Part shown: one piece after another, positions 1 to 64,000 of the stretch
Layout of the letters: each line of letters opens with the position of its first letter
Numbering within the stretch: the stretch's first letter is position 1
DNA from: Glycomyces sp. TRM65418
Lineage (GTDB): Bacteria; Actinomycetota; Actinomycetes; Mycobacteriales; Micromonosporaceae
Direction: 5' to 3'
Assembly (NCBI RefSeq): GCF_019710475.1
Contig: NZ_JAJFAX010000005.1
Coordinates: 186,001 to 250,000, forward strand
Length of the DNA: 64,000 nt
Notes under the pieces: model-generated
What the model was told of the DNA's origin: nothing
The model's input: the letters and a program-made list of their open reading frames with translations, nothing else
Databases searched by the model: none
Translations under genes and position numbers: made by a program

Positions 1-2
1 AC

Positions 3-803
3 TGGGCCCAGAAGCTCGAACAGGCCGGGTGCCACGTCATGTACGGGATAGTGGGCCTCAAGACCCACTGCAAGCTCGCCCTGGTCGTGCGGCAGGAAGC
101 GGACGGGACGCTCCTGCGCTACAGCCACGTCGGCACCGGCAACTACCACCCGACGACCGCGCGCCTCTACGAGGACGTCGGCATCCTCACCACCGACCCC
201 GAGGTCGGCGAGGACGTGAACGCCGTCTTCAACCACCTCACCGGCTTCTCCCGCGACGAGGACTTCCACCGGCTGCTCGTCGCCCCGCACTCGCTGCGGC
301 CCGGCCTGATCGAGCGGATCGACCGCGAGATCGAGAACCACCGCAAGGGCCTGCCCGCGCGCCTGCGGTTCAAATGCAACTCGCTCACCGACGAAGGCAT
401 CATCGACGCCCTCTACCGGGCCTCCCGCGCCGGCGTCAAGGTCGACATGCTCATCCGCGGCATCTGCGCCCTGCGGCCCGGCGTGCCCGGATTGTCCGAG
501 AACATCCGCGTCCGCAGCGTCCTGGGCCGGTTCCTCGAACACTCCCGGGTATACGTGTTCGAGAACGGCGGCGACCCGGAAGTATGGTTGGGCAGCGCCG
601 ACCTGATGCACCGCAACCTCGACCGCCGCGTGGAGGTCCTGGTGCGGGTCGAAGGCGACGCCCACCGCGCGCAGCTCACATCGCTGCTCGACCGCGGCAT
701 GGACGACGACATCCGGTCCTGGCGGCTGGGCCCCCTGGGACTGTGGACCCGGCAGACTCGAGGGGGCGACCTCCAGGAACAACTCATGCAGGAGCACCGT
801 TGA
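3..803 (+). CDS. ppk: Polyphosphate kinase 1, C-terminal part (5' end outside window)
   Basis: This is the last 266 residues of a PPK1, which reversibly builds inorganic polyphosphate from ATP. The reading frame is open from the first base, so the gene begins upstream. Visible family motifs are [35 protein letters not shown] and, in the C2 domain, [16 protein letters not shown], whose His corresponds to the second conserved active-site His. The autophosphorylated His lies in the missing part. The stop codon overlaps the TTG start of the next gene (TTGA), so translation is probably coupled. The ppk-mutT1 order is also found in mycobacteria, which supports both calls. Confidence 0.95.
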
Positions 804-1681
804 CGCAACCCGAGATCTTCGCCGCCGGAGCCGTCCTGTGGCGCCAGAGCGAGAACGGCCCCGAACTGGCACTCATCCACCGCCCCAAGTACGACGACTG
901 GACCTTCCCCAAAGGCAAGCTCAAGCGCGGCGAGCACCTGCTCGCCGCCGCGCAGCGGGAGATCTTCGAGGAGACGGGCGTCCGGCCGGTGCTCGGCCGC
1001 CCGCTCGCGCCGTCCTTCTACGACAAAGAGGGCAAACTCAAGCGCGTCGACTACTGGTGCGCCACGGCCGCGCCCGGCGACGCCGTCGGCGAAGCGGTCG
1101 ACCCGCGCGAGGTCGACGACCTCGAATGGGTGCCGCTCGCCGATGTCGCCGACCGGCTCACGTACGAACGCGACCAGCCGGTGCTCGCCGACTTCGCGCA
1201 GGACATCGCCCGCGAGACCGTGCCGCTCATCTTCATCCGGCACGCCGTCGCCCTCTCGAAGGCCGACTGGTTCGACCAGGACGAACTGCGCCCGCTCAAC
1301 CAGCGCGGTCGCGAACGGGCCCAGCAGCTGGAGGTGTTGCTCGCCGCGTACCCCACGGGTGCGGCCTACAGCGCTTCGAGCGCCCGCTGCCTGGAGACGC
1401 TGCTGCCGTACTGCGCCGCCGAGGGCATCCCGGTGAGCGGCCTGCCCGAGTTCACGCCGGGCACGGCGAAGCCGGGCCAGGCCGAGGCCCGCCTGGACGA
1501 GATCCTCGCCTCCGGGAAGCCCGCGGTCGTGTGCGGGCACGGCGAGACGATCGACGAGCTGATCGCGTGGGTGAGCGGCCGCCTCGGCGCGCCGGTCCAC
1601 GAGGGGCCTTTGGAGAAGGGTTCGTTCGTGGTCTTCCACACCGCCGGCGGCGAGCTGGTGGCGACCGAGCAGCACGAGTGA
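800..1681 (+). CDS. mutT1: NUDIX hydrolase fused to histidine phosphatase (MutT1 type)
   Basis: This 293-residue protein has two domains. Residues 1-140 are a NUDIX fold with the Nudix box starting [16 protein letters not shown] and continuing IFEETGV. Residues 145-293 are a histidine-phosphatase domain with RHAVAL near its start and GHGETIDEL late. Mycobacterial MutT1 of this architecture hydrolyses 8-oxo-(d)GTP and dinucleoside polyphosphates; the substrate here is inferred from that. The TTG start at 800 is chosen because it follows GGAG by about 5 nt, overlaps the ppk stop, and yields the family N-terminus. The longer upstream frame is a shadow of ppk. Confidence 0.93.
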
Positions 1682-1686
1682 TGTCG

Positions 1687-1723
1687 GCGCGGGCGGCCGG
1701 GCCGGGTGCCCGGCCGCCCGCGC
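1687..1723 (+). terminator. Strong GC hairpin after ppk-mutT1
   Basis: Two perfect 16-bp arms (1687-1702 and 1708-1723) enclose the 5-nt loop CGGGT, six bases after the mutT1 stop. There is no U-tract, as is common for actinobacterial terminators. Confidence 0.8.
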
Positions 1724-1955
1724 TCTCCGCGGAGGAGGCGGCACTGCGGGGACCGCGCGCGGGTGGCTTCCCGCGCGCGGTCTCGGTATGGCGACGTTCG
1801 CGAATCCCCTCTGTCGCCGCCATCCCGCAGTGCCAGATGGCGTTTTTGCCATCTACTACAACACGCTCGGTCAGCGAGTCGCAACAAGAACTTCTCACCT
1901 GTGGATAACTTCGTGAGCTGGACTTTTGTTGCCTGGTGCAGGCCTGTGGACGGCG

Positions 1956-4900
1956 TCAGCGGGCCAGGCGGACCGTGTCGAGGAAGATGCCGCCGCCGCG
2001 GAACACCAGGTACAGGTCCTGGACGCCCGCGGCGCCGGTGAGCGGCGCTTCGACGTCCACGAAGGCCTGGAGGTCGCCGGTCTTCGGGACCGCGACCTCG
2101 CCGAGCAGCCGGCCGTCGGGGGCGCCGGCGCGGACCTCGACCACCGGGTCGGCCAGGTCGGCCCAGTCCGCTCCCGTGGTGGCCGCGCGCAGGTGGATCC
2201 CGCTCGCGCCGTCCAGGACCGCCTTCGTGAAGCCGACATACGCGCCCGGTCGGCGCGAACCGGTCGAGTGGTAGCCGCCCTCGCGGGCGACCGTGTGCAG
2301 CTTGGAGACCTCCCAATAGGTGAGGCCCTCGGCGATCGTGGCCTTCTCCCAGACATTGGCCGTTTCGGACAGGTCGAGGTCCGCGACGGTCTCGCCTCGG
2401 AGGCGCACCAGCGCCTCGGGGCCTTCGCCGCCGACGCCGAGCCTGATGCGGTAGTCCCCGGTCTCCACGATCCGCTCCCCGCGCACCACGTCCCATACGA
2501 ACAGGTCCTGCGGATCCACTTCGATCGCGACCCGGCGCGTCTCGCCCGGGGCGAGGTCCTTGACGCGTGTGAAGCCCGCGAGCTGGGCGTTCGGGACCCG
2601 GTCGCCGTAGGCCGATGCGGTCGCGCTCGCGAAGACCAGCGCGACCTCGTCGGAGGTGCGCTCCCCGGCGTTGCGGACGTCGAACGCCACCGTGAATGGG
2701 GAGCCCGCGTCGGCCTCGGCCGGGACCTCCAGGCCGCTGTACTCCACAGTGGTGTAGCTGAGGCCGTGTCCGAAGCCGAAGACCGGTTCGGCCTTGGAGT
2801 AGCGGTAGGTCAGGCCCGCGCTGATGACGTCGTATTCGAGCATGTCGACCTCGTTGACCCGGTACGCCCCGGCCTTCGGGCCCGGTTTCGGCAGTGAGGC
2901 GGTGTCGGCGAGCCAGGTGGAGGTGAGGCGGCCGGCGGGCGCGTAGTCGCCGACGAGGGCCTCGGCCAGCGCGGTCCCGGCGGCCTGGCCGGCGTGGGAG
3001 CTGTAGAGGATCGCGGCGACGTTCGGGTCGGCGGCGATGTCGCCGATCGCGAGCGGGTAGGCGGCGACCACGACGACGACGGTGCGGCCGGGTTTGGCGG
3101 CGGCGACCTCGCGGACGAGGTCGGCTTGGCGGGGGGCGAGGTCGAGGCCGGGCCGGTCGAAGCATTCGCGGGCGTTGATGAGCGGGTGGTTGCCGACGAA
3201 GACGACCGCCCAGTCGGCTTCGGCCGCGACGGCGGCCGCCGCGGCGGGGCCGTCCTCGACGAGTGTTTCGGTGAGGAGCGGTTCGGCCGGGCCTTTGGCG
3301 AGGGGCAGTGAGCGGTCTTCGGCGAGGCGCACGTGGAAGGGCCCGTCGGGTTCGGAGGGGACGTGGTTCATGCCGAACAGCTCGACTTTGCCCGTTTCGG
3401 CGCCCGGGGCGGGGTGGTAGTGGAAGTTCTGGAAGGTGAACCAGGCGTTGGCGTCCTCCATCCGCTCGTCCTTGGCGAGGAGGACGGGGCCGGTGCCGCC
3501 GCCGGACGCGCCGGCCTGGTTGGCGAAGGTCGCGCCTTCGTCGTTCTCTTCCAGCAGGTTGGCCGTGACGAACGTGCCGGTGGCGTGGTGGCGGAACATG
3601 TACTGGTCGTGCGCCCAGTCCCAGACTTCGAAGGTCTCGGTGTCGCCGGGGGTCTCGGCGCGGGCGACGAGGGCGCCGCTGTCGGCGACGTTCACGTATT
3701 TGCCGTCGGCCTCCCAGGCGACGGTGTCGTTGCCGCTGTGGAAGGTCACCTGTGCGGCGCCGAGGCGTTCGCGGAGGGCCTGGAGCGGGGTGACGCGGCG
3801 TTCGTCGGGGACGAGGGGGCTGTAGTAGTCGCGGAGGTTCAGCTCGGCGAGGGGGCCGAGGACGGCGATGCGGGCCGTCTCGGGGAGCGGGAGGGCGGCC
3901 TGGTCGTTCTTGAGGAGCACGAGTTGTTCGCGGGCGGCTTGGAGGGCGAGTCCGGTCGCTTCGGGGCGGTGCTGGGGGTGCGGGTCGGGTTCGATGCGGT
4001 TGTAGGCGCAGGCGTCGCCGTCGAGTTTGCCGGTGCGGACGAGGAAGTCGAGCCAGTCGCGGACGGCGCGGTCGACGTGGTCCATGGTGAGGCCGAAGAG
4101 GCCGCGGCGGACCGCTTCGGCGGCGTCGGCGACGAAGGGCAGGTCGGAGCCGTCGTGGAAGTGGCTCTGCCCGGCGAGGAGCATGAGCCCGGCGGCGTAG
4201 ACGCCGGTCTCGTCCTTGTCGATGTCGCGGCCGGCTTCGGCCGCGAGGGCCTTCGGGTAGGGGACGTCGCCGCCTTCGGGGGTCTCCCAGGTGTCCCAGA
4301 CGGCGCCCTTGGTGGTGTTGAGGTTGACGCCGTCCCAGCCGTCGGGGAGGAAGAAGAAGCGGCCGTCGGTCCACTCGGTGCGGAGGGTGTCCATGATGGG
4401 CGAGATGATGGAGGGCACGCCGTTGACGAGGTTGTAGGCGGTCATCGCGCCGTGGACCGCGCCGGCCTCGACCGGTTTGCGGTAGGGGACGGCCTGGTAT
4501 TCGTGGAGCGCGCGGACGCCCATCGAGGCGGAGCCGCGGTGGCGGTGCCATTCGTGGTTGTAGCCGAGGAAGTGCTTCATCTGCGGGAGGATGCGCACGT
4601 AGGCGGGGTGGCGGCCGCGCAGGCCCCAGGCGTAGGCGGTGGTCATGGCGGCGACGTGGAGGGGGTCTTCGCCGAAGCCTTCCTCGAAGCGGCCGGCGAG
4701 GGGGTTGGAGCGGATGTCGGCGACGGGTCCGAAGCCGGCGTAGACGTCGGTGTCGCGGGCGCGGGTCTCGTGGGAGACGACTTCGCCGATGCGTTCCATC
4801 AGTTCGGTGTCCCAGGTGGCGCCGAGGCCGATGGCCTGGGGGAAGAGCGTGGCGTCCGCGTGGTGGCCGGAGCCGTGGAGGACCTCGTTGAACTGGTTGC

Positions 4901-5051
4901 GGAGGGCGGGGAGGGTGTTGCCGTCGGCGAGGAGGGTCTCGGGGACGCCGTTCAGGCAGGCGAGTTTCTGCTCGTCGGTCATGAGGGCGAGGATCGCCTC
5001 CACGCGTTCGGCGACGGGCCGGTTGGGGTCGAGGTACGCGGGAGCGCTCAT
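1956..5051 (-). CDS. Glycoside hydrolase family 3 protein with inserted domain and C-terminal CBM6-like module
   Basis: This is a predicted exo-acting beta-glycosidase of about 1031 residues. The N-terminal GH3 barrel shows FPQAIGLGATWD, KHFLGYNHEWHRHRG and GAMTAYNLVNGVPS. The usual SDWG nucleophile region reads FFFLPDGWDG (about residue 234), so Asp remains but the surroundings are atypical. The second GH3 domain (LLKNDQAALPL, AVLGPLAELN) carries an insertion at about 430-560, followed by a fibronectin-III-like domain and a C-terminal CBM6-like beta domain (about 905-1031). No signal peptide is visible, so the enzyme is probably cytoplasmic. The start could also be an ATG at 5087. No transporter or regulator is adjacent. 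The substrate cannot be read from the sequence. Confidence 0.88.
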   Translation of the reverse strand: MSAPAYLDPNRPVAERVEAILALMTDEQKLACLNGVPETLLADGNTLPALRNQFNEVLHGSGHHADATLFPQAIGLGATWDTELMERIGEVVSHETRARDTDVYAGFGPVADIRSNPLAGRFEEGFGEDPLHVAAMTTAYAWGLRGRHPAYVRILPQMKHFLGYNHEWHRHRGSASMGVRALHEYQAVPYRKPVEAGAVHGAMTAYNLVNGVPSIISPIMDTLRTEWTDGRFFFLPDGWDGVNLNTTKGAVWDTWETPEGGDVPYPKALAAEAGRDIDKDETGVYAAGLMLLAGQSHFHDGSDLPFVADAAEAVRRGLFGLTMDHVDRAVRDWLDFLVRTGKLDGDACAYNRIEPDPHPQHRPEATGLALQAAREQLVLLKNDQAALPLPETARIAVLGPLAELNLRDYYSPLVPDERRVTPLQALRERLGAAQVTFHSGNDTVAWEADGKYVNVADSGALVARAETPGDTETFEVWDWAHDQYMFRHHATGTFVTANLLEENDEGATFANQAGASGGGTGPVLLAKDERMEDANAWFTFQNFHYHPAPGAETGKVELFGMNHVPSEPDGPFHVRLAEDRSLPLAKGPAEPLLTETLVEDGPAAAAAVAAEADWAVVFVGNHPLINARECFDRPGLDLAPRQADLVREVAAAKPGRTVVVVVAAYPLAIGDIAADPNVAAILYSSHAGQAAGTALAEALVGDYAPAGRLTSTWLADTASLPKPGPKAGAYRVNEVDMLEYDVISAGLTYRYSKAEPVFGFGHGLSYTTVEYSGLEVPAEADAGSPFTVAFDVRNAGERTSDEVALVFASATASAYGDRVPNAQLAGFTRVKDLAPGETRRVAIEVDPQDLFVWDVVRGERIVETGDYRIRLGVGGEGPEALVRLRGETVADLDLSETANVWEKATIAEGLTYWEVSKLHTVAREGGYHSTGSRRPGAYVGFTKAVLDGASGIHLRAATTGADWADLADPVVEVRAGAPDGRLLGEVAVPKTGDLQAFVDVEAPLTGAAGVQDLYLVFRGGGIFLDTVRLAR

Positions 5052-5431
5052 GCTTGTCCGATCGGTCGGTGGCAGGTCCCATGACATTACGACGGACGAC
5101 CAGACAAATTCAAGCGGGTATGACGTACGGCGCGGTGGGCGGCGTGGGGGCGAGGTGCTGCGGCGCCGTGCCCCGGGGGGCAGGTGTGGCGGCGCCGGGG
5201 GTTTCCTGGTTCAACGCTGCCGCAGGGGCGGGACGGTCGACGACGCGGGGGCGGTTCGGTCTCGTTCGGATTGCTGACCGGTCCCCGAAGTCGGGTGGGT
5301 CGCGACACAGCGGCCCCGGTGCGACGGCGGCTCGGGGGTGGCCGTTCGGTTGCGTTCTGCGTGTTCCGGTGGGCGAGCGGGGCTCGCAACGGGGGCGGCC
5401 GGTCTCGGTCCGGTTGGTTACGATGCTCGTC
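5052..5431. other. Intergenic region between divergent GH3 and Hsp70 genes
   Basis: GC-rich spacer of about 380 bp. The TAnnnT box of the Hsp70 gene is its only recognisable signal. I see no convincing gene or strong hairpin in it. Confidence 0.5.
5419..5424 (+). promoter_or_regulatory. -10 box of a leaderless transcript
   Basis: TACGAT lies 7 nt before the ATG at 5432, and no Shine-Dalgarno sequence is present. This is the recurrent TAnnnT-N6/7-start pattern of the window. Confidence 0.6.
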
Positions 5432-7951
5432 ATGAGCCCCGGCCCCCAAGGAACTTCGCTCGGCGTCGATTTCGGCACCTCGCACACCATTGCGGTGGTC
5501 CGCCGTGCCGACGGGAGCCTGCGGCCGCTGCTCTTCGACGGCGCGCCCCTCATGCCCTCCGCGGTGTGCGCCGACGCCGACGGCGGCCTCCTCGTGGGCC
5601 GCGACGCCGTCCACGCCGGCCGCCGCCACCCCGAGCGCTTCGAACCCAACCCCAAGCGCCTCATCGACCGCCCCTCGACCCTGCTCGGCGTGCGCGAATT
5701 CCCGATCGCCGACCTCATCGCGGCCGTGCTGCACGCCGTCGCCGAGGAATGCCGCCGCGTCGTCGGCCGCCCCTCGCAGGTCACGCTCACCGTCCCCGCC
5801 GAGTGGGGGCCGGGCCGCCGCCAGGTCGTCGAGGACGCCGCCGCGCGTGCCGGGCTCGGGCGGGTCCGCCTCGTCCCCGAGCCGGTGGCCGCCGCGACCT
5901 ACTACGCCGAGTCCCTCAAGCACCGCATGGCCGTCGGGTCGTCCATCGTGGTCTACGACCTCGGGGCGGGCACGTTCGACGCGAGTGTCGTGCGCCGCAC
6001 CGACGACGGTTTCACCACGGTGGCCCTCGACGGCCGCAGCGACTTGGGCGGCTTGGACATCGACGCGGCGCTCGTGGAGCATCTCGGCCGGACCTACGGG
6101 GACCGGGAGGGCTGGAAGCGGCTGATGCGCCCGACGACGCTCGAGGAGCGCCGCCACTTCCTCGACTTCCAGGGGGAGATCCGCGGCGCGAAGGAGCGCC
6201 TCTCGCGCCACCAGCAGTCCGACTTCGCGATCCCCCTGCTCGGCGTCGAGGCGCACCTGACCCGCACCGAGCTCGAGGCCGTCGCCAGGCCGCACCTGGA
6301 GCGGACCATCGAGGTCACGCAGGCCGTCATCCGCGCCGCCGGGCTCGACGTCGCCGCGAGCGCGGGGGTGTTCCTCGTCGGCGGCGCCAGCCGCATGCCG
6401 CTCGTGGCGACCATGCTGCACCGGGCGCTGGGGTCGGCCCCCACGGTCCTCGACCAGCCCGAGATCGTCGTCGCCGAGGGGAGCGTGCTGTGGCAGGCGG
6501 GCTCCTCGGAGCCCGCCCTTGCCTCGCAGCGGACGCCGCAGGCCGCCGCGTTCGCCGCGCCGCTGACGCCCGCCGCGCCGGTGACCCCCGGGCCGGTCTC
6601 GGCGACGCCGCCGACCGTCGGCCCGCTCACGCCGGCCGAACCGCAGGCGCCGCCCTACCGGCCCTCGCCGCCGGAGCCGCACGACGCGACGGGGCGGCGG
6701 CCGAGCCCGGCGCAGGCCCTCCCGCCGCAGGCCCGCCCGGTCCCGACGCCGCCCCGGCCGCAGGCGGCGGTGGGCGGCGACGACGCCGACCCGCCGGAAC
6801 CCCCGCTGACGGAGGCGGAACGCCGACGCCGCAAACGGATCGGCACCCGCGCGGTCGTCGCGATCATCCTCGTCAACGCGCTCGTGATCGCCGGTCTCGC
6901 CTGGCACTTCGGCCGGGACGGGGGCCAGGGCGAGGAGGACTTCTACGACTACGTGCCGCCCTCGCTGGTCCTGAACTGGGGCGCCAACGAGACGGGGACC
7001 CTGGTCGCCGAGCTCACCGGCGCGCACGAGGAGGCCATCGCCTCGCTCACGACCGTCGAGACCGACGATGGCGCCTTGCTGTTCTCGGCCGACGCCCAGG
7101 GCACCATCCGGTCGTGGTCCATGGACACCGGCGCCATGGTGCAGACCTACCGGGTCTCGGCCGGGGTCGACTCCCTCCACTCGACGTACGGCTCCGACGG
7201 TTCGCCGATCGTCGTCGCCGTGGACCACGATTACGCCGCCCATGTGTGGCGTCCCTCCGCGTCGACGTTCGAATACGCGGGGATGCCGGAGCTGGCCGAG
7301 AGGGGCGACGTGGGCCGGCTCAGCGTGGGCACGTTCATGGACGCGCCGACGCTCGGTCTCACGAACGACACCCGGATGGAGCTGTTCGACCTCGAATCGC
7401 GGACCTCCCACGGGGTCCACGCGATTCCCGAGCACGGCGGCTGGGCGGTCTTCTACACGGCCGAGGACGAGCTCCATTCCGCGGTCGCGGTGCATCCCGA
7501 CCACATGCTCATGGACATCGACGCGGAGAGCGCCCAGATGCTGGCGCCCCTGGAGGACACCGGCCAATGGCCCCAGGACGTCCGGGTGGGGGCGTTGAAG
7601 GTCCTCTACCAGGGGGGCATGCCGCACGCGATGGTCCTCGGCGAGGACGGGATCCTGTACTGCTGGGACCTCTCGTCCTATGCGCCTTCGCTGGGCCCGA
7701 TGCCCTTCGACACCGACTTCGCCAAATTCCACGACGAGATCGTCGATACTGCGGAGGGCCCGTCGATCCTGTTCACCGACGTGGACGGCGGCGGGTGGCT
7801 CAAGAGCTTCGACACCGAGGAGACGATCCCGCTCAGCCGCAATGACGCGGCCGCGTTCACCGAGCTGGGGACCGTCGACGTCGACGGCACTCGCGTCGCC
7901 GTCACCGGCGATGCGGCCGGCAACATTCAATTCTGGAGTCTGGGACTGTGA
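5432..7951 (+). CDS. Hsp70-family ATPase with a membrane anchor and C-terminal beta-propeller-like domain
   Basis: 839 residues. Residues 1-350 form an Hsp70/actin-type nucleotide-binding domain, with LGVDFGTSHTIAVV, EPVAAATYYAE, VVYDLGAGTFDASVV and VFLVGGASRMPLV. The DnaK substrate-binding domain is absent. Instead there is a Pro/Ala-rich linker (about 365-460), a basic stretch, one transmembrane helix (about 472-492), and a roughly 340-residue domain that would lie outside the membrane. This last part has spaced WD40-like blades (for example LLFSADAQGTIRSWSMDTG, and AVTGDAAGNIQFWSLGL at the end). ATP-dependent activity is predicted inside the cell, with a binding module outside. The partner is unknown. 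The start follows the leaderless pattern; an ATG at 5423 is an alternative. The stop overlaps the next gene. Confidence 0.85.
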   Translation: MSPGPQGTSLGVDFGTSHTIAVVRRADGSLRPLLFDGAPLMPSAVCADADGGLLVGRDAVHAGRRHPERFEPNPKRLIDRPSTLLGVREFPIADLIAAVLHAVAEECRRVVGRPSQVTLTVPAEWGPGRRQVVEDAAARAGLGRVRLVPEPVAAATYYAESLKHRMAVGSSIVVYDLGAGTFDASVVRRTDDGFTTVALDGRSDLGGLDIDAALVEHLGRTYGDREGWKRLMRPTTLEERRHFLDFQGEIRGAKERLSRHQQSDFAIPLLGVEAHLTRTELEAVARPHLERTIEVTQAVIRAAGLDVAASAGVFLVGGASRMPLVATMLHRALGSAPTVLDQPEIVVAEGSVLWQAGSSEPALASQRTPQAAAFAAPLTPAAPVTPGPVSATPPTVGPLTPAEPQAPPYRPSPPEPHDATGRRPSPAQALPPQARPVPTPPRPQAAVGGDDADPPEPPLTEAERRRRKRIGTRAVVAIILVNALVIAGLAWHFGRDGGQGEEDFYDYVPPSLVLNWGANETGTLVAELTGAHEEAIASLTTVETDDGALLFSADAQGTIRSWSMDTGAMVQTYRVSAGVDSLHSTYGSDGSPIVVAVDHDYAAHVWRPSASTFEYAGMPELAERGDVGRLSVGTFMDAPTLGLTNDTRMELFDLESRTSHGVHAIPEHGGWAVFYTAEDELHSAVAVHPDHMLMDIDAESAQMLAPLEDTGQWPQDVRVGALKVLYQGGMPHAMVLGEDGILYCWDLSSYAPSLGPMPFDTDFAKFHDEIVDTAEGPSILFTDVDGGGWLKSFDTEETIPLSRNDAAAFTELGTVDVDGTRVAVTGDAAGNIQFWSLGL

Positions 7952-8472
7952 TCTTCCTGGTCATCGCGGCGGTCATCATCGCCGCCGCCACCGCGTACAC
8001 CATCTGGGCCATGGGCCAGGAGCGCCGGATCGAGACCACCGCGCATCTCGACGCGCGCGCCAACGAGGTGTGGGCGGTCCTCGCCGACTTCCCCGCCTAC
8101 GGCGAGTGGAATCCGTTCATCACCGAGATCTCCGGTCTCCTCGCCGAGGAGGAGCGCCTCGAGGTGGCTTTCAAGCAGGTGTCGGAGCAGCACCCGGACG
8201 GCAGGACCACCCGGTTCCGGCCGCGGATCCTGCGCGTCTCCCCGGCCCGGCAGATCCGCTGGCTCGGGAAGCTCGGCCCCGGGGGCCTGTTCGACGGCGA
8301 GCACTACTTCGTGCTCGAACCGCAGAGCGACGGCACCACGGTCCTCATCCACGGGGAGCGTTTCACCGGGGTGCTCGTGCCGCTGATGTCCTCGGTCCTG
8401 GACGACACCGAACGCAACTTCACCGCGATGAACCAGGCGCTCGCCGCGCGTTTGAAGACCGTCGAGGCGTGA
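7948..8472 (+). CDS. SRPBCC (polyketide cyclase/START-like) protein with N-terminal membrane helix
   Basis: 174 residues. Residues 1-22 form a hydrophobic helix (IFLVIAAVIIAAATAYTIWA). The rest has the SRPBCC ligand-pocket pattern, with IETTAHLDARANEVWAVLAD, FPAYGEWNPF and RFTGVLVPLMSSVLDDTERN. The GTG start sits inside the end of the Hsp70 gene (GTGA overlap), so the two are translated together and may act together at the membrane. Relatives bind small hydrophobic ligands. The ligand here is unknown. Confidence 0.85.
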   Translation: MIFLVIAAVIIAAATAYTIWAMGQERRIETTAHLDARANEVWAVLADFPAYGEWNPFITEISGLLAEEERLEVAFKQVSEQHPDGRTTRFRPRILRVSPARQIRWLGKLGPGGLFDGEHYFVLEPQSDGTTVLIHGERFTGVLVPLMSSVLDDTERNFTAMNQALAARLKTVEA

Positions 8473-8520
8473 GCCGCGCCGCGCGGGACGCGGCCGGCCG
8501 GCAGTTGTGGAGACGCGCGT

Positions 8521-8549
8521 GCGCGCCGCGGCTCGATGCCGCGGCGCGC
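8521..8549. terminator. Hairpin between convergent SRPBCC and chaplin-like genes
   Basis: Perfect 12-bp arms GCGCGCCGCGGC (8521-8532) and its complement (8538-8549) flank a 5-nt loop. The position suits a bidirectional terminator. Confidence 0.7.
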
Positions 8550-8632
8550 CGGGTCGTGCAGGGTCCGAGCGCCGGGAGCGGCCCGCGCCCCGGGGGCGTG
8601 GACCGCTCGCCGTGTGCGCTTTTCCGTGCGGC

Positions 8633-9625
8633 TTAGAGCAGGCCGGCGCCGGCCAGCTCGGTGACGCCCGCGAGGGTGTCGGTGGCAGTGTCGGCAACAC
8701 CTTCGGAGGTGGTGTTGCCGACGAGGCCGCCGACGACCGGGACGCCGTCCACGGGGAGCGCGCCGGTGGCGCCGCTCACCGTGTCCAGGCCGGGAACGGC
8801 CGGGAGCATCTCCTCGTTGACGTCAGCGCCGGAGGACTCGGTGGTCGAGTGCTCCTTGTGGCTGTGGTGGTGACCGCCGTCGCCGGGGATCTCCGCGTCC
8901 GAGCCGCCCTCGCACGAGGCGCTGGCGCTGCCGAGGATCGCGATGGCGTTGCCGCACACGTTGATCGGGGCCTGGATCGGGGCGAAGAGCTGGTTGCCGT
9001 TGCCGAGGCCGATGTTGTCCTGCGTGGTCAGGTCGCCCGCGCCGTTGTACTCGGCGGACGCGCCGCCCTCGCAGGCGGCGTCGGAGACGCCGCCGACGGC
9101 GATGGCGTTGCCGCAGGCGTTGACCGGGGCCTGGATCGGCGCGAGCAGCTGGTTGCCCGACAGCGCGCCGATGTTGCGCTGGGTGGTGGTGTCGGATTCG
9201 GCGTGGCGGCCGGACTCGGCGACGGTGGCGTTCGAGCCGCCGGTGGACCAGCTGTTCGCGATCCCGCCGACGGCGGCGGCGATGCCGCTGACCTCGGTGG
9301 GGACCTGGATCGGCGCGTACGCCTGGTTGCCGTTGCCGAGACCGGTGTTGTCCTGCGTGGTCAGGTCGCCCGCGCCGTTGAACTCGGCGGACGCGCCGCC
9401 CTCGCAGGCGGCGTCGGCGGTCCCGAGGACCGCCGCGGCGATGCCGCAGATGTTGATGGGCGCCTGGATCGGCGCGACGACCTGGTTGCCCGACACGGCG
9501 CCGACCTGGTCCTGCGTGGTGACGTCAGGGCCCCAGGCCTGGGCGGTGCCGACGCCGGCGACGAGGACGGCCCCCGCTGCGACGAAACCGGTCTGCGCTG
9601 TCTTGCGTGCCCATGAGTAGTTCAC
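8633..9625 (-). CDS. Secreted chaplin-like protein with four repeats
   Basis: 330 residues, starting with a signal peptide that ends near TAQA (residue 30). Four units follow at about 34-86, 87-144, 145-197 and 198-250, each built as D-x-TTQ...GNQ...API-Q-x-P...G-x-A. This resembles the chaplin core (GN..-P..VPVNVCGN) of hydrophobic spore and aerial-hypha coat proteins. Units 1, 3 and 4 carry two Cys each; unit 2 has none. The tail has an HHHSHKEH cluster and a VPGL/PVDGVP segment. No LPXTG or anchor is seen, so it is probably released or self-assembles on the surface. The GTG at 9625 is preferred because AAAGGTGA precedes it by 5 nt; a GTG at 9634 lies on that ribosome site. Confidence 0.8.
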   Translation of the reverse strand: MNYSWARKTAQTGFVAAGAVLVAGVGTAQAWGPDVTTQDQVGAVSGNQVVAPIQAPINICGIAAAVLGTADAACEGGASAEFNGAGDLTTQDNTGLGNGNQAYAPIQVPTEVSGIAAAVGGIANSWSTGGSNATVAESGRHAESDTTTQRNIGALSGNQLLAPIQAPVNACGNAIAVGGVSDAACEGGASAEYNGAGDLTTQDNIGLGNGNQLFAPIQAPINVCGNAIAILGSASASCEGGSDAEIPGDGGHHHSHKEHSTTESSGADVNEEMLPAVPGLDTVSGATGALPVDGVPVVGGLVGNTTSEGVADTATDTLAGVTELAGAGLL

Positions 9626-9976
9626 GAAGTTCACCTTTCAGGGAAGTGGTTCTTGCTGTTGCATCACGTATCCCCCGTGAAGCTCCGTGGCTCCAATGGC
9701 TGGTCGCGTCCGGCGGGCTGGGTCCTGCCTGGACGGGGTGCATTGAAACCGGGAGAGTTTTCCTTGCTCGGTCGGTGGGCCGCCCGGGCCGGCGCTCACG
9801 CCGGCCGTTCGAGGCGCCGTGGGGCGCGCTCGCGCGGACCGTTCGCGAAGCCGCGGCGGTGCACCGCCGCGACGTTCGCGGAGTCGTTCGCTTCGGACCC
9901 GGGCGGGCCCATCGACCGTGGTCGTGCACGGCGCGCCTGGCGGAGCGCGCGCCGCGTCGGGTTCTGAGCCGTCGCC
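9626..9976. other. Intergenic region between two secreted-protein genes
   Basis: About 350 bp. It holds the chaplin-like gene's ribosome-binding site (AAAGGTGA). The short frames crossing it look like GC-bias artefacts, and I recognise nothing else. Confidence 0.5.
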
Positions 9977-10387
9977 CTAGAAGGGCAGCGGGAGCGGCAG
10001 ACCGCCGCCGAGGTCCGAGAGCAGATCGCTCACGGGGTTGCCGGCCGGAGCCTCGTCGTCGTCCTGGTCCTTGACCTGGTCGGCGACCTTGTCGCGCTTG
10101 GCCTCGGCGCTCGCTCCGTCGGGCATCAGAGCGCCGACGCCGGGGATCGAGTCGACCGGGACCGCGTTGAGGCCGGGCACCTTGTCGGTGACGCCGCCGG
10201 CGAGGCCGGTGACCGTCTCAGGAGAGACCGGGAGCCCCCCGAGGGCCTCCGGAGTCGCCATGACCAGGTCGCCGGTCGATTCCGGGGCGACGGTGTCGTC
10301 GGCCTGAGCGGCCGACCCCGCGATCAGCAGAGCCCCCGTGGCGAGGCCTCCGACGAGGCCCGCCGTACGCGCAGTGCGCATCTTCAT
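9977..10387 (-). CDS. Small secreted protein of unknown function
   Basis: 136 residues with a clear signal peptide ending near AAQA (residue 28). The mature part is acidic and low in complexity, has no Cys, and ends GLPLPLPF. The segment VPGLNAVPVDSIPGVGALM resembles the tail of the neighbouring chaplin-like protein (VPGLDTV...ALPVDGVPVVGGLV), so the two may share an origin or location. Both genes read leftward about 350 bp apart. I do not recognise the family. Confidence 0.65.
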   Translation of the reverse strand: MKMRTARTAGLVGGLATGALLIAGSAAQADDTVAPESTGDLVMATPEALGGLPVSPETVTGLAGGVTDKVPGLNAVPVDSIPGVGALMPDGASAEAKRDKVADQVKDQDDDEAPAGNPVSDLLSDLGGGLPLPLPF

Positions 10388-10808
10388 CTGCTTTTTAGCC
10401 TTTCTCCGTACCGCACGGTGCTGGTCGACGGCTGGGGAAGCAGCACGAATCGACCGCCGTGCGGTGCAAGATCGCTGAATTGTCCGTGGTTGACCAGCGG
10501 CTCGGGGCAGTGCGCTCGCCGTTGGGACGCGCGCTCCTGCCGTCTGCGGTTCTCAGCCGCGACCGAGCCGGCTGGTTCGCCGGCGGATCGAGAACCGCGC
10601 TCGCTGTCCGGTGGGCCGGTGACACTCCGACCCGGTCGCGTCGGGTTGGTGACGCGACCACTCTGACTAACTGGAGAGGCTGGGGCGCGGTTACGCCCAG
10701 ACGCGAAGAAACTCGAAAATATTGCGATGTTGCGCCGTCGAAATGCGTAGATGACTCATATGCCCGGAGGCAAAGCGGGACAAAGCCCCGCATAAGGGCC
10801 GGGCCTGC
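10388..10808. other. Intergenic region upstream of the small secreted protein
   Basis: About 420 bp, less GC-rich around 10700-10770. It contains the DUF368 terminator near its right end and presumably the leftward promoter. No convincing gene. Confidence 0.45.
10775..10791 (-). terminator. Terminator of the DUF368 gene
   Basis: On the minus strand a GCGGG/CCCGC stem with a 7-nt loop is followed by TTTG, about 20 nt after the DUF368 stop. Confidence 0.55.
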
Positions 10809-11780
10809 TCAGCGGGCCTGCTTCTGCTGCTGCCGGGCTTCCCAGATCATCGCCGTGATCACCAGCGCCGCCCCGAGCACGGTCAGCAGGATCGGGCCGA
10901 GCACCTGCCCCGAGGGGCCCTGCAGCGCGTGCGACTCCGTCTGCCACGGCCACAGCGACCGCAGCGAGCCGATCATCAGCCCGGCGAGGACCGCCATCGT
11001 CACCTGGCGGCGGTGGTGCAGGAGCCACTGCAGGAGCTTCACGAACGAGCCCAGGCCGATCATCGCGCCCAGCGCGAAGACCCCGATGAACGCGAAGTTC
11101 CGGTCGTCGATGGCGTGCTGGACCGGCACGTACAGGCCCATCGCCAAGAGCACGAACGAACCCGACACGCCCGGCAGCACCAGGGCGTTGATCGCGATGG
11201 CCGCGCCGATGAACACCAGCCACAGCGGCGGCCGGTCGATCTCCGCCTCGGGCAGGCCGGTGAGGAGGAACGCGGCCACCGCGCCGACGACCAGCAGCAC
11301 GCCGTCGACCACCCGGAACCGGTCCGGCATCATCCGCAGCGGCACCGCGATCGAGATCAGGATCATGCCGAAGAACAACGCCCGCATCGGCACCGGATGC
11401 GACTCCAGCAGCGGCGCGATCGTCTTGAGCGACAGCACCAGCACCACGCCCATGCCCGCGAGCACCGGCACCAGCAGCGGCCAGTCGACCGCCTTGAGAG
11501 CCCTGAGGCCCGGCCCGGCGCCCTCGCGGCGCGCCACCCCGGTGACCAAGGCGCGCAAGGCGTGCAGCAACTCGCTCGCCGCGTCGATCAGGTGGTCGTA
11601 CAGGCCCACGATCAGCGCGATCGTCCCGCCCGAGATGCCCGGCACCGACTCGGCGGCGCCCACCAGCCCGCCGCGGAACGCGTTGAACGGCGCGGTGCGC
11701 CACGGGGTCCTGCGGCGCGGCACGGCACCCGCGGGGTCGAGGGGGACCGGGCCGTCGTCGGTGCTGCGGTAGATCGTCAC
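10809..11780 (-). CDS. DUF368 membrane protein, probable undecaprenyl-phosphate translocase (PopT type)
   Basis: 323 residues with about nine hydrophobic segments. Two inverted Gly/Pro-rich family signatures are clear: ESVPGISGGTIALIVGLYD near the N-terminus and LVLPGVSGSFVLLAMGLY mid-protein. DUF368 proteins (PopT) have been reported to return undecaprenyl phosphate, the lipid carrier of cell-wall precursors, across the membrane. The function here rests on family membership. The GTG start at 11780 has TACGCT 6 nt upstream and no ribosome site, so it is probably leaderless. The gene stands alone. Confidence 0.9.
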   Translation of the reverse strand: MTIYRSTDDGPVPLDPAGAVPRRRTPWRTAPFNAFRGGLVGAAESVPGISGGTIALIVGLYDHLIDAASELLHALRALVTGVARREGAGPGLRALKAVDWPLLVPVLAGMGVVLVLSLKTIAPLLESHPVPMRALFFGMILISIAVPLRMMPDRFRVVDGVLLVVGAVAAFLLTGLPEAEIDRPPLWLVFIGAAIAINALVLPGVSGSFVLLAMGLYVPVQHAIDDRNFAFIGVFALGAMIGLGSFVKLLQWLLHHRRQVTMAVLAGLMIGSLRSLWPWQTESHALQGPSGQVLGPILLTVLGAALVITAMIWEARQQQKQAR

Positions 11781-11994
11781 GCCGTCAGCGTATCGGGCTC
11801 ACCTTCGCCCCCGCCTCGGTCGTCCGACCGAGTCCGCGCCCCCGCCTGGGGCCCTTCGGACGACTCCCGCGGCCGGGTGTCGCCCGGCGTGCGGAGCCGG
11901 TCCATACTTAGTGGTAATTCCGCGCTTCCCACGGCTCGCACGCTCGGTGCCGGGCCGTTCATCGCTCAGCGGAACGCAGGTGAAGGGGGCTTCG

Positions 11995-13179
11995 ATGAGT
12001 CGCACGGTCGGGCCGTACGAAGATGTCGCGACCGTCCGCGTCGAAGGCGCCTACGAGCTGTGCGACGGCCGGGACGAGAACGGCCGTCCCGTCCAGATCC
12101 TCACCCTCGGCGCGACCTCCTCGAAGGACCCGGCCCGGCGCGGCCTGCTCTCCGACACCGTCGCCTGGGCCTACGCCACCGCCGGGCCCGAGGACGCCCC
12201 GATCCTGGTGGCGGACCTGGACGCCGAGCAGCCCTATGTGGTCGTCCTGCGCGACGCGCGCCTGCGCGGCGCCGACCGCATCATGGACCGGCTCCTGGCC
12301 CTCGGCCCGGCCACCGGGCCGCTCCCCGTGGGGCCCGCCGCCGCGGCCCAGCGCGCCGCCCACCAGCTGGCCGCCGCGCAGCGGTCCGCGGCCCCCGCGT
12401 CCCCGGGCGGCCCGACCTCCCCGCCGATGTCGCCGGCCGCGACGAGCGGCCACGGCGCGTTCCAGTCGCCGCCCGTCGTCATGATCGCCCCGCCGAAGAA
12501 GCGCTCGCAGGTCAAGCCGATCCTCATCGGCATCGGCTCGGTCGTGGTCATCCTCGCGCTCGTCGTCGGCGTCTGGGCGGTCCTGTCCAACACGGACTCG
12601 GACGAGTCGGGCGATTCGGTCACCCAGGTCCCCGACAACGCCGCCGTCGACGAGGTCTCCCAGCCCCCCGCGGAGGAGGGCGAGGAGGCCGACGCCGGAG
12701 ACGAAGTGCCCCAATGGGACCCCGAGGCCCCGGAGGAGCGCGTCGGCGGCTCCCTCTTCGAGGAGGGCGACGCCGTCAGCACGATCGCCTACCAGAACTG
12801 GCCCTTCGCCTTCCGGATCCCCGACGACTTCGAATGCGCCGAGAACGGCCGGACGACGGTCTGCACCGCCGAGGACGACTCGCGGATCACCATCGGCTGG
12901 GAGGACTGCTCGGGCGAGTGCCCCCGCGCCGTCCGCGAGGCGCTGCGCGAGGCCCTGCCCTACCAGCCGCTGGTCGAGCTCGGGAACGGCGAGGTCGCGT
13001 ACGCCGAGCGCACCCAGGTGTACGGGCGCTGGCGCGGCTCGCTGAGCGTGTTCGCGACCGGTCCGCAGGGCGCCTTCCACGCGTGGGCGAGCGCCGACGT
13101 GACGACCGAGCGCACCGACCAGGGCTGGCAGGTCTTCAACGACGTGCTCAACCAGGCCTTCGCCAAAGCCGAGCAGTAG
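11995..13179 (+). CDS. Single-pass membrane protein of unknown function
   Basis: 394 residues. A cytoplasmic N-terminal domain (about 1-110, YELCDGRDENGRPVQILTLG) is followed by a Pro/Ala linker, a basic stretch (PPKKRSQVK), one transmembrane helix (about 176-197), an acidic Ser/Glu linker, and an outer domain (about 255-394) with four Cys in two close pairs (DFECAENGRTTVC and DCSGEC) that may form disulfides. The start ATG follows GAAGGGGG. The layout resembles actinobacterial membrane sensors or secretion accessories, but no known domain is evident. Confidence 0.75.
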   Translation: MSRTVGPYEDVATVRVEGAYELCDGRDENGRPVQILTLGATSSKDPARRGLLSDTVAWAYATAGPEDAPILVADLDAEQPYVVVLRDARLRGADRIMDRLLALGPATGPLPVGPAAAAQRAAHQLAAAQRSAAPASPGGPTSPPMSPAATSGHGAFQSPPVVMIAPPKKRSQVKPILIGIGSVVVILALVVGVWAVLSNTDSDESGDSVTQVPDNAAVDEVSQPPAEEGEEADAGDEVPQWDPEAPEERVGGSLFEEGDAVSTIAYQNWPFAFRIPDDFECAENGRTTVCTAEDDSRITIGWEDCSGECPRAVREALREALPYQPLVELGNGEVAYAERTQVYGRWRGSLSVFATGPQGAFHAWASADVTTERTDQGWQVFNDVLNQAFAKAEQ

Positions 13180-13264
13180 GGCGCGCTCCCCTCGCCGCCG
13201 GGCGCGCTCGCGGCGCCTCGCCGCTCCCGCGGCAGCGCCGGGCCCCGGTGCGCGGTCGGGGCGG

Positions 13265-14101
13265 CTAGCCCGCCTCGCGCGCGTCCCAGCTCGCCAGTGC
13301 GGCGGCGACGACCTCGGGGGAGGCCGGTGCGGGCTGGGGGATGGCGGGGCCGAAGGCGTGCTGGACGAGCAGTTCGGTGTACAGGTCGCTGCCGTAGGAG
13401 CGCAGGAGGTTCTGGGCGGCCTCGCGTTCGTCGTCGCCGAGGCCGGCGCGCAGGAGCATGGGGTATTCGAACTGGCCGATCTGCGCCATGCCGGAGGGCG
13501 GCTGGCGTTCCTCGCCGCCCGCGGCGTTGGCGGCGGCGACTTCGGGGGCCGACATGACGGGGACGCCGTCGGGGGTGTGCCCGTCCGCGCCGAACATGAT
13601 GATCCACATGAGACTGGCGGCGTGGCCGCGGGGGTCCTGGAGGGCGACGTCGGCTTCGTCGGGGAGGATCTGGTCGGTGCTCTCGCCGGCGGGCAGGGCC
13701 ATGCCGACCGCGGAGGTGGCGGTGGACTCCTGGAGGACGTCCCACTGCTGGGCGGCGCCGGTGTCGGGGAGGTCGCGCCACAGGGCGGTCTCGGGGATCC
13801 AGACGTGGGCGTCGGTGACGGCGTTGCCGGTGACGGCCTCGACGGTGATGTCGGCGCACACGTCGGAGCCGCGGGAGGGGGCGCCGCCGCCGGCGGCGAC
13901 GAAGTCGTCGAGCATGGCGGCCATCTCGGGGGCGGCGGCCACGCGCAGGTCCACCTCGGTCCCGCAGGACTGGACGTGGGCGATGGCGGCGTTGAGGGTG
14001 TAGGCCGTGACCGGCGCGAAGACGGCGAGCAGGGCGACGCCGCCGAGGAGGCGGCGGCCCTCTTTCGAGAGGCGCCCTCTTCTGCGATGCACACCGGCCA
14101 T
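13265..14101 (-). CDS. Secreted/anchored extracellular solute-binding-like protein
   Basis: 278 residues. A basic N-terminus and one hydrophobic helix (about 18-40) precede an outer domain. VDLRVAAAPEMAAMLDDFV, CADITVEAVTGNAV and DAHVWIPETALWRDL match the pattern of SBP_bac_11-like domains, often paired with VWA domains in actinobacteria. Here the VWA part is missing, and so is any ABC transporter. Two Cys (CGTEVD and CADI) may bond. TACACT lies 6 nt before the ATG, so the transcript is probably leaderless. The gene converges on 11995-13179. Confidence 0.7.
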   Translation of the reverse strand: MAGVHRRRGRLSKEGRRLLGGVALLAVFAPVTAYTLNAAIAHVQSCGTEVDLRVAAAPEMAAMLDDFVAAGGGAPSRGSDVCADITVEAVTGNAVTDAHVWIPETALWRDLPDTGAAQQWDVLQESTATSAVGMALPAGESTDQILPDEADVALQDPRGHAASLMWIIMFGADGHTPDGVPVMSAPEVAAANAAGGEERQPPSGMAQIGQFEYPMLLRAGLGDDEREAAQNLLRSYGSDLYTELLVQHAFGPAIPQPAPASPEVVAAALASWDAREAG

Positions 14102-14296
14102 GTGACGAGTGTATGACGTGGCGCGAACCCAGTCGAGTTCGCTTTTTCAGTTATCTGTTGAGGACTGGGCGTCACCGCACGTCAGGGCCGCTGTCTCCCA
14201 CCGGTTTTCGGACGCGGCCGGACGCGCGCGGCCGACCTGGGCCTCACCGGTCGGTCGGTTCCGGTGCGGCGGGTCGGCCGTCGGCGTCTCGTGCCT

Positions 14297-14656
14297 TCAG
14301 CGTCGCCGGGGGCGGCGCTTGGGCGGGGTCAGCAGGTCGGCGACGACGCGCATCGTCTCGGGGACGAGGCGGAAGTACGCCCACACACCGCGCTTGTCGC
14401 GCTCGACGACCCCGGCCTCGGCCAGGATGCGCAGGTGGTGGCTGACGGTCGGCTGTGAGAGCCCGAGCGGTTCGGTCAACTCGGCCACGCAGGCCTCCTG
14501 CTCGGGAGCGGCCTGGATCAGGCTGATGAGCTGGAGGCGGTTCGGATCGGCGAGTGCTTTGAGGACACCCGCGATGCGCTCGGCGTCGGATTTGGAGAGC
14601 GCTTCGCCGCTGACCGGCGAAACGGGCGCCTCAGCCTCGACGGTGACTCGCACCAT
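14297..14656 (-). CDS. ArsR-family transcriptional regulator
   Basis: 119-residue winged helix-turn-helix repressor with KALADPNRLQLISLI, the recognition region LGLSQPTVSHHLRIL and wing GVVERDKRGVWAYFRLVPE. It carries a single Cys (EACVAEL) where metal-sensing ArsR proteins usually have ELCVCDL, so a metal ligand is uncertain. The ATG at 14656 follows GGAAGGAA at good spacing; an ATG upstream at 14839 would add an unlikely Arg-rich tail. No efflux or resistance gene is next to it. Confidence 0.88.
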   Translation of the reverse strand: MVRVTVEAEAPVSPVSGEALSKSDAERIAGVLKALADPNRLQLISLIQAAPEQEACVAELTEPLGLSQPTVSHHLRILAEAGVVERDKRGVWAYFRLVPETMRVVADLLTPPKRRPRRR

Positions 14657-15201
14657 GATCGTGTTCCTTCCGGATTGGTTCCAGTCGGATCTGGACACGG
14701 CCGCACTGCCATTAATCCAGTTCCAACCCTGAATATGCCCTCGCGGTGTGGCCGGGCGGTAACGACGACGCTTCCGGCTCGCAAAGGGTTTCGGTTCCTT
14801 CGGATCGCCCGGGCTGCACCAAGGCTCGGATCGATCCACCGCCGAGATTACGCCTGCGCCGCCAGCGGGTCCACCGCTGGCGCTTGATCAGTTTGCAGGC
14901 CACAGGGACGGCTGTTCAGTTAATAACACACTACCTGGAGTTATATCTAGAGTCAGCTATATTTAAGCGGTTGCCGCGGCTCGGATGAGACCCGGTTCAC
15001 GCCGGCATATCGATCGACGTCCCACTATATAGAACGTCCTTGATCTATGGAGCTTACCGCGTGGCCGCCAGGATTGCCGGGCATCAATGTTTCGAGACCG
15101 TTACATGCGCTTGAGAAAGCACACATCCGCGGGCACGCCGAAGGACGGGACCGCGGCGGCCCCGTCTCGGGAAATGGTCTTCGGAGGGCGGTCCGCGGCG
15201 C
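14657..15201. other. Non-coding region with an AT-rich patch
   Basis: About 545 bp. Bases 14910-15050 are much richer in A+T than the window (runs such as TTATATCTAG, CTATATTTAAG and CACTATATAG). Short rightward frames exist but none has a ribosome site or family look. It may hold regulatory sites or be a relic of an insertion. Confidence 0.45.
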
Positions 15202-16221
15202 TCAGGCGTGCGGTCGGGCCGTCGAGTCGCGCTCGATGAGCCCGGCGTCGACCAGGAGCTCCTCGGGGTAGCCCTCGTCCTCGACCAGGGCCGCCTCCAG
15301 GGCCTTGACGCCCATGTCGTGCAGCGGCAGGGCGACCGTGGTGAGCGAGGGCGTCAGGTCGCGCACGATCGGGATGTCGTCGAAACCGGCGACCGAGACC
15401 TGCTCGGGGATGCTCACCCCGCCCTCGCGCAGGGCCGTGCACAGACCCGTCGCCTGGACGTCCGAGGTGACGAACACCGCAGTGGGAAGCCGGTCACCGT
15501 CGAGAAGGGCCTGCCCGGCCCGGTACCCGCCGTCGCGGGTGAACGCCGCCGGGACGTGGACGACCTCGGCCTCCTCGGGCAGCGCCGAGAGGAACCCCTC
15601 GCGGCGCTCGCGCACCACCTGCAGCTGCTCGGGCCCGGCGACCAGGGCGAAGCGGCGGTGCCCCAGATCGGCCAGGTACCGCGCGAGCGAGGCGGCCCCC
15701 TCGCGGTTGGCCGGGCGCACCACGCGCCCGGGCAGGCCCGGCTGGCCCACGCTGACCACGGTGGCGCCCAGTTCCAGCAGGTCCGAGAGGTGCTCGGAGA
15801 GGCGCTGCTCGGCGGCCTTGTCGGTGGTCCGCGAACCGGCCACGATCACCGCGCGCGGCCGGTAGCCGCGCAGCGAGTCGAGGTGCTGCACCTCCGAGTC
15901 GGGGTCGATGCCGGTGTCGGCGATGAGGACCCGCACGTTCCGCCGGGCGGCCTCGGCGAGGACCCCGCCGGCGATCTGCCCGAAGTAGGGGTCGGTCACG
16001 TCGTGCAGGAGCAGGGCCACCGTCTGGGAGGTGGCGCGCGCGAGGACCTGCGCGCCCACGTTGGGGGCGTAGCGCAACCGGCGTGCCGCCTCGCGGACCC
16101 GCTCGCTGAGCTGGTCGCTCACCCGGTGCGGGGAGCCGTTGAGCACGCGAGAGGCGGTGGCCACCGAGACGCCGGCGGCTCGGGCGACATCGGCCAGTCG
16201 GGCCGGTTGTTTGCGTTCCAT
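15202..16221 (-). CDS. LacI-family transcriptional regulator
   Basis: 339 residues. The N-terminal helix-turn-helix is RLADVARAAGVSVATASRVL and the hinge is RLRYAPNVGAQVLARATSQT. It is followed by a periplasmic-binding-protein-like effector domain (VALLLHDVTDPYFGQIAGGV, VSVAGFDDIPIVRDLTP). Such proteins usually sense a sugar or nucleoside. No catabolic genes adjoin it, so its target is unknown. ATG 16221 is chosen because TAGCCT lies exactly 7 nt upstream; the ATG at 16239 lies before that box. Confidence 0.92.
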   Translation of the reverse strand: MERKQPARLADVARAAGVSVATASRVLNGSPHRVSDQLSERVREAARRLRYAPNVGAQVLARATSQTVALLLHDVTDPYFGQIAGGVLAEAARRNVRVLIADTGIDPDSEVQHLDSLRGYRPRAVIVAGSRTTDKAAEQRLSEHLSDLLELGATVVSVGQPGLPGRVVRPANREGAASLARYLADLGHRRFALVAGPEQLQVVRERREGFLSALPEEAEVVHVPAAFTRDGGYRAGQALLDGDRLPTAVFVTSDVQATGLCTALREGGVSIPEQVSVAGFDDIPIVRDLTPSLTTVALPLHDMGVKALEAALVEDEGYPEELLVDAGLIERDSTARPHA

Positions 16222-16240
16222 CCCGCTGAGGCTACCCATC

Positions 16241-16259
16241 TGCGGAAAGCGCTGCTCAA
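16241..16259 (-). promoter_or_regulatory. Possible LacI operator / promoter of the LacI gene
   Basis: On the minus strand TTGAGC is followed 19 nt later by TAGCCT, and between them lies an AGCGCT core within GCAGCGCTTTCCGC. AGCGCT-centred sites are typical LacI-family operators, so autoregulation is plausible. It overlaps the end of the HAD gene. Confidence 0.4.
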
Positions 16260-17134
16260 GCGGTCCGGAGCCGCCGTTCCCTCCACACTCGCCAGACAAC
16301 GTACGCCACAGCGGCAACGCCGACGCCGGTGGCGGCCACGGCGAGCGGGTTCGGCCTCGGCAGCGGCTGGCGCAGGGCCACCGGCCGCCGGAACGCCAGC
16401 TGCGGCCACCCCTCCTCCTGCGCCAGGCGGCGCAGGCCCCGGTCGGGGTTGACCGCGCGCGGGTAGCCGACGGCCCGCAGCATCGGCTCGTCGGTGATCG
16501 AGTCGGAGTAGGCGAAGGACACGTCGAGGTCGACGCCCCGCTCGACCGCGAACTCCTTGAGCGCCTCGGCCTTCGCCGGCCCCGCCGCGTAGAAGGCGAT
16601 CTCGCCGGTGTACCGGCCGTCGTCGCCGATCTTCATCCGCGAGGCGATGACGTCGGTCGCCCCGAGCATCCGCCCGATCGGCGCGACCATCTCCTCACCG
16701 GAGGCGCTCACGAGGACGACCGCCCGACCCGCCGAGCGGTGCGCCTCGATGAGCGCGGCGGCCTCCGCGTACACCGACGGGGCGATGAGCTCTTCGAGGG
16801 TCTCGTTCACGATCGACCTGACCTCTTCGGCCGGCCACCCGCGCGAGAGCTGCGCGATCTGGTCCCGGGTGCGCGCCATCTGCACCTCGTCGCCCGAGCC
16901 GCCGAGCCGGAACAGCAGATGGGAGTAGGCCACCTTGAGGACGTCGCGCCGGGCCAGCAGGCCGCCCTGGTAGAGCGGGCGCGAGAAGGCGAGGCTGCTG
17001 GCCTTGGCGATCACGGTCTTGTCGAGGTCGAAGAAGGCCGCGCCGGGCCGCGCCTGCGCCCCGATGGCGCGTACCGGCGCGTCCGGTTCGAGCGAGAGTG
17101 CCGATGAGCCGCTGATCGGCTCCGCTGCGTTCAT
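16256..17134 (-). CDS. HAD-IB family phosphatase with C-terminal membrane helix
   Basis: 292 residues with all four HAD motifs: FFDLDKTVIAKAS, VLVSASGEEM, the Lys in PAKAEALKEF, and FAYSDSITDEPML. This SerB-like subclass dephosphorylates small molecules; actinobacterial members also include lysophospholipid-type enzymes, so the substrate is open. A hydrophobic helix (about 265-285, LAVAATGVGVAAVAYVVW) could anchor it to the membrane. TAGACT 6 nt before the ATG suggests a leaderless mRNA. The LacI gene follows 34 bp downstream on the same strand. Confidence 0.88.
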   Translation of the reverse strand: MNAAEPISGSSALSLEPDAPVRAIGAQARPGAAFFDLDKTVIAKASSLAFSRPLYQGGLLARRDVLKVAYSHLLFRLGGSGDEVQMARTRDQIAQLSRGWPAEEVRSIVNETLEELIAPSVYAEAAALIEAHRSAGRAVVLVSASGEEMVAPIGRMLGATDVIASRMKIGDDGRYTGEIAFYAAGPAKAEALKEFAVERGVDLDVSFAYSDSITDEPMLRAVGYPRAVNPDRGLRRLAQEEGWPQLAFRRPVALRQPLPRPNPLAVAATGVGVAAVAYVVWRVWRERRLRTA

Positions 17135-17240
17135 GCCGCCAGTCTAAACAGCGGGACAACCCCGTTTCGACCACTTGTCGCAGCCGATGCGCCGGGCCGT
17201 GCGACCTCGGAATGTCGGCGCCGCGCCGTAGGCTGGCGCC

Positions 17241-18647
17241 ATGTCGAAGAGCCAGCGAATCGCCTACGCCTGCGGCGCCTGCGGCGTCCGCGTCCCCAAG
17301 TGGGTCGGGCAGTGCCCCGACTGCGGCGAATGGGGATCGATGGAGGAGACGGCGGCCCCGCCGCGCCAGAGCGTCGGCGGCGGCGGCTCGGCCGCACCGA
17401 GCGCGCGGCGGCCCGCCAAGCCCGCGATGCGCATCGGCACCGTCTCCGCCGCGCAGGCCGCGAGCCTGCCCACCGGCATCGGCGAGTTCGACCGCGTCAT
17501 GGGCGGCGGCCTCGTCCCCGGCGGCGTCACGCTCATCTCCGGCGAGCCCGGCGTCGGCAAGTCCACGCTGCTCCTCGAGGTCGCCCACCGCTTCGGCGAG
17601 GCCGGGTACGGCAGGGCGCTCGTCGCCACCGGCGAGGAGTCGGCCGCGCAGGTGCGCCGCCGCGCCGACCGCACCGGGTGCCTCTCCGAAGAGCTCTACC
17701 TCGCGGCCGAGACGGACCTGGGCGCGGTGCTCGGCCACGTCGAGGACGTCAAGCCCTCGCTGCTCATCCTCGACTCCGTGCAGACCGTCATCGCCCCCGA
17801 CACCGACGGCGTCCCCGGCGGGGTCACGCAGGTCAAGGCCGTCGCCAGCGCGATCACCGCGGAGGCCAAGGCGCGCGACATGGCGGTGATCCTCGTCGGC
17901 CACGTCACCAAGGACGGCGGCATCGCCGGGCCGCGGGCCCTGGAGCACCTGGTCGACACGGTGGTCCACTTCGAAGGCGACCGGCATTCGATGCTGCGGC
18001 TGCTGCGCGGGGTGAAGAACCGCTTCGGGCCGGCCGACGAGGTCGGGTGCTTCGAGATGACCGAGGACGGCATCATCTCGCTGGCCGACCCGTCGGGGCT
18101 GTTCCTGGACGACGCGCCGACCGAGCCGACGCCGGGCACGTGCGTGACGGTGACGATGGAGGGCCGCCGGGCGGTGCCGGTGGAGGTGCAAGCGCTGCTG
18201 GGGAAGTCGGTGAAGGACGGCGCGATCCCGCGGCACACCGTGTCGGGTCTGGACCAGGCGCGGTTGAACATGGTGCTGGCGGTGCTGACGCGGCGCGGCG
18301 GGATGCGGCTGCTGGACCGGGAGGTGTACGCGACGACGATCGGCGGGATCCGGGTGCGCGAGCCCGCGGTGGACCTGGCGCTGGCGTTGGCGCTGGTGAG
18401 CGCGGAGCAGGAGATCGCGGTGAGCGCGGACCTGGTCGCGATCGGCGAGGTGAGCCTGACGGGCCAGGTGCGGCGGACGGTGAACGCGGACCGGCGCATC
18501 GGCGAGGCGGCGCGGCTGGGCTTCAAGACGGCGATCGTCCCGAAGGGATCGGTGGCCGAGCGGCACCGGGGGATCGAGGTCGTCGAGGTGGAGACGATCA
18601 ACGACGCGAAGCGAGCGGCGGCGAGGACCTGGGCGAGGAGAGGCTGA
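17241..18647 (+). CDS. radA: DNA repair protein RadA
   Basis: 468 residues. The N-terminal four-Cys zinc finger (YACGACGVRVPKWVGQCPDC) is followed by a RecA-like ATPase with Walker A GEPGVGKS, the RadA signature KNRFG and a C-terminal Lon-like domain. RadA is a helicase that promotes branch migration in recombination. TAGGCT lies 6 nt before the ATG and there is no ribosome site, so it is probably leaderless. The usual neighbour disA is not next to it here. Confidence 0.97.
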   Translation: MSKSQRIAYACGACGVRVPKWVGQCPDCGEWGSMEETAAPPRQSVGGGGSAAPSARRPAKPAMRIGTVSAAQAASLPTGIGEFDRVMGGGLVPGGVTLISGEPGVGKSTLLLEVAHRFGEAGYGRALVATGEESAAQVRRRADRTGCLSEELYLAAETDLGAVLGHVEDVKPSLLILDSVQTVIAPDTDGVPGGVTQVKAVASAITAEAKARDMAVILVGHVTKDGGIAGPRALEHLVDTVVHFEGDRHSMLRLLRGVKNRFGPADEVGCFEMTEDGIISLADPSGLFLDDAPTEPTPGTCVTVTMEGRRAVPVEVQALLGKSVKDGAIPRHTVSGLDQARLNMVLAVLTRRGGMRLLDREVYATTIGGIRVREPAVDLALALALVSAEQEIAVSADLVAIGEVSLTGQVRRTVNADRRIGEAARLGFKTAIVPKGSVAERHRGIEVVEVETINDAKRAAARTWARRG

Positions 18648-19097
18648 GCGGAATCGGCCGGCGCTGACGCCCGGGCCGTCGCCCTGCACGGGCCGGCACG
18701 ATCGCCCTCGCGAGCCTCGGATCCGGTCGGCGCCGTCTCCTCGGGAGGCCCAGCGCTGACGTCCGGGCATCGCCCCCGCGCGACTCGGCCGGGGCAGTGG
18801 CCATCCCCTTCGCGAGACCCGGCGCGGCGCGGGCCTCGGCGACCGGTCCCGGCACGGCCGGGGCCGCCGCTGCCGCGGACCGGCGTGATCGGCCACTGTC
18901 GACGGTGTGTGACCGGCGCCTCGGGGGCGCCGAACGCCGGATTGTCGTACCCCTCGGGCGCCGTGGAACACCGGGGCCCGACCCGAGGCCCCCAGCGGTC
19001 GCCGGCGTGCCCGCGCACCGGTCGACGTACTGAGGATCGACGTGCGGCCGATCGCGCCGGGCCGCTCAGGGACCCGGCAGGTCAGCGGCGCGGCAGA
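18648..19097. other. Intergenic region after radA
   Basis: About 450 bp between convergent genes, GC-rich, with degenerate short frames. No credible gene seen. Confidence 0.45.
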
Positions 19098-21836
19098 TCA
19101 GAGGCCCAGTTTGGCGAGGTCGTTGCGCGAGGAGACGCCGAGCTTCGGGTAGGCCTTGTACAGGTGGTACCCGGCCGTCCGCGGGCTGAGATACAGCTGC
19201 TCGCCGATCTCGCGGTTGCTCAGGCCCGCCGCCGCGAGGCGCACCACCTGCAGTTCCTGCGGGGTGAGCTTGTCGGCCAGATCCGGGGCCGCCGCCACCG
19301 GGCCCGCGTCGCCCGCCGCGCGCAGCTCCCGGCGGGCCCGCTCGGTCCACGGCTCCGCGCCGAGCCGCTCGAACACCGCCGCCGCCGAACGCAGCCGGCT
19401 CTTGGCCTCGTTCACGCGCCGCGCCCGGCGCAGCCACTCCCCGAGCAGCAGATCGGTCCGCGCCGCCTCGAACGGGAACCGGTCGTCCTCCTTGTGGAGC
19501 GCGGCGGCCCGCTCGTAGTGGACCCCGGCCTCCTGGTCGCCCGCGAGCAGGCCGCGGCACCGTTCGACCTGGGCCTGCAGATGCGCCTGACCGCTCGCCT
19601 CGGCCCACTGGACGAACCAGTCGAAGGCGTCCGCGACGCGTTCGACCCCGCCGGTGCGGACGGCGGCCTCGACGGCCACCGGCACCAGCGTGAGCGCATC
19701 GCCCGGCGCGTTCGATTCGAGGTGGCCCGCCAGACGGTCCAGCGCTTCCTCGTGGCGGCCCAGCGAGAAGTCGAGCAGCGCCAGCGCGGTGTCGATGGCG
19801 ACCGAAGTGTCCCCGGGCGAGTCGGCCTGGGCCGCTTCGATGATCGAGCGGGTCCGCTCCTCCTCGCCGCGGTAGGCGGCGGTCATGGCGAGGAGGTGGG
19901 CGCGGGCCTTGACGGGGCCGATGCGCTGCCCGAGTTCGACCGAGAGGTCCATGGCGTTCTCGGCGAGCGCCTCGGCGTCGCGCCACCGTCCTCTGCGGAA
20001 TTCGGTGATGCCGTTGAGGACGAGTGCCCGCGGCAGGGCCGCGGCAGCGCCGGTCTGGCGGGCGAGCCGGACGGTCTCGGCGGCGGTCTGCTCGGCGGCG
20101 TCGATGTCGCCGATGAGGAGCTGCCACCAGGCGACCATCGCGCGGTTCTCGGCGGTCACCGACTCGCCGAAGCCGACGTGGATGTCGATGAGCCGCCGCA
20201 GGGCCGCGACCGATTCGGCGATGGTGACGGTGCAGGAGCGGTTGAAGCCGGCGGTCGCCGTGGCGAGGTCGCGCACCCACGGCGAGTGCTCGATGCCGAG
20301 GCGTTCGGCGTGTTCGGCGGCGACTTCGGCGCGGGAGAAGTCCCCTGCCTGCCAGGCGAGTTCGACGGCGCGGAAGAGGGGGTACCCGGCGGCGTCGGGC
20401 TGGGCGGCGGTGTAGTGGTCGGCCGATTCCATGTAGAGCCGGTAGGACTCGCGGACGTCGTTCTCCCAGGCGGCGACCTGCGCGGCCACCAGGGTGGCGC
20501 GGGCCAGGATTCCGCGGTCCTCTGTGTACCGTCTGATCTGCACGAGTAGTTCGCGGGCCTTGGGGCCGTTGCCCGCCGCGACGGCGGCTTCGGCGGCGCG
20601 AAGGAGCCTGCGGCCGCGTTCGGCGGCGTCGGGGGTGAAGGCGGCGGCGCGTTCGAACACCGTGTACTCGAAGGCGTGCCCGCCGCAGCCGGCGCCGCAC
20701 GCGGCCGAGGCCTCCAGGGCGGCGGCGACGGCCTCGTCGGGGCCGGTCGCGGCGGCGGCGAGGTGGAAGACGCGCCGGGGGTCGTCCGGTTCCATGACGT
20801 CGGCGAGGACCTGGTGGGCCTCGATGCGGCGGAACACCGGCGCGCCCTGGTAGGCGGCGGTGCGGATGAGCGGGTGCCCGAACGTGAAGCGGCCGTTGCC
20901 GTAGTGCACGAGCTCGTCGGCCTCGGCCGGGGCGAGGTCGGTGAGCTGCGCGCCGAGCTTCGCGGCGGCGTCGAGGACGAGGGCGGTGTCGCCGCCGTCG
21001 TCGGCGGCGATGAGCAGCAGCAGCGTCCGGGTCGCTTCGGGCAGGCGCTCGATGCGGTCGCCGAAGACGTGCTTGAGGCGGCTCGTGGTCGAGGCCGTGC
21101 CCGACGTCCAGTCGACGGCCATGCGCGCGTCCGAGTCGACGGCGGGCAGTTCGAGCAGCGCGAGCGGGTTGCCTTCGGCGGAGCGGAGGATCTGGTTCCT
21201 GGCCGGCTGGGGCAGCCCGTGGAGGCGTTCGGCGAGGAGCGACGCGGCCGCCTCGTCGTCCAGGGGCCCCAGGACGAGCTGGTCGAGGCCGGGGGTGGGG
21301 AAGTCCGGGGCGTAGCCCTCGCGCACGGTCAGCAGCATCGCGACCGACTCGGCCGCGAGGCGCTTGGCGACGAAGAGGAGGACGGCCGCCGAGTCCGGGT
21401 CGAGCCAGTGGGCGTCGTCCACGATGCACAGGACGGGCCGGTGCGCGGCGGCCTCGGTGAGGAGGCTCAGTGCGGCCAGGCCGACGGTGAACCGCAGATC
21501 GCCGGGCGGGGCGCCCTTGTCGGGGGCCGCCTCCAGGCCGAGGACCCGCGAGAGCACGCACGCGTGGTGCTCGGGGACGGCCTCGAGGTGCCCGGCGAGG
21601 GGCAGCAGGAGCGCCTGGAGGCCCGCGAAGGACCAGGCGTGCTCCGATTCGACGCCGGTGCAGCGCAGCACCGTGAAGTCGTCGGCGGTCTCGGCGGCCG
21701 CGGCGACCAGGCTCGACTTGCCGATCCCGGCCTCGCCGCGGACGACCAGCGCCGAGCCGCGGCCCGCCCGGGCGGCGGCCAGGCGGTCGGCGAGGGCGGC
21801 GGTCTCGAAGTCGCGTCCGTACAGCACGCGACCAAC
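19098..21836 (-). CDS. LuxR-family regulator of the large ATP-binding (LAL) type, paralogue 1
   Basis: 912 residues. It starts LYGRDFETAALADRL, has Walker A GEAGIGKSSLV near residue 30 and Walker B-like VLCIVDDAHWLD, then a long helical repeat (TPR/MalT-like) region. It ends in a LuxR helix-turn-helix with LTPQELQVVRLAAAGLSNRE and SPRTAGYHLYKAYPKLGVSS. LAL proteins activate transcription after ATP and ligand binding. GTG 21836 is chosen because TACCGT lies 7 nt upstream and the family N-terminus begins here. It resembles the protein at 25298-28159 throughout. Confidence 0.92.
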   Translation of the reverse strand, partial: VGRVLYGRDFETAALADRLAAARAGRGSALVVRGEAGIGKSSLVAAAAETADDFTVLRCTGVESEHAWSFAGLQALLLPLAGHLEAVPEHHACVLSRVLGLEAAPDKGAPPGDLRFTVGLAALSLLTEAAAHRPVLCIVDDAHWLDPDSAAVLLFVAKRLAAESVAMLLTVREGYAPDFPTPGLDQLVLGPLDDEAAASLLAERLHGLPQPARNQILRSAEGNPLALLELPAVDSDARMAVDWTSGTASTTSRLKHVFGDRIERLPEATRTLLLLIAADDGGDTALVLDAAAKLGAQLTDLAPAEADELVHYGNGRFTFGHPLIRTAAYQGAPVFRRIEAHQVLADVMEPDDPRRVFHLAAAATGPDEAVAAALEASAACGAGCGGHAFEYTVFERAAAFTPDAAERGRRLLRAAEAAVAAGNGPKARELLVQIRRYTEDRGILARATLVAAQVAAWENDVRESYRLYMESADHYTAAQPDAAGYPLFRAVELAWQAGDFSRAEVAAEHAERLGIEHSPWVRDLATATAGFNRSCTVTIAESVAALRRLIDIHVGFGESVTAENRAMVAWWQLLIGDIDAAEQTAAETVRLARQTGAAAALPRALVLNGITEFRRGRWRDAEALAENAMDLSVELGQRIGPVKARAHLLAMTAAYRGEEERTRSIIEAAQADSPGDTSVAIDTALALLDFSLGRHEEALDRLAGHLESNAPGDALTLVPVAVEAAVRTGGVERVADAFDWFVQWAEASGQAHLQAQVERCRGLLAGDQEAGVHYERAAALHKEDDRFPFEAARTDLLLGEWLRRARRVNEAKSRLRSAAAVFERLGAEPWTERARRELRAAGDAGPVAAAPDLADKLTPQELQVVRLAAAGLSNREIGEQLYLSPRTAGYHLYKAYPKLGVSSRNDLAKLGL

Positions 21837-22183
21837 GGTACCGTCGCCGTTCGGGATCGCCAGGTCCGCGGACCGGGTCTTAGGACGAAGTGACCAGGAG
21901 GGTCGGACCGCGGGCCGGTCCGTGCGCGGCCCCGGCAGGGGACCGCCCGGCCACCCGACCCCGGTCTCGGCAATCGGGTCGAGGCCGTCCGGACCGCACC
22001 TCCCGGCGGCCGGCCCCCGGTCCGGGGGATCGGGCCGGGTCCGTCCGGGCCGGTCGCCGTCGCGGAACGACCGCCGGCGCGCCAGGGCGCGGCGTCGCCG
22101 TTTCGCCGACGCCGCAACGGGGTCGGCGTTCGTGGAGGCGACCGGCCCCACGGGCGCGGAGGCCCCCGGTGTCGCCGCCGGCC
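21837..22183. other. Intergenic region between LuxR and FMN reductase genes
   Basis: About 350 bp of GC-rich sequence holding the -10 box of the LuxR gene at 21844-21849. No further gene seen. Confidence 0.45.
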
Positions 22184-22786
22184 TTAGAAGGGGCTCGGCA
22201 TCGGGGTCGCGGCGCGCGCGTTCGCCAGGGCCCGCGACCACCAGTGCAGCTCGTCGAGCAGCGTCTTGGCGGCCGGTTCGTGCTCCTCGAACTTCGTGAA
22301 CTCGCCGCGCTCGTCGAAGTGCTGGTAGAAGCGGGGGAACGCGATCGAGTTGCGGATCGTCATGGTGCGCAGCTCGGGGAAGATCTGCCGCAGGTGCTGG
22401 GCGGCGTTCTGGCCGCCGGAGATCTTGCCGCCGTAGGTGACCATGGCGACGGGCTTGGCGGCCCACTCGTTCATGTAGAAGTCGATGGCGTGCTTGAGGG
22501 CCGCCGGGATCGACAGGTTGTACTCCCCCGCGACCACGATGAACGCGTCGGCGCGGTGGAGGCGCTCGGAGAGGGCCGCGACGGGGGCGGAGAGCTCGCC
22601 GTCGGTGGACCACATGTCCCGTTCGCTCATGTGCTGCGGGAGGTCGGCGTCGAGCAGGTCGATCAGGTCCACGTCGAAGCCGCCGTGCCGCTCGGCGACG
22701 CCGGCGATCCACTTCGCGGGGACGGGGGCCCAGCGGCCCTCGCGGGTCGACCCGATGATGACGCCGAGGTTGAGTGTGTCGCTCAT
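22184..22786 (-). CDS. NADPH-dependent FMN reductase-type flavoprotein
   Basis: 200-residue flavodoxin-like protein. The FMN phosphate loop reads GVIIGSTREGRWAP, and the flavin-contact segments are VVAGEYNLSIPAALKHAID and MVTYGGKISGGQNAAQHL. Members reduce quinones, azo dyes or chromate with NAD(P)H. The physiological substrate is unknown. ATG 22786 follows GAAGGAACGGAACC. The gene is divergent from the MFS transporter at 22967, so they may share control. Confidence 0.9.
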   Translation of the reverse strand: MSDTLNLGVIIGSTREGRWAPVPAKWIAGVAERHGGFDVDLIDLLDADLPQHMSERDMWSTDGELSAPVAALSERLHRADAFIVVAGEYNLSIPAALKHAIDFYMNEWAAKPVAMVTYGGKISGGQNAAQHLRQIFPELRTMTIRNSIAFPRFYQHFDERGEFTKFEEHEPAAKTLLDELHWWSRALANARAATPMPSPF

Positions 22787-22966
22787 GGTGGTTCCGTTCC
22801 TTCGGACTTCGCGGTTGAGGAGGTCGAAGCTACGAACGGTCCGACGGGGGCGACATCTGTCGACCGACTGGACGCCGACTGGACCGCGCGGCGACTGAAG
22901 GCCGGTCGGTCGGACCGGTCGCCGAGCAGATGCCGCGCCGGTCGCCTCCCTCTTAGCGTTGCGCCC

Positions 22967-24349
22967 ATGTCTACCGCAGCAGCGGCCCTGGAGGCCGCAC
23001 CCGCACCCGCCGCGACGACCCGGTGGCCGGCGATCCTGGCCGTCGGGTTCGCGCAGCTCGTCGTCGCCGGCGGCATGTCGAGCCTCGCCGTCGGCCTCCC
23101 GCCGATCCGCACCGAGTTCGCCGTGACCGAGGCGGCCACCGCCTGGGTCCTGCTCGCGTACGCCCTCCCGATGGGCGCGGTCGCGATCGCCGCCGGCCGG
23201 CTGGCCGACCGCGCCGACCTGCGGGCCGTCGCCGTGTTCTCCATGGGCGCGCTCATGATCGGCTCGGTCGGGGCGGCGCTCGCCCCGACCTTCCCGCTCC
23301 TGCTGGCCGCCAGGGCGCTCGGCGGCCTGCTCGGCGGACTCCTGTTCGGCATGACCGGGCGGATCATCGTCACGTCGGCGGCCGCGCACCAGCGCGGCCG
23401 GGCCATGTCGGTCATCGCGCTGCTCATGACGATCGGCGGCATGGGCATGGTCGGCGCGGGCGGATTCATCATCGCCGCGTTCGACTGGCGCGGCCTGTTC
23501 TGGGTGTTCGCCGCACTGTCGGCGGTCGCCGTGGCCGGCCTGGCGCTGACAGTGCCCAGCAACGGGACGGGCCTGCCGCGGCCGGACCGGGCGCTCCTGG
23601 TGGACACCGCCACCTCCGGCGGGGCGATCGCCGCGTTCCTGCTGGCCTTCGAGTACCTGGACTCCGCGCCGTGGATCTCGCTCGCGGCGTTCGGGTCGAG
23701 CGTCGCCCTGGCGGCGGTGTGGATCCGGCAGCCCTCCTCGGGGCCGACGGTGGCGCTGGTGCGTTCACCGGTGATCGCCGGGGCGCTGCTGTCGCTGACG
23801 CTCCTGTCGGCGGTGACGGGCCTGCTGAACTTCAGCATCCCGTTCCTGATGACGGACGTGCAGCAGGTGCGCCCGGAGCTGGTGTCGACGGTGATGCTGA
23901 CGTTCATCGGCGGGGTCGGGCTCATGACGCCCCTGGCGGGGTGGCTGGCCGACCGGTTCGGGCCCGGGCGGGTCTCCCTGGCGGGGGCCGGGCTGGTGGT
24001 CGCGGCGATCGCGCCGCTGCTGTTCGTGGACGCCTCGACCGGCCTGGTCGACCTGGGCGCGCGGATCGCGGTGCTGGGCTTGGCGTTCGGGGTCTTCAAC
24101 ACGCCGATGAACACGCAGCTGCTGGCGTCGGCGCCGCCGGAGCAGTCCGGGACGGCGGGGGCGTTCATGGCGACGACGCGGACGATCGGCACCTCGCTCG
24201 GTCCGGTCGTGGCGGCGCTGATGTGGGGCCTGGGGACGACGCCGGTGGACGGCTACCGGCTGTCGGCGTGGACGATCGCCGGAATCCTGCTCCTGGGCGC
24301 GGCGCTCCAGGCGACGACGAAGCCGTGGAAGACCCCGCCCTCCGCTTGA
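22967..24349 (+). CDS. Major facilitator superfamily transporter, 12-helix exporter type
   Basis: 460 residues with twelve predicted helices. The loop 2-3 motif is GRLADRADLRAV and the second-half copy is GWLADRFGPGRVS. It resembles drug- or metabolite-efflux MFS proteins. TAGCGT lies 7 nt before the ATG, giving a leaderless start. The FMN reductase and the LAL regulator behind it may form a response unit. The half-length MFS-like gene at 28361 occupies the same position relative to the second LAL regulator. Confidence 0.92.
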   Translation: MSTAAAALEAAPAPAATTRWPAILAVGFAQLVVAGGMSSLAVGLPPIRTEFAVTEAATAWVLLAYALPMGAVAIAAGRLADRADLRAVAVFSMGALMIGSVGAALAPTFPLLLAARALGGLLGGLLFGMTGRIIVTSAAAHQRGRAMSVIALLMTIGGMGMVGAGGFIIAAFDWRGLFWVFAALSAVAVAGLALTVPSNGTGLPRPDRALLVDTATSGGAIAAFLLAFEYLDSAPWISLAAFGSSVALAAVWIRQPSSGPTVALVRSPVIAGALLSLTLLSAVTGLLNFSIPFLMTDVQQVRPELVSTVMLTFIGGVGLMTPLAGWLADRFGPGRVSLAGAGLVVAAIAPLLFVDASTGLVDLGARIAVLGLAFGVFNTPMNTQLLASAPPEQSGTAGAFMATTRTIGTSLGPVVAALMWGLGTTPVDGYRLSAWTIAGILLLGAALQATTKPWKTPPSA

Positions 24350-24403
24350 GCGACCGGCAAGACCGGACGGCGGCCCGACGATCGCGCTACGATCGAGACA
24401 CAC

Positions 24404-24441
24404 CCAATTCGCATGTGCCGCATCTTGCACATGCGAATTGG
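24404..24441 (+). promoter_or_regulatory. Large inverted repeat: probable toxin-antitoxin operator
   Basis: Perfect 14-bp arms, CCAATTCGCATGTG (24404-24417) and CACATGCGAATTGG (24428-24441), with a 10-nt spacer, directly upstream of the antitoxin gene. FitAB/VapBC complexes repress themselves through such repeats. TACGAT at 24388-24393 could be the -10 box. Confidence 0.7.
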
Positions 24442-24470
24442 TACGGCGAGGCATGCTCCTGCAGACGCAG

Positions 24471-24707
24471 ATGGCGAAAAACTTGCAAGTGCGCGATCTC
24501 GACGAAGAGGTCGTCGCCGAGCTCAAGGCTCGGGCGGCCCGCTCCCGCCAGTCGCTGTCGGCCTATGCCGCCCAGATCCTGACCGATGCGGTCGCCCGCC
24601 CGACGGCGGACGACCTGCGCGAGCGCCTCGAGGCGCTCAAAGCGCTCGGCGGCGGTGCGAGTCGCGAGGACATCCTCGACGAGGTCCGGAAGATCCGCGA
24701 AGCGTGA
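24471..24707 (+). CDS. Antitoxin, FitA/VapB-like ribbon-helix-helix protein
   Basis: 78 residues. The N-terminal ribbon-helix-helix reads KNLQVRDLDEEVVAELKARA followed by SRQSLSAYAAQIL. The C-terminal part (REDILDEVRKIREA) would wrap and block the toxin. The start could also be an ATG at 24453. The stop overlaps the toxin GTG by 4 nt, the usual antitoxin-first coupling. Confidence 0.88.
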   Translation: MAKNLQVRDLDEEVVAELKARAARSRQSLSAYAAQILTDAVARPTADDLRERLEALKALGGGASREDILDEVRKIREA

Positions 24708-25090
24708 TCGTGCTCGACAACTCGGCCCTCGTCGAGGCCACGACCGGTCAGCGCCCGCCGCCCGAGCTTCTCGACGACCTCGCCCGGCTCGAACTGCACG
24801 TCCCGCACCTACTCGACTACGAGTTCCGCAGTGCGCTGCGCGGGCTCCTCCTCGGCGGCAGGATCAGCCCAGTACGCGGCGAAGGCGCGCTCTTGGTCAA
24901 GGAATCGCTGTCGTTCCTCCGGTATCCCGAGTCGGTGACCGGCCCGCGGGCGTGGGACCTGCGGGACCATCTCAACCCTTACGACGCCAGTTATGTGGCT
25001 CTGGCCGAGCAGTTGCAATGCCCGCTCGCGACGACCGACGCGACACTCGAGCGGCAGGTGCGGACCGTGGAGCTCCGGCTCTACCGCTGA
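24704..25090 (+). CDS. PIN-domain toxin (VapC/FitB type ribonuclease)
   Basis: 128 residues. The acidic residues of the PIN active site are all visible: VLDNSALVE at the start, LLDYEFRSAL, YDASYVALAE and LATTDATLERQ. VapC toxins cut tRNA or rRNA in a Mg-dependent way; the target here is unknown. GTG start inside the antitoxin stop. The module is placed between two paralogous LAL regulator units, perhaps after insertion. Confidence 0.9.
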   Translation: MIVLDNSALVEATTGQRPPPELLDDLARLELHVPHLLDYEFRSALRGLLLGGRISPVRGEGALLVKESLSFLRYPESVTGPRAWDLRDHLNPYDASYVALAEQLQCPLATTDATLERQVRTVELRLYR

Positions 25091-25297
25091 GGCCGCCGCG
25101 AACCGCCGCTCCTCGAGGTCCTTGCCGCGATCGCGGCGGGAGTCGGCCCGGCGATCTCGACGCAGTCGCAGAGATGACGGGCACTCGCCGTTCTCGGCCT
25201 CGGCCATGACCGCGTACCAGTGGCCGTCGCATTCGGCCAGTGTCGAAGCGCGCATGACGACATGTCGATTCCCCGCACATGCCGAGGTCCGCGCGCC

Positions 25298-28159
25298 CTA
25301 CAGGTCCAGTTTCGCCAGTTCCGTGCGCGAGGAGACGCCGAGCTTCGGGTAGGCGTTGTAGAGGTGGTAGCCCACCGTTCTCGGGCTGACGAACAGCTGC
25401 TCGCCGATCTGGCGGTTGGTCAGGCCGTCCGCCGCGAGGCGCACCACCTGCAGCTCCTGCGGGGTGAGCAGTTCGGCCAGGTCCGGCTTCGCCTCCACGG
25501 CCGTCGAGTCGCCCGCGGCCCGCAGCTCCCCTTGGGCGCGCTGGGTCCACGGCACGGTGCCGAGCCGCTCGAACACCTCCGTCGCCTCGCGCAGGTGCGC
25601 CCGGGCCTCGTTGATGCGGCGCATCCGCCGCAGCCACTCGCCGTACGCCAGCTCGGTGCGGGCCCGCTCGAACGGGTCGATGTCGTCGGCGTGGTGCAGC
25701 TCCACGGCCCGCGCGAAGTGCGCCCCGGCCTCGGCCTCGGTCGCCATGAGCGCCCGGCACCGCTCCACCAGGGCCTCCCAGTAGGAGCGCCCGGTCGCGT
25801 CGGCCCAGTCGGCGAACCAGTCGAAGGCCTCCTTGACCTCGGCGAGCCGCCCGGACCGGAACGCGGCCTCCACGAGCGTCGGCACCTGCGTGAGGACCTC
25901 CATCGGGGTGACGCCCTCGGCGATCCGCAGCAGCCGCTCGAACGCGGCCTCGTAGCGGCCGAGCCCCAGCTCCAGCAGGCCCAGGGCGGTGTCGGCGGGG
26001 ATCACCGAGTCTTCGGGCGCGTCCTCGATCGCGGCGGCCACGAGTTCGCGGCAGCGCTTCTCCTCGCCGCGGATCGCGGCGATCGGCAGCAGCACCCAGA
26101 TGCGGCCCTGCATGAGCGCCCGGCGGTCGTTCTGCTCGTGCGCCAGCTCGATCGCGCTGGAGGCCGACGCCTGCGCGTCCGCGTACCGCCCGTAGTGGAA
26201 CTGCGTCTGCGCCTGCACCAGCAGCGCCTGCACGAGCGGGCTCATCGCCCCCCGCTCCCGGCACGCCCGCACCTGCTCGGCCGCCGCCTGGTACGCGGCC
26301 GGGACGTCCCCGGCGAGGAACCGCCAGCGCGCCGCCAGCACCTGGTCGAACGCCTGGAAGTCCTCGTGGAGGGGCTGGTAGTAGTCGTAGAGCGAGCGCA
26401 GCGCGTCGACCGCCTCGCCTGCGGTGTCGTCGGGCTGCCGGTTGAGGCCGGCGGCGGCGCGGGCGAGGCGGCGCACCCACGCGTTGTTGGAACCGCCGTA
26501 CTTGGAGGCCAGCGAGGACGCGTACTTGACCTTCGCGAAGTCGCCGGTCTCCCAGGCGTTCCAGACGCCGCGCAGCAGCGGGTAGCCCGTGTTCTCGTGG
26601 CCGGTGGCGGCGTAGTGCTCGGCCGACTCCATCCACACGTCGAAGCCCTTGGAGTGACCGGCCCAGGAGAGGATGGTCGCGCGGATGAGGGCGGTGCGGG
26701 CGAGGAGGACGTGGTCGTCGGTGAGCCGCTCGGCGGCCTCCGCGAGCTCGACCGCTTTGCCGGTCATGCCTGCGGCGTAAGCGGTCTGGGAGGCCTCCAC
26801 GAGGCGGCGGGCCCGGTGGTAGGGGTCGGGGGTGAAGCTCGCGGCGCGTTCGAGGGCGGCCATCTCGGCGACGCAGCCGCCGCGTTCGGCCTCGTAGGAG
26901 GCGATGGACTCGAGGGCGGCGGCGGCCTTCTCGTCGAGGCCGGTGGTGGCGGCGGCGAGGTGGCGGGCGGCGCGGATGTCGCCGTCGCCGAACGCCTCGG
27001 ACAGGGCCCGGTGGGCCTCGATGCGGCGGGCGCGCGGCGCCGAGTGGTAGGCGGTGGAACGGATCAGCGGGTGGACGAACTCGATCCGGCCGCGGTGGTA
27101 CCGCACCAGGTCGTCCACTTCGGCCGGTCCGAGGTCGGCGACGCTCGCGCCGAGCTTCGCGGCGGCCTCGGCGATGACGGCGGTCTCGCCGGTCTCCTCG
27201 GCGGCGGCCAGCAGCAGGATCGTGCGGGTGCCCTCGGGGAGGGCGATGATCCGCTCGGTGAACGCCTGCTTGATGCGCGACGTGGTCGAGTAGCGGCTGT
27301 TGGAGGTGTCGGCGCGCAGCAGCGACTCCTCGTTGTCGGCGGCCGGGAGCTCCAGGAGCGCGAGCGGGTTGCCCTCGGACATGCGGAGGATCCAGTCGCG
27401 GCTGGTGTAGGGGATCTCGTCGGCGCGCATGTCGAGGATCGCCTGCGAGGCGTCGAGGTCGAGCGGGCCGAGGGTCAGCTCCGGGATGCCGGGGGCCGGG
27501 AAGTCGGGGGCGAAGCCGTCGCGCACGACCAGGACCATGGTGATCGACTCGGTCGAGAGCCGCCGGGCGGCGAACAGGAGCGCGTTGGTCGAGTCGCGGT
27601 CGAGCCAGTGGGCGTCGTCGATGACGACGTACACCGGGCGCTTCGCGGAGGCGTCGACGAGGAGGTTCAGGACGGCCAGGCCGACCTGGAGGGCGTGGGC
27701 GCGGCCGGTGCCGTCGCCCATGCCGAGCGCGGTGCGCAGGGCCTCGGCCTGCGCCGCGGGGAGGCGGTCCAGGCGGCCGAGCAGGGGGTGCAGCAGCATC
27801 TGGAGGCCGGCGTACGACCAGGTGTGCTCGGCTTCGACGCCGAGGGTGCGCAGGACGGTGAAGCCCTCGGCGCGGGGGATCACGGCGTCGACGATCGCGG
27901 ACTTGCCGATGCCCGGTTCGCCGCGGACGACGAGCGCGCCGCCGTGGCCGACGCGGGCGCCGTCGAGGAGCGCTTGGATCGAGTCGAGCTCCCGGTCGCG
28001 GCCGTACAGGACCGGGCGGCCGGTGTGGACGGACTCCTCGCACGATGACGGAGCGCCGCCTTCGCAGGCGACGCTCTCGGTCCTGCCGGGCGCATGCGCG
28101 GTGCTTCGCGGAGGCGCGGTGTCCTGGCGGGCGCGCGCGGTGTCGGCGGTGGGTTTCAC
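25298..28159 (-). CDS. LuxR-family regulator of the LAL type, paralogue 2
   Basis: 953 residues, with an N-terminal extension of about 50 residues before PVLYGRDRELDSIQAL. Walker A is GEPGIGKSAIVD and Walker B-like VYVVIDDAHWLD. The C-terminal helix-turn-helix has LTPQELQVVRLAADGLTNRQ and SPRTVGYHLYNAYPKLGVSS, nearly the same as paralogue 1. GTG 28159 is chosen because GGAG lies 5 nt before it; the upstream ATG at 28225 has no ribosome site. A duplication with the 19-24 kb unit is likely. Confidence 0.92.
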   Translation of the reverse strand: MKPTADTARARQDTAPPRSTAHAPGRTESVACEGGAPSSCEESVHTGRPVLYGRDRELDSIQALLDGARVGHGGALVVRGEPGIGKSAIVDAVIPRAEGFTVLRTLGVEAEHTWSYAGLQMLLHPLLGRLDRLPAAQAEALRTALGMGDGTGRAHALQVGLAVLNLLVDASAKRPVYVVIDDAHWLDRDSTNALLFAARRLSTESITMVLVVRDGFAPDFPAPGIPELTLGPLDLDASQAILDMRADEIPYTSRDWILRMSEGNPLALLELPAADNEESLLRADTSNSRYSTTSRIKQAFTERIIALPEGTRTILLLAAAEETGETAVIAEAAAKLGASVADLGPAEVDDLVRYHRGRIEFVHPLIRSTAYHSAPRARRIEAHRALSEAFGDGDIRAARHLAAATTGLDEKAAAALESIASYEAERGGCVAEMAALERAASFTPDPYHRARRLVEASQTAYAAGMTGKAVELAEAAERLTDDHVLLARTALIRATILSWAGHSKGFDVWMESAEHYAATGHENTGYPLLRGVWNAWETGDFAKVKYASSLASKYGGSNNAWVRRLARAAAGLNRQPDDTAGEAVDALRSLYDYYQPLHEDFQAFDQVLAARWRFLAGDVPAAYQAAAEQVRACRERGAMSPLVQALLVQAQTQFHYGRYADAQASASSAIELAHEQNDRRALMQGRIWVLLPIAAIRGEEKRCRELVAAAIEDAPEDSVIPADTALGLLELGLGRYEAAFERLLRIAEGVTPMEVLTQVPTLVEAAFRSGRLAEVKEAFDWFADWADATGRSYWEALVERCRALMATEAEAGAHFARAVELHHADDIDPFERARTELAYGEWLRRMRRINEARAHLREATEVFERLGTVPWTQRAQGELRAAGDSTAVEAKPDLAELLTPQELQVVRLAADGLTNRQIGEQLFVSPRTVGYHLYNAYPKLGVSSRTELAKLDL

Positions 28160-28360
28160 GGCGGCTCCATCCTCAGGACGACCGGGGACTCCTCCAGGGT
28201 AGCCAGGGGGCCCGACACCTCGCATCTGTCATTCGACTGGGATGACCTGGGACGGCCGCCACCTGGTCGAACGACCGGGCCGACCGGGTTCGGGACCCAG
28301 TCGCGGCGGCCGGTCGTGCGACCGAGGCGCGCCCGCGGGAACGGCCTTAGCGTCGTTCCC

Positions 28361-28966
28361 ATGACCGCATCGACCGAGATCCACAGGCCCGCACGCGGCG
28401 GGGACTCCTCGCGGCGCCCGCTGCGCTGGGCCCCGGCGCTGTGGGCGACGTACGCCCAGGCCGTCGCCTTCGCGTCCGCCGCCGTGACCGCGCTCCTCGT
28501 GAACGACATCGCCGCGGGCTTCGGCGCCGCGACCGGAACGCGGCTGTGGCCGCTGGGGGCCTTCGCGATCGGCTTGGTCGTGACGGTGAACGGCTCGCGG
28601 CGCGCGGGCGCCCTGGCCCGGGCCCGCTACACGGGTTCGATCGCGTTGGGCGCGTTGGTGCTCGGCGCGGCCGCGTTGGCGTTCGCGCCGAGCTTCTGGT
28701 TCGCCGTGGGCGCGGCCGGGGTGTTCGGCGCGGCGGCGGGCCTGGTGATCGCCACGGCCGGGCGGGTGATGGCGGCGGCGCAGATCGGCGACGGCACGGG
28801 TTCGGCGGCCTTGTCGGCGGCGGCGCTGCTGGCCGCGATCACGGCGGGCGTGGGCGCGCTGTTCGCGTTGCCGGTGTACGGCTGGCGGGGCGTGTTCGGG
28901 CTCGTGGTGGTGGCGGGGGTGCTGGCGGTGTGGAAGTTCGCCGAGCACGTGCCCGACGACGCCTAG
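28361..28966 (+). CDS. Half-length MFS-like membrane protein (six helices)
   Basis: 201 residues with about six hydrophobic helices (ATYAQAVAFASAAVTALLV onward) and an ending YGWRGVFGLVVVAGVLAVW. This tail matches the end of the N-terminal half of MFS proteins, including FDWRGLFWVFAALSAVAVAG in the transporter at 22967. The classic charged loop motif is weak. It may be a truncated MFS or a half-transporter that dimerises. TAGCGT 7 nt before the ATG is the same leaderless signal as at 22967, so the gene still looks expressed. Confidence 0.75.
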   Translation: MTASTEIHRPARGGDSSRRPLRWAPALWATYAQAVAFASAAVTALLVNDIAAGFGAATGTRLWPLGAFAIGLVVTVNGSRRAGALARARYTGSIALGALVLGAAALAFAPSFWFAVGAAGVFGAAAGLVIATAGRVMAAAQIGDGTGSAALSAAALLAAITAGVGALFALPVYGWRGVFGLVVVAGVLAVWKFAEHVPDDA

Positions 28967-29350
28967 CCGGGAGGCGGTTCGAGCGTTGCAGCATATGACG
29001 TGAGCTTCGTCAGGGTTCCAAGGGAGCGGCGGGTTCGAATGTCATTATGAGTCGTCCGGGTATTCGGAGGTTTTACCCGGTGCGCGGGCGCCGACCGTCC
29101 TGTGTCGGTGTCCGGAGGAAGGCCCCGGGAGGTTCGAGACCCTGGGGCCTTCGCTGTGCGCGCGACGTTTCGGCCGGCGCGGCGGGGCGTTCCCGCGAAA
29201 CGCAGGGCCCGGCCACGAGGCGCGGTCGCGCGCGGACGCCCCGCTGAGGTACGCGGTGATGCGTTGCGCGCCAGGGATTCCCCCGAACACGAGGCCCCGG
29301 TCTCGGCGTGCGTCGGCGCGCGGCCCTCGGGAACGGCGCCGGCAGCCGCT
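28967..29350. other. Intergenic region between convergent half-MFS and lyase genes
   Basis: About 385 bp. It contains the hairpin at 29119-29151. A GGTTCGAAT at about 29032 looks like a tRNA T-loop but has no matching stem. No gene seen. Confidence 0.5.
29119..29151. terminator. Bidirectional terminator hairpin
   Basis: AAGGCCCC and GGGGCCTT pair perfectly (8 bp), with a further CGGG/CCCT partial stem inside, lying between two converging genes. Confidence 0.6.
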
Positions 29351-30265
29351 TCAGACCGGTTCGGGTTTCGGCGCGAGCTCGGTCCTCGGCCCGGCGCGGA
29401 GGACCCCGGATTCGAGGGGGCGGCCGACGATCTCCTGGGCGAGGCCGGCGGTGCGGATGAGCGCGTCGAGGTCCACGCCGGTCTCCACGCCCATGTCGTG
29501 GAGCATGTGGACGACCTCCTCGGTCGCGACGTTCCCGGAGGCGCCCGGGGCGAACGGGCAGCCGCCGAGCCCGCCGACGCTGGCGTCGAACTCGGTGACG
29601 CCCCGGTCGAGCGCGGTGAGGAGGTTCGCGAGGGCGGTGCCGCGGGTGTCGTGGAAGTGCATGAGCATCGGCAGGTCGGTGGCGACGGCGTCGAGCAGTT
29701 CGGTGACGCGGCGGGGCGTGCCCATGCCGGTGGTGTCGCCGAACGCGACCCGGCCGGCCCCGGCCTCCTGGGCGGCCTCGACGATGCGGGCGACCTGCGC
29801 GGGCGCGACGTCGCCTTCGAAGGGGCAGCCGAAGCTCGTGGCGATGATGACCTCGACCGACGCGAGGTTCTCGCGGGCGAGGGCGCAGATGTCGGGCAGC
29901 TCGGCGAGCGAGTCGGCGACGCTGCGGCCGACGTTGGCGCGGTTGTGGCTCTCGGAGGCCGAGACGACCACTTCGACGGCGCTGAACCCGGCCTCGAGGG
30001 CGCGCTGGACGCCGCGGCGGTTGGGGGCGAGCGCGCTGTAGCGGATCCCGGAGTGCTTCTCGACCGCCGCCCAGACTTCGGCGGCGTCGGCCATCTGCGG
30101 GACGGCCTTGGGGCTCACGAAGCTCACGGCTTCGATGCGGGAGAGGCCGGTGCGCCCGAGGGCGTCGATGAGCCGGATCTTGTCGGCGGTGGGCACGGGC
30201 GGTTCGTTCTGGAGTCCGTCGCGAGGGGCGACCTCGCGCAGTGAGACCCGATCCGGCTGGTACAT
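29351..30265 (-). CDS. Hydroxymethylglutaryl-CoA lyase
   Basis: 304-residue HMGL-like TIM-barrel enzyme that splits HMG-CoA into acetyl-CoA and acetoacetate, the last step of leucine breakdown. Diagnostic features are LREVAPRDGLQNEPP, metal-binding HFHDTRGTAL and the catalytic Cys in GGLGGCPFAPGASGN. ATG 30265 follows GGAGGCGGAGC. Other leucine-degradation genes are not in the window. The TetR regulator upstream on the same strand could control it. Confidence 0.93.
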   Translation of the reverse strand: MYQPDRVSLREVAPRDGLQNEPPVPTADKIRLIDALGRTGLSRIEAVSFVSPKAVPQMADAAEVWAAVEKHSGIRYSALAPNRRGVQRALEAGFSAVEVVVSASESHNRANVGRSVADSLAELPDICALARENLASVEVIIATSFGCPFEGDVAPAQVARIVEAAQEAGAGRVAFGDTTGMGTPRRVTELLDAVATDLPMLMHFHDTRGTALANLLTALDRGVTEFDASVGGLGGCPFAPGASGNVATEEVVHMLHDMGVETGVDLDALIRTAGLAQEIVGRPLESGVLRAGPRTELAPKPEPV

Positions 30266-30627
30266 GCTCCGCCTCCCCGGGGCCGGGATCCGTTGCGGCC
30301 CACCCGACCATGCTAACCCGTCGTCCCGCATCCCGGGACGGGCGTGTCTTGGAGCGTCCTGACAAATCGGGCGTAGCGAGCGCCCCGGCTTCGATGGCGC
30401 CTCAGGGGTCCGACGTCGAGCAGGCGGTGAGGCGACCTGGCCGGAATAGGCACTACTACCGGTAAGGCTGTCTGCCGTCCCCAACCCCCACCCACCCGGG
30501 GGACCGTAGTGCCCAGCGTTCCTCGGGGGTGCGACAAGAACCGGCCTCCCCGGCCGCCTTGTCACCCGAACGGGGTAGCCGGGTCGGAACCGGCCCGGAT
30601 CGAGGGCTCGGGGAGCCGGCCTCCGGC
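30266..30627. other. Leader region upstream of the HMG-CoA lyase gene
   Basis: About 360 bp, rich in G and C runs, with a small palindrome TACCGGTA at 30457-30464 that may be part of an operator. I compared it by eye with RNase P, SRP and cobalamin-riboswitch motifs and found no match. Confidence 0.4.
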
Positions 30628-31218
30628 CTAGCCCGGGTCGAGCGCCCGCAGGGCCGCCGCGCGCAGCAGGGCCGCGGTCTCATCGGCGCTGACCTCTTCG
30701 CCCAACGACAGGTACGGCGTCGAGTTCATCAGGCCGAACGCGCCGTGCGCGAGCACGCGCGCCTGTTCCGGCAGCAGGCCCGGCCGCAGCCGGCACAGCA
30801 CCCCCACCCATTCCTCCACGTACACGCGCTGCAGCTTCCGCACCTGCCGCCGCGGCTCCTCCGGCAGCCGGTCGAGCTCGTGCAAATGCAGAATGACGAT
30901 CTCCGGCGAGTCGATCACGACCTCCAGGTGGAAGTCGACCAGCGCCTCCACCGCCGCCTGCGGATCGTCCGAATGCACCGACGCCCAATGCCGCCCGCCC
31001 GCCAGCAGCCGCTCCGACACCGGAATCAGCGCGTCGGCGAGCATCTGCTCCTTGCCGCCCTTGAAGTGGTGATACAGCGCCGGCCCGGTGATGGAGGCGG
31101 CCGCGCCGATGTCGTCCATCGACACCCCGTGATACCCGTGCTTGGCGAGCAGTTTGACCGCGACGTCGAGGATCTCGCGGCGTCGCTTGGAGCCGCTCCT
31201 GCTGTCGACTGCATTCAT
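30628..31218 (-). CDS. TetR/AcrR-family regulator
   Basis: 196 residues. The helix-turn-helix is ILDVAVKLLAKHGYHGVSMD and DIGAAASITGPALYHHFKGG. The ligand domain (HLHELDRLPEEPRRQVRKLQ) resembles TetR regulators of fatty- or branched-acyl-CoA metabolism, which would suit control of the downstream HMG-CoA lyase. That is inference. ATG 31218 follows GAGGTGGAG; the upstream in-frame codons lack a ribosome site. Confidence 0.88.
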   Translation of the reverse strand: MNAVDSRSGSKRRREILDVAVKLLAKHGYHGVSMDDIGAAASITGPALYHHFKGGKEQMLADALIPVSERLLAGGRHWASVHSDDPQAAVEALVDFHLEVVIDSPEIVILHLHELDRLPEEPRRQVRKLQRVYVEEWVGVLCRLRPGLLPEQARVLAHGAFGLMNSTPYLSLGEEVSADETAALLRAAALRALDPG

Positions 31219-31244
31219 CTCCACCTCGATGAGGTTACTCGGGC

Positions 31245-31260
31245 GTACTCGCACGAGCAC
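31245..31260. promoter_or_regulatory. Possible TetR operator
   Basis: GTACTCG-CA-CGAGCAC, a near-perfect inverted repeat (one mismatch), about 27 bp before the TetR start. Consistent with autoregulation. Confidence 0.4.
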
Positions 31261-31445
31261 GGAGCAAAAGCCCACTTTCCCCGGGCGGTCAGCTCCGGGG
31301 GCGGGACGCGCGTCGGCCGCACCCCGCGAACGGGATGCGGCCGACTGTCGAGCAGCGCTTGTGCTGCGGCGACGCCGCCTGGCCGACGGCGCCGCACGTC
31401 GTCACCACCACGGGAGGCTCGACGCATCGCCTCCCGGAGCGGTCG

Positions 31446-32339
31446 CTAGGGCTCGTTCGGGGGCATCGGACGCTCGGTCTCGATGCGGCCTCCGGCGCTC
31501 GGTCCGCCCGTCGTGCCGGCACCCGTGCCGCCGGTGGCGCCGTAGGTCGTCCCGCTCCTGGTGCCGGCCTCCTCGCCGACGGTCCCGGACGGCGCCTGCG
31601 CGTTGGTCTCGGTCCCGTACCGGCCGGACCGGTAGGTCTGCGACATCGACGAGGTCGGGTCGCCCTGGCTGCCGTTGGACTCCTTCATCTTGCTCGCCTC
31701 GCCCTCGGCGGTGGCGAGCATCTTCTCCCAGCGCTGGCGCATGGGCCCGATGAGGCCGCCGCCGACGCCGACGATCACGGTGCCCGCGATCATCGCGAGC
31801 ACGGTCCACAGGATCGGCGTGGTCACCGTGGTGGCGATGCCGACCTGGCCGAGCGCGGCGACCGCACCGAAGAAGATGATCGCGACCTGGCTGATGCGGG
31901 CGACGATGTTGCCGTAGTTCGTACCGGAGAGCGTGCCGCTGATGATGCTGTGCACGGCGTTGGCGATCGCGAAGGCCACCACGACGATGACGAGCGCGAC
32001 GAACAGCTGCGGCAGCCATGCCACGAGCTGGTTGAGCAGGTCCGACACGGGATTGTTCCCGAACGCCCCGAACGCGAGCTGCAGGGTGAACAGCAGCAGT
32101 GCGAAGTAGACGAGTTTGCCGAGCAGATCGCTCAATTCGAATTTGCCGGTGTAGCGGCGAAGGCCGGACTTCTCACCGACTTTGTCGAGACCGACTTTGT
32201 GGAGCAGCTTGCCGACGAGTTTGCCGACCACTTTGCTGACGATCCAGCCGATGACGAGGATCGCGAGGAACGCCAGCGCACGAGGCAGGAACGCGACGAC
32301 GCTGTCCAACATGTTCTGGAAGCTCTGCGAGATGTTCAT
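31446..32339 (-). CDS. Mechanosensitive-channel-related membrane protein (TM-helix repeat type)
   Basis: 297 residues with about five hydrophobic segments, including ALAFLAILVIGWIVSKVVG near the start and later VALVIVVVAFAIANAVHSI. The conserved MscS-related TM-helix repeat is present (IVSKVVGKLVGKLLHKVGLD), but the MscS beta domain is not. The C-terminal 85 residues are a Gly/Thr/Ser-rich disordered tail. It may sense membrane tension. TACGTT sits 6 nt before the ATG, so it is probably leaderless. Confidence 0.82.
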   Translation of the reverse strand: MNISQSFQNMLDSVVAFLPRALAFLAILVIGWIVSKVVGKLVGKLLHKVGLDKVGEKSGLRRYTGKFELSDLLGKLVYFALLLFTLQLAFGAFGNNPVSDLLNQLVAWLPQLFVALVIVVVAFAIANAVHSIISGTLSGTNYGNIVARISQVAIIFFGAVAALGQVGIATTVTTPILWTVLAMIAGTVIVGVGGGLIGPMRQRWEKMLATAEGEASKMKESNGSQGDPTSSMSQTYRSGRYGTETNAQAPSGTVGEEAGTRSGTTYGATGGTGAGTTGGPSAGGRIETERPMPPNEP

Positions 32340-32437
32340 ACCCGTAACGTAGGCCGGATAATGACCGTATTCAGGTGTTTCGCGCGATAAAGGCCGGCAT
32401 TGCTGTAGGCGGAACCGTCGATTCGGGACGAACGGGC

Positions 32438-33013
32438 CTAGGTGGGCCAAGTCCGCCAGTGCATCCACGACTTCGACGGCGTGGGGCCGCGCTGGTCCTG
32501 GTAGCGGGAGAAGTTCGCGCCCGCGCCGTACGGGTTCTCGGCGGGGCCGGTCAGTTGGAACACGCACAGCTGGCCGATCTTCATCCCGGGCCAGAGGGTG
32601 ATCGGCAGGTTGGCGACGTTGGAGAGCTCCAGGGTCACGTGCCCGGAGAAGCCCGGGTCGATGAACCCGGCGGTGGAGTGGGTGAGCAGACCGAGGCGGC
32701 CGAGGCTCGACTTGCCTTCGAGGCGGGCGGCGAGGTCGGCCGGGAGCGAGATGACCTCGAGGGTGGAGGCGAGGACGAACTCGCCGGGGTGGAGGACGAA
32801 GGATTCGTCGTCGCGGACTTCGACCGGAGAGGTGAGGTCGTCCTGCTGCTTGGCCGGGTCGATGTGGGTGTACTTCTGGTTGTTGAAGACCCGGAAGCGA
32901 CGGTCGAGCCGGACGTCGATGCTCGAGGGCTGCACGAGTTCCGCTTCGAACGGCTGGATGCCGAGACGGTCGTTCTTGACGGCGTCGAGGATGTCGCGGT
33001 CGCTAAGCAGCAT
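32438..33013 (-). CDS. dcd: dCTP deaminase (bifunctional dCTP deaminase/dUTPase type)
   Basis: 191 residues of the dUTPase fold. [47 protein letters not shown] and [15 protein letters not shown] are close to the mycobacterial enzyme, which turns dCTP into dUMP in one protein. It supplies thymidylate synthesis and keeps dUTP low. TAGCCT lies 6 nt before the ATG (leaderless). Confidence 0.96.
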
Positions 33014-33175
33014 GCGACCAGGCTAGTGGCAGTGCGGCGGGCCAGGTCGCGCGGTCCCGAGGGTTCGGGCGCCGCTCACGGCGGGCCGGGAGGGCGGGCC
33101 GCGGCGCCGTGCCGGGGCGTCTCGCCGAGGCGCGCCGGGACGGCGGCACGGTCGGTCGCCGGGTGCGGTGTCGGG

Positions 33176-33229
33176 CGAGGCGGCCCGTCCGCGATCGCCG
33201 CCGGCGGCGATCGCGGACGGGCCGCCTCG
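33176..33229 (-). terminator. 54-bp perfect palindrome after the DHFR-like gene
   Basis: Arms 33176-33202 and 33203-33229 are exact complements over 27 bp with no spacer, centred on GCCGCCGGCGGC and containing two GCGATCGC copies. It begins 5 bp beyond the stop of the leftward DHFR-like gene, so the simplest role is termination. Confidence 0.7.
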
Positions 33230-33233
33230 GTCG

Positions 33234-33881
33234 TCACTCGCCGGTTCGGTCGCGCCGGGCCAGGTCGGCGACGCCCTGGTAGGCCCCGAGCGGAGCGTCG
33301 CCGGTCCGCTCGTATTGGACGAGGAGCAGGCCATTGAGGGTCGTTTCGCAGTCGACGAGCCGCAGGCCGGTCGGACTGCCCGGGTGGTCCAGCAGCCGCC
33401 GGCCGGAACCGGCGACGGTCGGGGCGACGACGAGTCGGAGCGTGTCGACCAGGCCGGCCGCCAGCAGGGCGTTCCCGAGCCGGGCGCTGCCGTGGATCTG
33501 GAGTTCCCGCCCCGGCCGGGACTTCAGCGCCCCGACGGATTCGACCGGGTCGCCGCGGAGCACGGTCGTCGGGCGCCAGCCTCCCTCATCGAGGGTGTTG
33601 GTCACGACGTACTTGGGGAGTGCGTTCATCCGCTCGGTGTAGGGGTCGTCGGGGTCGGTGATCTGCGGCCAGTCGCGGGCGAACGCCTCATAGGTGCGGC
33701 GGCCGAGCAGGAGCCCGTCGGCCTCATCGAGCCATGCCGAGGTGCGGCGGACGAACAGCGCGTCCAGGTACGGCACGAGCCAGCCGCCCCGGGTGAAGCC
33801 GTCGCTCGTGTCCTCGGTCGGCGAGCCGGGTCCTTGGCTGACGCCGTCGAGCGTGAGGAACTGGGTGAGGGCGATCTTCAT
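33234..33881 (-). CDS. Dihydrofolate reductase-family protein (RibD C-terminal-like)
   Basis: 215 residues with the DHFR/RibD-C fold pattern: IALTQFLTLDGVSQGPG at the start, DGLLLGRRTYEAFARDWP, KYVVTNTLDEGGWRPT and LQIHGSARLGNALLAAGLVD. Stand-alone members are common in actinobacteria and reduce unknown substrates with NADPH; true folate activity is unlikely from the motif set. The start follows GGGAG at 8 nt. Confidence 0.88.
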   Translation of the reverse strand: MKIALTQFLTLDGVSQGPGSPTEDTSDGFTRGGWLVPYLDALFVRRTSAWLDEADGLLLGRRTYEAFARDWPQITDPDDPYTERMNALPKYVVTNTLDEGGWRPTTVLRGDPVESVGALKSRPGRELQIHGSARLGNALLAAGLVDTLRLVVAPTVAGSGRRLLDHPGSPTGLRLVDCETTLNGLLLVQYERTGDAPLGAYQGVADLARRDRTGE

Positions 33882-34069
33882 CGGATCGACTCCCGCCGGG
33901 CGGGGGCGGTGCGGTGGTCGGGGAGGACGCCGTAGCGCGGGATCGAATACTTTGCCATGAGGCTAAGTATGGCGCAACAATTGACTGAGCGCAACGGCAA
34001 AGTGTCGGGGACCGGAGCAAGGACGGGCGAGCGCCGGCGCGGTCCGGCCGCGGCCCCGCGGCAGCGGCG

Positions 34070-36229
34070 TCAGGCTTGCGGCGGCAGCGCGTACGCGACG
34101 GTGCCGAGGTCGTGGAATTCCCAGCCCTCCGGTGTGAGGCCGCGGCATTCGTCGAGGTCCTCGGCGCAGACGATCGCGTCGACCGAGGCCGGGTCGGCCG
34201 GTTCCTCGCCGGGGACGACCGACTGCAGCGCGACGATCGCCATGCCGTCCTCGACCTCGTCCCGGAACAGCACCCACCACGGGTACTCCCACGAGTCGTT
34301 GCCCTGCACGACGCCGATCCGCTCGGGCTCGCGGGCGGCGACCGCGGCGGCGGCCTCCTCGTACTGCGGCAGCCATTCGAGCCGGCGCACGAAGCGCTCT
34401 TCAAGGTCGGTGAGGGTGAAGACCGACCAGGTCCCGGCCAGCCGCCGCGGGAAGCCGTAGGCGACCGTGAGGACCCCGGCGAGCGAGGCGACGACGGCCA
34501 CGGCGGTGACGAACGCGATCGCGACGCGGCGTCGCCGTCGCTCGGCGAGGCTGCGCGCGACGCTTCTGACCAGGCTCGCGGCCAGGAGGCCGGCCGCGGG
34601 AGCGCCGAGGACGACGAGGAACATGACGAGCCGGTTCACCCACGGCTGCCAGGACACCGTGCAGGCGACGCCGATGAACGCGAACACCAGCGCGGCCGCG
34701 TAGGCGCGGCGCAGCCCCGGGCCCTTGACGGCGAACCAGATCACACCCGCGAGCGTGGCGAGACCGGTGAGCGGGAAGGCCGCCCGGTCCTCGTCCGGAT
34801 ACCAGGCGGGGACCGGGAACTCGGTGGAGCCGAAGGTGATCCGCGGGTCGTTGACGTCGACGCCCATGAGGCTCGCGAGGCCGTTCACGAGGGCGGCGAA
34901 GGCGTCGGAGAGGAACGGCAGCGGCGTGTCGAGGCCGGTCTGGGCGATGCGCAGCGCGTTGACGAGGAGCAGGCGCGGGTCGGCGGTCTGGACGCCGATC
35001 GACTCGCGCAGCATGTCCGGCCCGAGCGGGTGCCCGAACGTCTGCTGCATCCGCCAGAGGAACGGCCCCACGAGGACCAGGGCGAGGGCGAGCACCGCGA
35101 GCGAGGCCGCCACGGTCGCGGCGCGGGACTGCCACGCGCGGGAGCCGTCGGCGCGCGAGCAGCGGCCCGGGCTGCGTCCGCACAGGCACGGGCGGCGGCG
35201 GCGTCCGTCGCGGACGAGCCGCCCAATGCCCCAGATGAGCAGGAGCGGCGCGGCCGCGAGCAGCCCGGTGGTCTTGGTGACGGCGATGAGCCCGAGGGCC
35301 AGGCCGAGGTAGAGGGCGTCGGAGTGCGGGGCCGCGGCCCGGAGGACCGCGGTCCCCGCGCCCGCGGCGTCCCCGGGCCGGGTGAACTCGTCGAGGACGA
35401 CCGTGGCGAGGCACGCGACCCAGGCGGCCGCGACGAGGTCGACCTGGGTGCTGGAGGCCTGCAGCAGGACCTCGGGGGTGGTGGCGAGGAGGAAGACCGT
35501 GGCGAGCTGGGCGACGGGGCCGCCGCCGAGCTGCGCGGCGATCCGGGAGGCGGCGAGGGCCGCGCCGACGCCCGCGAAGTACTGGAGGAGGTGGTACGCG
35601 CCGTCGCCGCCGGAGACGAGCCGCAGGTGCGTGAGCAGGTACTCGGCCCCGGGGCCGAGGTCGACCTGGCGGTGGATGGCCGTGGGGTAGACGGCCGCGC
35701 CGGCGTTCTGGACCCAGTGCTCGATGCGCGGGAGGTGGTAGGTCTGGGAGTCGAAGTTGTTGGGGGACGAGCCGATCGCGAGCACGGCGACGCTGACGGC
35801 CAGGATCGCGACGACGCAGGCGATGACCCACTGCCAGGCGGGCGCGGCCGCGGCGGCGGACTTGGTGCGCCGCCACGTGCGGCGGGTGGCGCCGCGGCGG
35901 GACCGCAGCTCCTCGCGGAGCGCGTCGAGCGGCTGGCCGCGGCGTCCGCCTTCCGGGGCGAGGTCGCGCACGCAGCGGACCAGGACCGCGGCGATGACGG
36001 CCGCCGTGGCGACGGCCCACGCGACCGCGATGGTGGTCCTCGTCAGGGCCGTGGCCAGGGTGGCCGCCTCGACCACGGCCACGGCGTAGGCGCCGAGCAC
36101 GAGCGCCGCCCGCACCACCGCCAGCCGGACGGGCGCGAGCACCGCGCCGTCGCGGGGGCGGAGGGCGTAGGCGAGCGCCGGAAGCTGGACGAGGAGCCAC
36201 AGGACGAGCAGCACCGCTCCATTCAACAC
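34070..36229 (-). CDS. Multi-pass membrane glycosyltransferase-like protein (GT-C type)
   Basis: 719 residues with about twelve hydrophobic helices and a C-terminal outer domain. The loop after helix five has NNFDSQTYHLPRIEHWVQN, where the acidic Asp in the first large loop is typical of GT-C enzymes that use polyprenyl-phosphate sugars. AIHRQVDLGPGAEYLLTHLR is also family-like. The divergent GT2 gene at 36312 could make the lipid-linked sugar donor. Start GTG 36229 is uncertain because no ribosome site is clear. Confidence 0.78.
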   Translation of the reverse strand: MLNGAVLLVLWLLVQLPALAYALRPRDGAVLAPVRLAVVRAALVLGAYAVAVVEAATLATALTRTTIAVAWAVATAAVIAAVLVRCVRDLAPEGGRRGQPLDALREELRSRRGATRRTWRRTKSAAAAAPAWQWVIACVVAILAVSVAVLAIGSSPNNFDSQTYHLPRIEHWVQNAGAAVYPTAIHRQVDLGPGAEYLLTHLRLVSGGDGAYHLLQYFAGVGAALAASRIAAQLGGGPVAQLATVFLLATTPEVLLQASSTQVDLVAAAWVACLATVVLDEFTRPGDAAGAGTAVLRAAAPHSDALYLGLALGLIAVTKTTGLLAAAPLLLIWGIGRLVRDGRRRRPCLCGRSPGRCSRADGSRAWQSRAATVAASLAVLALALVLVGPFLWRMQQTFGHPLGPDMLRESIGVQTADPRLLLVNALRIAQTGLDTPLPFLSDAFAALVNGLASLMGVDVNDPRITFGSTEFPVPAWYPDEDRAAFPLTGLATLAGVIWFAVKGPGLRRAYAAALVFAFIGVACTVSWQPWVNRLVMFLVVLGAPAAGLLAASLVRSVARSLAERRRRRVAIAFVTAVAVVASLAGVLTVAYGFPRRLAGTWSVFTLTDLEERFVRRLEWLPQYEEAAAAVAAREPERIGVVQGNDSWEYPWWVLFRDEVEDGMAIVALQSVVPGEEPADPASVDAIVCAEDLDECRGLTPEGWEFHDLGTVAYALPPQA

Positions 36230-36311
36230 GACCCGTCCGGCCGACGCCGTACTGGCATGAGCGCGTTATGGTTGTGCAATATCTTGTTCGATCCGCGGGG
36301 ACGGAGCAGCA

Positions 36312-37025
36312 ATGCTGTTGTCGATTCTCGTCCCGGTCTTCAATGAGGAACGCCTCGCCGCTGGGACGTTGAAAGAGCTGCTCGCAGTGGAATTCCCCTG
36401 CGAGACCGAGATCGTGGCCGTCGACGACGGCTCACGCGACCGGTCCTGGGAAGCCCTCCAGACCTTTGAGGACAATGCGCGTGTGCGGCTGATCCGCCAC
36501 GACCGCAACCGGGGCAAGGGCGCGGCGATCCGCACCGCGGTGAAGGCCGCCCACGGCGACTACGTGGTCGTCTTCGACGCCGACGGCGAGTACGACGCCG
36601 CCGACCTGCCGAGGCTCCTCATCCCGGTACTGGAGGGCAAGGCCGAGGTCGTGTACGGGTCGCGCTCGTTCGGCTCGCACTCGGCGTACTCGTTCTGGTA
36701 CGTCATGGGCAACAAGGGCATCACCCTCGCGGCGAACATCCTGTTCAACTCGTACATCTCGGACCTGGAGACCTGCTACAAACTCCTGCCGAGGAGCATG
36801 TACCTGGACATGAACATCCGCTCGGGCGGTTTCGGCATGGAGGCCGAGCTGACCGCGAAGCTCCTCAAAAAGGGCATCCGGCCGTACGAGGTGCCGATCT
36901 CGTACACGGCGCGCAGCCGCGAAGAGGGCAAGAAGATCACCTGGACCGACGGCGTCCAGGCCCTGTGGCTCCTCGGCCGCGAACGCGTCCGCCGCAGCAG
37001 GCGCCCCGGCATCGAGCGCGGCTGA
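36312..37025 (+). CDS. Family 2 glycosyltransferase, DPM1/DPG-synthase type
   Basis: 237 residues, all one GT-A domain. LLSILVPVFNEERLAAGTLK, VDDGSRDRSW, the metal-binding FDADGEYDAADLP and EVVYGSRSFGSHSAYSFWYV match polyprenyl-phosphate sugar synthases (dolichol-phosphate mannose type). It probably moves a nucleotide sugar to a polyprenyl phosphate for use by a GT-C enzyme such as its divergent neighbour. Start ATG follows GGAG by 5 nt. No membrane helices. Confidence 0.9.
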   Translation: MLLSILVPVFNEERLAAGTLKELLAVEFPCETEIVAVDDGSRDRSWEALQTFEDNARVRLIRHDRNRGKGAAIRTAVKAAHGDYVVVFDADGEYDAADLPRLLIPVLEGKAEVVYGSRSFGSHSAYSFWYVMGNKGITLAANILFNSYISDLETCYKLLPRSMYLDMNIRSGGFGMEAELTAKLLKKGIRPYEVPISYTARSREEGKKITWTDGVQALWLLGRERVRRSRRPGIERG

Positions 37026-37210
37026 CCCCTCGCCGCGAGCGGTCCCCTGCTCGCGTGCGCCGCGCCGCCGCTGAGCGCCCGCGACCCCGCACCCCCGGCC
37101 CCCCGTACCGCGACCGGTCACCTGACGGATGTCGCTCCAGTCGTTCCGCTCGTAGCTTCGGCGAGGACAGGCCGCCGGAGCCTCCGGCGGCCTCCCGCCG
37201 AGGAGACGCC

Positions 37211-38404
37211 ATGAACGACACCACGAACGAGCAAGTGCGGCAGTGGATCAAGGCCAACGCCCATCCTCTCGACGATCTGAGCGCCCTGCCCGCGATCATC
37301 GGGGACGCCGCGATCGTCGGCATCGGCGAGACCACCCGCGCCGCCCACGAGATCGACCGCCTCCGGCTGCGGATGTTCCAGGTCATGGTCGACGAGCTCG
37401 GGTTCCGGGCGCTCGCGATCAAGGACGGCGAGATCATCGGCGAACGGCTCGACGACCTGGTCCGCGGCGGCGGCGAGGACCCCGAAGCGGTGCTCGCGGA
37501 GGCCTGGCCGCCGTGGCGCACCGAGGAGACCGTCGCGGCCCTGGAATGGATCCGCTCCTACAACCGCGAGCACCCGGACGACCCGGTGCGGGTCTTCGGG
37601 ACCGACGCGGCCGGGGCGCAGCCGTACCACTACGACGCGGTCGTCGACTACGTGCGGCGCACGGCCCCGCAGCGGCTCGACGCGATCAAGGCGCTGCTCG
37701 CCGGGCCGCGCAGCGCCCACCGGGTCGACGAGCACATTCAGCGCTTCCGCGGCGCCCACCCCGGGAGGCCGTTCGCCGAGGACGCCCGCGACGCCTACGA
37801 CCTGGTGGCGGCCCTGCCCGAGGACGAGGAACGCGAGCACGTCCTGCGTTACGCGCAAGCCATCGTGGACCACCACTCGTCGAGCGTGGCCGCGGGCATG
37901 GACTTCGCCGCGTGGATGCGGACGGTCGCCGACACGCTCCTGCGGCGGCACCGGGAGACCGGCGCGAAGATCGCTTACTGGGACGGCATCGCCATCACCG
38001 CGAACTCGCATGCGATGCAGGTCGCGATCGACGCGGACCAGCGGTTCACCACGGCCGGCGGGCATCTGCGGGAGCGGCTGGGCGACCGGTACCTGTCGAT
38101 GATGATCGGCTTCGGGGAGGGCGAGATCCACGACGGCGTGCGGGTTCCGGCCCCGCCGGCGGACTACGCCGAGACCGCCCTGGGGACCGGCGAGTCCTAC
38201 TACCTGGACCTGCGCACGCCGGCACCGGAGGAGGTCGCGAGGTGGCTGGAGGGCGGCGGCAAGGTGCGAGTGGTGCCGGGCGTCTACGACCCCGCGGAGG
38301 ACGAGAAGCACCACGTGGTCGCGGAGTCGTTGCAGGAGTGGTTCGACGTGGTCGCGTACCTCCCGCGGATCACCCCGACGACGGTGCTGGAGTCGGCCGG
38401 CTGA
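37211..38404 (+). CDS. Erythromycin esterase-like family protein
   Basis: 397 residues of the Ere/succinoglycan-biosynthesis-like family. The first motif reads GIGETTRAAHEIDRLRLRMF, where active esterases have GEATHGTHEF, so one catalytic His position is Arg. The later AHNxH motif is ITANSHAMQ, with the first His also missing. It may therefore not be a macrolide esterase. A good ribosome site (GAGGAGACGCC) precedes ATG 37211. It is a single-gene unit. Confidence 0.82.
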   Translation: MNDTTNEQVRQWIKANAHPLDDLSALPAIIGDAAIVGIGETTRAAHEIDRLRLRMFQVMVDELGFRALAIKDGEIIGERLDDLVRGGGEDPEAVLAEAWPPWRTEETVAALEWIRSYNREHPDDPVRVFGTDAAGAQPYHYDAVVDYVRRTAPQRLDAIKALLAGPRSAHRVDEHIQRFRGAHPGRPFAEDARDAYDLVAALPEDEEREHVLRYAQAIVDHHSSSVAAGMDFAAWMRTVADTLLRRHRETGAKIAYWDGIAITANSHAMQVAIDADQRFTTAGGHLRERLGDRYLSMMIGFGEGEIHDGVRVPAPPADYAETALGTGESYYLDLRTPAPEEVARWLEGGGKVRVVPGVYDPAEDEKHHVVAESLQEWFDVVAYLPRITPTTVLESAG

Positions 38405-38557
38405 GGAAGGGCCGCGGAGCACGGCGGCGGGCGAGCGATTCGCCTACGGCCGCACCGTCGGCGGAACGACGCCGTCGCCGACGCGCCCCGAGCGCGCGGT
38501 TCGGCGTCGCCGCCTCACTTGTCGCTCAGGCGCCGCTCGCGGAACTGATCGGCTCGG

Positions 38558-39151
38558 TCAGGGCCCGACGATGACGACATCGAGGCGGCGGGGGCCGTGG
38601 ACGCCTTCCACCCGCTGGAGTTCGATGTCGCTCGTCGCCGACGGACCGGAGATCCAGGTCTGCGGAGCGGTCGGGTCGAGCATCGGCAGCGCCTCCGCCA
38701 GGTGGCCCACGATCCGGTCGCGCCGGACCACCACCACATGGTGGTCCGGCACCAGCGTGATCGCCCTCCGGCCCTGGGCCGCGCCCGCGTCGAGCATGAT
38801 CGTGCCCGAGACCGCCACCGCTGCGGCGCAGCCGGTCAGCACCGCGTCCATGCCGTCCAGGTCCGCAGTGGACAAGGCCTCGTCGGGAACGAAGTCGGCC
38901 CCGCCGAGCTGCCACTCCTCCGGGAGGTCCCCGGGGACCACGACGCGCTTCGCGCCGCCGAGTGCCTCGGGGATCGCATCAAGGCCGTGGTGCACGTTCG
39001 CCTTGTAGTCCACGAGCCGGTCGATGAGCAGCTCGACGATGTCGACCTCCGGGTCGAGCGCGCGGCGGTACTCGCGAGGCGCCGGAGGGGCCTCGCCGGC
39101 GCCTTCGAGGGCCCGCCGCATCCGCTCCAGGATCTCTTCGCGCGCGCTCAT
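38558..39151 (-). CDS. lutC: L-lactate utilisation protein LutC (LUD domain)
   Basis: 197 residues of the LutC/YkgG family. MSAREEILERMRRALEG starts the protein; VDIVELLIDRLVDYKANVHH and VSGTIMLDAGAAQGRRAITL are typical. LutC is one of three proteins (LutABC) that oxidise L-lactate to pyruvate. It is the last gene of the leftward lutABC run, 73 bp after lutB. Confidence 0.92.
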   Translation of the reverse strand: MSAREEILERMRRALEGAGEAPPAPREYRRALDPEVDIVELLIDRLVDYKANVHHGLDAIPEALGGAKRVVVPGDLPEEWQLGGADFVPDEALSTADLDGMDAVLTGCAAAVAVSGTIMLDAGAAQGRRAITLVPDHHVVVVRRDRIVGHLAEALPMLDPTAPQTWISGPSATSDIELQRVEGVHGPRRLDVVIVGP

Positions 39152-39224
39152 CCGATCACCGACTCTCCGCTTGCGCCACAGGAATTCTCGCGTGCGCTCG
39201 CCTGACCGCCGCTTCGCCGCCCGC

Positions 39225-40667
39225 TCACCGCCGCCGCTCCTTCCACCAGTCCCGGAAGTCCTCCTTCGGCGGCGTCGGCATGTCCCTGCTCACCGTCCAC
39301 TTCGATCCCGGCCAAGGCAGTCGCCGCATGAATCCCTTGCGGCGCCAAGGCATCGATCCGAACCTCGCGGCGCGCAACGCCGTCCGCCACAGGCGCGGCC
39401 GGGCCATCACGGCTTTCGCCGCGCCCATAACGGCCCGCTCGCCCGCGTGGTGCGGGCCCTGCTGCCGCAGGTGGACGAGCACTTCGGGGATGTCGATCTT
39501 GACCGGGCAGACCTCGTAGCAGGCCCCGCACAGGCTGGAGGCGTACGGCAGGTCGTCGTGCCTCCCCGGTTCGAGCTGCGGCGCGAGGATCGCGCCGATC
39601 GGGCCCGGGTACACGTGCCCGTACGCGTGCCCGCCGGTCCGCTCGTACACCGGGCAGACGTTGAGGCAGGCCGAGCAGCGGATGCACGAGAGCGCCTGGC
39701 GTCCGACCTCGTCGGCGAGGACGCCGGTTCTGCCGTTGTCGAGCAGGATGACGTGGACGTCCTTCGGCCCGTCGCCGTCGCGCGAGCCGGTCCACACCGA
39801 GGTGTACGGGTTCATCCGCTCGCCGGTCGAGGACCGCGGGAGCAGCTGCATGAAGACCTCGAGGTCCGCGAAGCGCGGCAGGAGCTTCTCGATGCCGACG
39901 ACGCTGATGAGCGTCTCGGGCATCGTGAGGCACATGCGGCCGTTGCCCTCCGACTCGACGACGACGAGCGAGCCGGTCTCGGCCACCGCGAAGTTCGCGC
40001 CCGAGACGGCCGCCTTCGCGGAGAGGAAGCGGCGGCGCAGGTGCAGCCGGGCCGCTTCGGCGAGCGCGGCCGGGTCGTCGGTGAGGCCGGCCGGCGCGTC
40101 GCTCATGCGCTGGTCGAAGATGTCGCGGATCTCGGTGCGGTTGTAGTGGATCGCGGGCACGAGGATGTGGCTGGGCCGGTCCTCGGCGAGCTGGACGATG
40201 AGTTCGGCCAGGTCGGTCTCGAAGGCCTTGAGCCCCACGGCTTCGAAGTGCTCGTTGAGCTCGATCTCCTGGGTGGCCATGGACTTGACCTTGACGACCT
40301 CGTCGGTTCCCGCCTCGCGCACGAGGCGGGCGGCGATCTCGTTGGCCTCCCGGGCGTCCCGGGCCCAGTGGACCGTGGCGCCGGCGGCGGTGGCGTTGCG
40401 TTCGAACTCGACGGCGAGTTCGGGCAGGCGGTGCTGGACGTCGGCCTTGATCGCGGCGGCGGTGTCGCGCAGCCGCTCCCAGTCGTCGAGTTCGTCGACG
40501 AGCCGGGCGCGCTTGGCGCGGATGGTGCCGGTGGCGTGGGCGAGGTTGGCGCGGAGCTGCGGCATGCCGAGGGCGACCTTGGCGGCCTTGGGGAACGGCG
40601 CGTCGGCGGGGAGGAGGGAGGCGGCCGGGACGATCGGCGCGCGGGGCGTTTCGGCGTCGGTGCTCAT
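39225..40667 (-). CDS. lutB: L-lactate utilisation iron-sulfur protein LutB
   Basis: 480 residues. An LUD domain (about 60-290) is followed by a ferredoxin-like segment with CIRCSACLNVCPVYERTGGH and SSLCGACYEVCPVKIDIPEV, giving two 4Fe-4S clusters. Together with LutA and LutC it passes electrons from L-lactate to the respiratory chain. ATG start overlaps the lutA stop (ATGA), showing translational coupling. Confidence 0.95.
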   Translation of the reverse strand: MSTDAETPRAPIVPAASLLPADAPFPKAAKVALGMPQLRANLAHATGTIRAKRARLVDELDDWERLRDTAAAIKADVQHRLPELAVEFERNATAAGATVHWARDAREANEIAARLVREAGTDEVVKVKSMATQEIELNEHFEAVGLKAFETDLAELIVQLAEDRPSHILVPAIHYNRTEIRDIFDQRMSDAPAGLTDDPAALAEAARLHLRRRFLSAKAAVSGANFAVAETGSLVVVESEGNGRMCLTMPETLISVVGIEKLLPRFADLEVFMQLLPRSSTGERMNPYTSVWTGSRDGDGPKDVHVILLDNGRTGVLADEVGRQALSCIRCSACLNVCPVYERTGGHAYGHVYPGPIGAILAPQLEPGRHDDLPYASSLCGACYEVCPVKIDIPEVLVHLRQQGPHHAGERAVMGAAKAVMARPRLWRTALRAARFGSMPWRRKGFMRRLPWPGSKWTVSRDMPTPPKEDFRDWWKERRR

Positions 40668-41383
40668 GCGGTGCTCGCGAGGATCTCGGCGTAGTGGACG
40701 GGCCGCGGGCGGGCGGTGGCGGCGGGGACGTCCCGGTTCAGGCGGGAGATGCCGCCGCCGATGTGGGTGAGGCAGGAGTTGTCGGCGGCGGCGAGGTATT
40801 CGGCGCCGGTGGCCGCGGCGTGGCGGCATTTGTCGGCGAGCATCGCGGAGGAGACCTCGGTGTTCTTCAGGGCGAAGGTGCCGCCGAAGCCGCAGCACTG
40901 GTCGGCGGCGGGGAGGTCGACGAGTTCGATCCCGTCGACGGCGCGCAGGAGCCGCAGGGGCTTGTCGCCCAGGCCGAGGGCGCGGGTGCCGTGGCAGGTC
41001 GGGTGGTAGGTGACGGTGTGCGGGAAGCGCGCGCCGACGTCTTCGACGCCGGCGACGTCGAGGAGGAACTCGGAGAGTTCGTGGACGCGCCGTCCGATGT
41101 CGCCGCCGGTGAGGTGCGGGTACTGGTCGCGGGCCATGGCGGCGCAGGAGCCGGAGGGGGTGACGACGGCGTCGTAGTCGCCGAAGACGGCCTCGAAGGA
41201 GCGGGCGAGCGCCGCCGCGTCGTTCTTGTAGCCGGAGTTGGCGTGCATCTGGCCGCAGCAGGTCTGGGCGGCGGGGAACTCGACGTCGTACCCGAGTCGT
41301 TCGAGGATCCGGACGACGGCTTTGGGCGTCTCGGGGTAGAGGGCGTCGTTGACGCAGGTGATGAACAGTCCTACGCGCGGCAC
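40664..41383 (-). CDS. lutA: L-lactate utilisation protein LutA (CCG domains)
   Basis: 239 residues with two Cys-rich CCG domains: FPAAQTCCGQMHANSGYKN and AADQCCGFGGTFALKN. These ligate Fe-S centres in LutA and in GlcF/HdrD-type proteins. The N-terminus PRVGLFITCVNDALYPE matches the family start, so the GTG at 41383 (AGAGG about 10 nt upstream) is preferred. An ATG at 41428 would add 15 residues. First gene of lutABC. Confidence 0.93.
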   Translation of the reverse strand: MPRVGLFITCVNDALYPETPKAVVRILERLGYDVEFPAAQTCCGQMHANSGYKNDAAALARSFEAVFGDYDAVVTPSGSCAAMARDQYPHLTGGDIGRRVHELSEFLLDVAGVEDVGARFPHTVTYHPTCHGTRALGLGDKPLRLLRAVDGIELVDLPAADQCCGFGGTFALKNTEVSSAMLADKCRHAAATGAEYLAAADNSCLTHIGGGISRLNRDVPAATARPRPVHYAEILASTA

Positions 41384-41428
41384 AGCGGCGGCACCTCTTC
41401 TCGGGTCAGGCGTTTCATGCGGCGACAT

Positions 41429-41534
41429 GACGGCCGCCCAGCGCCGCGGGGCCGCTTGGCGCGGTGCGGCCGGAGGCCGGGGCGGTCAGCGGACCGCGCC
41501 GCCTGCGCGGAGCGCGCGGCGGGTCCGGGGGCGC
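41429..41534. other. Spacer between the lutA start and a tandem repeat
   Basis: Together with the repeat, this makes a 325-bp gap between GntR and lutA. GC-rich, no independent gene is clear. Confidence 0.4.
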
Positions 41535-41747
41535 GCCCCTCGCGCGACGAGCCCGCACCGGTCGCGTGGAACGCGATCGGCGCTGCACGCTCGCCGACCG
41601 CAGCGGTCGCACGCCGACGACGGTCGTTCGAAGCAGCCGGTTCGGAGACGAGCCCCTCGCGGGACGGGCCCGATCCGGTCGCGCGGAACGCGATCGGCGC
41701 TGCACGCTCGCGGAGGGCAGCGGTCGCACGCCGACGACGGTCGTTCG
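41535..41747. repeat. Two direct copies of a 96-bp GC-rich unit
   Basis: Copies at 41535-41630 and 41652-41747 are offset by 117 bp, share CGATCGGCGCTGCACGCTCG and GCCGACGACGGTCGTTCG without change, and differ at scattered bases elsewhere. 117 is a multiple of three, and a 128-codon Arg-rich frame (41371-41757, minus) reads through both as two 39-residue units. That frame begins with ATGA overlapping the GntR stop. Whether it is translated is open. Confidence 0.75.
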
Positions 41748-41753
41748 CTTCGG

Positions 41754-42626
41754 TCATCGTGACGCCTTGGCTCGCTTCGGCTTCGGGGCGGGCTCCGCAC
41801 TGGCGGCCGCCTCGAAGGCCCTCCTGTGACGCGTCCGCGAGCGTTCGAGGTGGCGACGCATCGCCTCCTCGGCGGCAAGCGGTTTCTTCGCAATGATAGC
41901 CTCCGCGACCTCCAGGTGCTCCACCTCGGTCTCGCCGATCGACTCGGGCTCGATGTACGCGCGGTGGAGGTGCAGGTGGGCGTCCAGGCGGCGGATCGCC
42001 TTCGCCAGCTGGACGCTGCCGCTCAGCTCGGCGACGGCGTTGTGGAACCGGGCGTCCGCCTCGGTGAAGTCGAGCTTGTCCGCCTCGGGCGGCGGCGTGC
42101 GGGCCCGGTCGAGGAGCGCGGCGGCCTCGTCCCCGAATCCGTCGACGCCGAGCAGCAGGCGGGCTTCATTCGAGCCGCCGCCGAGAGCCGCATCAGGACC
42201 GGTCCTCCCCGCGGACCTCCGCAACGCGGCACCGCCCCTCGCCTTGGCGCGTCCCGGCGCCGATTCGGCGACCCTCGCCGACTCGCCGCCTCCCGCCGCC
42301 GGCAGCACCGCCCGCTCCGCCGCCCTTCGCGCCGCCAGCGGCTCCAGCAGCATCCGGATCTCGAAGAGGTCCGCGAACTCGCGCTCCGACAGCAGCGGCT
42401 CCACGGTGTAGCCGCTCAGCGGACGCCTCGCCAGCAGCCCCTCGGACTCCAAGCGCGCCAACGATTCCCGGATCGGCGTGTGCGAGAACGCGAGCTCCTT
42501 GGCGAGCCCGTCGATGCTCAGCTTCGCGCCCGGGGCGAGCTCGGAGCGCATGATCCGGGACTTCAGCTCCGTATACGCCTCGTCCGCGAGCGTGCGCTTC
42601 CCCGTGCTCGGTGATGTCGCAGTCAT
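41754..42626 (-). CDS. GntR-family (FCD) regulator of the lut/fucose locus
   Basis: 290 residues. The winged helix is ELKSRIMRSELAPGAKLSID, LAKELAFSHTPIRESLARLE and EGLLARRPLSGYTVEP. The FCD ligand domain has FEIRMLLEPLAARRAAERAV and EADARFHNAVAELSG, with metal/ligand His residues late. An insertion of about 55 Gly/Ala/Arg-rich residues (about 42130-42310) splits the FCD domain between helices and is unusual. It lies between lutABC and the fucose genes and likely controls both. TAGGAT 7 nt before the ATG gives a leaderless start. Confidence 0.9.
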   Translation of the reverse strand: MTATSPSTGKRTLADEAYTELKSRIMRSELAPGAKLSIDGLAKELAFSHTPIRESLARLESEGLLARRPLSGYTVEPLLSEREFADLFEIRMLLEPLAARRAAERAVLPAAGGGESARVAESAPGRAKARGGAALRRSAGRTGPDAALGGGSNEARLLLGVDGFGDEAAALLDRARTPPPEADKLDFTEADARFHNAVAELSGSVQLAKAIRRLDAHLHLHRAYIEPESIGETEVEHLEVAEAIIAKKPLAAEEAMRRHLERSRTRHRRAFEAAASAEPAPKPKRAKASR

Positions 42627-42633
42627 GCCCGCA

Positions 42634-42645
42634 ATCCTATAGGAT
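42634..42645. promoter_or_regulatory. GntR operator between divergent lut and fucose units
   Basis: The perfect 12-bp palindrome ATCCTATAGGAT overlaps the -10 box (TAGGAT) of the GntR gene and lies about 65 bp before the fucose operon start. Such sites are typical for FCD-type GntR proteins. Confidence 0.7.
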
Positions 42646-42708
42646 AGTGTCGCGACAGCGAGGCTGTCCGCCGAGCCGACTTCCCATATGCCCGCATTGG
42701 AGCACCCA

Positions 42709-43698
42709 ATGGCCGCAGCTCGACCTCCGCTTCCCACGCGCACGCTCGGCGACACCGCCGTCCCCGTGACCGCCGTCGGGCTCGGGTGCGCGCCGCTCGC
42801 CGGGCTCTACACGCCCGTGGACCCGGCCGTCGCCGCCGCCACGGTCGACGCCGCCTGGAACGGGGGCGTGCGGCACTTCGACACCGCGCCCCAGTACGGC
42901 GCCGGGCTCTCCGAGCAGCGGCTCGGCGGCGCGCTCGCCGAACGCCCGCGCGAGGCGTTCACCCTGTCCACCAAGATGGGCCGCGTCCTGGTCGACCACG
43001 AAGGCCCCTGGGATATCTGGGGCGAGCCCAACGGCAAGGCCGCCGCCTTCGACTTCTCCTACCGCGCCGCCTTCGACGCCCACCTCGGCAGCCTCGAACG
43101 GCTCGGGACCGACCGCGTCGAGGTCGGCCTCATCCACGACGCCGACGACCACCGGGCCGAAGCCCTCGCCGGCACGCACCGGGCCCTCACCGAGCTCAAG
43201 GCCGCCGGACGCATCGGCGCGATCGGCATCGGCATGAACTCCACCGAAGCCGCCGCCGACCTGGTCTCGCGCGCCCATTTCGACGTCGCCCTCATCGCCG
43301 GGCGCTACACCCTCCTCGACCAGTCCGCCCTGGAGCGGCTCTACCCCCTCTGCCTCTCGCGCGGCGTCTCCGTCATCGCCGCGGGCGTCTTCAACTCCGG
43401 GATCCTCGCCGACCCCAGGCCCGGAGCCCGCTTCAACTACGCGGCGGCCGACCAGCGCCTGCTCGCCCGGGCCCAGGCCATGGCCGCGATCTGCGACCGG
43501 CACGACGTGCCGCTGCGCGCCGCCGCGCTCCAGTTCCCCGCCGCCCACCCCGCCGTCGCGTCGATCCTCGTCGGCGCGCGCACCCCGGCCGAGGTCGAGG
43601 ACGCCCTCGCGATGTACGCCCACCCGATCCCCGGCGCGCTGTGGCACGACCTCAAGCGAGCCGGGCTCCTCGCAGAAGAGGCACCCGTACCGTCATGA
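42709..43698 (+). CDS. Aldo/keto reductase, probable L-fucose (D-threo-aldose) 1-dehydrogenase
   Basis: 329 residues of the AKR fold: LGLGCAPLAGLY-like start, GVRHFDTAPQYGAGLSEQRL with catalytic Asp/Tyr, STKMGRVL with catalytic Lys and VEVGLIHDAD with the active-site His. It most resembles D-threo-aldose dehydrogenases that oxidise L-fucose to L-fuconolactone. The neighbours support that. ATG 42709 follows GGAG by 6 nt; ATG 42688 lacks one. First gene of a five-gene run. Confidence 0.88.
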   Translation: MAAARPPLPTRTLGDTAVPVTAVGLGCAPLAGLYTPVDPAVAAATVDAAWNGGVRHFDTAPQYGAGLSEQRLGGALAERPREAFTLSTKMGRVLVDHEGPWDIWGEPNGKAAAFDFSYRAAFDAHLGSLERLGTDRVEVGLIHDADDHRAEALAGTHRALTELKAAGRIGAIGIGMNSTEAAADLVSRAHFDVALIAGRYTLLDQSALERLYPLCLSRGVSVIAAGVFNSGILADPRPGARFNYAAADQRLLARAQAMAAICDRHDVPLRAAALQFPAAHPAVASILVGARTPAEVEDALAMYAHPIPGALWHDLKRAGLLAEEAPVPS

Positions 43699-44546
43699 AC
43701 GCACCCGTTGTCATCGACGCGCACCACCATCTCTGGACCGCCGACTACGCCTGGCTCGCGAGCCGACCCGAATTCGCCCCCATCCGCCGCGACTACGGCG
43801 TCGAGGACCTGCGCGCCAACCTGAAGGCCGCCGGCGTCGACCGCACCGTCCTGGTCGAGGCCGACTGGGGCCACCCGTCCGAGACCGTGGAGTTCCTGCA
43901 CCTCGCCGGGGCCGTCGACGAGATCGCCGGGGTCGTCGGCCACATCGACCTCCTCTCCCCGCACCTCGGCCACACCCTGGCCCGGTACGCGAACCACCCG
44001 CGGGTCCGGTTCCTCGTCGGCCTCCGCGACCAGGTCCAGGCCCGGCCCGAACCCGACTTCCTCGCCAGGGCGGACGTCATCGCCGCCCTGAAGACCGTCG
44101 CCGCGACCGTGCCGACGTTCGACCTCGTCGTGCGCGTCGACCAGCTCCCGGCCGCCGCCAAGGCCGCCGCGGCCGTGCCCGAGCTCCGGTTCGTGCTCGA
44201 CCACCTCGGCAAGCCCTCGATCCGCGACGGCCAGGCCGGCCTGCGCGCCTGGCGCGAGGCCGTGACGCCGCTCGCCAAGCGCCCCAATGTCACGGCCAAA
44301 CTCTCCGGCCTCGTCACCGAGGCCGACTGGCAGCGCTGGACCCCCGCCGACCTGCGCCCGTTCGTGCAGGATGCCCTCGAACTGTTCGGACCCGACCGCC
44401 TCATGTTCGGATCCGACTGGCCCGTCTGCGAACTGGCCGCCACTTACACCCGCGTCAAGGAGGCCCTCACGGAGGTCCTCGGCCGCGTCGACGCGGATGT
44501 CTTCGGCGGCACCGCCGCCCGCACCTATCAATTGGGAGACTCATGA
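43695..44546 (+). CDS. Amidohydrolase-family lactonase, probable L-fuconolactonase
   Basis: 283 residues, cog3618-type amidohydrolase barrel. IDAHHHLWTADYAWL at the N-terminus, FVLDHLGKPSI and LMFGSDWPVCELAATY at the C-terminal end match L-fuconolactone and rhamnonolactone hydrolases. It opens the lactone made by the preceding dehydrogenase. ATGA overlaps join it to both neighbours, so the genes are translationally coupled. Confidence 0.9.
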   Translation: MNAPVVIDAHHHLWTADYAWLASRPEFAPIRRDYGVEDLRANLKAAGVDRTVLVEADWGHPSETVEFLHLAGAVDEIAGVVGHIDLLSPHLGHTLARYANHPRVRFLVGLRDQVQARPEPDFLARADVIAALKTVAATVPTFDLVVRVDQLPAAAKAAAAVPELRFVLDHLGKPSIRDGQAGLRAWREAVTPLAKRPNVTAKLSGLVTEADWQRWTPADLRPFVQDALELFGPDRLMFGSDWPVCELAATYTRVKEALTEVLGRVDADVFGGTAARTYQLGDS

Positions 44547-45373
44547 AGTACCTGCGCATCGGCCGCCCCGGCTACGAGACCCCCGTCGCGCTCGCCGGCG
44601 GCAAGTACTACGACCTCTCCGGTCCCATCGGCGACATCGACGGCGAGTTCCTGGGCCGCGGCGGCGTCACCACCACCGCGGGCTTCCCCGAGATCGACAT
44701 CGCCGGGCAGCGCATCGCCCCGCCGATCGCCAAGCCCGGCGCGATCGTCTGCATCGGACTCAACTACGCCGCCCACTGCGCCGAGTCCGGCGCCGAACCG
44801 CCCGCCGAGCCGGTGGTGTTCTACAAGCATCCCAACACGATCGTCGGCCCGAACGACGACGTCGAGATCCCGCGGCGGTCCACGAAGACCGACTGGGAGG
44901 TCGAGCTCGGCGTGGTCTTCGCCAAGCGAGCGTCCTATCTGGAATCCGAGGAGGCGGCGCTCGACTGCATCGCCGGGTTCGTCGTCGCCAACGACCTGTC
45001 CGAGCGCGAGTTCCAGATCGAGCGCTCCGGCGGCCAGTTCTCCAAGGGCAAGGCCTGCCCGACCTTCACGCCGCTCGGCCCCTGGCTCGTGACGCCCGAC
45101 GAGGTCGCGGACGTCCAGGACCTGCGTCTGTGGTCCAAGGTGAACGGCGAGGGCCGCCAGGACTCGAACACCGGCGACATGATCTTCTCGGTCGCCCGCA
45201 TCATCCACCACATGTCCCAGTTCATGGCCTTCGACCCGGGCGACCTGCTGCTCACGGGCACCCCCGAGGGCGTCGCGCTCTCCGGGCGCTTCCCGTACCT
45301 CAAGGCCGGGGACGTCGTCGAGGTCGGCATCGACGGGCTCGGCTCGACCGCGAATCCGACGGTGCAGGCATGA
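44543..45373 (+). CDS. Fumarylacetoacetate hydrolase-family protein, probable 2,4-diketo-3-deoxy-L-fuconate hydrolase
   Basis: 276 residues. The FAH core has [14 protein letters not shown], the metal-binding acids in [15 protein letters not shown] and [12 protein letters not shown], and [14 protein letters not shown]. In fucose and related pathways an FAH enzyme splits 2,4-diketo-3-deoxy-L-fuconate into pyruvate and L-lactate. The assignment comes from its place between a fuconolactonase and a fuconate dehydratase. ATGA overlap with the gene before. Confidence 0.9.
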
Positions 45374-45428
45374 CGCCCCGCACCCGACCGGCCCGCCTCG
45401 CCCGCCGCTTCCCGAACCGGAGTGCACG

Positions 45429-46718
45429 CTGACTATCACGGCAGTGGACGTCCTCGACGTCCGATTCCCCACCTCGCGCAGCCTCGACGGCTCCGACGCG
45501 ATGAACCCCGACCCCGACTACTCGGCCGCCTACGTCGTGCTCCACACCGACAGCGGGCACGAGGGCCACGGGTTCACCTTCACCATCGGCCGCGGCAACG
45601 ACCTCTGCTGCGCGGCGATCGAGACGCTCGGCGAGTACGTCGTAGGGACCGATGTGGAGGGCCCGGCAGACCTCGCCGCCCTCTACAAGCGGCTCACCCA
45701 CGACTCCCAGATCCGCTGGCTCGGACCGGAGAAGGGCGTCATGCACCTCGCGGCCGCCGCCCTCGTGAACGCCGCCTGGGACCTCGCCGCCCGCCGCGCC
45801 GGGCTGCCGCTGTGGAAGTACCTCAGCGCCCTCACCCCCGAGCAGATCGTCGAGTGCGTCGACTGGCGCTACCTCAGCGATGCCCTCACTCCCGAAGAGG
45901 CCCTGGCCATCCTGCGCAAAGCGGAGGACGGCAAGGCCGAGCGCGTCGCCGAGATCGAGCGCGACGGCTACCCGGCCTACACCACCTCGCCCGGCTGGCT
46001 CGGCTACTCGGACGAGAAGGTCGTGCGCCTCGCCCGCGAGGCCGTCGCCGAGGGCTACACCCAGATCAAACTGAAGGTCGGCGCGGACCTGGAGGACGAC
46101 CGCCGCCGCTTCGCCGCCGCCCGCGCGGCCGTCGGGCCGGACGTCCGCATCGCGATCGACGCGAACCAGCGCTGGGACGTCGACCAGGCCGTGGCGTGGA
46201 CGAAGGCGCTCGCCGAGTTCGACCCGTGGTGGATCGAGGAGCCGACCAGCCCGGACGACGTGCTCGGCCACGCCGCCATCCGCGAGCGCCTGGCGCCCGT
46301 CAAGGTCGCCACCGGGGAGCACGTGCACAACCGGGTCATGTTCAAGCAGCTCCTGCAGGCCGGCTCGATCGACTTCCTCCAGATGGACGCCGCCCGCGTC
46401 GCCGGGGTCAACGAGAACCTCGCGATCCTCCTGCTGGCGGCGAAGTTCGGCGTGCCGGTCTGCCCGCACGCGGGCGGGGTGGGCCTGTGCGAACTGGTCT
46501 GCCATCTGTCCATGTTCGACTACACCTCGGTGAGCGCCTCCATGGAGGACCGCGTCATCGAGTACGTCGACCACCTGCACGAGCACTTCACCGCCCCCAC
46601 GGTCATCGAGCACGGGCGCTACAAGGCGCCCGTCGAACCGGGTTTCTCGGCGGAGATGAAGCGCGAGAGCCTGATCCGCTACTCCTATCCTAACGGTCCT
46701 GAATGGAGCGAAAGCTGA
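45429..46718 (+). CDS. L-fuconate dehydratase (enolase superfamily)
   Basis: 429 residues. [20 protein letters not shown], the catalytic KxK in IKLKVG, metal ligands [21 protein letters not shown] and TGEHVHNRV, and the base in [13 protein letters not shown] agree closely with the characterised Xanthomonas enzyme. It dehydrates L-fuconate to 2-keto-3-deoxy-L-fuconate. I place the start at a CTG (45429) because GGAG sits 6 nt before it and TITAVDV aligns with the family N-terminus. The first ordinary start, GTG 45444, would drop a beta-strand. Confidence 0.95.
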
Positions 46719-47458
46719 TGAGCGACGCCTTCCACGGTCTCACCGTCGTGATCTCCGGGGGCGCCTCCGGGATCGGGGCGGCCGCGGCCGACGCCTTCGC
46801 CGCGCGCGGCGCGAACGTCGCCGTGCTCGACCTCAACGCGAGCGAGACGCACTGGTCGCACCGGTGCGACGTCGCCGACGACAACCAGGTCCGCCTGGCC
46901 GTGGCCGCGACCAAGGAGCACTTCGGCGGCATCGACATCGTGGTCAACAACGCCGGGATCGGCGCGGTCGGCAGCGTGGAGGAGAACTCCGACAAGCAGT
47001 GGTTCCGCGTCCTCGACGTGAACCTGCTCGGCATGGTCCGCCTCGCACGCGCCTGCCTGCCGCACCTGCGCGAGTCGTCCGCTCCGGCGATCGTGAACAC
47101 CTCCTCGATCGCCGCGACCGCCGGCCTGGTCAAGCGGGCCCTGTACTCGGCCTCGAAGGGCGCGGTCCACTCGCTGACCATGGCGATGGCCGCCGACCAT
47201 GTGGCCGAAGGCATCCGCGTCAACTGCGTCGCCCCCGGCACCGCCGACACCCCGTGGGTCCAGCGCCTGCTCGACCAGGCCGAGGACCCCGAGGCCGAGC
47301 GCGCCCGGCTCGAAGCCCGCCAGCCGACCGGCCGCCTGGTGAGCGCCGAGGAGGTCGCGGCGGCGATCGTCTACCTGGCCGACCCGGCCAACAAGGCGAT
47401 CACCGGCACGAGCCTCGCGGTCGACGGCGGCATGTCGGGCCTGCGCCTGGTCCGCTAG
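46718..47458 (+). CDS. SDR-family oxidoreductase, probable 2-keto-3-deoxy-L-fuconate dehydrogenase
   Basis: 246 residues of the classical SDR fold: VVISGGASGIGAAAADAF for NAD(P), NNAGIGAVGSV, the Ser of NTSSIAATAGL, and YSASKGAVH with catalytic Tyr and Lys. By position it oxidises the product of fuconate dehydratase before the FAH-type cleavage. The ATG overlaps the dehydratase stop (TGATG) after GGAGCGAAAGC. Last gene of the operon. No fucose transporter is seen in the window. Confidence 0.9.
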   Translation: MSDAFHGLTVVISGGASGIGAAAADAFAARGANVAVLDLNASETHWSHRCDVADDNQVRLAVAATKEHFGGIDIVVNNAGIGAVGSVEENSDKQWFRVLDVNLLGMVRLARACLPHLRESSAPAIVNTSSIAATAGLVKRALYSASKGAVHSLTMAMAADHVAEGIRVNCVAPGTADTPWVQRLLDQAEDPEAERARLEARQPTGRLVSAEEVAAAIVYLADPANKAITGTSLAVDGGMSGLRLVR

Positions 47459-47482
47459 GAGCCGCCGAGACCCCGATCCGGA

Positions 47483-48193
47483 CTACTCCCCGGCGAGTTC
47501 GGGGTACAGCAGGGCCGGGTCGGCGCTCATGGCGGCTTTGAGGTCGACCGTGGCCTGGTCGGCGAGCACTTCCAGCGAACCGGATTCGATGCCGTCGAGA
47601 CCGGCTCGGGCGACCGCGGCCGGGTCGGCCTTCGGGACGTCGAACCCGGCGGTCATGTCGGTGTCGACCATGCCGACGAACAGGCCGCTCACCTGCGTGC
47701 CCTGCGCGGCCAGTTCGAGCCGGACGCCGTTGGTGAGGCTCCAGGAGGCGGCCTTCGATGCGGCGTACGAGTCCGCGAGCATCCCGGGCGAGCGCCATGC
47801 CGCGCCGGACAGGATGTTCAGGATCGCTCCCCCGCCGCCCGCGGCGAGGACCGGAGCAAAGGCGCGGACCATGTTGAGCGTGCCGAAGTAGTTGGTCTCC
47901 ATGTCCTGCCGGATCAGCGCCTCGTCCCCGTTGACGAGGTTGGCGAGGGTCGAGATCCCCGCGTTGTTGACGAGGACGGTGACGTCCGATGCGGTCGCGG
48001 CGGCGGCCGCGACCGAGGCGGGGTCGGTGATGTCGAGCCGGAGGGCTTCGACGCCGGGGAGGTCGACGCTCTCGGGGTTGCGGGCCGCGGCGTAGACCTT
48101 GGTCGCGCCGCGTTCGAGGAGCTGCTGCGCGAAGTGGCGGCCGATGCCGCGGTTGGCGCCGGTGACGAGGGCGGTCGAGCCGTGGATCTGCAT
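47483..48193 (-). CDS. SDR-family oxidoreductase under MerR control
   Basis: 236 residues: ALVTGANRGIGRHFAQQLL, VNNAGIST, SGAAWRSPGML and YAASKAASWSLTNG show cofactor site and Tyr-Lys pair. LINGVR-type sequence variants make the substrate unclear; it resembles SDRs that detoxify reactive carbonyls. It converges on the fucose operon but its own promoter (TTGCCT, 20-bp spacer, TAGCGT) points to the divergent MerR as activator. TTGGAG precedes the ATG. Confidence 0.9.
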   Translation of the reverse strand: MQIHGSTALVTGANRGIGRHFAQQLLERGATKVYAAARNPESVDLPGVEALRLDITDPASVAAAAATASDVTVLVNNAGISTLANLVNGDEALIRQDMETNYFGTLNMVRAFAPVLAAGGGGAILNILSGAAWRSPGMLADSYAASKAASWSLTNGVRLELAAQGTQVSGLFVGMVDTDMTAGFDVPKADPAAVARAGLDGIESGSLEVLADQATVDLKAAMSADPALLYPELAGE

Positions 48194-48248
48194 GTGGACT
48201 CCAAGTTGCCTGCGTGGTGTCGAACGGTGGGTTCGCGATCTACGCTAA

Positions 48249-48270
48249 AACCTGACGTCAGCGTCAGAGG
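48249..48270 (-). promoter_or_regulatory. MerR-type operator/promoter of the SDR gene
   Basis: CTGACG-TCAG-CGTCAG inverted repeat (48252-48267) lies in a 20-bp spacer between TTGCCT and TAGCGT on the minus strand. An overlong spacer with a dyad is the hallmark of MerR-activated promoters. Confidence 0.7.
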
Positions 48271-48315
48271 CAAGCGATGTGTTGCAGCCCATAGCGGTGG
48301 GAGGAAGGGGCGCGG

Positions 48316-48684
48316 ATGCGAATCGGCGAGCTGGCCGCGGCCACGGGCGCCAGTGTGCGGGCGCTGCGGTACTACGAGGAGCAGGGGCTGCTCGAGTCCG
48401 AGCGGAGCGCGAGCGGGCAGCGGCGGTACGGGCCGGAGGCGGTGGAACAGGTGCAGTGGATCCGGCAGCTGCTCGCGGCGGGACTGCCGAGCCGCGCGAT
48501 CGTGAAACTGCGCAAGTGCGACAAGGACGGGAAGGCCACCGCCGAGGACGTGGCGATCATGACGGCCGAACGCGACCGCATCGACGAGCTGGTCACGCGC
48601 CTGACCGCCACCAGGGACCGCCTCGACTCCATGGTGGCCGCCTCCGCTCCCGACGCCGCGGACGGCGACGGGCCGAGAGCCTGA
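48316..48684 (+). CDS. MerR-family transcriptional regulator 1
   Basis: 122 residues. MRIGELAAATGASVRALRYY is the MerR winged helix, followed by EEQGLLESERSASGQRRYG and a coiled coil (TAERDRIDELVTRLTATRDR). The single Cys near residue 75 (LRKCDKDG) does not form a metal site by itself. It is divergent from the SDR gene at 47483 and a dyad with a 20-bp spacer lies between, so it probably activates that gene and itself. Its close relative is at 61666. Confidence 0.9.
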   Translation: MRIGELAAATGASVRALRYYEEQGLLESERSASGQRRYGPEAVEQVQWIRQLLAAGLPSRAIVKLRKCDKDGKATAEDVAIMTAERDRIDELVTRLTATRDRLDSMVAASAPDAADGDGPRA

Positions 48685-48935
48685 CGACCGCCGGGCCTTC
48701 GAAGCGGCTTCGACGCGGGCGGAGGCGAACGGCCGCCGGGGCGGTGGCCTTGTTCGAGAACGACCGCTTCGACCCGCAGGCCGCTGTCCGCCACGGGTCC
48801 GCTCAGATCCCGCACCATCGGAATCCATGGTTCATCGGGTTCCCACCGCCGTCGAGCAGCACCTGCCGGAACCGGCCCTGCCGGAGCGCCTCGACATGGG
48901 TCTGTCCTCCGCCAGCACGCCGCGCGCAGGCCGCG

Positions 48936-49922
48936 TCACGTCGCCGGCCACCCGCCGGGCGAGCTTTGGTGGGGCGAGGTGGGCAGGCGGAGGTGGATCC
49001 GCACGGTGGTGCCGGTGTCGCAGGTGTGGGTGCGCACGAGGTCGACGATGTGGTTGGCCAGGAGCAGTCCGCGGCCGTGGCGTTCACCGCCATGAGCCGG
49101 GCGGCGTCCGGCGAGCGGATCGGTGAGATGCCCGGCGTCGCTGACATCGCAGATCAGGTGCCGGTCGTCGGTCCAGATGCGGAGCGTGCCGATGCCGCCG
49201 CCGTGCTCGATGCTGTTGGTGAGCAGTTCGGTGACGGCGATTTCAAGGTCGATGAGCTTGGTGTCTGAGAGGCCGGCCTTCCTGCCGTACGAGGTGAGGA
49301 ACCAGCGGGCGTTGTCGAGGGTGGCCTGGTCGGCGGCGCGTTCGATCGCCGTCCAGGGCGGGGTCGGGAGCTGCTGGTTGTGGTCGGCGAAGACGCGGTC
49401 GGGGTCGTATTGGTCGCTGGGGTGGCACCCGGTGCGGTCGATGAGCACCGGGTGCGTGGCACGGGCGTCGGCGATCATGTGCCGGTCGAGTCCTGCGGTG
49501 TCGTAGGGGCACAGAATGGTGGCGGCGTGGTCGGTGAACGCCAGGTTGACCAGTGCTTCGTGCTGGGCGCAGGCGGGGTATTCGGTCCCGGTGCGGCCGG
49601 GCCAGGTCGACTCGGTGATGAGCCGCACCCGATGCTCGAGGTGGGCTTCGGCGAAAGCATGCACCACACCGGGGATGATCCGCCCCGGATTGGCGCCGGC
49701 CTCGGCCATGTCGATCAGCAGGACCTGTTCGGCGCAGGTGCCGAGCGCGTCCCGCACGGATGCCAGGTTGAGTGTGGGCACGGCGACCGCGACCGGCTCG
49801 CCGGCGTCGAGGCCCGCGTCGATGTACGGGATGGTGCCTTCCAGGTAGGCGTCGAGGCCGGAGTAGAACAGCGCGGGGTGTTCGAACAAGGCCTCCGTCT
49901 CGGGAAGGTGTGCTCCGGTCAT
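48936..49922 (-). CDS. MEDS-domain sensor with anti-sigma-type histidine kinase ATPase
   Basis: 328 residues. The N-terminal half (about 12-175) is an MEDS/DcmR-like sensory domain (HPALFYSGLDAYLEGTIPYI, YPACAQHEALVNLAF). The C-terminal part (about 200-318) is an RsbW-type HATPase with N-box LIDLEIAVTELLTNSIEHGG and G-box HGRGLLLANHIVD. It probably binds the sigma factor encoded just upstream (83 bp) and is counteracted by a STAS protein. No His phosphorylation domain is visible. AAGGAG precedes ATG 49922. Confidence 0.87.
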   Translation of the reverse strand: MTGAHLPETEALFEHPALFYSGLDAYLEGTIPYIDAGLDAGEPVAVAVPTLNLASVRDALGTCAEQVLLIDMAEAGANPGRIIPGVVHAFAEAHLEHRVRLITESTWPGRTGTEYPACAQHEALVNLAFTDHAATILCPYDTAGLDRHMIADARATHPVLIDRTGCHPSDQYDPDRVFADHNQQLPTPPWTAIERAADQATLDNARWFLTSYGRKAGLSDTKLIDLEIAVTELLTNSIEHGGGIGTLRIWTDDRHLICDVSDAGHLTDPLAGRRPAHGGERHGRGLLLANHIVDLVRTHTCDTGTTVRIHLRLPTSPHQSSPGGWPAT

Positions 49923-50005
49923 GGCGCGGCTCCTTGGATCATGATCGTGGCCGCGCCGCCGGTCGCGCGACCGCCGGTGGTCGCGCGCCTACTGCGGCAC
50001 GGTGT

Positions 50006-50797
50006 TCAGGAGGCGGCGCTGTTCAGGCCCTCCCGAAGCTCGGTGAGTGTGCGGTTGAGCAGTCTGGAGACGTGCATCTGCGAGAGGCCGACCTCCTGGG
50101 CTATCCGGGTTTGGGACATGTCGCCGAAGTAGCGCAGCCCGAGGATCGTGCGCTCGCGCTCAGGGAGCTCTTGCAGGAGCGGCATCAGTGATTCGTGGTC
50201 GTCGACCAGTTCGAGGGCGACGTCTTCTGCTCCGAGAGTCTCGGCCAGGGGCGTCCGCTCGTCGTCCGAGAACGGCGACTCGTCGAGCGACACCGCTCGG
50301 TATGCCCGGGCGGCCTTATAGCCCTCGTGCACTTCGCTCTCGGTGATGCCGAGGTGGTCGGCGACCTCGGCGCCGGTGGCGGGCCTGTCGAGGTGCTGGG
50401 ACAGTTCGGCATCGGCCTGATTGATCGACGCCCGCAGCTCTTGGAGCCGGCGGGGGACGCGCATCGGCCAACTGGTGTCGCGAAAGTGGCGGCGGACCTC
50501 TCCCATGACCGTGGGGACGGCGAAGGACAGGAAGTCGGCGCCCCGACCGGGGTCGAACCGGTCGACCGCGTGGATGACTCCGATCGAGGCGACTTGGATC
50601 AGGTCGTCCTTGGCGATGCCCTTGCCTGAGTACCGCTGGGCGATGTGCTGGGCCAGCGGCAGGTATCCGGTGACCAGTCGATCCCGGAGCCGGGTGCGTC
50701 GCGGGTCGTCGGAGTCGAGTCTCTGGAGCTCTTCGAAGAGCGGCGCGAGATGGCCGTACTCGTCGGAATTCGAGCGGGTCAGTGCTTGCTTGTCCAT
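50006..50797 (-). CDS. RNA polymerase sigma factor of the SigB/SigF family
   Basis: 263 residues with sigma regions 2 (LIQVASIGVIHAVDRFDPGR and FLSFAVPTVMGEVRRHFRD), 3 (LGITESEVHEGYKAARAYRA) and 4 (LPERERTILGLRYFGDMSQT followed by RIAQEVGLSQMHVSRLL). This group directs stress and development genes and is held by RsbW-type kinases. The neighbouring kinase and the STAS gene at 51539 make a partner-switching set. I cannot define its own promoter. Confidence 0.95.
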   Translation of the reverse strand: MDKQALTRSNSDEYGHLAPLFEELQRLDSDDPRRTRLRDRLVTGYLPLAQHIAQRYSGKGIAKDDLIQVASIGVIHAVDRFDPGRGADFLSFAVPTVMGEVRRHFRDTSWPMRVPRRLQELRASINQADAELSQHLDRPATGAEVADHLGITESEVHEGYKAARAYRAVSLDESPFSDDERTPLAETLGAEDVALELVDDHESLMPLLQELPERERTILGLRYFGDMSQTRIAQEVGLSQMHVSRLLNRTLTELREGLNSAAS

Positions 50798-51538
50798 GAT
50801 GGACTACCGTCCTGCCGGATTGACTGCTGACCGCCGGCGGCATCACCGGCTCGGGGGGTGCCGACCGCCTTCGCGGCCGGGAATGTCCGGGGACCAGGAC
50901 ACCCCCTCCGGTGGAGAGGGCGTCGGCACCGGGCGGTGTCGGTGTGGATATTCGCACGAGCAGGCAACGTCCTTGCGCCGCCATTTCCCCTGCAAGCGAA
51001 TTCAAGTGCGGGAGCTGACTCTTCGAAAATTGTCGCATCGGCTCCCATCATTAAACCGACACTATCACGATTTGGTGACGATGCCATTCCAGGAGGCAGA
51101 GTATACTGCTAAACGTCAAAACAGTGCCAATCCCAAAAAATGCGCTCCAAAAAATCAAGTGCATATTTTCACAGTTTTTTGAAACCATGGAGACATTTGA
51201 TCCAAGGCGATCTGCAGTGTTTTCATAGCACCCGAATTATAGATATGAACTCGCAGGTAGGACGGCATTTATTGGCAAGGTCGATGAGGTTTCGTCATTG
51301 TTGAAAAATTTGTAAACCTCTGCATGAAGTGCGGTTAAAACTCCAGATAATCGATCTGGGTCCCGTACACGCCGCGGATATACAGGTCGAAACACCCCAC
51401 ATTCCGCCGCTCAGCGATCTTCCCATTCGCTTTTAGGCGCAGTAGCGAGTATCGTTTATGAGATCAGCCGTGCAGGCGTCACATGAAGCAGATCCCAGAA
51501 TTATCACCGGGGCTTCGTGGCAATATAAAGGCGGATCC
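50798..51538. other. Long AT-rich intergenic region between sigma factor and STAS genes
   Basis: 741 bp. Bases 51060-51340 are strikingly A+T-rich against the high-GC genome, with A and T runs (CAAAAAATGCG, TTTTTTGAAAC). It contains the gene remnant 51335-51463. It looks like a scar of foreign or decayed DNA. No intact gene. Confidence 0.6.
51335..51463 (-). pseudogene. C-terminal fragment of an unidentified protein
   Basis: A 42-codon reading frame without a start but with a sense-like composition: HKRYSLLRLKANGKIAER, then RNVGCFDLYIRGVYG and TQIDYLEF before TAA. The residue mix is that of a natural protein, unlike the Arg/Pro-rich shadow frames around it. An in-frame stop lies just upstream. 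I do not know the family. It may be the tail of a gene lost by deletion. Confidence 0.4.
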
Positions 51539-51940
51539 ATGCCAAAGCACACCAGCACCAGAGCCGGCACCCCATCTCGGCTCGTTCCCTCCCCGCAGCC
51601 GGCCGAGAAGGACCAACTCGACCGTTCGCTGGAGATCAGCGAATACGGTCGCCCCCAGATCGTGGGCCTGCGCGCCACCGGAGGCATCGACCTGCGCAGC
51701 CATATGCACTGGGACCACGCACTGCGGCTGGTGGCCGGCCATGGCGAGGAGGTCCACCTGGATCTGAGCGACCTGGAGTTCATCGACTCCCGGGGCGCCG
51801 CCGTGCTCGTTGAAGCCGCGAGCCACCTGACCGGCGGACGCCGCATCGTGGTGCACCACGCGCCATCCTGCTTTCAGCGAGTCATGGAGGTCCTGTGGCC
51901 CGAGGGAGTACCTGCCATCATGATCGAACAAGCCATATGA
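51539..51940 (+). CDS. STAS-domain anti-sigma-factor antagonist
   Basis: 133 residues. After a Thr/Pro-rich N-terminus of about 35 residues comes a STAS domain with VHLDLSDLEFIDSRGAAVLV, where the Ser in DSRG is the phosphorylation site of SpoIIAA/RsbV proteins. It should free the sigma factor by binding the MEDS kinase. ATG 51539 follows AAAGG by 7 nt. Confidence 0.92.
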   Translation: MPKHTSTRAGTPSRLVPSPQPAEKDQLDRSLEISEYGRPQIVGLRATGGIDLRSHMHWDHALRLVAGHGEEVHLDLSDLEFIDSRGAAVLVEAASHLTGGRRIVVHHAPSCFQRVMEVLWPEGVPAIMIEQAI

Positions 51941-52022
51941 GAGCCGCCGCGATGAGGTAGCCCCGGAGGCGGTCACCGCTGTCAACAGCCGTTCCCCGAA
52001 AGCCGAAGCGCAAGCGGGAAAA

Positions 52023-52045
52023 GGCGGCTCCGACGAGGAGCCGCC
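52023..52045. terminator. Hairpin between convergent STAS and serine hydrolase genes
   Basis: GGCGGCTCC and GGAGCCGCC pair perfectly around a 5-nt loop, 83 bp after the STAS stop. Confidence 0.55.
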
Positions 52046-52117
52046 CAAGAACCGGGGCACCGCCGAGCCCTGCGCTCGCGGGATCCGATGACGGCCCCGA
52101 GTGCAGGGCCGCCCGAG

Positions 52118-53287
52118 TCAGCTCCCGCAGAGTCCGGCGGCCATGAGGGCGTCGAGCGCGTCGTCGAACTCGTCGGAGTCGGTGTAGCCGTGCTTGTCGC
52201 CGATGTTCCACGCGACCGAGATCCGGCGTTCGCCGTCGACGGAGTGGAACGAGATGGTCTCGTGGCCCAGGCCGTCACCGTCGTGTCCGAAGACCTCGAC
52301 CGTCGCCCCATCGGGGCATTCGATCTCGCGGTTCATGAGGCCGAGTCCGTAATCGAAGCTCTTGCCGGTGTCGACGTACCGCGTCGCCTCGGCGAGCTCC
52401 TCGGCGGTCAGCAGCGTGCCGTCGGTGAGGGCGGCGTAGAAGTCGTTGAGGTCGCCCACGGTGGAGATGACACCGCCACCCGACCACATCTGCGTGTTCG
52501 ACAGCGCCGTGGTGTCGAAGTACGGATCGCTCGGGTCGCCGGTCGTCACGTACGGGACGAGGTGCGCGCCGCGGATGCCGGAAGTCTCGTCGCGCGGGAC
52601 GTAGGTGCGGTCGAGGTCGGCGGGCTCGAAGATCTGCTCTTCGAGCACGTCGCGGTAGGTCTCGCCGGTGACCTCCTCGATGAGGAGGCCGAGGGTCATG
52701 TAGCCGACGTTCGAGTAGAACCAGCCCTCGCCCGGCTCGAACAGCAGCTCCCCCTGCGTGCCGATCGCGATCAGTTCCTCAGGCTCGTAATGGTTCCGGT
52801 AGCCCTCGCGGACGTCGCTGATGTCGCCTTCGAGCAGCGAGGGGTAGAGGTACGGCAGGAAGTCGAACAAGCCGCTCTGATGCGTCAGCACCTCGCGGAT
52901 CGTCGGATCCTGCTCGTACGGCAGGAGACCGGGGAGGTGCTGCCCGATCGTGTCGTCCAGGTCGAGGAGGCCTTCGCCTTGGAGCTGTACGAGGACCGTG
53001 GCGGTCATCGACTTGGTGACGCTGCCGACGCGGACGCGGTCGCCCGGTTTCGCCTCGCGCGCATCCGTTTCGAGGCTCCGGTCCCCGACCGCCTCGGACC
53101 AGGTGTCGTCGCCGTCGCGGACTTCGACGACGACGCTGTGGTCGGCCAGTTCGGCGAAGTCGTCGAGCCTGGCTTCGAGGAGGTCGGTGTCCAGGCCGTC
53201 GTGGCCGGGACTCCCGGCGTACGCGGCGGCGGGAGCGGCGACGAGGCCGAGCGTCAGGGCCGCGGCGGTGAATACGGTTCTACTCAT
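52118..53287 (-). CDS. Secreted serine hydrolase (beta-lactamase / D-Ala carboxypeptidase class)
   Basis: 389 residues. Signal peptide up to about residue 24 (AAAYA). Penicillin-binding fold with SVTKSMTATVL as SxxK, the YSN triad in GWFYSNVGYMTLGLL and a HDGDGLGH segment in place of KTG. Relatives are DD-carboxypeptidases or esterases. TACCGT 6 nt before the ATG means a leaderless mRNA. Inverted repeats (CGCGATAC...GTATCGCG, 53318-53344) lie behind the promoter. Confidence 0.9.
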   Translation of the reverse strand: MSRTVFTAAALTLGLVAAPAAAYAGSPGHDGLDTDLLEARLDDFAELADHSVVVEVRDGDDTWSEAVGDRSLETDAREAKPGDRVRVGSVTKSMTATVLVQLQGEGLLDLDDTIGQHLPGLLPYEQDPTIREVLTHQSGLFDFLPYLYPSLLEGDISDVREGYRNHYEPEELIAIGTQGELLFEPGEGWFYSNVGYMTLGLLIEEVTGETYRDVLEEQIFEPADLDRTYVPRDETSGIRGAHLVPYVTTGDPSDPYFDTTALSNTQMWSGGGVISTVGDLNDFYAALTDGTLLTAEELAEATRYVDTGKSFDYGLGLMNREIECPDGATVEVFGHDGDGLGHETISFHSVDGERRISVAWNIGDKHGYTDSDEFDDALDALMAAGLCGS

Positions 53288-53364
53288 ACCCGAACGGTAT
53301 GCACCGGAACGGTTCCGCGCGATACCGCGAACTGCCGTATCGCGGTACCGCCTGCACTACCGAC

Positions 53365-53697
53365 TCAACCGTCGCAGTGCCGGACCGTCCCGGGCTGCGG
53401 GCGGCGGCGCTCGGACACGCTGCCGTTGTAGAACACGTGAAAGGCCCAGGCCTGGAACCACTCGCGCTCGGCCTCCGACGCGGCACGCCATTCCTCGCCC
53501 CAGGTCGCGTGCAGGTTGCCGGAGGTCAGGCCGGAGACGATCAGCACGATGTCGGCGGCGTTCCCGGTCACGAAGACCTGGAACGAGTCGGGCGCCTGGG
53601 CACTGGAGGCCCGGACCGTGAAACTGCGACGGCCGTCGCTGAATCGGCCCCGCTCCAGCGCCTCCAGATCGGCGACGCTCAGATTCGCTCTTCCCAT
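53365..53697 (-). CDS. Hypothetical protein, small cytoplasmic
   Basis: 110 residues, no signal or membrane segment. SVADLEALERGRFSDGRRSF and WGEEWRAASEAEREWFQAWA are its distinctive parts. GGAGG at 7 nt before ATG 53697 strongly supports it as a real gene. No family recognised. Confidence 0.6.
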   Translation of the reverse strand: MGRANLSVADLEALERGRFSDGRRSFTVRASSAQAPDSFQVFVTGNAADIVLIVSGLTSGNLHATWGEEWRAASEAEREWFQAWAFHVFYNGSVSERRRPQPGTVRHCDG

Positions 53698-54054
53698 CGA
53701 GATCCCTCCACTCCAGACAATGTCGGATATCTGACGGAGTTGCGCCAGAAGGCCGCTTCGGCCCACCCCGAAACGCGGCCTCCTGGCATCCCCACCAATC
53801 GAGAATCAGACCGATGCGATCTCGATGCCTCCAAGCTATGCGACGTTTCCGCAGGTAGCAAGTAGACACGGAGTGGTAGTTCCTTGGCGGGAGAGGCCCT
53901 TCAAAATTTTTCGCCAAAAATTTTGGAGTGCTTGAGTCGTCTAATTTCTTGGGTCGCTTGACCAAAGCGGTCCAGTGCTGGTTTCGCAAATGGACCTCAT
54001 ATGTCATCATGATTCGCTACCGGCTGCTTTCCCACCGAATGCGGGGTACATCTC
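53698..54054. other. AT-rich intergenic region upstream of the XRE regulator
   Basis: About 357 bp with lower GC, including the hairpin at 53903-53926. No gene seen. Confidence 0.5.
53903..53926. repeat. AT-rich inverted repeat
   Basis: CAAAATTTTT-CGCC-AAAAATTTTG: perfect 10-bp arms with a 4-nt loop, 129 bp before the XRE gene. It could be a terminator from the leftward or rightward side, or an operator. Confidence 0.6.
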
Positions 54055-54888
54055 ATGGCGCGACTGTCGCTCTCGAACTGGTACGTGATCGCCTCCATCC
54101 TCGACGGGATGGAGGCGAGCGGAGCCAATGACGCCCAAGTCGCCGAGGCGCTGGGGGTCGTGCCTCAGACCATCGCCAACTGGAAGAAGGGCTTGGGTCA
54201 GCCCTCAGTCGGCGACATCCGCGAGTTCATCACCCGCTTCGGCGGTGCGGATGAGGAGGAGATCCTGTACGCCCAGCAGGTCGTGCGGGCGAAGAAGGCC
54301 GCCGCGAAAGGCTTGGAGTTCGATTCGCGGTTCAACGCGATCCTCCTGGCGAAGGGCGAGCGCCACTACAACCGCATCTTCAACTGGGAGCCCGAACGAG
54401 TCCACGGCCCTCTGCAAACCGACGCCTTCCACACCAAGGTCCTTAAGCCATTGGAAGGAACTAGTGATGAAGTAGCTGATTTCGGCCGTGACTTCAAGGT
54501 TCGCCGCGCCAAGACCCTCAGGAACCGTACCGATCCGTTCACGGCCCAGTTCTTCCTCGGAGAGGCGGCGCTGGGCTGGCTGCGAGAACTGGAAGCGAAC
54601 GATCGTCGCGACCAACTTGATTACATGCGGGAGTGGAACTCCCTGTCCAACTTCGAGATCCGCATCATGGCCGGGCCGCATACCTTCCACAGCAACTTCC
54701 ACCTGTTTCAGCCGGCCAACAGCCCGACTGCAGGACCTGCCTTCGTATTCACGCAGATCCGCGACCGCACATGGTGCATCGAAGAGCCGGAGCGTGTGAA
54801 GTTGTACCATGAGCCGATCGAGCCGAATTGGCGTCGTGGCATACCACTGGAGGAGTATCTCGATGCACATCGCGACCGCTTGGCGTAA
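54055..54888 (+). CDS. XRE-type helix-turn-helix protein of the DUF5753-like actinobacterial group
   Basis: 277 residues. A helix-turn-helix (DAQVAEALGVVPQTIANWKK) at about 24-45 precedes a long domain with FNWEPERVHGPLQTDAFHTK, RRAKTLRNRTDPFTAQFFLGE and EIRIMAGPHTFHS, the pattern of DUF5753. These proteins pair with small DUF397 proteins in many actinobacteria and influence development or antibiotic production. The next gene is a DUF397 protein and overlaps by 26 bp. Confidence 0.87.
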   Translation: MARLSLSNWYVIASILDGMEASGANDAQVAEALGVVPQTIANWKKGLGQPSVGDIREFITRFGGADEEEILYAQQVVRAKKAAAKGLEFDSRFNAILLAKGERHYNRIFNWEPERVHGPLQTDAFHTKVLKPLEGTSDEVADFGRDFKVRRAKTLRNRTDPFTAQFFLGEAALGWLRELEANDRRDQLDYMREWNSLSNFEIRIMAGPHTFHSNFHLFQPANSPTAGPAFVFTQIRDRTWCIEEPERVKLYHEPIEPNWRRGIPLEEYLDAHRDRLA

Positions 54889-55108
54889 GAGCACCCGGAG
54901 CAGCGGCACCGATTCGACTAACTGCGTTGAGTGCCGCCAGACCTGGCGGAAGAGCTCCCGCAGCTCCGGGACCAACTCCAACAACTGCGTCGAGGCCCGT
55001 ACCTCCGCAGGGATGTTCCAGGTGCGCGACAGCAAGCTCGGCCATGATTCGCCGGTCTTCGCACTGGGGGCCAACGACTTCCAGGCCCTGCTGGGAGCCA
55101 CCCGCTAG
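54863..55108 (+). CDS. DUF397 protein with a duplicated N-terminal motif
   Basis: 81 residues. The DUF397 motif occurs twice: AWRKSTRSSGTDSTNCVEC and then TWRKSSRSSGTNSNNCVEA, followed by one normal C-terminal part (FQVRDSKLGHDSPVFALGA). Normal members have a single W-x-KSSRS...NCVE unit. GGAGGAG precedes ATG 54863, which lies inside the XRE gene, so both are made together as a regulator pair. The first copy seems to be a recent internal duplication. Confidence 0.88.
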   Translation: MHIATAWRKSTRSSGTDSTNCVECRQTWRKSSRSSGTNSNNCVEARTSAGMFQVRDSKLGHDSPVFALGANDFQALLGATR

Positions 55109-55290
55109 GTTCACATTCGTCCCTCAGCGGTCTCCAGACCGTGTCTGCGGTGCGGCCGGTCCGCGCAATTCATGCGAGGTTCGATCCTGCCCCGCATTTC
55201 GGTGTCGAGACGACCGAGTCGGTGGCGCTCGGTCCCTACACTGAGCAGGTTCCCTCAACATTGCCCGGCAAGAAAGCGACTGGCGCGACC

Positions 55291-56571
55291 ATGAAGATCA
55301 GAGCAACGCTGTGCTGCCTCGCCGCCTCGGGACTGCTCCTGGGCGCGTGCAGCGAGGACAGCGGCACCATCGACGAACCCGCCGAAGAGTCCGCCAGCGC
55401 CGAAGAGACCGAACCGGAGATCGACGCCGCAGCGTTCGACCCGCCCATGCAGTTCGACACCGGAGCGGGCGTCCCGCTTCCCCAAGAGGCCGGCGCCGGG
55501 AACATCAACCTGGCCGGCAACGCCGTCCAGCCGCTTCCCGTGGCCCTCTCCGGAACGAAGGCGTTCATCGCCTCCGCGAACCAGCTCCAGATCGTCGACA
55601 CCCGCATCGCCGAGATCCTGCCCGCGATCACGCCGCAGTCCGGCACGCCCATGGACCCGGCGATATCGGTGTTCGCGGGCGAGAACCCGATCCAGGCCCC
55701 GATCGTGGTGAGCCTGGACGGCAAGGACCTCGTGGTGGTGCCGTTCCTGACCACCGGCGAAGCCGAGGGCACCGCGGTGGCGCACCAGAACCTCGAAGTG
55801 ATCGCAGTGGACGCGGCCACCGGCGAGCAGGCGTTCAGCGTGGTGACCGAACTGCCGCTCGTCCAATCGGCCTCGTACGAGAACGCCGTGGTCAAGGGCG
55901 AGTCCGGCGGCGTGGTCGTGGTCGACCTCGACATCTACGGGTCGTACACCGTCGCAGTGGACCTGGCCGCGCAGGCCGTGGCATGGGAGAGCGCCTTCGC
56001 GACCCAGGCGGTCGCCGGTGACACCGTGGTCGGCGTCCCCGGCGACGACGAATTCAACAGGCACCGCAGCGGGCTCGCCATCGCGGACGGCGCGGTCAAG
56101 TGGGAGGACGAGGAGTTCGGCTACCTGGACCTGCGCCCGGCCGGATCGAAGTACGTGTTCGGTTTCGGCGGTTACGACACGATCGAGGGCGGCCTCTTCC
56201 TGGTCGAGGCCGCCACCGGGACGGTCACGAGCCTGCAGGCCGAGGAACGCGACTCCGGCATGTGCAGGTTCGACGGGCAGACGACCTTGATCTGCAACGA
56301 CACCTGGGGTTGGCTCGGGGCCGTGAACACCGAGACCGGCGAATGGCTATGGGAGCTCGAACCCTCCGCCGAGCGCTCCAGCGTCGGGATCACCGCCGTC
56401 TGGCACGGCGCCGTCTACGGCAACACCGACAACGGTCCGGTCGTCCTCGACGCCCTCACCGGCGCCGACGCCGAGACCGCGCCCGGCATCGCCCCCTGGG
56501 TGGTCAACGAATACGTCGGCATCGCAGCAGACCCGAACAGCGGCGTCTCCGGCTACCCGGCCATCGCCTAA
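55291..56571 (+). CDS. Lipoprotein with PQQ-like beta-propeller
   Basis: 426 residues. The signal peptide ends in lipobox LGAC (Cys at about 21), followed by an acidic linker. The rest has beta-propeller repeats with QQ-like strands (VIAVDAATGEQAFSVV, AVDLAAQAVAWESAF, AVNTETGEWLWELEP, VVLDALTGADAETA). It would sit outside the membrane and bind a partner or ligand. It is similar in plan to other actinobacterial PQQ-fold lipoproteins. ATG 55291 is the only start directly before the signal peptide. Confidence 0.85.
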   Translation: MKIRATLCCLAASGLLLGACSEDSGTIDEPAEESASAEETEPEIDAAAFDPPMQFDTGAGVPLPQEAGAGNINLAGNAVQPLPVALSGTKAFIASANQLQIVDTRIAEILPAITPQSGTPMDPAISVFAGENPIQAPIVVSLDGKDLVVVPFLTTGEAEGTAVAHQNLEVIAVDAATGEQAFSVVTELPLVQSASYENAVVKGESGGVVVVDLDIYGSYTVAVDLAAQAVAWESAFATQAVAGDTVVGVPGDDEFNRHRSGLAIADGAVKWEDEEFGYLDLRPAGSKYVFGFGGYDTIEGGLFLVEAATGTVTSLQAEERDSGMCRFDGQTTLICNDTWGWLGAVNTETGEWLWELEPSAERSSVGITAVWHGAVYGNTDNGPVVLDALTGADAETAPGIAPWVVNEYVGIAADPNSGVSGYPAIA

Positions 56572-56721
56572 CGCCCGGTCCGGGGCCGGGCTCACCGCCG
56601 GGCCCCGGATGCGGCCCCTCGGGATAGAACGTCCTGAGTGGATGCATCGTGATCGCGGCGGTCTCGGAGTCGGGGGTGTCAGGACGGCCTCCTTCGACTC
56701 GAAGGCGTCGTCGGCCGATCG

Positions 56722-57558
56722 CTAGCCGGGCGTGCCGCCGCGCTCGCTTCTTTCCGCGAGGCGCCGCACCCGCTCTTCGGATATGGGGTCGACCCACTCC
56801 CAGCCGGACTTCGCCGTCGGGCCGACCCGCGGGTCACTGGGCACCCGGCCCTCACGCAAGGCGAGCACATACGCCCGGTCCAGCTCGATTCGCGCGCGGA
56901 ACTCGTCAGCGCCGCAGGCCGACCCGTGGCCGGGGACGACGACGTCGACGCCGTCCGCCACGGCTTCGAGCAGTCGCAGCCCGACGAGGTACTCCTCGAT
57001 CGGGTCGTTGGCGTCGGTCAAGTCGTCGAGCACCGGAGCCAGGACATCGGAGAGCATGTCGCCGGCGACGAGCACTCCGCGTTCCTCGATGAACAGCGCC
57101 GCGTGGCCCGGGGCGTGCCCCGGGTGCTCGATGATCCGGACTTCAGGTCCGTCCCATGGGATCTGCGTTGCTCCCTCGGGCAGGCCGGTGATGAGCCCGT
57201 ACAGGTCCAGCGGCGTGTCCTCGGCGATCTCCGGCGGCAGTCCCTCGGCGGCGCGCGCCTTCCAGTCCGCGTGCGACCGCACTATCCCTACGAACGCGGC
57301 GCAGCGGGCGGTGCCGTATCGGGGCGCTTCGCCGAGTTCGGGGTGCCAGAGCACGTGGTCCCAGTCGGGGTGCGTCGCGAAGCCCGCCGCGACCGGCTGG
57401 CCCAGCTCGCGCAGGTCGTTCGCGAGGCAGACCATTTCGGAGCCCGTTATCCCCGGGTCGATGAGCAGCACGCCGGAGCGCCCTTGCACCACAACGGTGT
57501 TGTTCTCGAGCAACTGGCTCTGGTGGGTCAGCACGCCCTCGGCGACCTGGCTCAGCAT
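56722..57558 (-). CDS. MBL-fold metallohydrolase
   Basis: 278 residues. The metal motif is ATHPDWDHVLW, where the standard HxHxDH has Asp in the second His position; later ligands are EHPGHAPGHAALFI, AGDMLSD and PGHGSACG. Cofactor use may thus differ from glyoxalase-II-type members. Substrate unknown. AAGGAG 4 nt before ATG 57558. Confidence 0.88.
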   Translation of the reverse strand: MLSQVAEGVLTHQSQLLENNTVVVQGRSGVLLIDPGITGSEMVCLANDLRELGQPVAAGFATHPDWDHVLWHPELGEAPRYGTARCAAFVGIVRSHADWKARAAEGLPPEIAEDTPLDLYGLITGLPEGATQIPWDGPEVRIIEHPGHAPGHAALFIEERGVLVAGDMLSDVLAPVLDDLTDANDPIEEYLVGLRLLEAVADGVDVVVPGHGSACGADEFRARIELDRAYVLALREGRVPSDPRVGPTAKSGWEWVDPISEERVRRLAERSERGGTPG

Positions 57559-57644
57559 GGGGCTCCTTCTGTGCGTCCGACCTCTTGCGGTTCACGGGAA
57601 TCGAAAGTTCCACATGAGAATTCGCGACACACCGACAGCGGGGG

Positions 57645-57797
57645 TTGACAAACCGGACAGTCGCCGCTCATTCTGGAGCCGACACGTTCCGTGACCGTGT
57701 CGCGCAACTGCATAAGGCAATCATGTAACGCCGCCCGGTGGCCACTAGCTACCAACTTGTACCACCAGGCGGCTCGACATAGAAAAGGAACTTCCGT
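57645..57797 (+). promoter_or_regulatory. Promoter and structured leader of the 57798 gene
   Basis: TTGACA (57645-57650) and CATTCT (57669-57674) with an 18-bp spacer. The following leader of about 117 nt holds a 7-bp stem CGACACG...CGTGTCG (57680-57702). Confidence 0.4.
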
Positions 57798-58184
57798 ATG
57801 TCGTCTACGACGATACGCCAGTCCAGCGCGCTCGAAAACCGGCCGACACGCCTCCGCGCTCACCCGTCCGGGTACGTCCTCCGCACCGGCCCGTACGACG
57901 AGTACGACCCCGGTCCGTGGCTGTGGAACGCCCCCGCCGACTACCGCCGCGACACCCGCACGGGCCGCCACCGCCGCGGTGAAGCGCCGGACCCGTACGT
58001 CAAGCTCCGCGAGGACGCCTGGACCAGGTTCCTCGACGTCTCCGAACCGCTCGCCCGCGCCAACCGGCTGCGCGCGCACCGGCTCAGCCTCACGACCGAC
58101 CCGCGTCGGCGCGGAGTGAAAGCGGTCCTTCGCCGGGCAGTGCACGCCGCCTTGACGTTCCTGACCCGCGTCCCAGCGCTGTGA
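57798..58184 (+). CDS. Hypothetical protein, Arg-rich
   Basis: 128 residues, strongly basic C-terminal half (HRRGEAPDPYVKLREDAW, DPRRRGVKAVLRRAVHAAL). No membrane helix of normal length; the end could be a weak amphipathic helix. AAGGAA at 7 nt before ATG 57798. I recognise no family. Confidence 0.55.
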   Translation: MSSTTIRQSSALENRPTRLRAHPSGYVLRTGPYDEYDPGPWLWNAPADYRRDTRTGRHRRGEAPDPYVKLREDAWTRFLDVSEPLARANRLRAHRLSLTTDPRRRGVKAVLRRAVHAALTFLTRVPAL

Positions 58185-58448
58185 CGATGAGGGCCGCGCC
58201 GGCGACGGCGTGGAAGGCGCCGGTCACGAGCCGGGAGCGCACCGGGTTCACCCGCGTCGGCCCTCGGCGGCGGATCGGCCGCCGGCGCGTGGCCGACGTC
58301 CACGAGCCCGATCGACTCGGCAGGCCGGTGGACGCCTGGACACGAAGGGCCTCTGACCTGCGGTAAGGAACCTGCGTGCGGACCGTTCGCCCCCGAGGCG
58401 GCCACCTGGAATCGGCGTTCGGGCGCGGACGCGGATAGGCTGGGAGGC

Positions 58449-59159
58449 ATGGATGCTGCGTCGTTCCTACGCCACTTCCGACGCGAGCTCGATGCGTTCG
58501 GCGCCTGCCTCGTGGACGGCGACCTCGCCGCGCCCATCGAGCACGGAGAGGAAGAGCTGAACCTGGGTGAGCTTGCGGCACTCGTCGGCTCCTCGAACCT
58601 GTTCGCCGCCGCGGCCGTCACCGACTGGGACGGCAGCTCCGACCCGCCGGACGCCAGCCCGCCCAAGGTGCCCGAGGACCCGTACGAGCTGATGCGCTGG
58701 GTCGACGGCACCGGCGAGGTGCTGCTGATGGCGCTCGACACCGACCCGGAGGCCCCCGCGTGGGGTTATTACACGCCGCCGAACGCGGGCTTCTGGCAGC
58801 GTTCGCGCGCCGTCGCGATGATGCTGCACCGCTGGGACGCCGAGCGGACCGTGGGCGAGGCGGGGCCGCTCGATCCCGAGTTGGCGGGCGAGGGCATCTC
58901 CGAGGTCTTCGACGTCCTGGCGCCGCGCCAGATCGGCCGGGGCAAGGCGTGGCCGCCGGACGCGTGCATCCGCCTCCAGGCCAGCGACACCGGCGACTGG
59001 TGGGTCTTCGGCCCCGGGGAGCCGGTCGCGGACCTCATCGGCACGGCCGGTGACCTGCTGCTGTTGCTGCGCGCCAGGCGAACCGTGGACGACCCGGTCT
59101 TCACCTGGAACGGCGACCGCGAGGCGGCGCTGTCGGTCCTGAAGGGCCCCTTGGCTTAA
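58449..59159 (+). CDS. Maleylpyruvate isomerase/mycothiol-dependent family protein
   Basis: 236 residues. MDAASFLRHFRRELDAFGAC at the start and RSRAVAMMLHRWDAERTVGE mid-protein match the DinB-like mycothiol-dependent maleylpyruvate isomerase group. In most members the mid motif is HEtxxHRwDA; here the first His is Ala/Met-like, so metal binding may be weak. TAGGCT 7 nt before the ATG suggests a leaderless mRNA. Confidence 0.82.
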   Translation: MDAASFLRHFRRELDAFGACLVDGDLAAPIEHGEEELNLGELAALVGSSNLFAAAAVTDWDGSSDPPDASPPKVPEDPYELMRWVDGTGEVLLMALDTDPEAPAWGYYTPPNAGFWQRSRAVAMMLHRWDAERTVGEAGPLDPELAGEGISEVFDVLAPRQIGRGKAWPPDACIRLQASDTGDWWVFGPGEPVADLIGTAGDLLLLLRARRTVDDPVFTWNGDREAALSVLKGPLA

Positions 59160-59339
59160 CGGTCCTGCGGCCCTCGAACCAGCCGCGTGCTTCGGGAGCG
59201 GTGGACAGCGCTCTGAAAGCGCCGGAGGACCGCTCCTCCGAGACCGGCTGGAGCCGTCGCGAGCGGCGCCGACGCGCGGGCGGGCCTCCGAACGCCGTGT
59301 CCGAGTCCGGAGGCCCGGCCGATACCGAGCGGGCGTTGC

Positions 59340-60602
59340 TCAGCGGCGCTGTCCCACCGGTTCCAGGTGCTCCTCGGGCGCGCTCGATGCGGTGTCCGGA
59401 GGCAGGTCGCCGCCGCGCAGCCGGGGGTGGCGCAGCGCCGGCAGGATGGCCGAGATCGCCAGGAGGGCCAAGACGAGGCCCAGCACGATCGGCGCGCGCA
59501 GACCGTAGTCGGGGATGAGGAGGGACCCGATGGCCGAACCGAGGATCACGCCGAGGGTGATGAACGAGGAGTGCACAGTGTTGACGAGCGGCCGAGTGCT
59601 CCCGGCGCGTTGGACGCGGATGGCCATGGCGGGATTCATGGTGACGCCGACGAGTCCGACGCCGAGCAGGAAGGCGAGGGCGAGCGGCGGCGTGTCGGTG
59701 AAGAGCGCGAGTCCGGTGAGGCATGCGGCGTTCAGCAGCGTGCCCGTCAGGAGCGTGGAGACGGTGTGGCGGTCGGCGAGCCGGCCGACCACCATGTTGC
59801 CCACGACGGTGGCGGCCCCGTAGGCGAGCAGCAGGAACGGCACGGTGTCGTCGCCGAACCCGCTGACTTCGGTCAGGATCGGCGCGGAGAAGCTGAACAC
59901 CGCGAAGGTGGCGCCGATGATGAGCGTGCTGGAGACCAGCGCGAGCAGCAGCTGCGGGCGGCGGAACACCCTGAACTCGGCGGCGAGGGAGGCGCCGCCG
60001 GATTCGTCCGCGACGGGTCGGGGCGGGTTGCGCACGAGGACGGCGGTGAGCGCGGCGGCGAGCGCGGTGAGGACGGCGATGGTCCAGAAGGCCGCCTGCC
60101 AGCCGAGGCGGCCGCCGATGTACGTCGCCAGCGGCAGGCCCAGGAGGGTGCCGAGCATGAGGCCGTTCATCACCACGCCGACGGCCCGACCGCGCACGCG
60201 CTCGTGGACGAGCTGCGAACACAGTGAGATCGCGATGCCGAAGAACGCCTGCGAGGCCACACCGCTCACCACCCGAGCGGCCACCATCGCGGCGTACGAG
60301 GTGGCGACCGCGGCGAGCAGGTTGCCGGCGAAGAAGATCGCGAAGATGATCATCAATGCGGTCTTGGGTCGCAGGCGCAGGAGCGCCAGGGCCAGGACGG
60401 GCCCGCCGACGGTCATGGAGACGGCGAAGACGGTGACGAGGTAGCCGATCTGCTGGATGTCGGTGTCCAGGCCCTCGGCGAGTTGGGGCATGAGTCCGGC
60501 GACGGCGAATTCGCTGGTCACCATGGCGAAGACACCGACTCCCAATACATAGACGGCCGACGGCACCGCGCGAGCGGGCCCGGCCGGAGTCGTTGCGGTC
60601 AA
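59340..60602 (-). CDS. MFS transporter, drug-efflux type (DHA1, AraJ/CmlA-like)
   Basis: 420 residues with twelve helices; MVTSEFAVAGLMPQLAEGLD and GLMLGTLLGLPLATYIGGRL are the DHA1 motifs, and ARVVSGVASQAFFGIAISL is helix four. It probably exports a drug-like compound by proton exchange. TTG start at 60602 after GGGGAG at 6 nt. The TetR gene upstream on the same strand is the likely regulator. Confidence 0.92.
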   Translation of the reverse strand: MTATTPAGPARAVPSAVYVLGVGVFAMVTSEFAVAGLMPQLAEGLDTDIQQIGYLVTVFAVSMTVGGPVLALALLRLRPKTALMIIFAIFFAGNLLAAVATSYAAMVAARVVSGVASQAFFGIAISLCSQLVHERVRGRAVGVVMNGLMLGTLLGLPLATYIGGRLGWQAAFWTIAVLTALAAALTAVLVRNPPRPVADESGGASLAAEFRVFRRPQLLLALVSSTLIIGATFAVFSFSAPILTEVSGFGDDTVPFLLLAYGAATVVGNMVVGRLADRHTVSTLLTGTLLNAACLTGLALFTDTPPLALAFLLGVGLVGVTMNPAMAIRVQRAGSTRPLVNTVHSSFITLGVILGSAIGSLLIPDYGLRAPIVLGLVLALLAISAILPALRHPRLRGGDLPPDTASSAPEEHLEPVGQRR

Positions 60603-60627
60603 AGGAGACTCCCCTCAATCATTATGG

Positions 60628-60637
60628 AATGTTCATT
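60628..60637. promoter_or_regulatory. Candidate operator before the MFS gene
   Basis: AATG-TT-CATT dyad in an AT-rich patch (60619-60650) between the TetR and MFS genes, 26 bp before the MFS start. Weak but well placed. Confidence 0.3.
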
Positions 60638-60765
60638 ACAAAATTTTCCCGAGCGACGGTCGCTGGGCGGTCGTCCGGTAGGACGGCATGAAGCCACCGC
60701 CCTACGGGGGTCGGTGACGATCAGTGCCCGATCGGCGCGCGGCGCAGGTCGCCTGCGATCGGGGG

Positions 60766-61368
60766 CTACGGGTCCAAGGCCCGCAACGTGGTCGCGACGA
60801 TGTCCTCCAGACGGTCCGAAGCCGTGCCGCCCTGCGAGGTGATGCGCAGGCCCGCGATCGAGGCGTTGACGAACGCGGCGAGGCCCTCGGCGCTCACCTG
60901 GTCGGTGATCTCACCTGCGGCCTGGCCTACCCGCAGCACGTCGGCGAGCAGATGCAGGCGCGCGGCGGTGTCCTCGTCGACGCGCCGCATACTCTCGACG
61001 TGCTCCGCGTCGTCGGCCAGTTCGGCGACCGTGTTCACCGCCAGGCAGCCTCGCGGTTCGCCGGCTGACACGCGTTCGGCCTCCTCGGAGGCGATGAGCC
61101 GCAGCAGGGTCGCGATGCGGTCGCGCACCGGACGAGCGGTGTCGCCGAGGATCGCCTCGCCGCGCTCCCGCGTCCGGGTCAAGTAGGCGCCGAGGCACTC
61201 GGCGAACAGCGCGTCCTTGCTGCCGAAGCTGTTGTAGAGGCTGCTGCGCCCCAGGCCGGTGGCCTGGCACAGGTCTTCGGCGCTGGTGGCGTGCAGCCCG
61301 TGGCGCAGGAACGTCCTCGTCGCCGCCTCGACGACGTGGTCGCGCTCGAAGCTCAGTGGTCTCGCCAT
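60766..61368 (-). CDS. TetR/AcrR-family regulator of the MFS exporter
   Basis: 200 residues. DNA-binding FERDHVVEAATRTFLRHGLH and ATSAEDLCQATGLGRSSLYN; C-terminal part like TetR_C_6/16 regulators with Cys at about 107 (EPRGCLAVNTVAELA). It lies directly before the MFS gene (163 bp). ATG 61368 has TACGGT at 6 nt and so a leaderless start; a dyad overlaps that box. Confidence 0.9.
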   Translation of the reverse strand: MARPLSFERDHVVEAATRTFLRHGLHATSAEDLCQATGLGRSSLYNSFGSKDALFAECLGAYLTRTRERGEAILGDTARPVRDRIATLLRLIASEEAERVSAGEPRGCLAVNTVAELADDAEHVESMRRVDEDTAARLHLLADVLRVGQAAGEITDQVSAEGLAAFVNASIAGLRITSQGGTASDRLEDIVATTLRALDP

Positions 61369-61377
61369 GGGCATACC

Positions 61378-61394
61378 GTAACAGGTTCTGTAAC
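61378..61394. promoter_or_regulatory. TetR auto-operator
   Basis: GTAACAG-GTT-CTGTAAC, a dyad with one mismatch, overlapping the -10 box of the TetR gene. Confidence 0.6.
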
Positions 61395-61665
61395 GACATG
61401 TCCATAACTGGCCGGGGCGAGTCGGCGGCGTCTTCGAGGACCGTCGCGCACCGCCGCGTTCAGGACCCGCGGCTCGATGATTCCGGGATGGCATTGCGCT
61501 GCGCCACCGCCGAATTCGACGCCTCCAGTGGCGAGCCCCGGTACGGCGATCCCTCGGCCGCTCGTCCGGGGCGTTCCTCAGTGTCGGCCGGGTCGATGCT
61601 CCACAGGCGATGGCCGCGAGGGCGGGGGAGGCGACGGCGTCCGACCCGGCACGCATCCGCCGAGG

Positions 61666-62061
61666 TCAGCGTGCGGCGTTCGCCCCGCTCATTTCCAGCG
61701 CCTCGTCGACGTCGGCCGCCGCGATGACCTCGTCCAGGATCTCCCTGGAGCGCATGAGATCCGCGATCTGGCGGTCGATGCGCTCGCGTTCGGCGCGGAG
61801 GTCCTGGGCGAGCCGGGCCGTGGCGTGCTCGTTCGGGCCGCCGTCCTCGTCGCGCATGCAGGGCAGGATGCTGTCGATGGCGCGGCTGTTGAGCCCGGCG
61901 GCGTAGAGGACCTGGATGCGGATGACCCGGTCGACCGCGCGCTCGCCGTACTCGCGGTGCCCGCCCGGGGTACGGTCGGAGACGAGCAGGCCCTGCTGCT
62001 CGTAGTAGCGCAGCGAGCGGACGCTGACCCCGGTCCGGCGGGCGAGTTCCCCGATTCGCAT
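61666..62061 (-). CDS. MerR-family transcriptional regulator 2
   Basis: 131 residues. MRIGELARRTGVSVRSLRYY winged helix, EQQGLLVSDRTPGGHREYGE wing, and a coiled coil (AERERIDRQIADLMRSREIL). It resembles MerR1 at 48316 along its length. One Cys (ILPCMRDED) is at the same place as in MerR1. Divergent from the Old Yellow Enzyme, with a perfect dyad in the shared region. GAGG precedes the ATG. Confidence 0.9.
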   Translation of the reverse strand: MRIGELARRTGVSVRSLRYYEQQGLLVSDRTPGGHREYGERAVDRVIRIQVLYAAGLNSRAIDSILPCMRDEDGGPNEHATARLAQDLRAERERIDRQIADLMRSREILDEVIAAADVDEALEMSGANAAR

Positions 62062-62082
62062 GGCGTGCCTCACAATCCCTTG

Positions 62083-62104
62083 AACCTGACATCGGTGTCA
62101 GGTT
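62083..62104 (+). promoter_or_regulatory. MerR-type operator/promoter of the OYE gene
   Basis: AACCTGACA-TCGG-TGTCAGGTT: perfect 9-bp arms with a 4-nt centre, inside a 20-bp spacer between TTGAAC (62080-62085) and TACGGT (62106-62111). ATG follows 6 nt after the -10 box. Confidence 0.8.
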
Positions 62105-62117
62105 CTACGGTACCCGC

Positions 62118-63242
62118 ATGACGAACGACAGCAAGGCCCAGCGCCTCTTCGAACCCGCCCGACTCGGCACCCTTCGACTGCCGAACCGCCTGGTCATGCC
62201 CCCGATGAGCCGCAACCGCGCCGCCGAGGGCGGCGTGCCGACGCCGCTCATGGCCGAGTACTACGCGCAGCGCGCCTCCGCCGGCCTCATCGTCGCGGAA
62301 GCGAGCACGCCGAGCCAGGTCGGCTACACCTACCCGGGCATCCCCGGCGTCTTCACCGAACCCCAGGTAGACGGATGGAGGCAGGTGATCAGTGCGATCC
62401 ACGGCGCGGGCGGCCGCGTCTTCCTCCAGGTGGAGCACGGCGGCCGGATCGGCCACCCCGAGACCAGCGGCCTGGTCCCGATGGCCCCCTCCCCGATCGC
62501 GCTGCCCGGCTACATCCACGTCCCGAGCGGCCACGGCGAGCCCGTCGTGCCGCGCGAGATGACCACGGCCGACATCCGGTCTACAGTGGATGACTTCGTG
62601 GCCGCGGCCCGCAACGCGATCCGCGCCGGAGCCGACGGCGTCGAGGTCCACTCGGCGAACGGCTACCTGCTCAACCAGTTCCTCGCCACCAGCACCAACC
62701 AGCGCACCGACGCCTACGGCGGCACGATCGCGAACCGCATCCGGTTCGTCGTCGAAGTCGTCGAGGCCGTCGCCGCCGCGATCGGGCCCGAACGCACCGG
62801 GCTGCGGATCTCGCCCGGCAACCCGCACAACGGCATCGAGATGGACGACGCCGACCGGCTCTTCCCGGCGCTGCTCGACGCGATCGCGCCGGTCGGCCTC
62901 GCGTACCTCCACCTCGCCTACGCCTCGCCGACACCGCTGTTCGCGGAGCTGCGGCGGCGCTGGCAGAGCGTCCTGATCGCCAACCCGTCCGACCCGGCGG
63001 CGCCCGAGTCGGAGCCGATCCCCGCCGACGGGGGCCTCGCCGCCGCGACGGCCATGCTGGACGCGGGAGCGGACCTGATCGCGATCGGCCGCCCGTTCCT
63101 GGCCAACCCCGACCTGCCCGAGCGGCTGCGGACGGGCGCGCCGGTCAACCCGATCCGCAAGGACGTCCCGCTGTACGGCGGCGGGGCCGAAGGGTACACC
63201 GACTACCCGACCCTGGCATCGCTCACGCCCGCCGACGCGTAG
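62118..63242 (+). CDS. Old Yellow Enzyme-family NADH:flavin oxidoreductase (alkene reductase)
   Basis: 374 residues, one FMN-binding TIM barrel: LGTLRLPNRLVMPPMSRNRA at the start, FLQVEHGGRIGHPETSG, VEVHSANGYLLNQFLATSTN with the catalytic His-Asn pair, and IAIGRPFLANPDLPERL. OYEs reduce the C=C bond of unsaturated carbonyls and nitro-compounds with NADPH. The regulator next door would sense such stress. Leaderless start. Confidence 0.95.
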   Translation: MTNDSKAQRLFEPARLGTLRLPNRLVMPPMSRNRAAEGGVPTPLMAEYYAQRASAGLIVAEASTPSQVGYTYPGIPGVFTEPQVDGWRQVISAIHGAGGRVFLQVEHGGRIGHPETSGLVPMAPSPIALPGYIHVPSGHGEPVVPREMTTADIRSTVDDFVAAARNAIRAGADGVEVHSANGYLLNQFLATSTNQRTDAYGGTIANRIRFVVEVVEAVAAAIGPERTGLRISPGNPHNGIEMDDADRLFPALLDAIAPVGLAYLHLAYASPTPLFAELRRRWQSVLIANPSDPAAPESEPIPADGGLAAATAMLDAGADLIAIGRPFLANPDLPERLRTGAPVNPIRKDVPLYGGGAEGYTDYPTLASLTPADA

Positions 63243-63305
63243 AGCTCGCAGCGGCGAAGCGCATCTGCCGCTCCTCACAGTGAAAGGGGATGCCCCGTAC
63301 CGGAT

Positions 63306-63339
63306 GCGGGGCGGCCGCCATGCGGTGGCCGCCCCGCAC
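63306..63339 (+). terminator. Terminator of the OYE gene
   Basis: Perfect 12-bp arms (TGCGGGGCGGCC and its complement), with three further inner pairs and a 4-nt loop, 64 bp after the stop. Confidence 0.75.
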
Positions 63340-63440
63340 GCCGTGTACTCGACGGCAACTCGTTGGCAAGCGTCGGCCGGTAGGTTCTGATCCGTTGCGG
63401 CGGCCACGGCCACTACGCCACCGAGAGGAATGGAACGTCT

Positions 63441-63830
63441 ATGAGCGGTGCCGGAGTATTCGCGATGGAACCCGAGCAGGTCCACGATGCCGTGGAAGAC
63501 CTGTTCGATATCGAAAGCGAGGTGGACACGGCCGCGGCGGAGATCAAGGACGAGACCTCGACCGTCGGCTCGGCGCTGACCGGAAGCAACTTCGCCGTCG
63601 GCGAAGCGCTCACCTCGGCCGGGACCTGGTGGCACGGCATGCGAGCAGGCGGTTTCGGCCGCCGTTTGGGCAACATGGGCGAGTATCTCGCCACCTGCGC
63701 CGAAACAGCCGTCGAGATCGACGAGTACAACGCGGACGACTTCCGCCGGCACGCCGACCTCGTCCGCTATGCGGACCGACCGAACGCCCAGGTCGAGGCC
63801 TACCCCTCGAATCCCCGCGGCGGCCTGTAG
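63441..63830 (+). CDS. WXG100-like/ESX-secretion-associated small protein
   Basis: 129 residues, no signal peptide. A helical N-terminal hairpin (EPEQVHDAVEDLFDIESEVD ... GTWWHGMRAGGFGRRLG) resembles ESX/type VII substrates and their partners, with Trp-Trp near residue 64 in place of the classic WXG turn. The gene is followed after 9 bp by the start of another protein with a related helix pattern, so both would be made as a pair. Confidence 0.65.
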   Translation: MSGAGVFAMEPEQVHDAVEDLFDIESEVDTAAAEIKDETSTVGSALTGSNFAVGEALTSAGTWWHGMRAGGFGRRLGNMGEYLATCAETAVEIDEYNADDFRRHADLVRYADRPNAQVEAYPSNPRGGL

Positions 63831-63839
63831 GCGAACACC

Positions 63840-64000
63840 ATGGGAACCTCTCTGACCTGGGAAGACCTCTCACTCGCCGACCTGGAGCCGCTGTCCCGAC
63901 TCGCCGCCTCCTGGGCGTCGCACACCTCGGCCATGCTCGAGGCGGCCGAGCGGGTGACCGGCGACATCGTCGGCGACACGCTCAGCGCCGACCACTTCGA
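63840..64000 (+). CDS. Partial gene at window end, probable second protein of the ESX-type pair
   Basis: Open from ATG 63840 to the window edge (53 codons). GTSLTWEDLSLADLEPLSRL and AASWASHTSAMLEAAERVTG look helical and resemble the first helices of large type VII-secreted proteins. The rest is outside the window, so nothing more can be said. Confidence 0.5.
   Translation, partial: MGTSLTWEDLSLADLEPLSRLAASWASHTSAMLEAAERVTGDIVGDTLSADHF

Follow-up and report, generated by a model that had tools for sequence, protein, structure and literature searches.

What control, if any, joins a set of L-fucose breakdown genes to L-lactate oxidation genes that run the other way? The question is raised by positions 38558-47458 of a 64,000-nucleotide stretch of DNA (the window) from the soil actinobacterium Glycomyces sp. 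TRM65418, where a leftward unit of lutCBA and a GntR/FCD gene adjoins a rightward five-enzyme L-fucose route (Table 1). Domain and profile searches of the window proteins bore out the genes, strands and families of an initial annotation, which had also reported a perfect palindrome, ATCCTATAGGAT; the GntR ATG (42626) lies 7 nt downstream of this element. Comparison of genome sequences makes it very probable that the locus sits at the centre of an L-fucose regulon under the GntR/FCD protein, here called FucR, with L-lactate oxidation as a member.

Table 1. Features of the divergent fucose and lactate locus, in window coordinates.
Feature	Position	Strand	Evidence
lutC-like gene, LUD domain protein (L-lactate oxidation)	38558-39151	-	PF02589, 78.7 bits
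lutB-like gene, iron-sulfur L-lactate oxidation protein	39225-40685	-	PF02589, Fer4_8, LutB_C
lutA-like gene, CCG (cysteine-rich) domain protein	40664-41428	-	PF02754, 115.7 bits, two stretches
117-bp tandem duplication between gntR and lutA	41516-41747	strandless
GntR/FCD regulator gene (proposed FucR), first of the leftward unit	41754-42626	-	PF00392, 55.8 bits; PF07729, 62.6 bits
Palindrome ATCCTATAGGAT, proposed FucR operator	42634-42645	strandless
Half-site TAGGAT, -10-like, ending 7 nt before gntR ATG	42634-42639	-	sequence; equal spacing in relatives
Half-site TAGGAT, putatively -10-like for rightward operon	42640-42645	+	sequence
TTGGAG, ribosome-binding-like, for AKR start 42709	42697-42702	+	sequence; similar GGAG in several relatives
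Aldo/keto reductase (AKR), proposed L-fucose 1-dehydrogenase	42709-43698	+	PF00248, 133.5 bits (42688 start)
Amidohydrolase, proposed L-fuconolactonase	43695-44546	+	PF04909, 139.7 bits
FAH-family hydrolase, proposed 2,4-diketo-3-deoxy-L-fuconate hydrolase (to pyruvate and L-lactate)	44543-45373	+	PF01557, 237.1 bits
L-fuconate dehydratase (enolase superfamily)	45444-46718	+	2hne/1yey, 640 bits
SDR, proposed 2-keto-3-deoxy-L-fuconate 4-dehydrogenase, type-2-like	46703-47458	+	4dqx, 169 bits

All five enzyme families of the non-phosphorylating L-fucose pathway (diketo-hydrolase route) are encoded together, and the pathway first assigned to them agrees, at the level of homology, with the closest solved proteins. 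The amidohydrolase is nearest to the 4dlf group (131 bits), which we take to be fuconolactonase, and the FAH hydrolase matches the L-2,4-diketo-3-deoxyrhamnonate hydrolase 8gsr (224 bits) and the family NF053535 (271 bits, against a cut-off of 500). After 4dqx, the SDR is closest to 2ag5 (139 bits) and 8xwk (133 bits). Its R145 (at Y-3 of Y148) and R206-Q207 line up with arginines in 4dqx and 2ag5, in a pairing made by eye on printed alignments, so that the window SDR has the carboxylate-binding arginines of a KDF dehydrogenase; in the relevant passages of PMC11199699 these ligands are Arg148 and Arg214 in Herbaspirillum huttiense, and the type 2 enzyme has two arginine ligands. The AKR start at 42709 is preferred over that at 42688 because of the ribosome-binding-like TTGGAG. 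Reading frames overlap between the AKR and amidohydrolase genes (ATGA), between the latter and the FAH gene, and between the dehydratase and SDR genes; a sigma-70 and terminator scan (terminator-like sites: 38400-47600) returned nothing.

With these putative activities, L-fucose would be oxidised through fuconolactone, fuconate and 2-keto-3-deoxyfuconate to the 4-keto form of the latter, which would then be split into pyruvate and L-lactate. LutABC would turn this L-lactate into a second pyruvate, one C6 sugar giving two pyruvates, and by stoichiometry all fucose carbon would end as pyruvate if the enzymes act as their families do. The sugar might instead be L-galactose or D-arabinose, as the best solved relatives of the AKR are L-galactose dehydrogenases (103 bits) and related enzymes accept several such sugars. 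We consider this very unlikely, given that the dehydratase is closest to L-fuconate dehydratase, that the palindrome is common to GH29 and GH95 genes (see below), and that the last cleavage yields L-lactate only with a 6-deoxy sugar, which would explain why linkage to lutABC is repeated.

The leftward arm has the make-up of LutABC, or LldEFG, which we take to be the same proteins: a CCG-domain LutA, a LutB with LUD, Fer4 and LutB_C domains, and a LUD-domain LutC, in this order. LutB scores 438.5 bits against NCBIfam TIGR00273, just below the cut-off of 444.8, and is the sole match in its own genome; LutC has no NCBIfam match. L-lactate oxidation is the predicted function. The gap between gntR and lutA is 325 bp here, tandem duplication included. 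Script estimates were made for 19 same-genus loci: 18 lie between -49 and 159 nt, and the other is L042 (311), whose lut genes are decayed. Since these gaps are mostly short, and negative in six of 18, gntR and lutABC are likely co-transcribed. The fold of the spacer is no better than that of shuffled sequences (z -0.39), and the 117-bp repeat was rejected as a dispersed element, having no second place in the genome.

The regulator has the N-terminal GntR winged helix-turn-helix and C-terminal FCD domain of the FadR subfamily. An alignment of relatives places a low-complexity insert between the two, at about 42150-42330; as a dispersed element it was likewise rejected, with a 24-bp match only. 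DARFH, EHLEVAE and MRRHL are candidate Asp/His motifs, presumably metal ligands. The FadR-subfamily operator consensus, as given in the passages concerned of PMC4494728, is a palindrome with a GT...AC core, NanR and BioR being named exceptions. ATCCTATAGGAT departs from this consensus, which is not absolute, in having no GT/AC pair, and our confidence in the GntR protein as its binder is therefore lower.

The palindrome itself exceeds chance. The 5.09-Mb genome holds two exact copies, for an expectation of 0.0055 per genome (first-order Markov model from the window): one at this locus and one beside an unlinked gene of the alpha-fucosidase family GH95, whose start it precedes by 6 nt. That the second copy is unrelated was rejected on this placement, which recurs: among orthologues of that gene (own genome included) an exact site stands at the start in 12 of 21, always 6-7 nt away, and nine of 21 have none, whereas the other GH95 class has it in 0 of 11, counts that cover 32 of 39 GH95 matches. 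Gene order is kept at all 20 same-genus loci, each with an exact ATCCTATAGGAT at the gntR/akr boundary; its distance to the gntR ATG downstream is 7 nt in the window and in 19 of the 20 relatives, and 8 nt in L049. Of these 20 loci, 18 have a complete lutABC and one is truncated there by a contig end; in the last, L042, it is decayed, as lutB and lutC have no match and only a fragment of lutA is left in an otherwise kept locus.

Outside the genus, linkage and palindrome both recur. Another 116 fuconate dehydratase (fcd) loci, 114 from outside the genus and together 2.19 Mb long, contained 15 exact copies, compared with 2 matches in all for 13 control 12-bp palindromes in the same 2.19 Mb; four of the five one-mismatch copies lay at gntR, fcd or ahy starts. 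Nine genomes from six other genera, picked for a palindrome at their fcd loci (G030, with a palindrome as well, is not among them), carry 22 copies genome-wide, 1-4 per genome, of which 11 are at fcd loci. The other 11 adjoin a GH95 gene with a GntR gene, a GH29 gene, GH95-like genes (2), genes for sugar-binding proteins (2), gntR-lutABC (2), lutABC (1), an ALDH/LacI pair and a ThuA protein gene. In seven of the nine lutABC stands at a site, in three of these away from the fucose locus; two (G037 and G062) have no lut gene at a site. lutA is directly divergent from fcd across the palindrome in two genomes. At L071 the palindrome is found at fah and at L075 at ahy, at distances differing from the gntR/GH95 spacing; the search at these two loci was confined to the nine window genes, so a divergent gene could have gone unnoticed. 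A simple ORF script supplied the gene starts near sites; a subset was checked by family search or tblastn, and the other names were given by eye. The palindrome as a generic site of FCD-type GntR genes was rejected on copy numbers (2 in the own genome, 1-4 in the nine others).

The initial annotation had proposed one control for both arms, with a search for GntR-lutABC beside fuconate dehydratase as a check. This linkage is kept in the genus and recurs elsewhere in several arrangements, and a common control gains support from the occurrence of the palindrome at gntR, akr, fah, ahy, fcd and lutA, at fucosidase-family and sugar-binding-protein genes in varied genera and gene orders, and at lutABC off the fucose locus. 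Against it, most fuconate dehydratase loci lack both the palindrome and a nearby lutABC: among 80 named fcd loci the palindrome was found in 6 and full lutABC in 6. No lut gene was nearby at 71 of the 80, as would be expected of two unrelated units that became neighbours by chance; several fetched loci are cut by contig ends, and there the absence of lut genes is weak evidence. Such a coincidence is scarcely credible because the linkage recurs, including in co-directional arrays in four other named records.

Common control by FucR could also take the form of a LutR-like sensor of L-lactate, which the fucose genes would follow since fucose yields lactate. In this locus, as in other genera, gntR does head the lut unit, and the FadR subfamily includes LldR, according to part of PMC4494728. 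This reading is nevertheless unlikely: sites at GH95, GH29, sugar-binding-protein, fcd, fah and ahy genes suit a fucose signal better, and G037 and G062 have sites with no lut gene beside them. LutABC may serve external lactate as well, which counts against a fucose-only role: the own genome has a partial match to the lactate permease family, above cut-off (53 bits), and, as a candidate for a second lactate route, a gene of the FMN_dh family (443 bits).

We favour a fucose-responsive FucR. Without inducer, a FucR dimer on ATCCTATAGGAT would cover both -10 regions, and the leftward gntR-lutABC unit and the rightward fucose operon would both be off while it is bound; it would also block the unlinked GH95 gene, and fucose or a fucose-derived acid would lift repression. 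Binding, repression, inducer and the use of half-sites as -10 elements are all predictions from sequence, as is a leaderless gntR transcript. More tentatively, a single 12-bp palindrome may be operator and core promoter at once: back-to-back -10 boxes (ATCCTA followed by TAGGAT) would drive the sugar operon in one direction and, in the other, a regulator-lactate mRNA without a leader; one repressor dimer with an atypical, GT/AC-less FadR-subfamily recognition would switch both all-or-none, and in different genera the element would have been re-used before genes for fucosidases, sugar-binding proteins and unlinked lutABC. The recurrence of the switch before fucosidase, sugar-binding and lactate genes in relatives makes the pairing look deliberate.

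The palindrome could, on the other hand, be a bidirectional promoter core only, made of two back-to-back TAGGAT boxes, with the regulator binding elsewhere. Each half is indeed TAGGAT, at the near-constant distance from the gntR and GH95 starts given above, and seven of 22 Glycomyces genomes carry 9-29 copies, some adjoining genes that look, by eye, like housekeeping genes; these copies are left unexplained by a pure fucose regulon. We nonetheless judge a promoter core alone to be quite unlikely, as the full palindrome also stands at fah and ahy at other distances, the few copies in the nine other genomes cluster at fucose and lut genes, and the control palindromes were so rarely matched. Further sites recurring in the genus adjoin a sugar-dehydrogenase-family/2-hydroxyacid-dehydrogenase pair and a small conserved gene.

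LutR of Bacillus subtilis is a GntR-type regulator. The B. subtilis system (LutABC with LutR; PMC11734750, PMC3924224, in part) resembles this locus in placing lutABC under the same kind of repressor, but its lut genes serve lactate use, whereas the proposed FucR would also govern fucose catabolism and fucosidase-family genes. The non-phosphorylating L-fucose pathway via 2,4-diketo-3-deoxyfuconate is described for Xanthomonas campestris and H. huttiense in passages of PMC11199699, with like steps to pyruvate and L-lactate; the fuconate dehydratase, hydrolase and SDR of the window are homologous to solved enzymes of that or the sister route. In contrast, the first enzyme here is an L-galactose-dehydrogenase-like AKR, and lactate oxidation belongs to the same proposed regulon, while those passages mention neither lutABC nor a GntR operator. 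RhaR regulons with lldD/lldEFG in Actinomycetales and Rhodobacterales (PMC3870299, in part) are also 6-deoxyhexose regulons extended to pyruvate by an L-lactate dehydrogenase such as lldEFG; they concern rhamnose, via RhaEW, under LacI- or DeoR-type regulators, whereas the window has fucose-type sugar genes on a non-phosphorylating route, a GntR/FCD regulator and a different operator. FucR loci from mat-derived consortia (PMC5507952, in part) likewise join a comparative-genomic FucR to oxidative fucose genes, but in Halomonas, A. marincola and Rhodobacteriaceae, and 'lut' is absent from the main text.

Both the pathway and the extension of rhamnose regulons by lactate genes have thus been published; what is new is the fucose variant, with a GntR/FCD regulator and another operator. 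A literature search for fuconate with lutABC/lldEFG gave no such paper among the matches listed, the 12-mer ATCCTATAGGAT was not found in the literature searched, and CCTATAGG with GntR occurred there in one paper, as part of a cloning oligonucleotide. For the use of fucose by Actinobacteria, the locus provides a regulator, an operator and a set of genes that can be put to the test, and it suggests that the leftover lactate of the non-phosphorylating route is handled as part of the pathway and not excreted. If the GntR protein binds the palindrome, GntR proteins with an FCD domain would gain one more type of operator. That fucose genes have recruited lutABC repeatedly could be of use as a genomic marker of sugar-acid loci that handle a 6-deoxy sugar.

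The initial annotation had placed L-fucose breakdown and L-lactate oxidation in one divergent unit around a GntR operator, a gene arrangement that was borne out, with four genes reading leftward, five reading rightward and the palindrome ATCCTATAGGAT between the two arms, the gntR ATG lying 7 nt downstream. Genes overlap throughout the rightward arm, with the sole exception of a 70-bp gap 5' of the dehydratase gene. TTGGAG stands 5' of the AKR start, and a comparable GGAG is found ahead of starts in several relatives.

Features of the divergent fucose/lactate unit in the window
Feature	Position	Orientation
lutC	38558-39151	leftward
lutB	39225-40685	leftward
lutA	40664-41428	leftward
Tandem duplication, gntR-lutA spacer	41516-41747	
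gntR	41754-42626	leftward
Low-complexity insert, GntR protein	42150-42330	
Palindrome	42634-42645	
akr, aldo/keto reductase (AKR)	42709-43698	rightward
ahy, amidohydrolase	43695-44546	rightward
fah, FAH-family hydrolase	44543-45373	rightward
fcd, enolase-superfamily dehydratase	45444-46718	rightward
sdr, SDR	46703-47458	rightward

The dehydratase matches L-fuconate dehydratase structures, which we take to be from Xanthomonas, over its full length (640 bits). The nearest solved proteins to the amidohydrolase are 4dlf and its relatives, presumably fuconolactonases, and for the AKR they are L-galactose dehydrogenases, fucose being 6-deoxy-L-galactose. The top solved relative of the FAH-family hydrolase is L-2,4-diketo-3-deoxyrhamnonate hydrolase (224 bits); one study describes LRA6, the hydrolase of the rhamnose route, as near FucG of the fucose route, the common intermediate being cut to pyruvate and L-lactate (PMC11199699). 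The same study groups 4dqx, the nearest solved protein to the SDR, with the type-2 2-keto-3-deoxyfuconate dehydrogenases, in which two arginines act as ligands (PMC11199699); R145 and R206 of the window SDR match these arginines. By sequence similarity, the five enzymes are assigned to a predicted route from L-fucose to pyruvate and L-lactate. A second fuconate-dehydratase-like gene (G000:C1:858355-859623, 51% identical) occurs in the same genome, and the 19 kb around it (L079) contain no match to other genes of the unit.

The non-phosphorylating fucose route and its end products are already published (PMC11199699), and PMC3870299 describes lldD or lldEFG joined to a 6-deoxysugar regulon; there the lactate genes are added to rhamnose regulons, whereas in Glycomyces lutABC, the counterpart of lldEFG, lies beside fucose genes. 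In the open-licence literature, no paper linking lutABC with fuconate genes was found among the matches listed, nor was the 12-mer palindrome found there.

A search for fuconate dehydratase in 121 genomes gave matches at E 1e-80 or better in 68. Twenty same-genus loci were fetched (dehydratase match 82-91% identity); a 21st genome, G016, has a match of 54% only, plus four partial ones at 62-67%. The divergent gntR / akr-ahy-fah-fcd-sdr order recurs in 20/20 loci, all with the exact palindrome at the gntR/akr boundary. The gntR ATG is 7 nt from it in every locus but L049, where the distance is 8 nt; in L043 the contig ends within gntR. Intact lutABC is present in 18 of the 20. The Glycomyces harbinensis locus (L042/L213) has gntR and the fucose operon with a lutA fragment only, a natural lut loss at the locus. 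The gntR-lutA gap in loci with complete lutABC spans -49 to 159 nt by script estimate (negative in 6/18) and is shorter in these relatives than in the window; since gaps are short or negative and no terminator-like site was found in the window's unit, gntR and lutABC are probably on one transcript. The window's spacer carries a 117-bp tandem duplication (1.8 copies), and the repeat does not recur elsewhere in the genome. The low-complexity insert separates HTH from FCD in the GntR protein, and its length differs greatly among Glycomyces orthologues.

The exact 12-mer occurs twice in this 5.09-Mb genome, against 0.0055 copies expected from a first-order Markov estimate. The second copy precedes the genome's sole GH95 match (506 bits, GH95 catalytic model); GH29 gave no match there. 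Among GH95 genes of this class in the genus (66-100% identity, this genome included), 12 of 21 have the exact site 6-7 nt 5' of the start and nine lack it, and it was found at none of the 11 genus members of the other class (37-41%). Beyond the 20 same-genus loci, 116 further fuconate dehydratase loci (2.19 Mb; 114 from other genera and two Glycomyces-paralogue loci) contain 15 exact copies, compared with two matches for 13 control 12-bp palindromes together. These sites are located at gntR, akr, fah or ahy, and four of five one-mismatch copies at gntR, fcd or ahy starts, with one copy in Halopolyspora. Two genomes of a single genus (L076, L078) have the site between lutA and fcd; in Kribbella (L284) it lies 72 bp 5' of the match to fcd, and in L067 it precedes a sugar-binding-protein gene. 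In Actinoplanes rectilineatus (L292, 7357) the 12-mer is embedded in a longer perfect inverted repeat, TTTCGTAGATCCTATAGGATCTACGAAA.

Nine whole genomes from six genera, all with the palindrome at their fuconate dehydratase locus, hold 22 copies (1-4 per genome), 11 at fcd loci and 11 elsewhere. Away from the fcd loci, L317 has the site next to GH95 and GntR/FCD genes, and L318 next to a gene of the GH29 alpha-L-fucosidase family. In L315 and L316 it adjoins secreted GH95-like proteins, which score barely over the cut-off, and further copies there adjoin Peripla_BP_4 sugar-binding proteins; its neighbours are aldehyde dehydrogenase and LacI-type genes in L323 and a ThuA protein in L322. It also lies at gntR-lutABC facing a Lactonase-family gene (L320; L321 is similar, read by eye) and at lutABC alone (L319), where, read by eye, a GTG fits 8 nt past it. 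lutABC adjoins the site in 7/9 genomes, in three of them apart from the fucose locus, on another contig (G059) or megabases away (G031, G068); in G037 and G062 this search found no lut gene neighbouring the site. Lactate as the signal is the less preferred reading; we favour a fucose-derived one because the site also stands ahead of fucosidase-family and sugar-binding genes.

In the simplest model, the GntR/FCD protein (FucR) would be a repressor that fucose, or an acid derived from it, releases. Both palindrome halves read TAGGAT, which fits the TANNNT pattern of -10 boxes in actinobacteria, and the spacing from half-site to the start codons of gntR and GH95 would suit leaderless transcripts. 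If the half-sites are -10 boxes, one 12-bp element would combine the operator with both core promoters; symmetric elements at divergent bacterial promoters are described in PMC12825309 and PMC10268837.

The lut-fucose linkage also occurs without the palindrome. Loci of Kitasatospora (L226), Streptacidiphilus (L237), Streptomyces (L263) and Peterkaempfera (L288), all presumably Streptomycetaceae, share a co-directional fah-fcd-sdr-akr-lutABC-ahy array from which the exact palindrome is absent. All three lut genes are within reach of 6/80 named fuconate dehydratase loci (these four and two of Glycomyces), three have partial lut genes and 71 have none nearby; thus the linkage is recurrent but not general. 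L228 has lutA and lutC matches only, both partial.

Some observations sit badly with the proposed model. FadR-subfamily sites carry a GT...AC core according to PMC4494728, and ATCCTATAGGAT lacks it. Seven of 22 Glycomyces genomes (G017, G010, G011, G004, G001, G003, G016) hold 9-29 exact copies, a pattern suggestive of a dispersed element or of the motif serving a second purpose. Those of G017 and G016 were collected as loci L153-L181; in G017, 19 of 28 copies outside the fucose locus have an extra ATATCCT arm, often in the form ATCCTATAGGATATATCCT, and some lie near aconitase-, Hsp70- or alanine-racemase-like genes (labels by eye). The genome of the window also has a gene of the FMN_dh family and a partial match to the lactate-permease family, so it may have lactate routes besides lutABC. 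Seven similar loci carry the site (L008 4974, L132, L134, L137, L143, L159, L169); in L008 (G000:C3:76973), which is from the window's own genome and is the only one in which the families were checked, a one-mismatch copy lies between divergent glucose/sorbosone-dehydrogenase-family and D-2-hydroxyacid-dehydrogenase-family genes. Four Glycomyces genomes that carry 3-5 copies (L123, L130, L140, L152) have the palindrome in front of a conserved small gene (MGRGRAKAKQTKVARKLKYHAPNTD...), which we take to be DUF3073.
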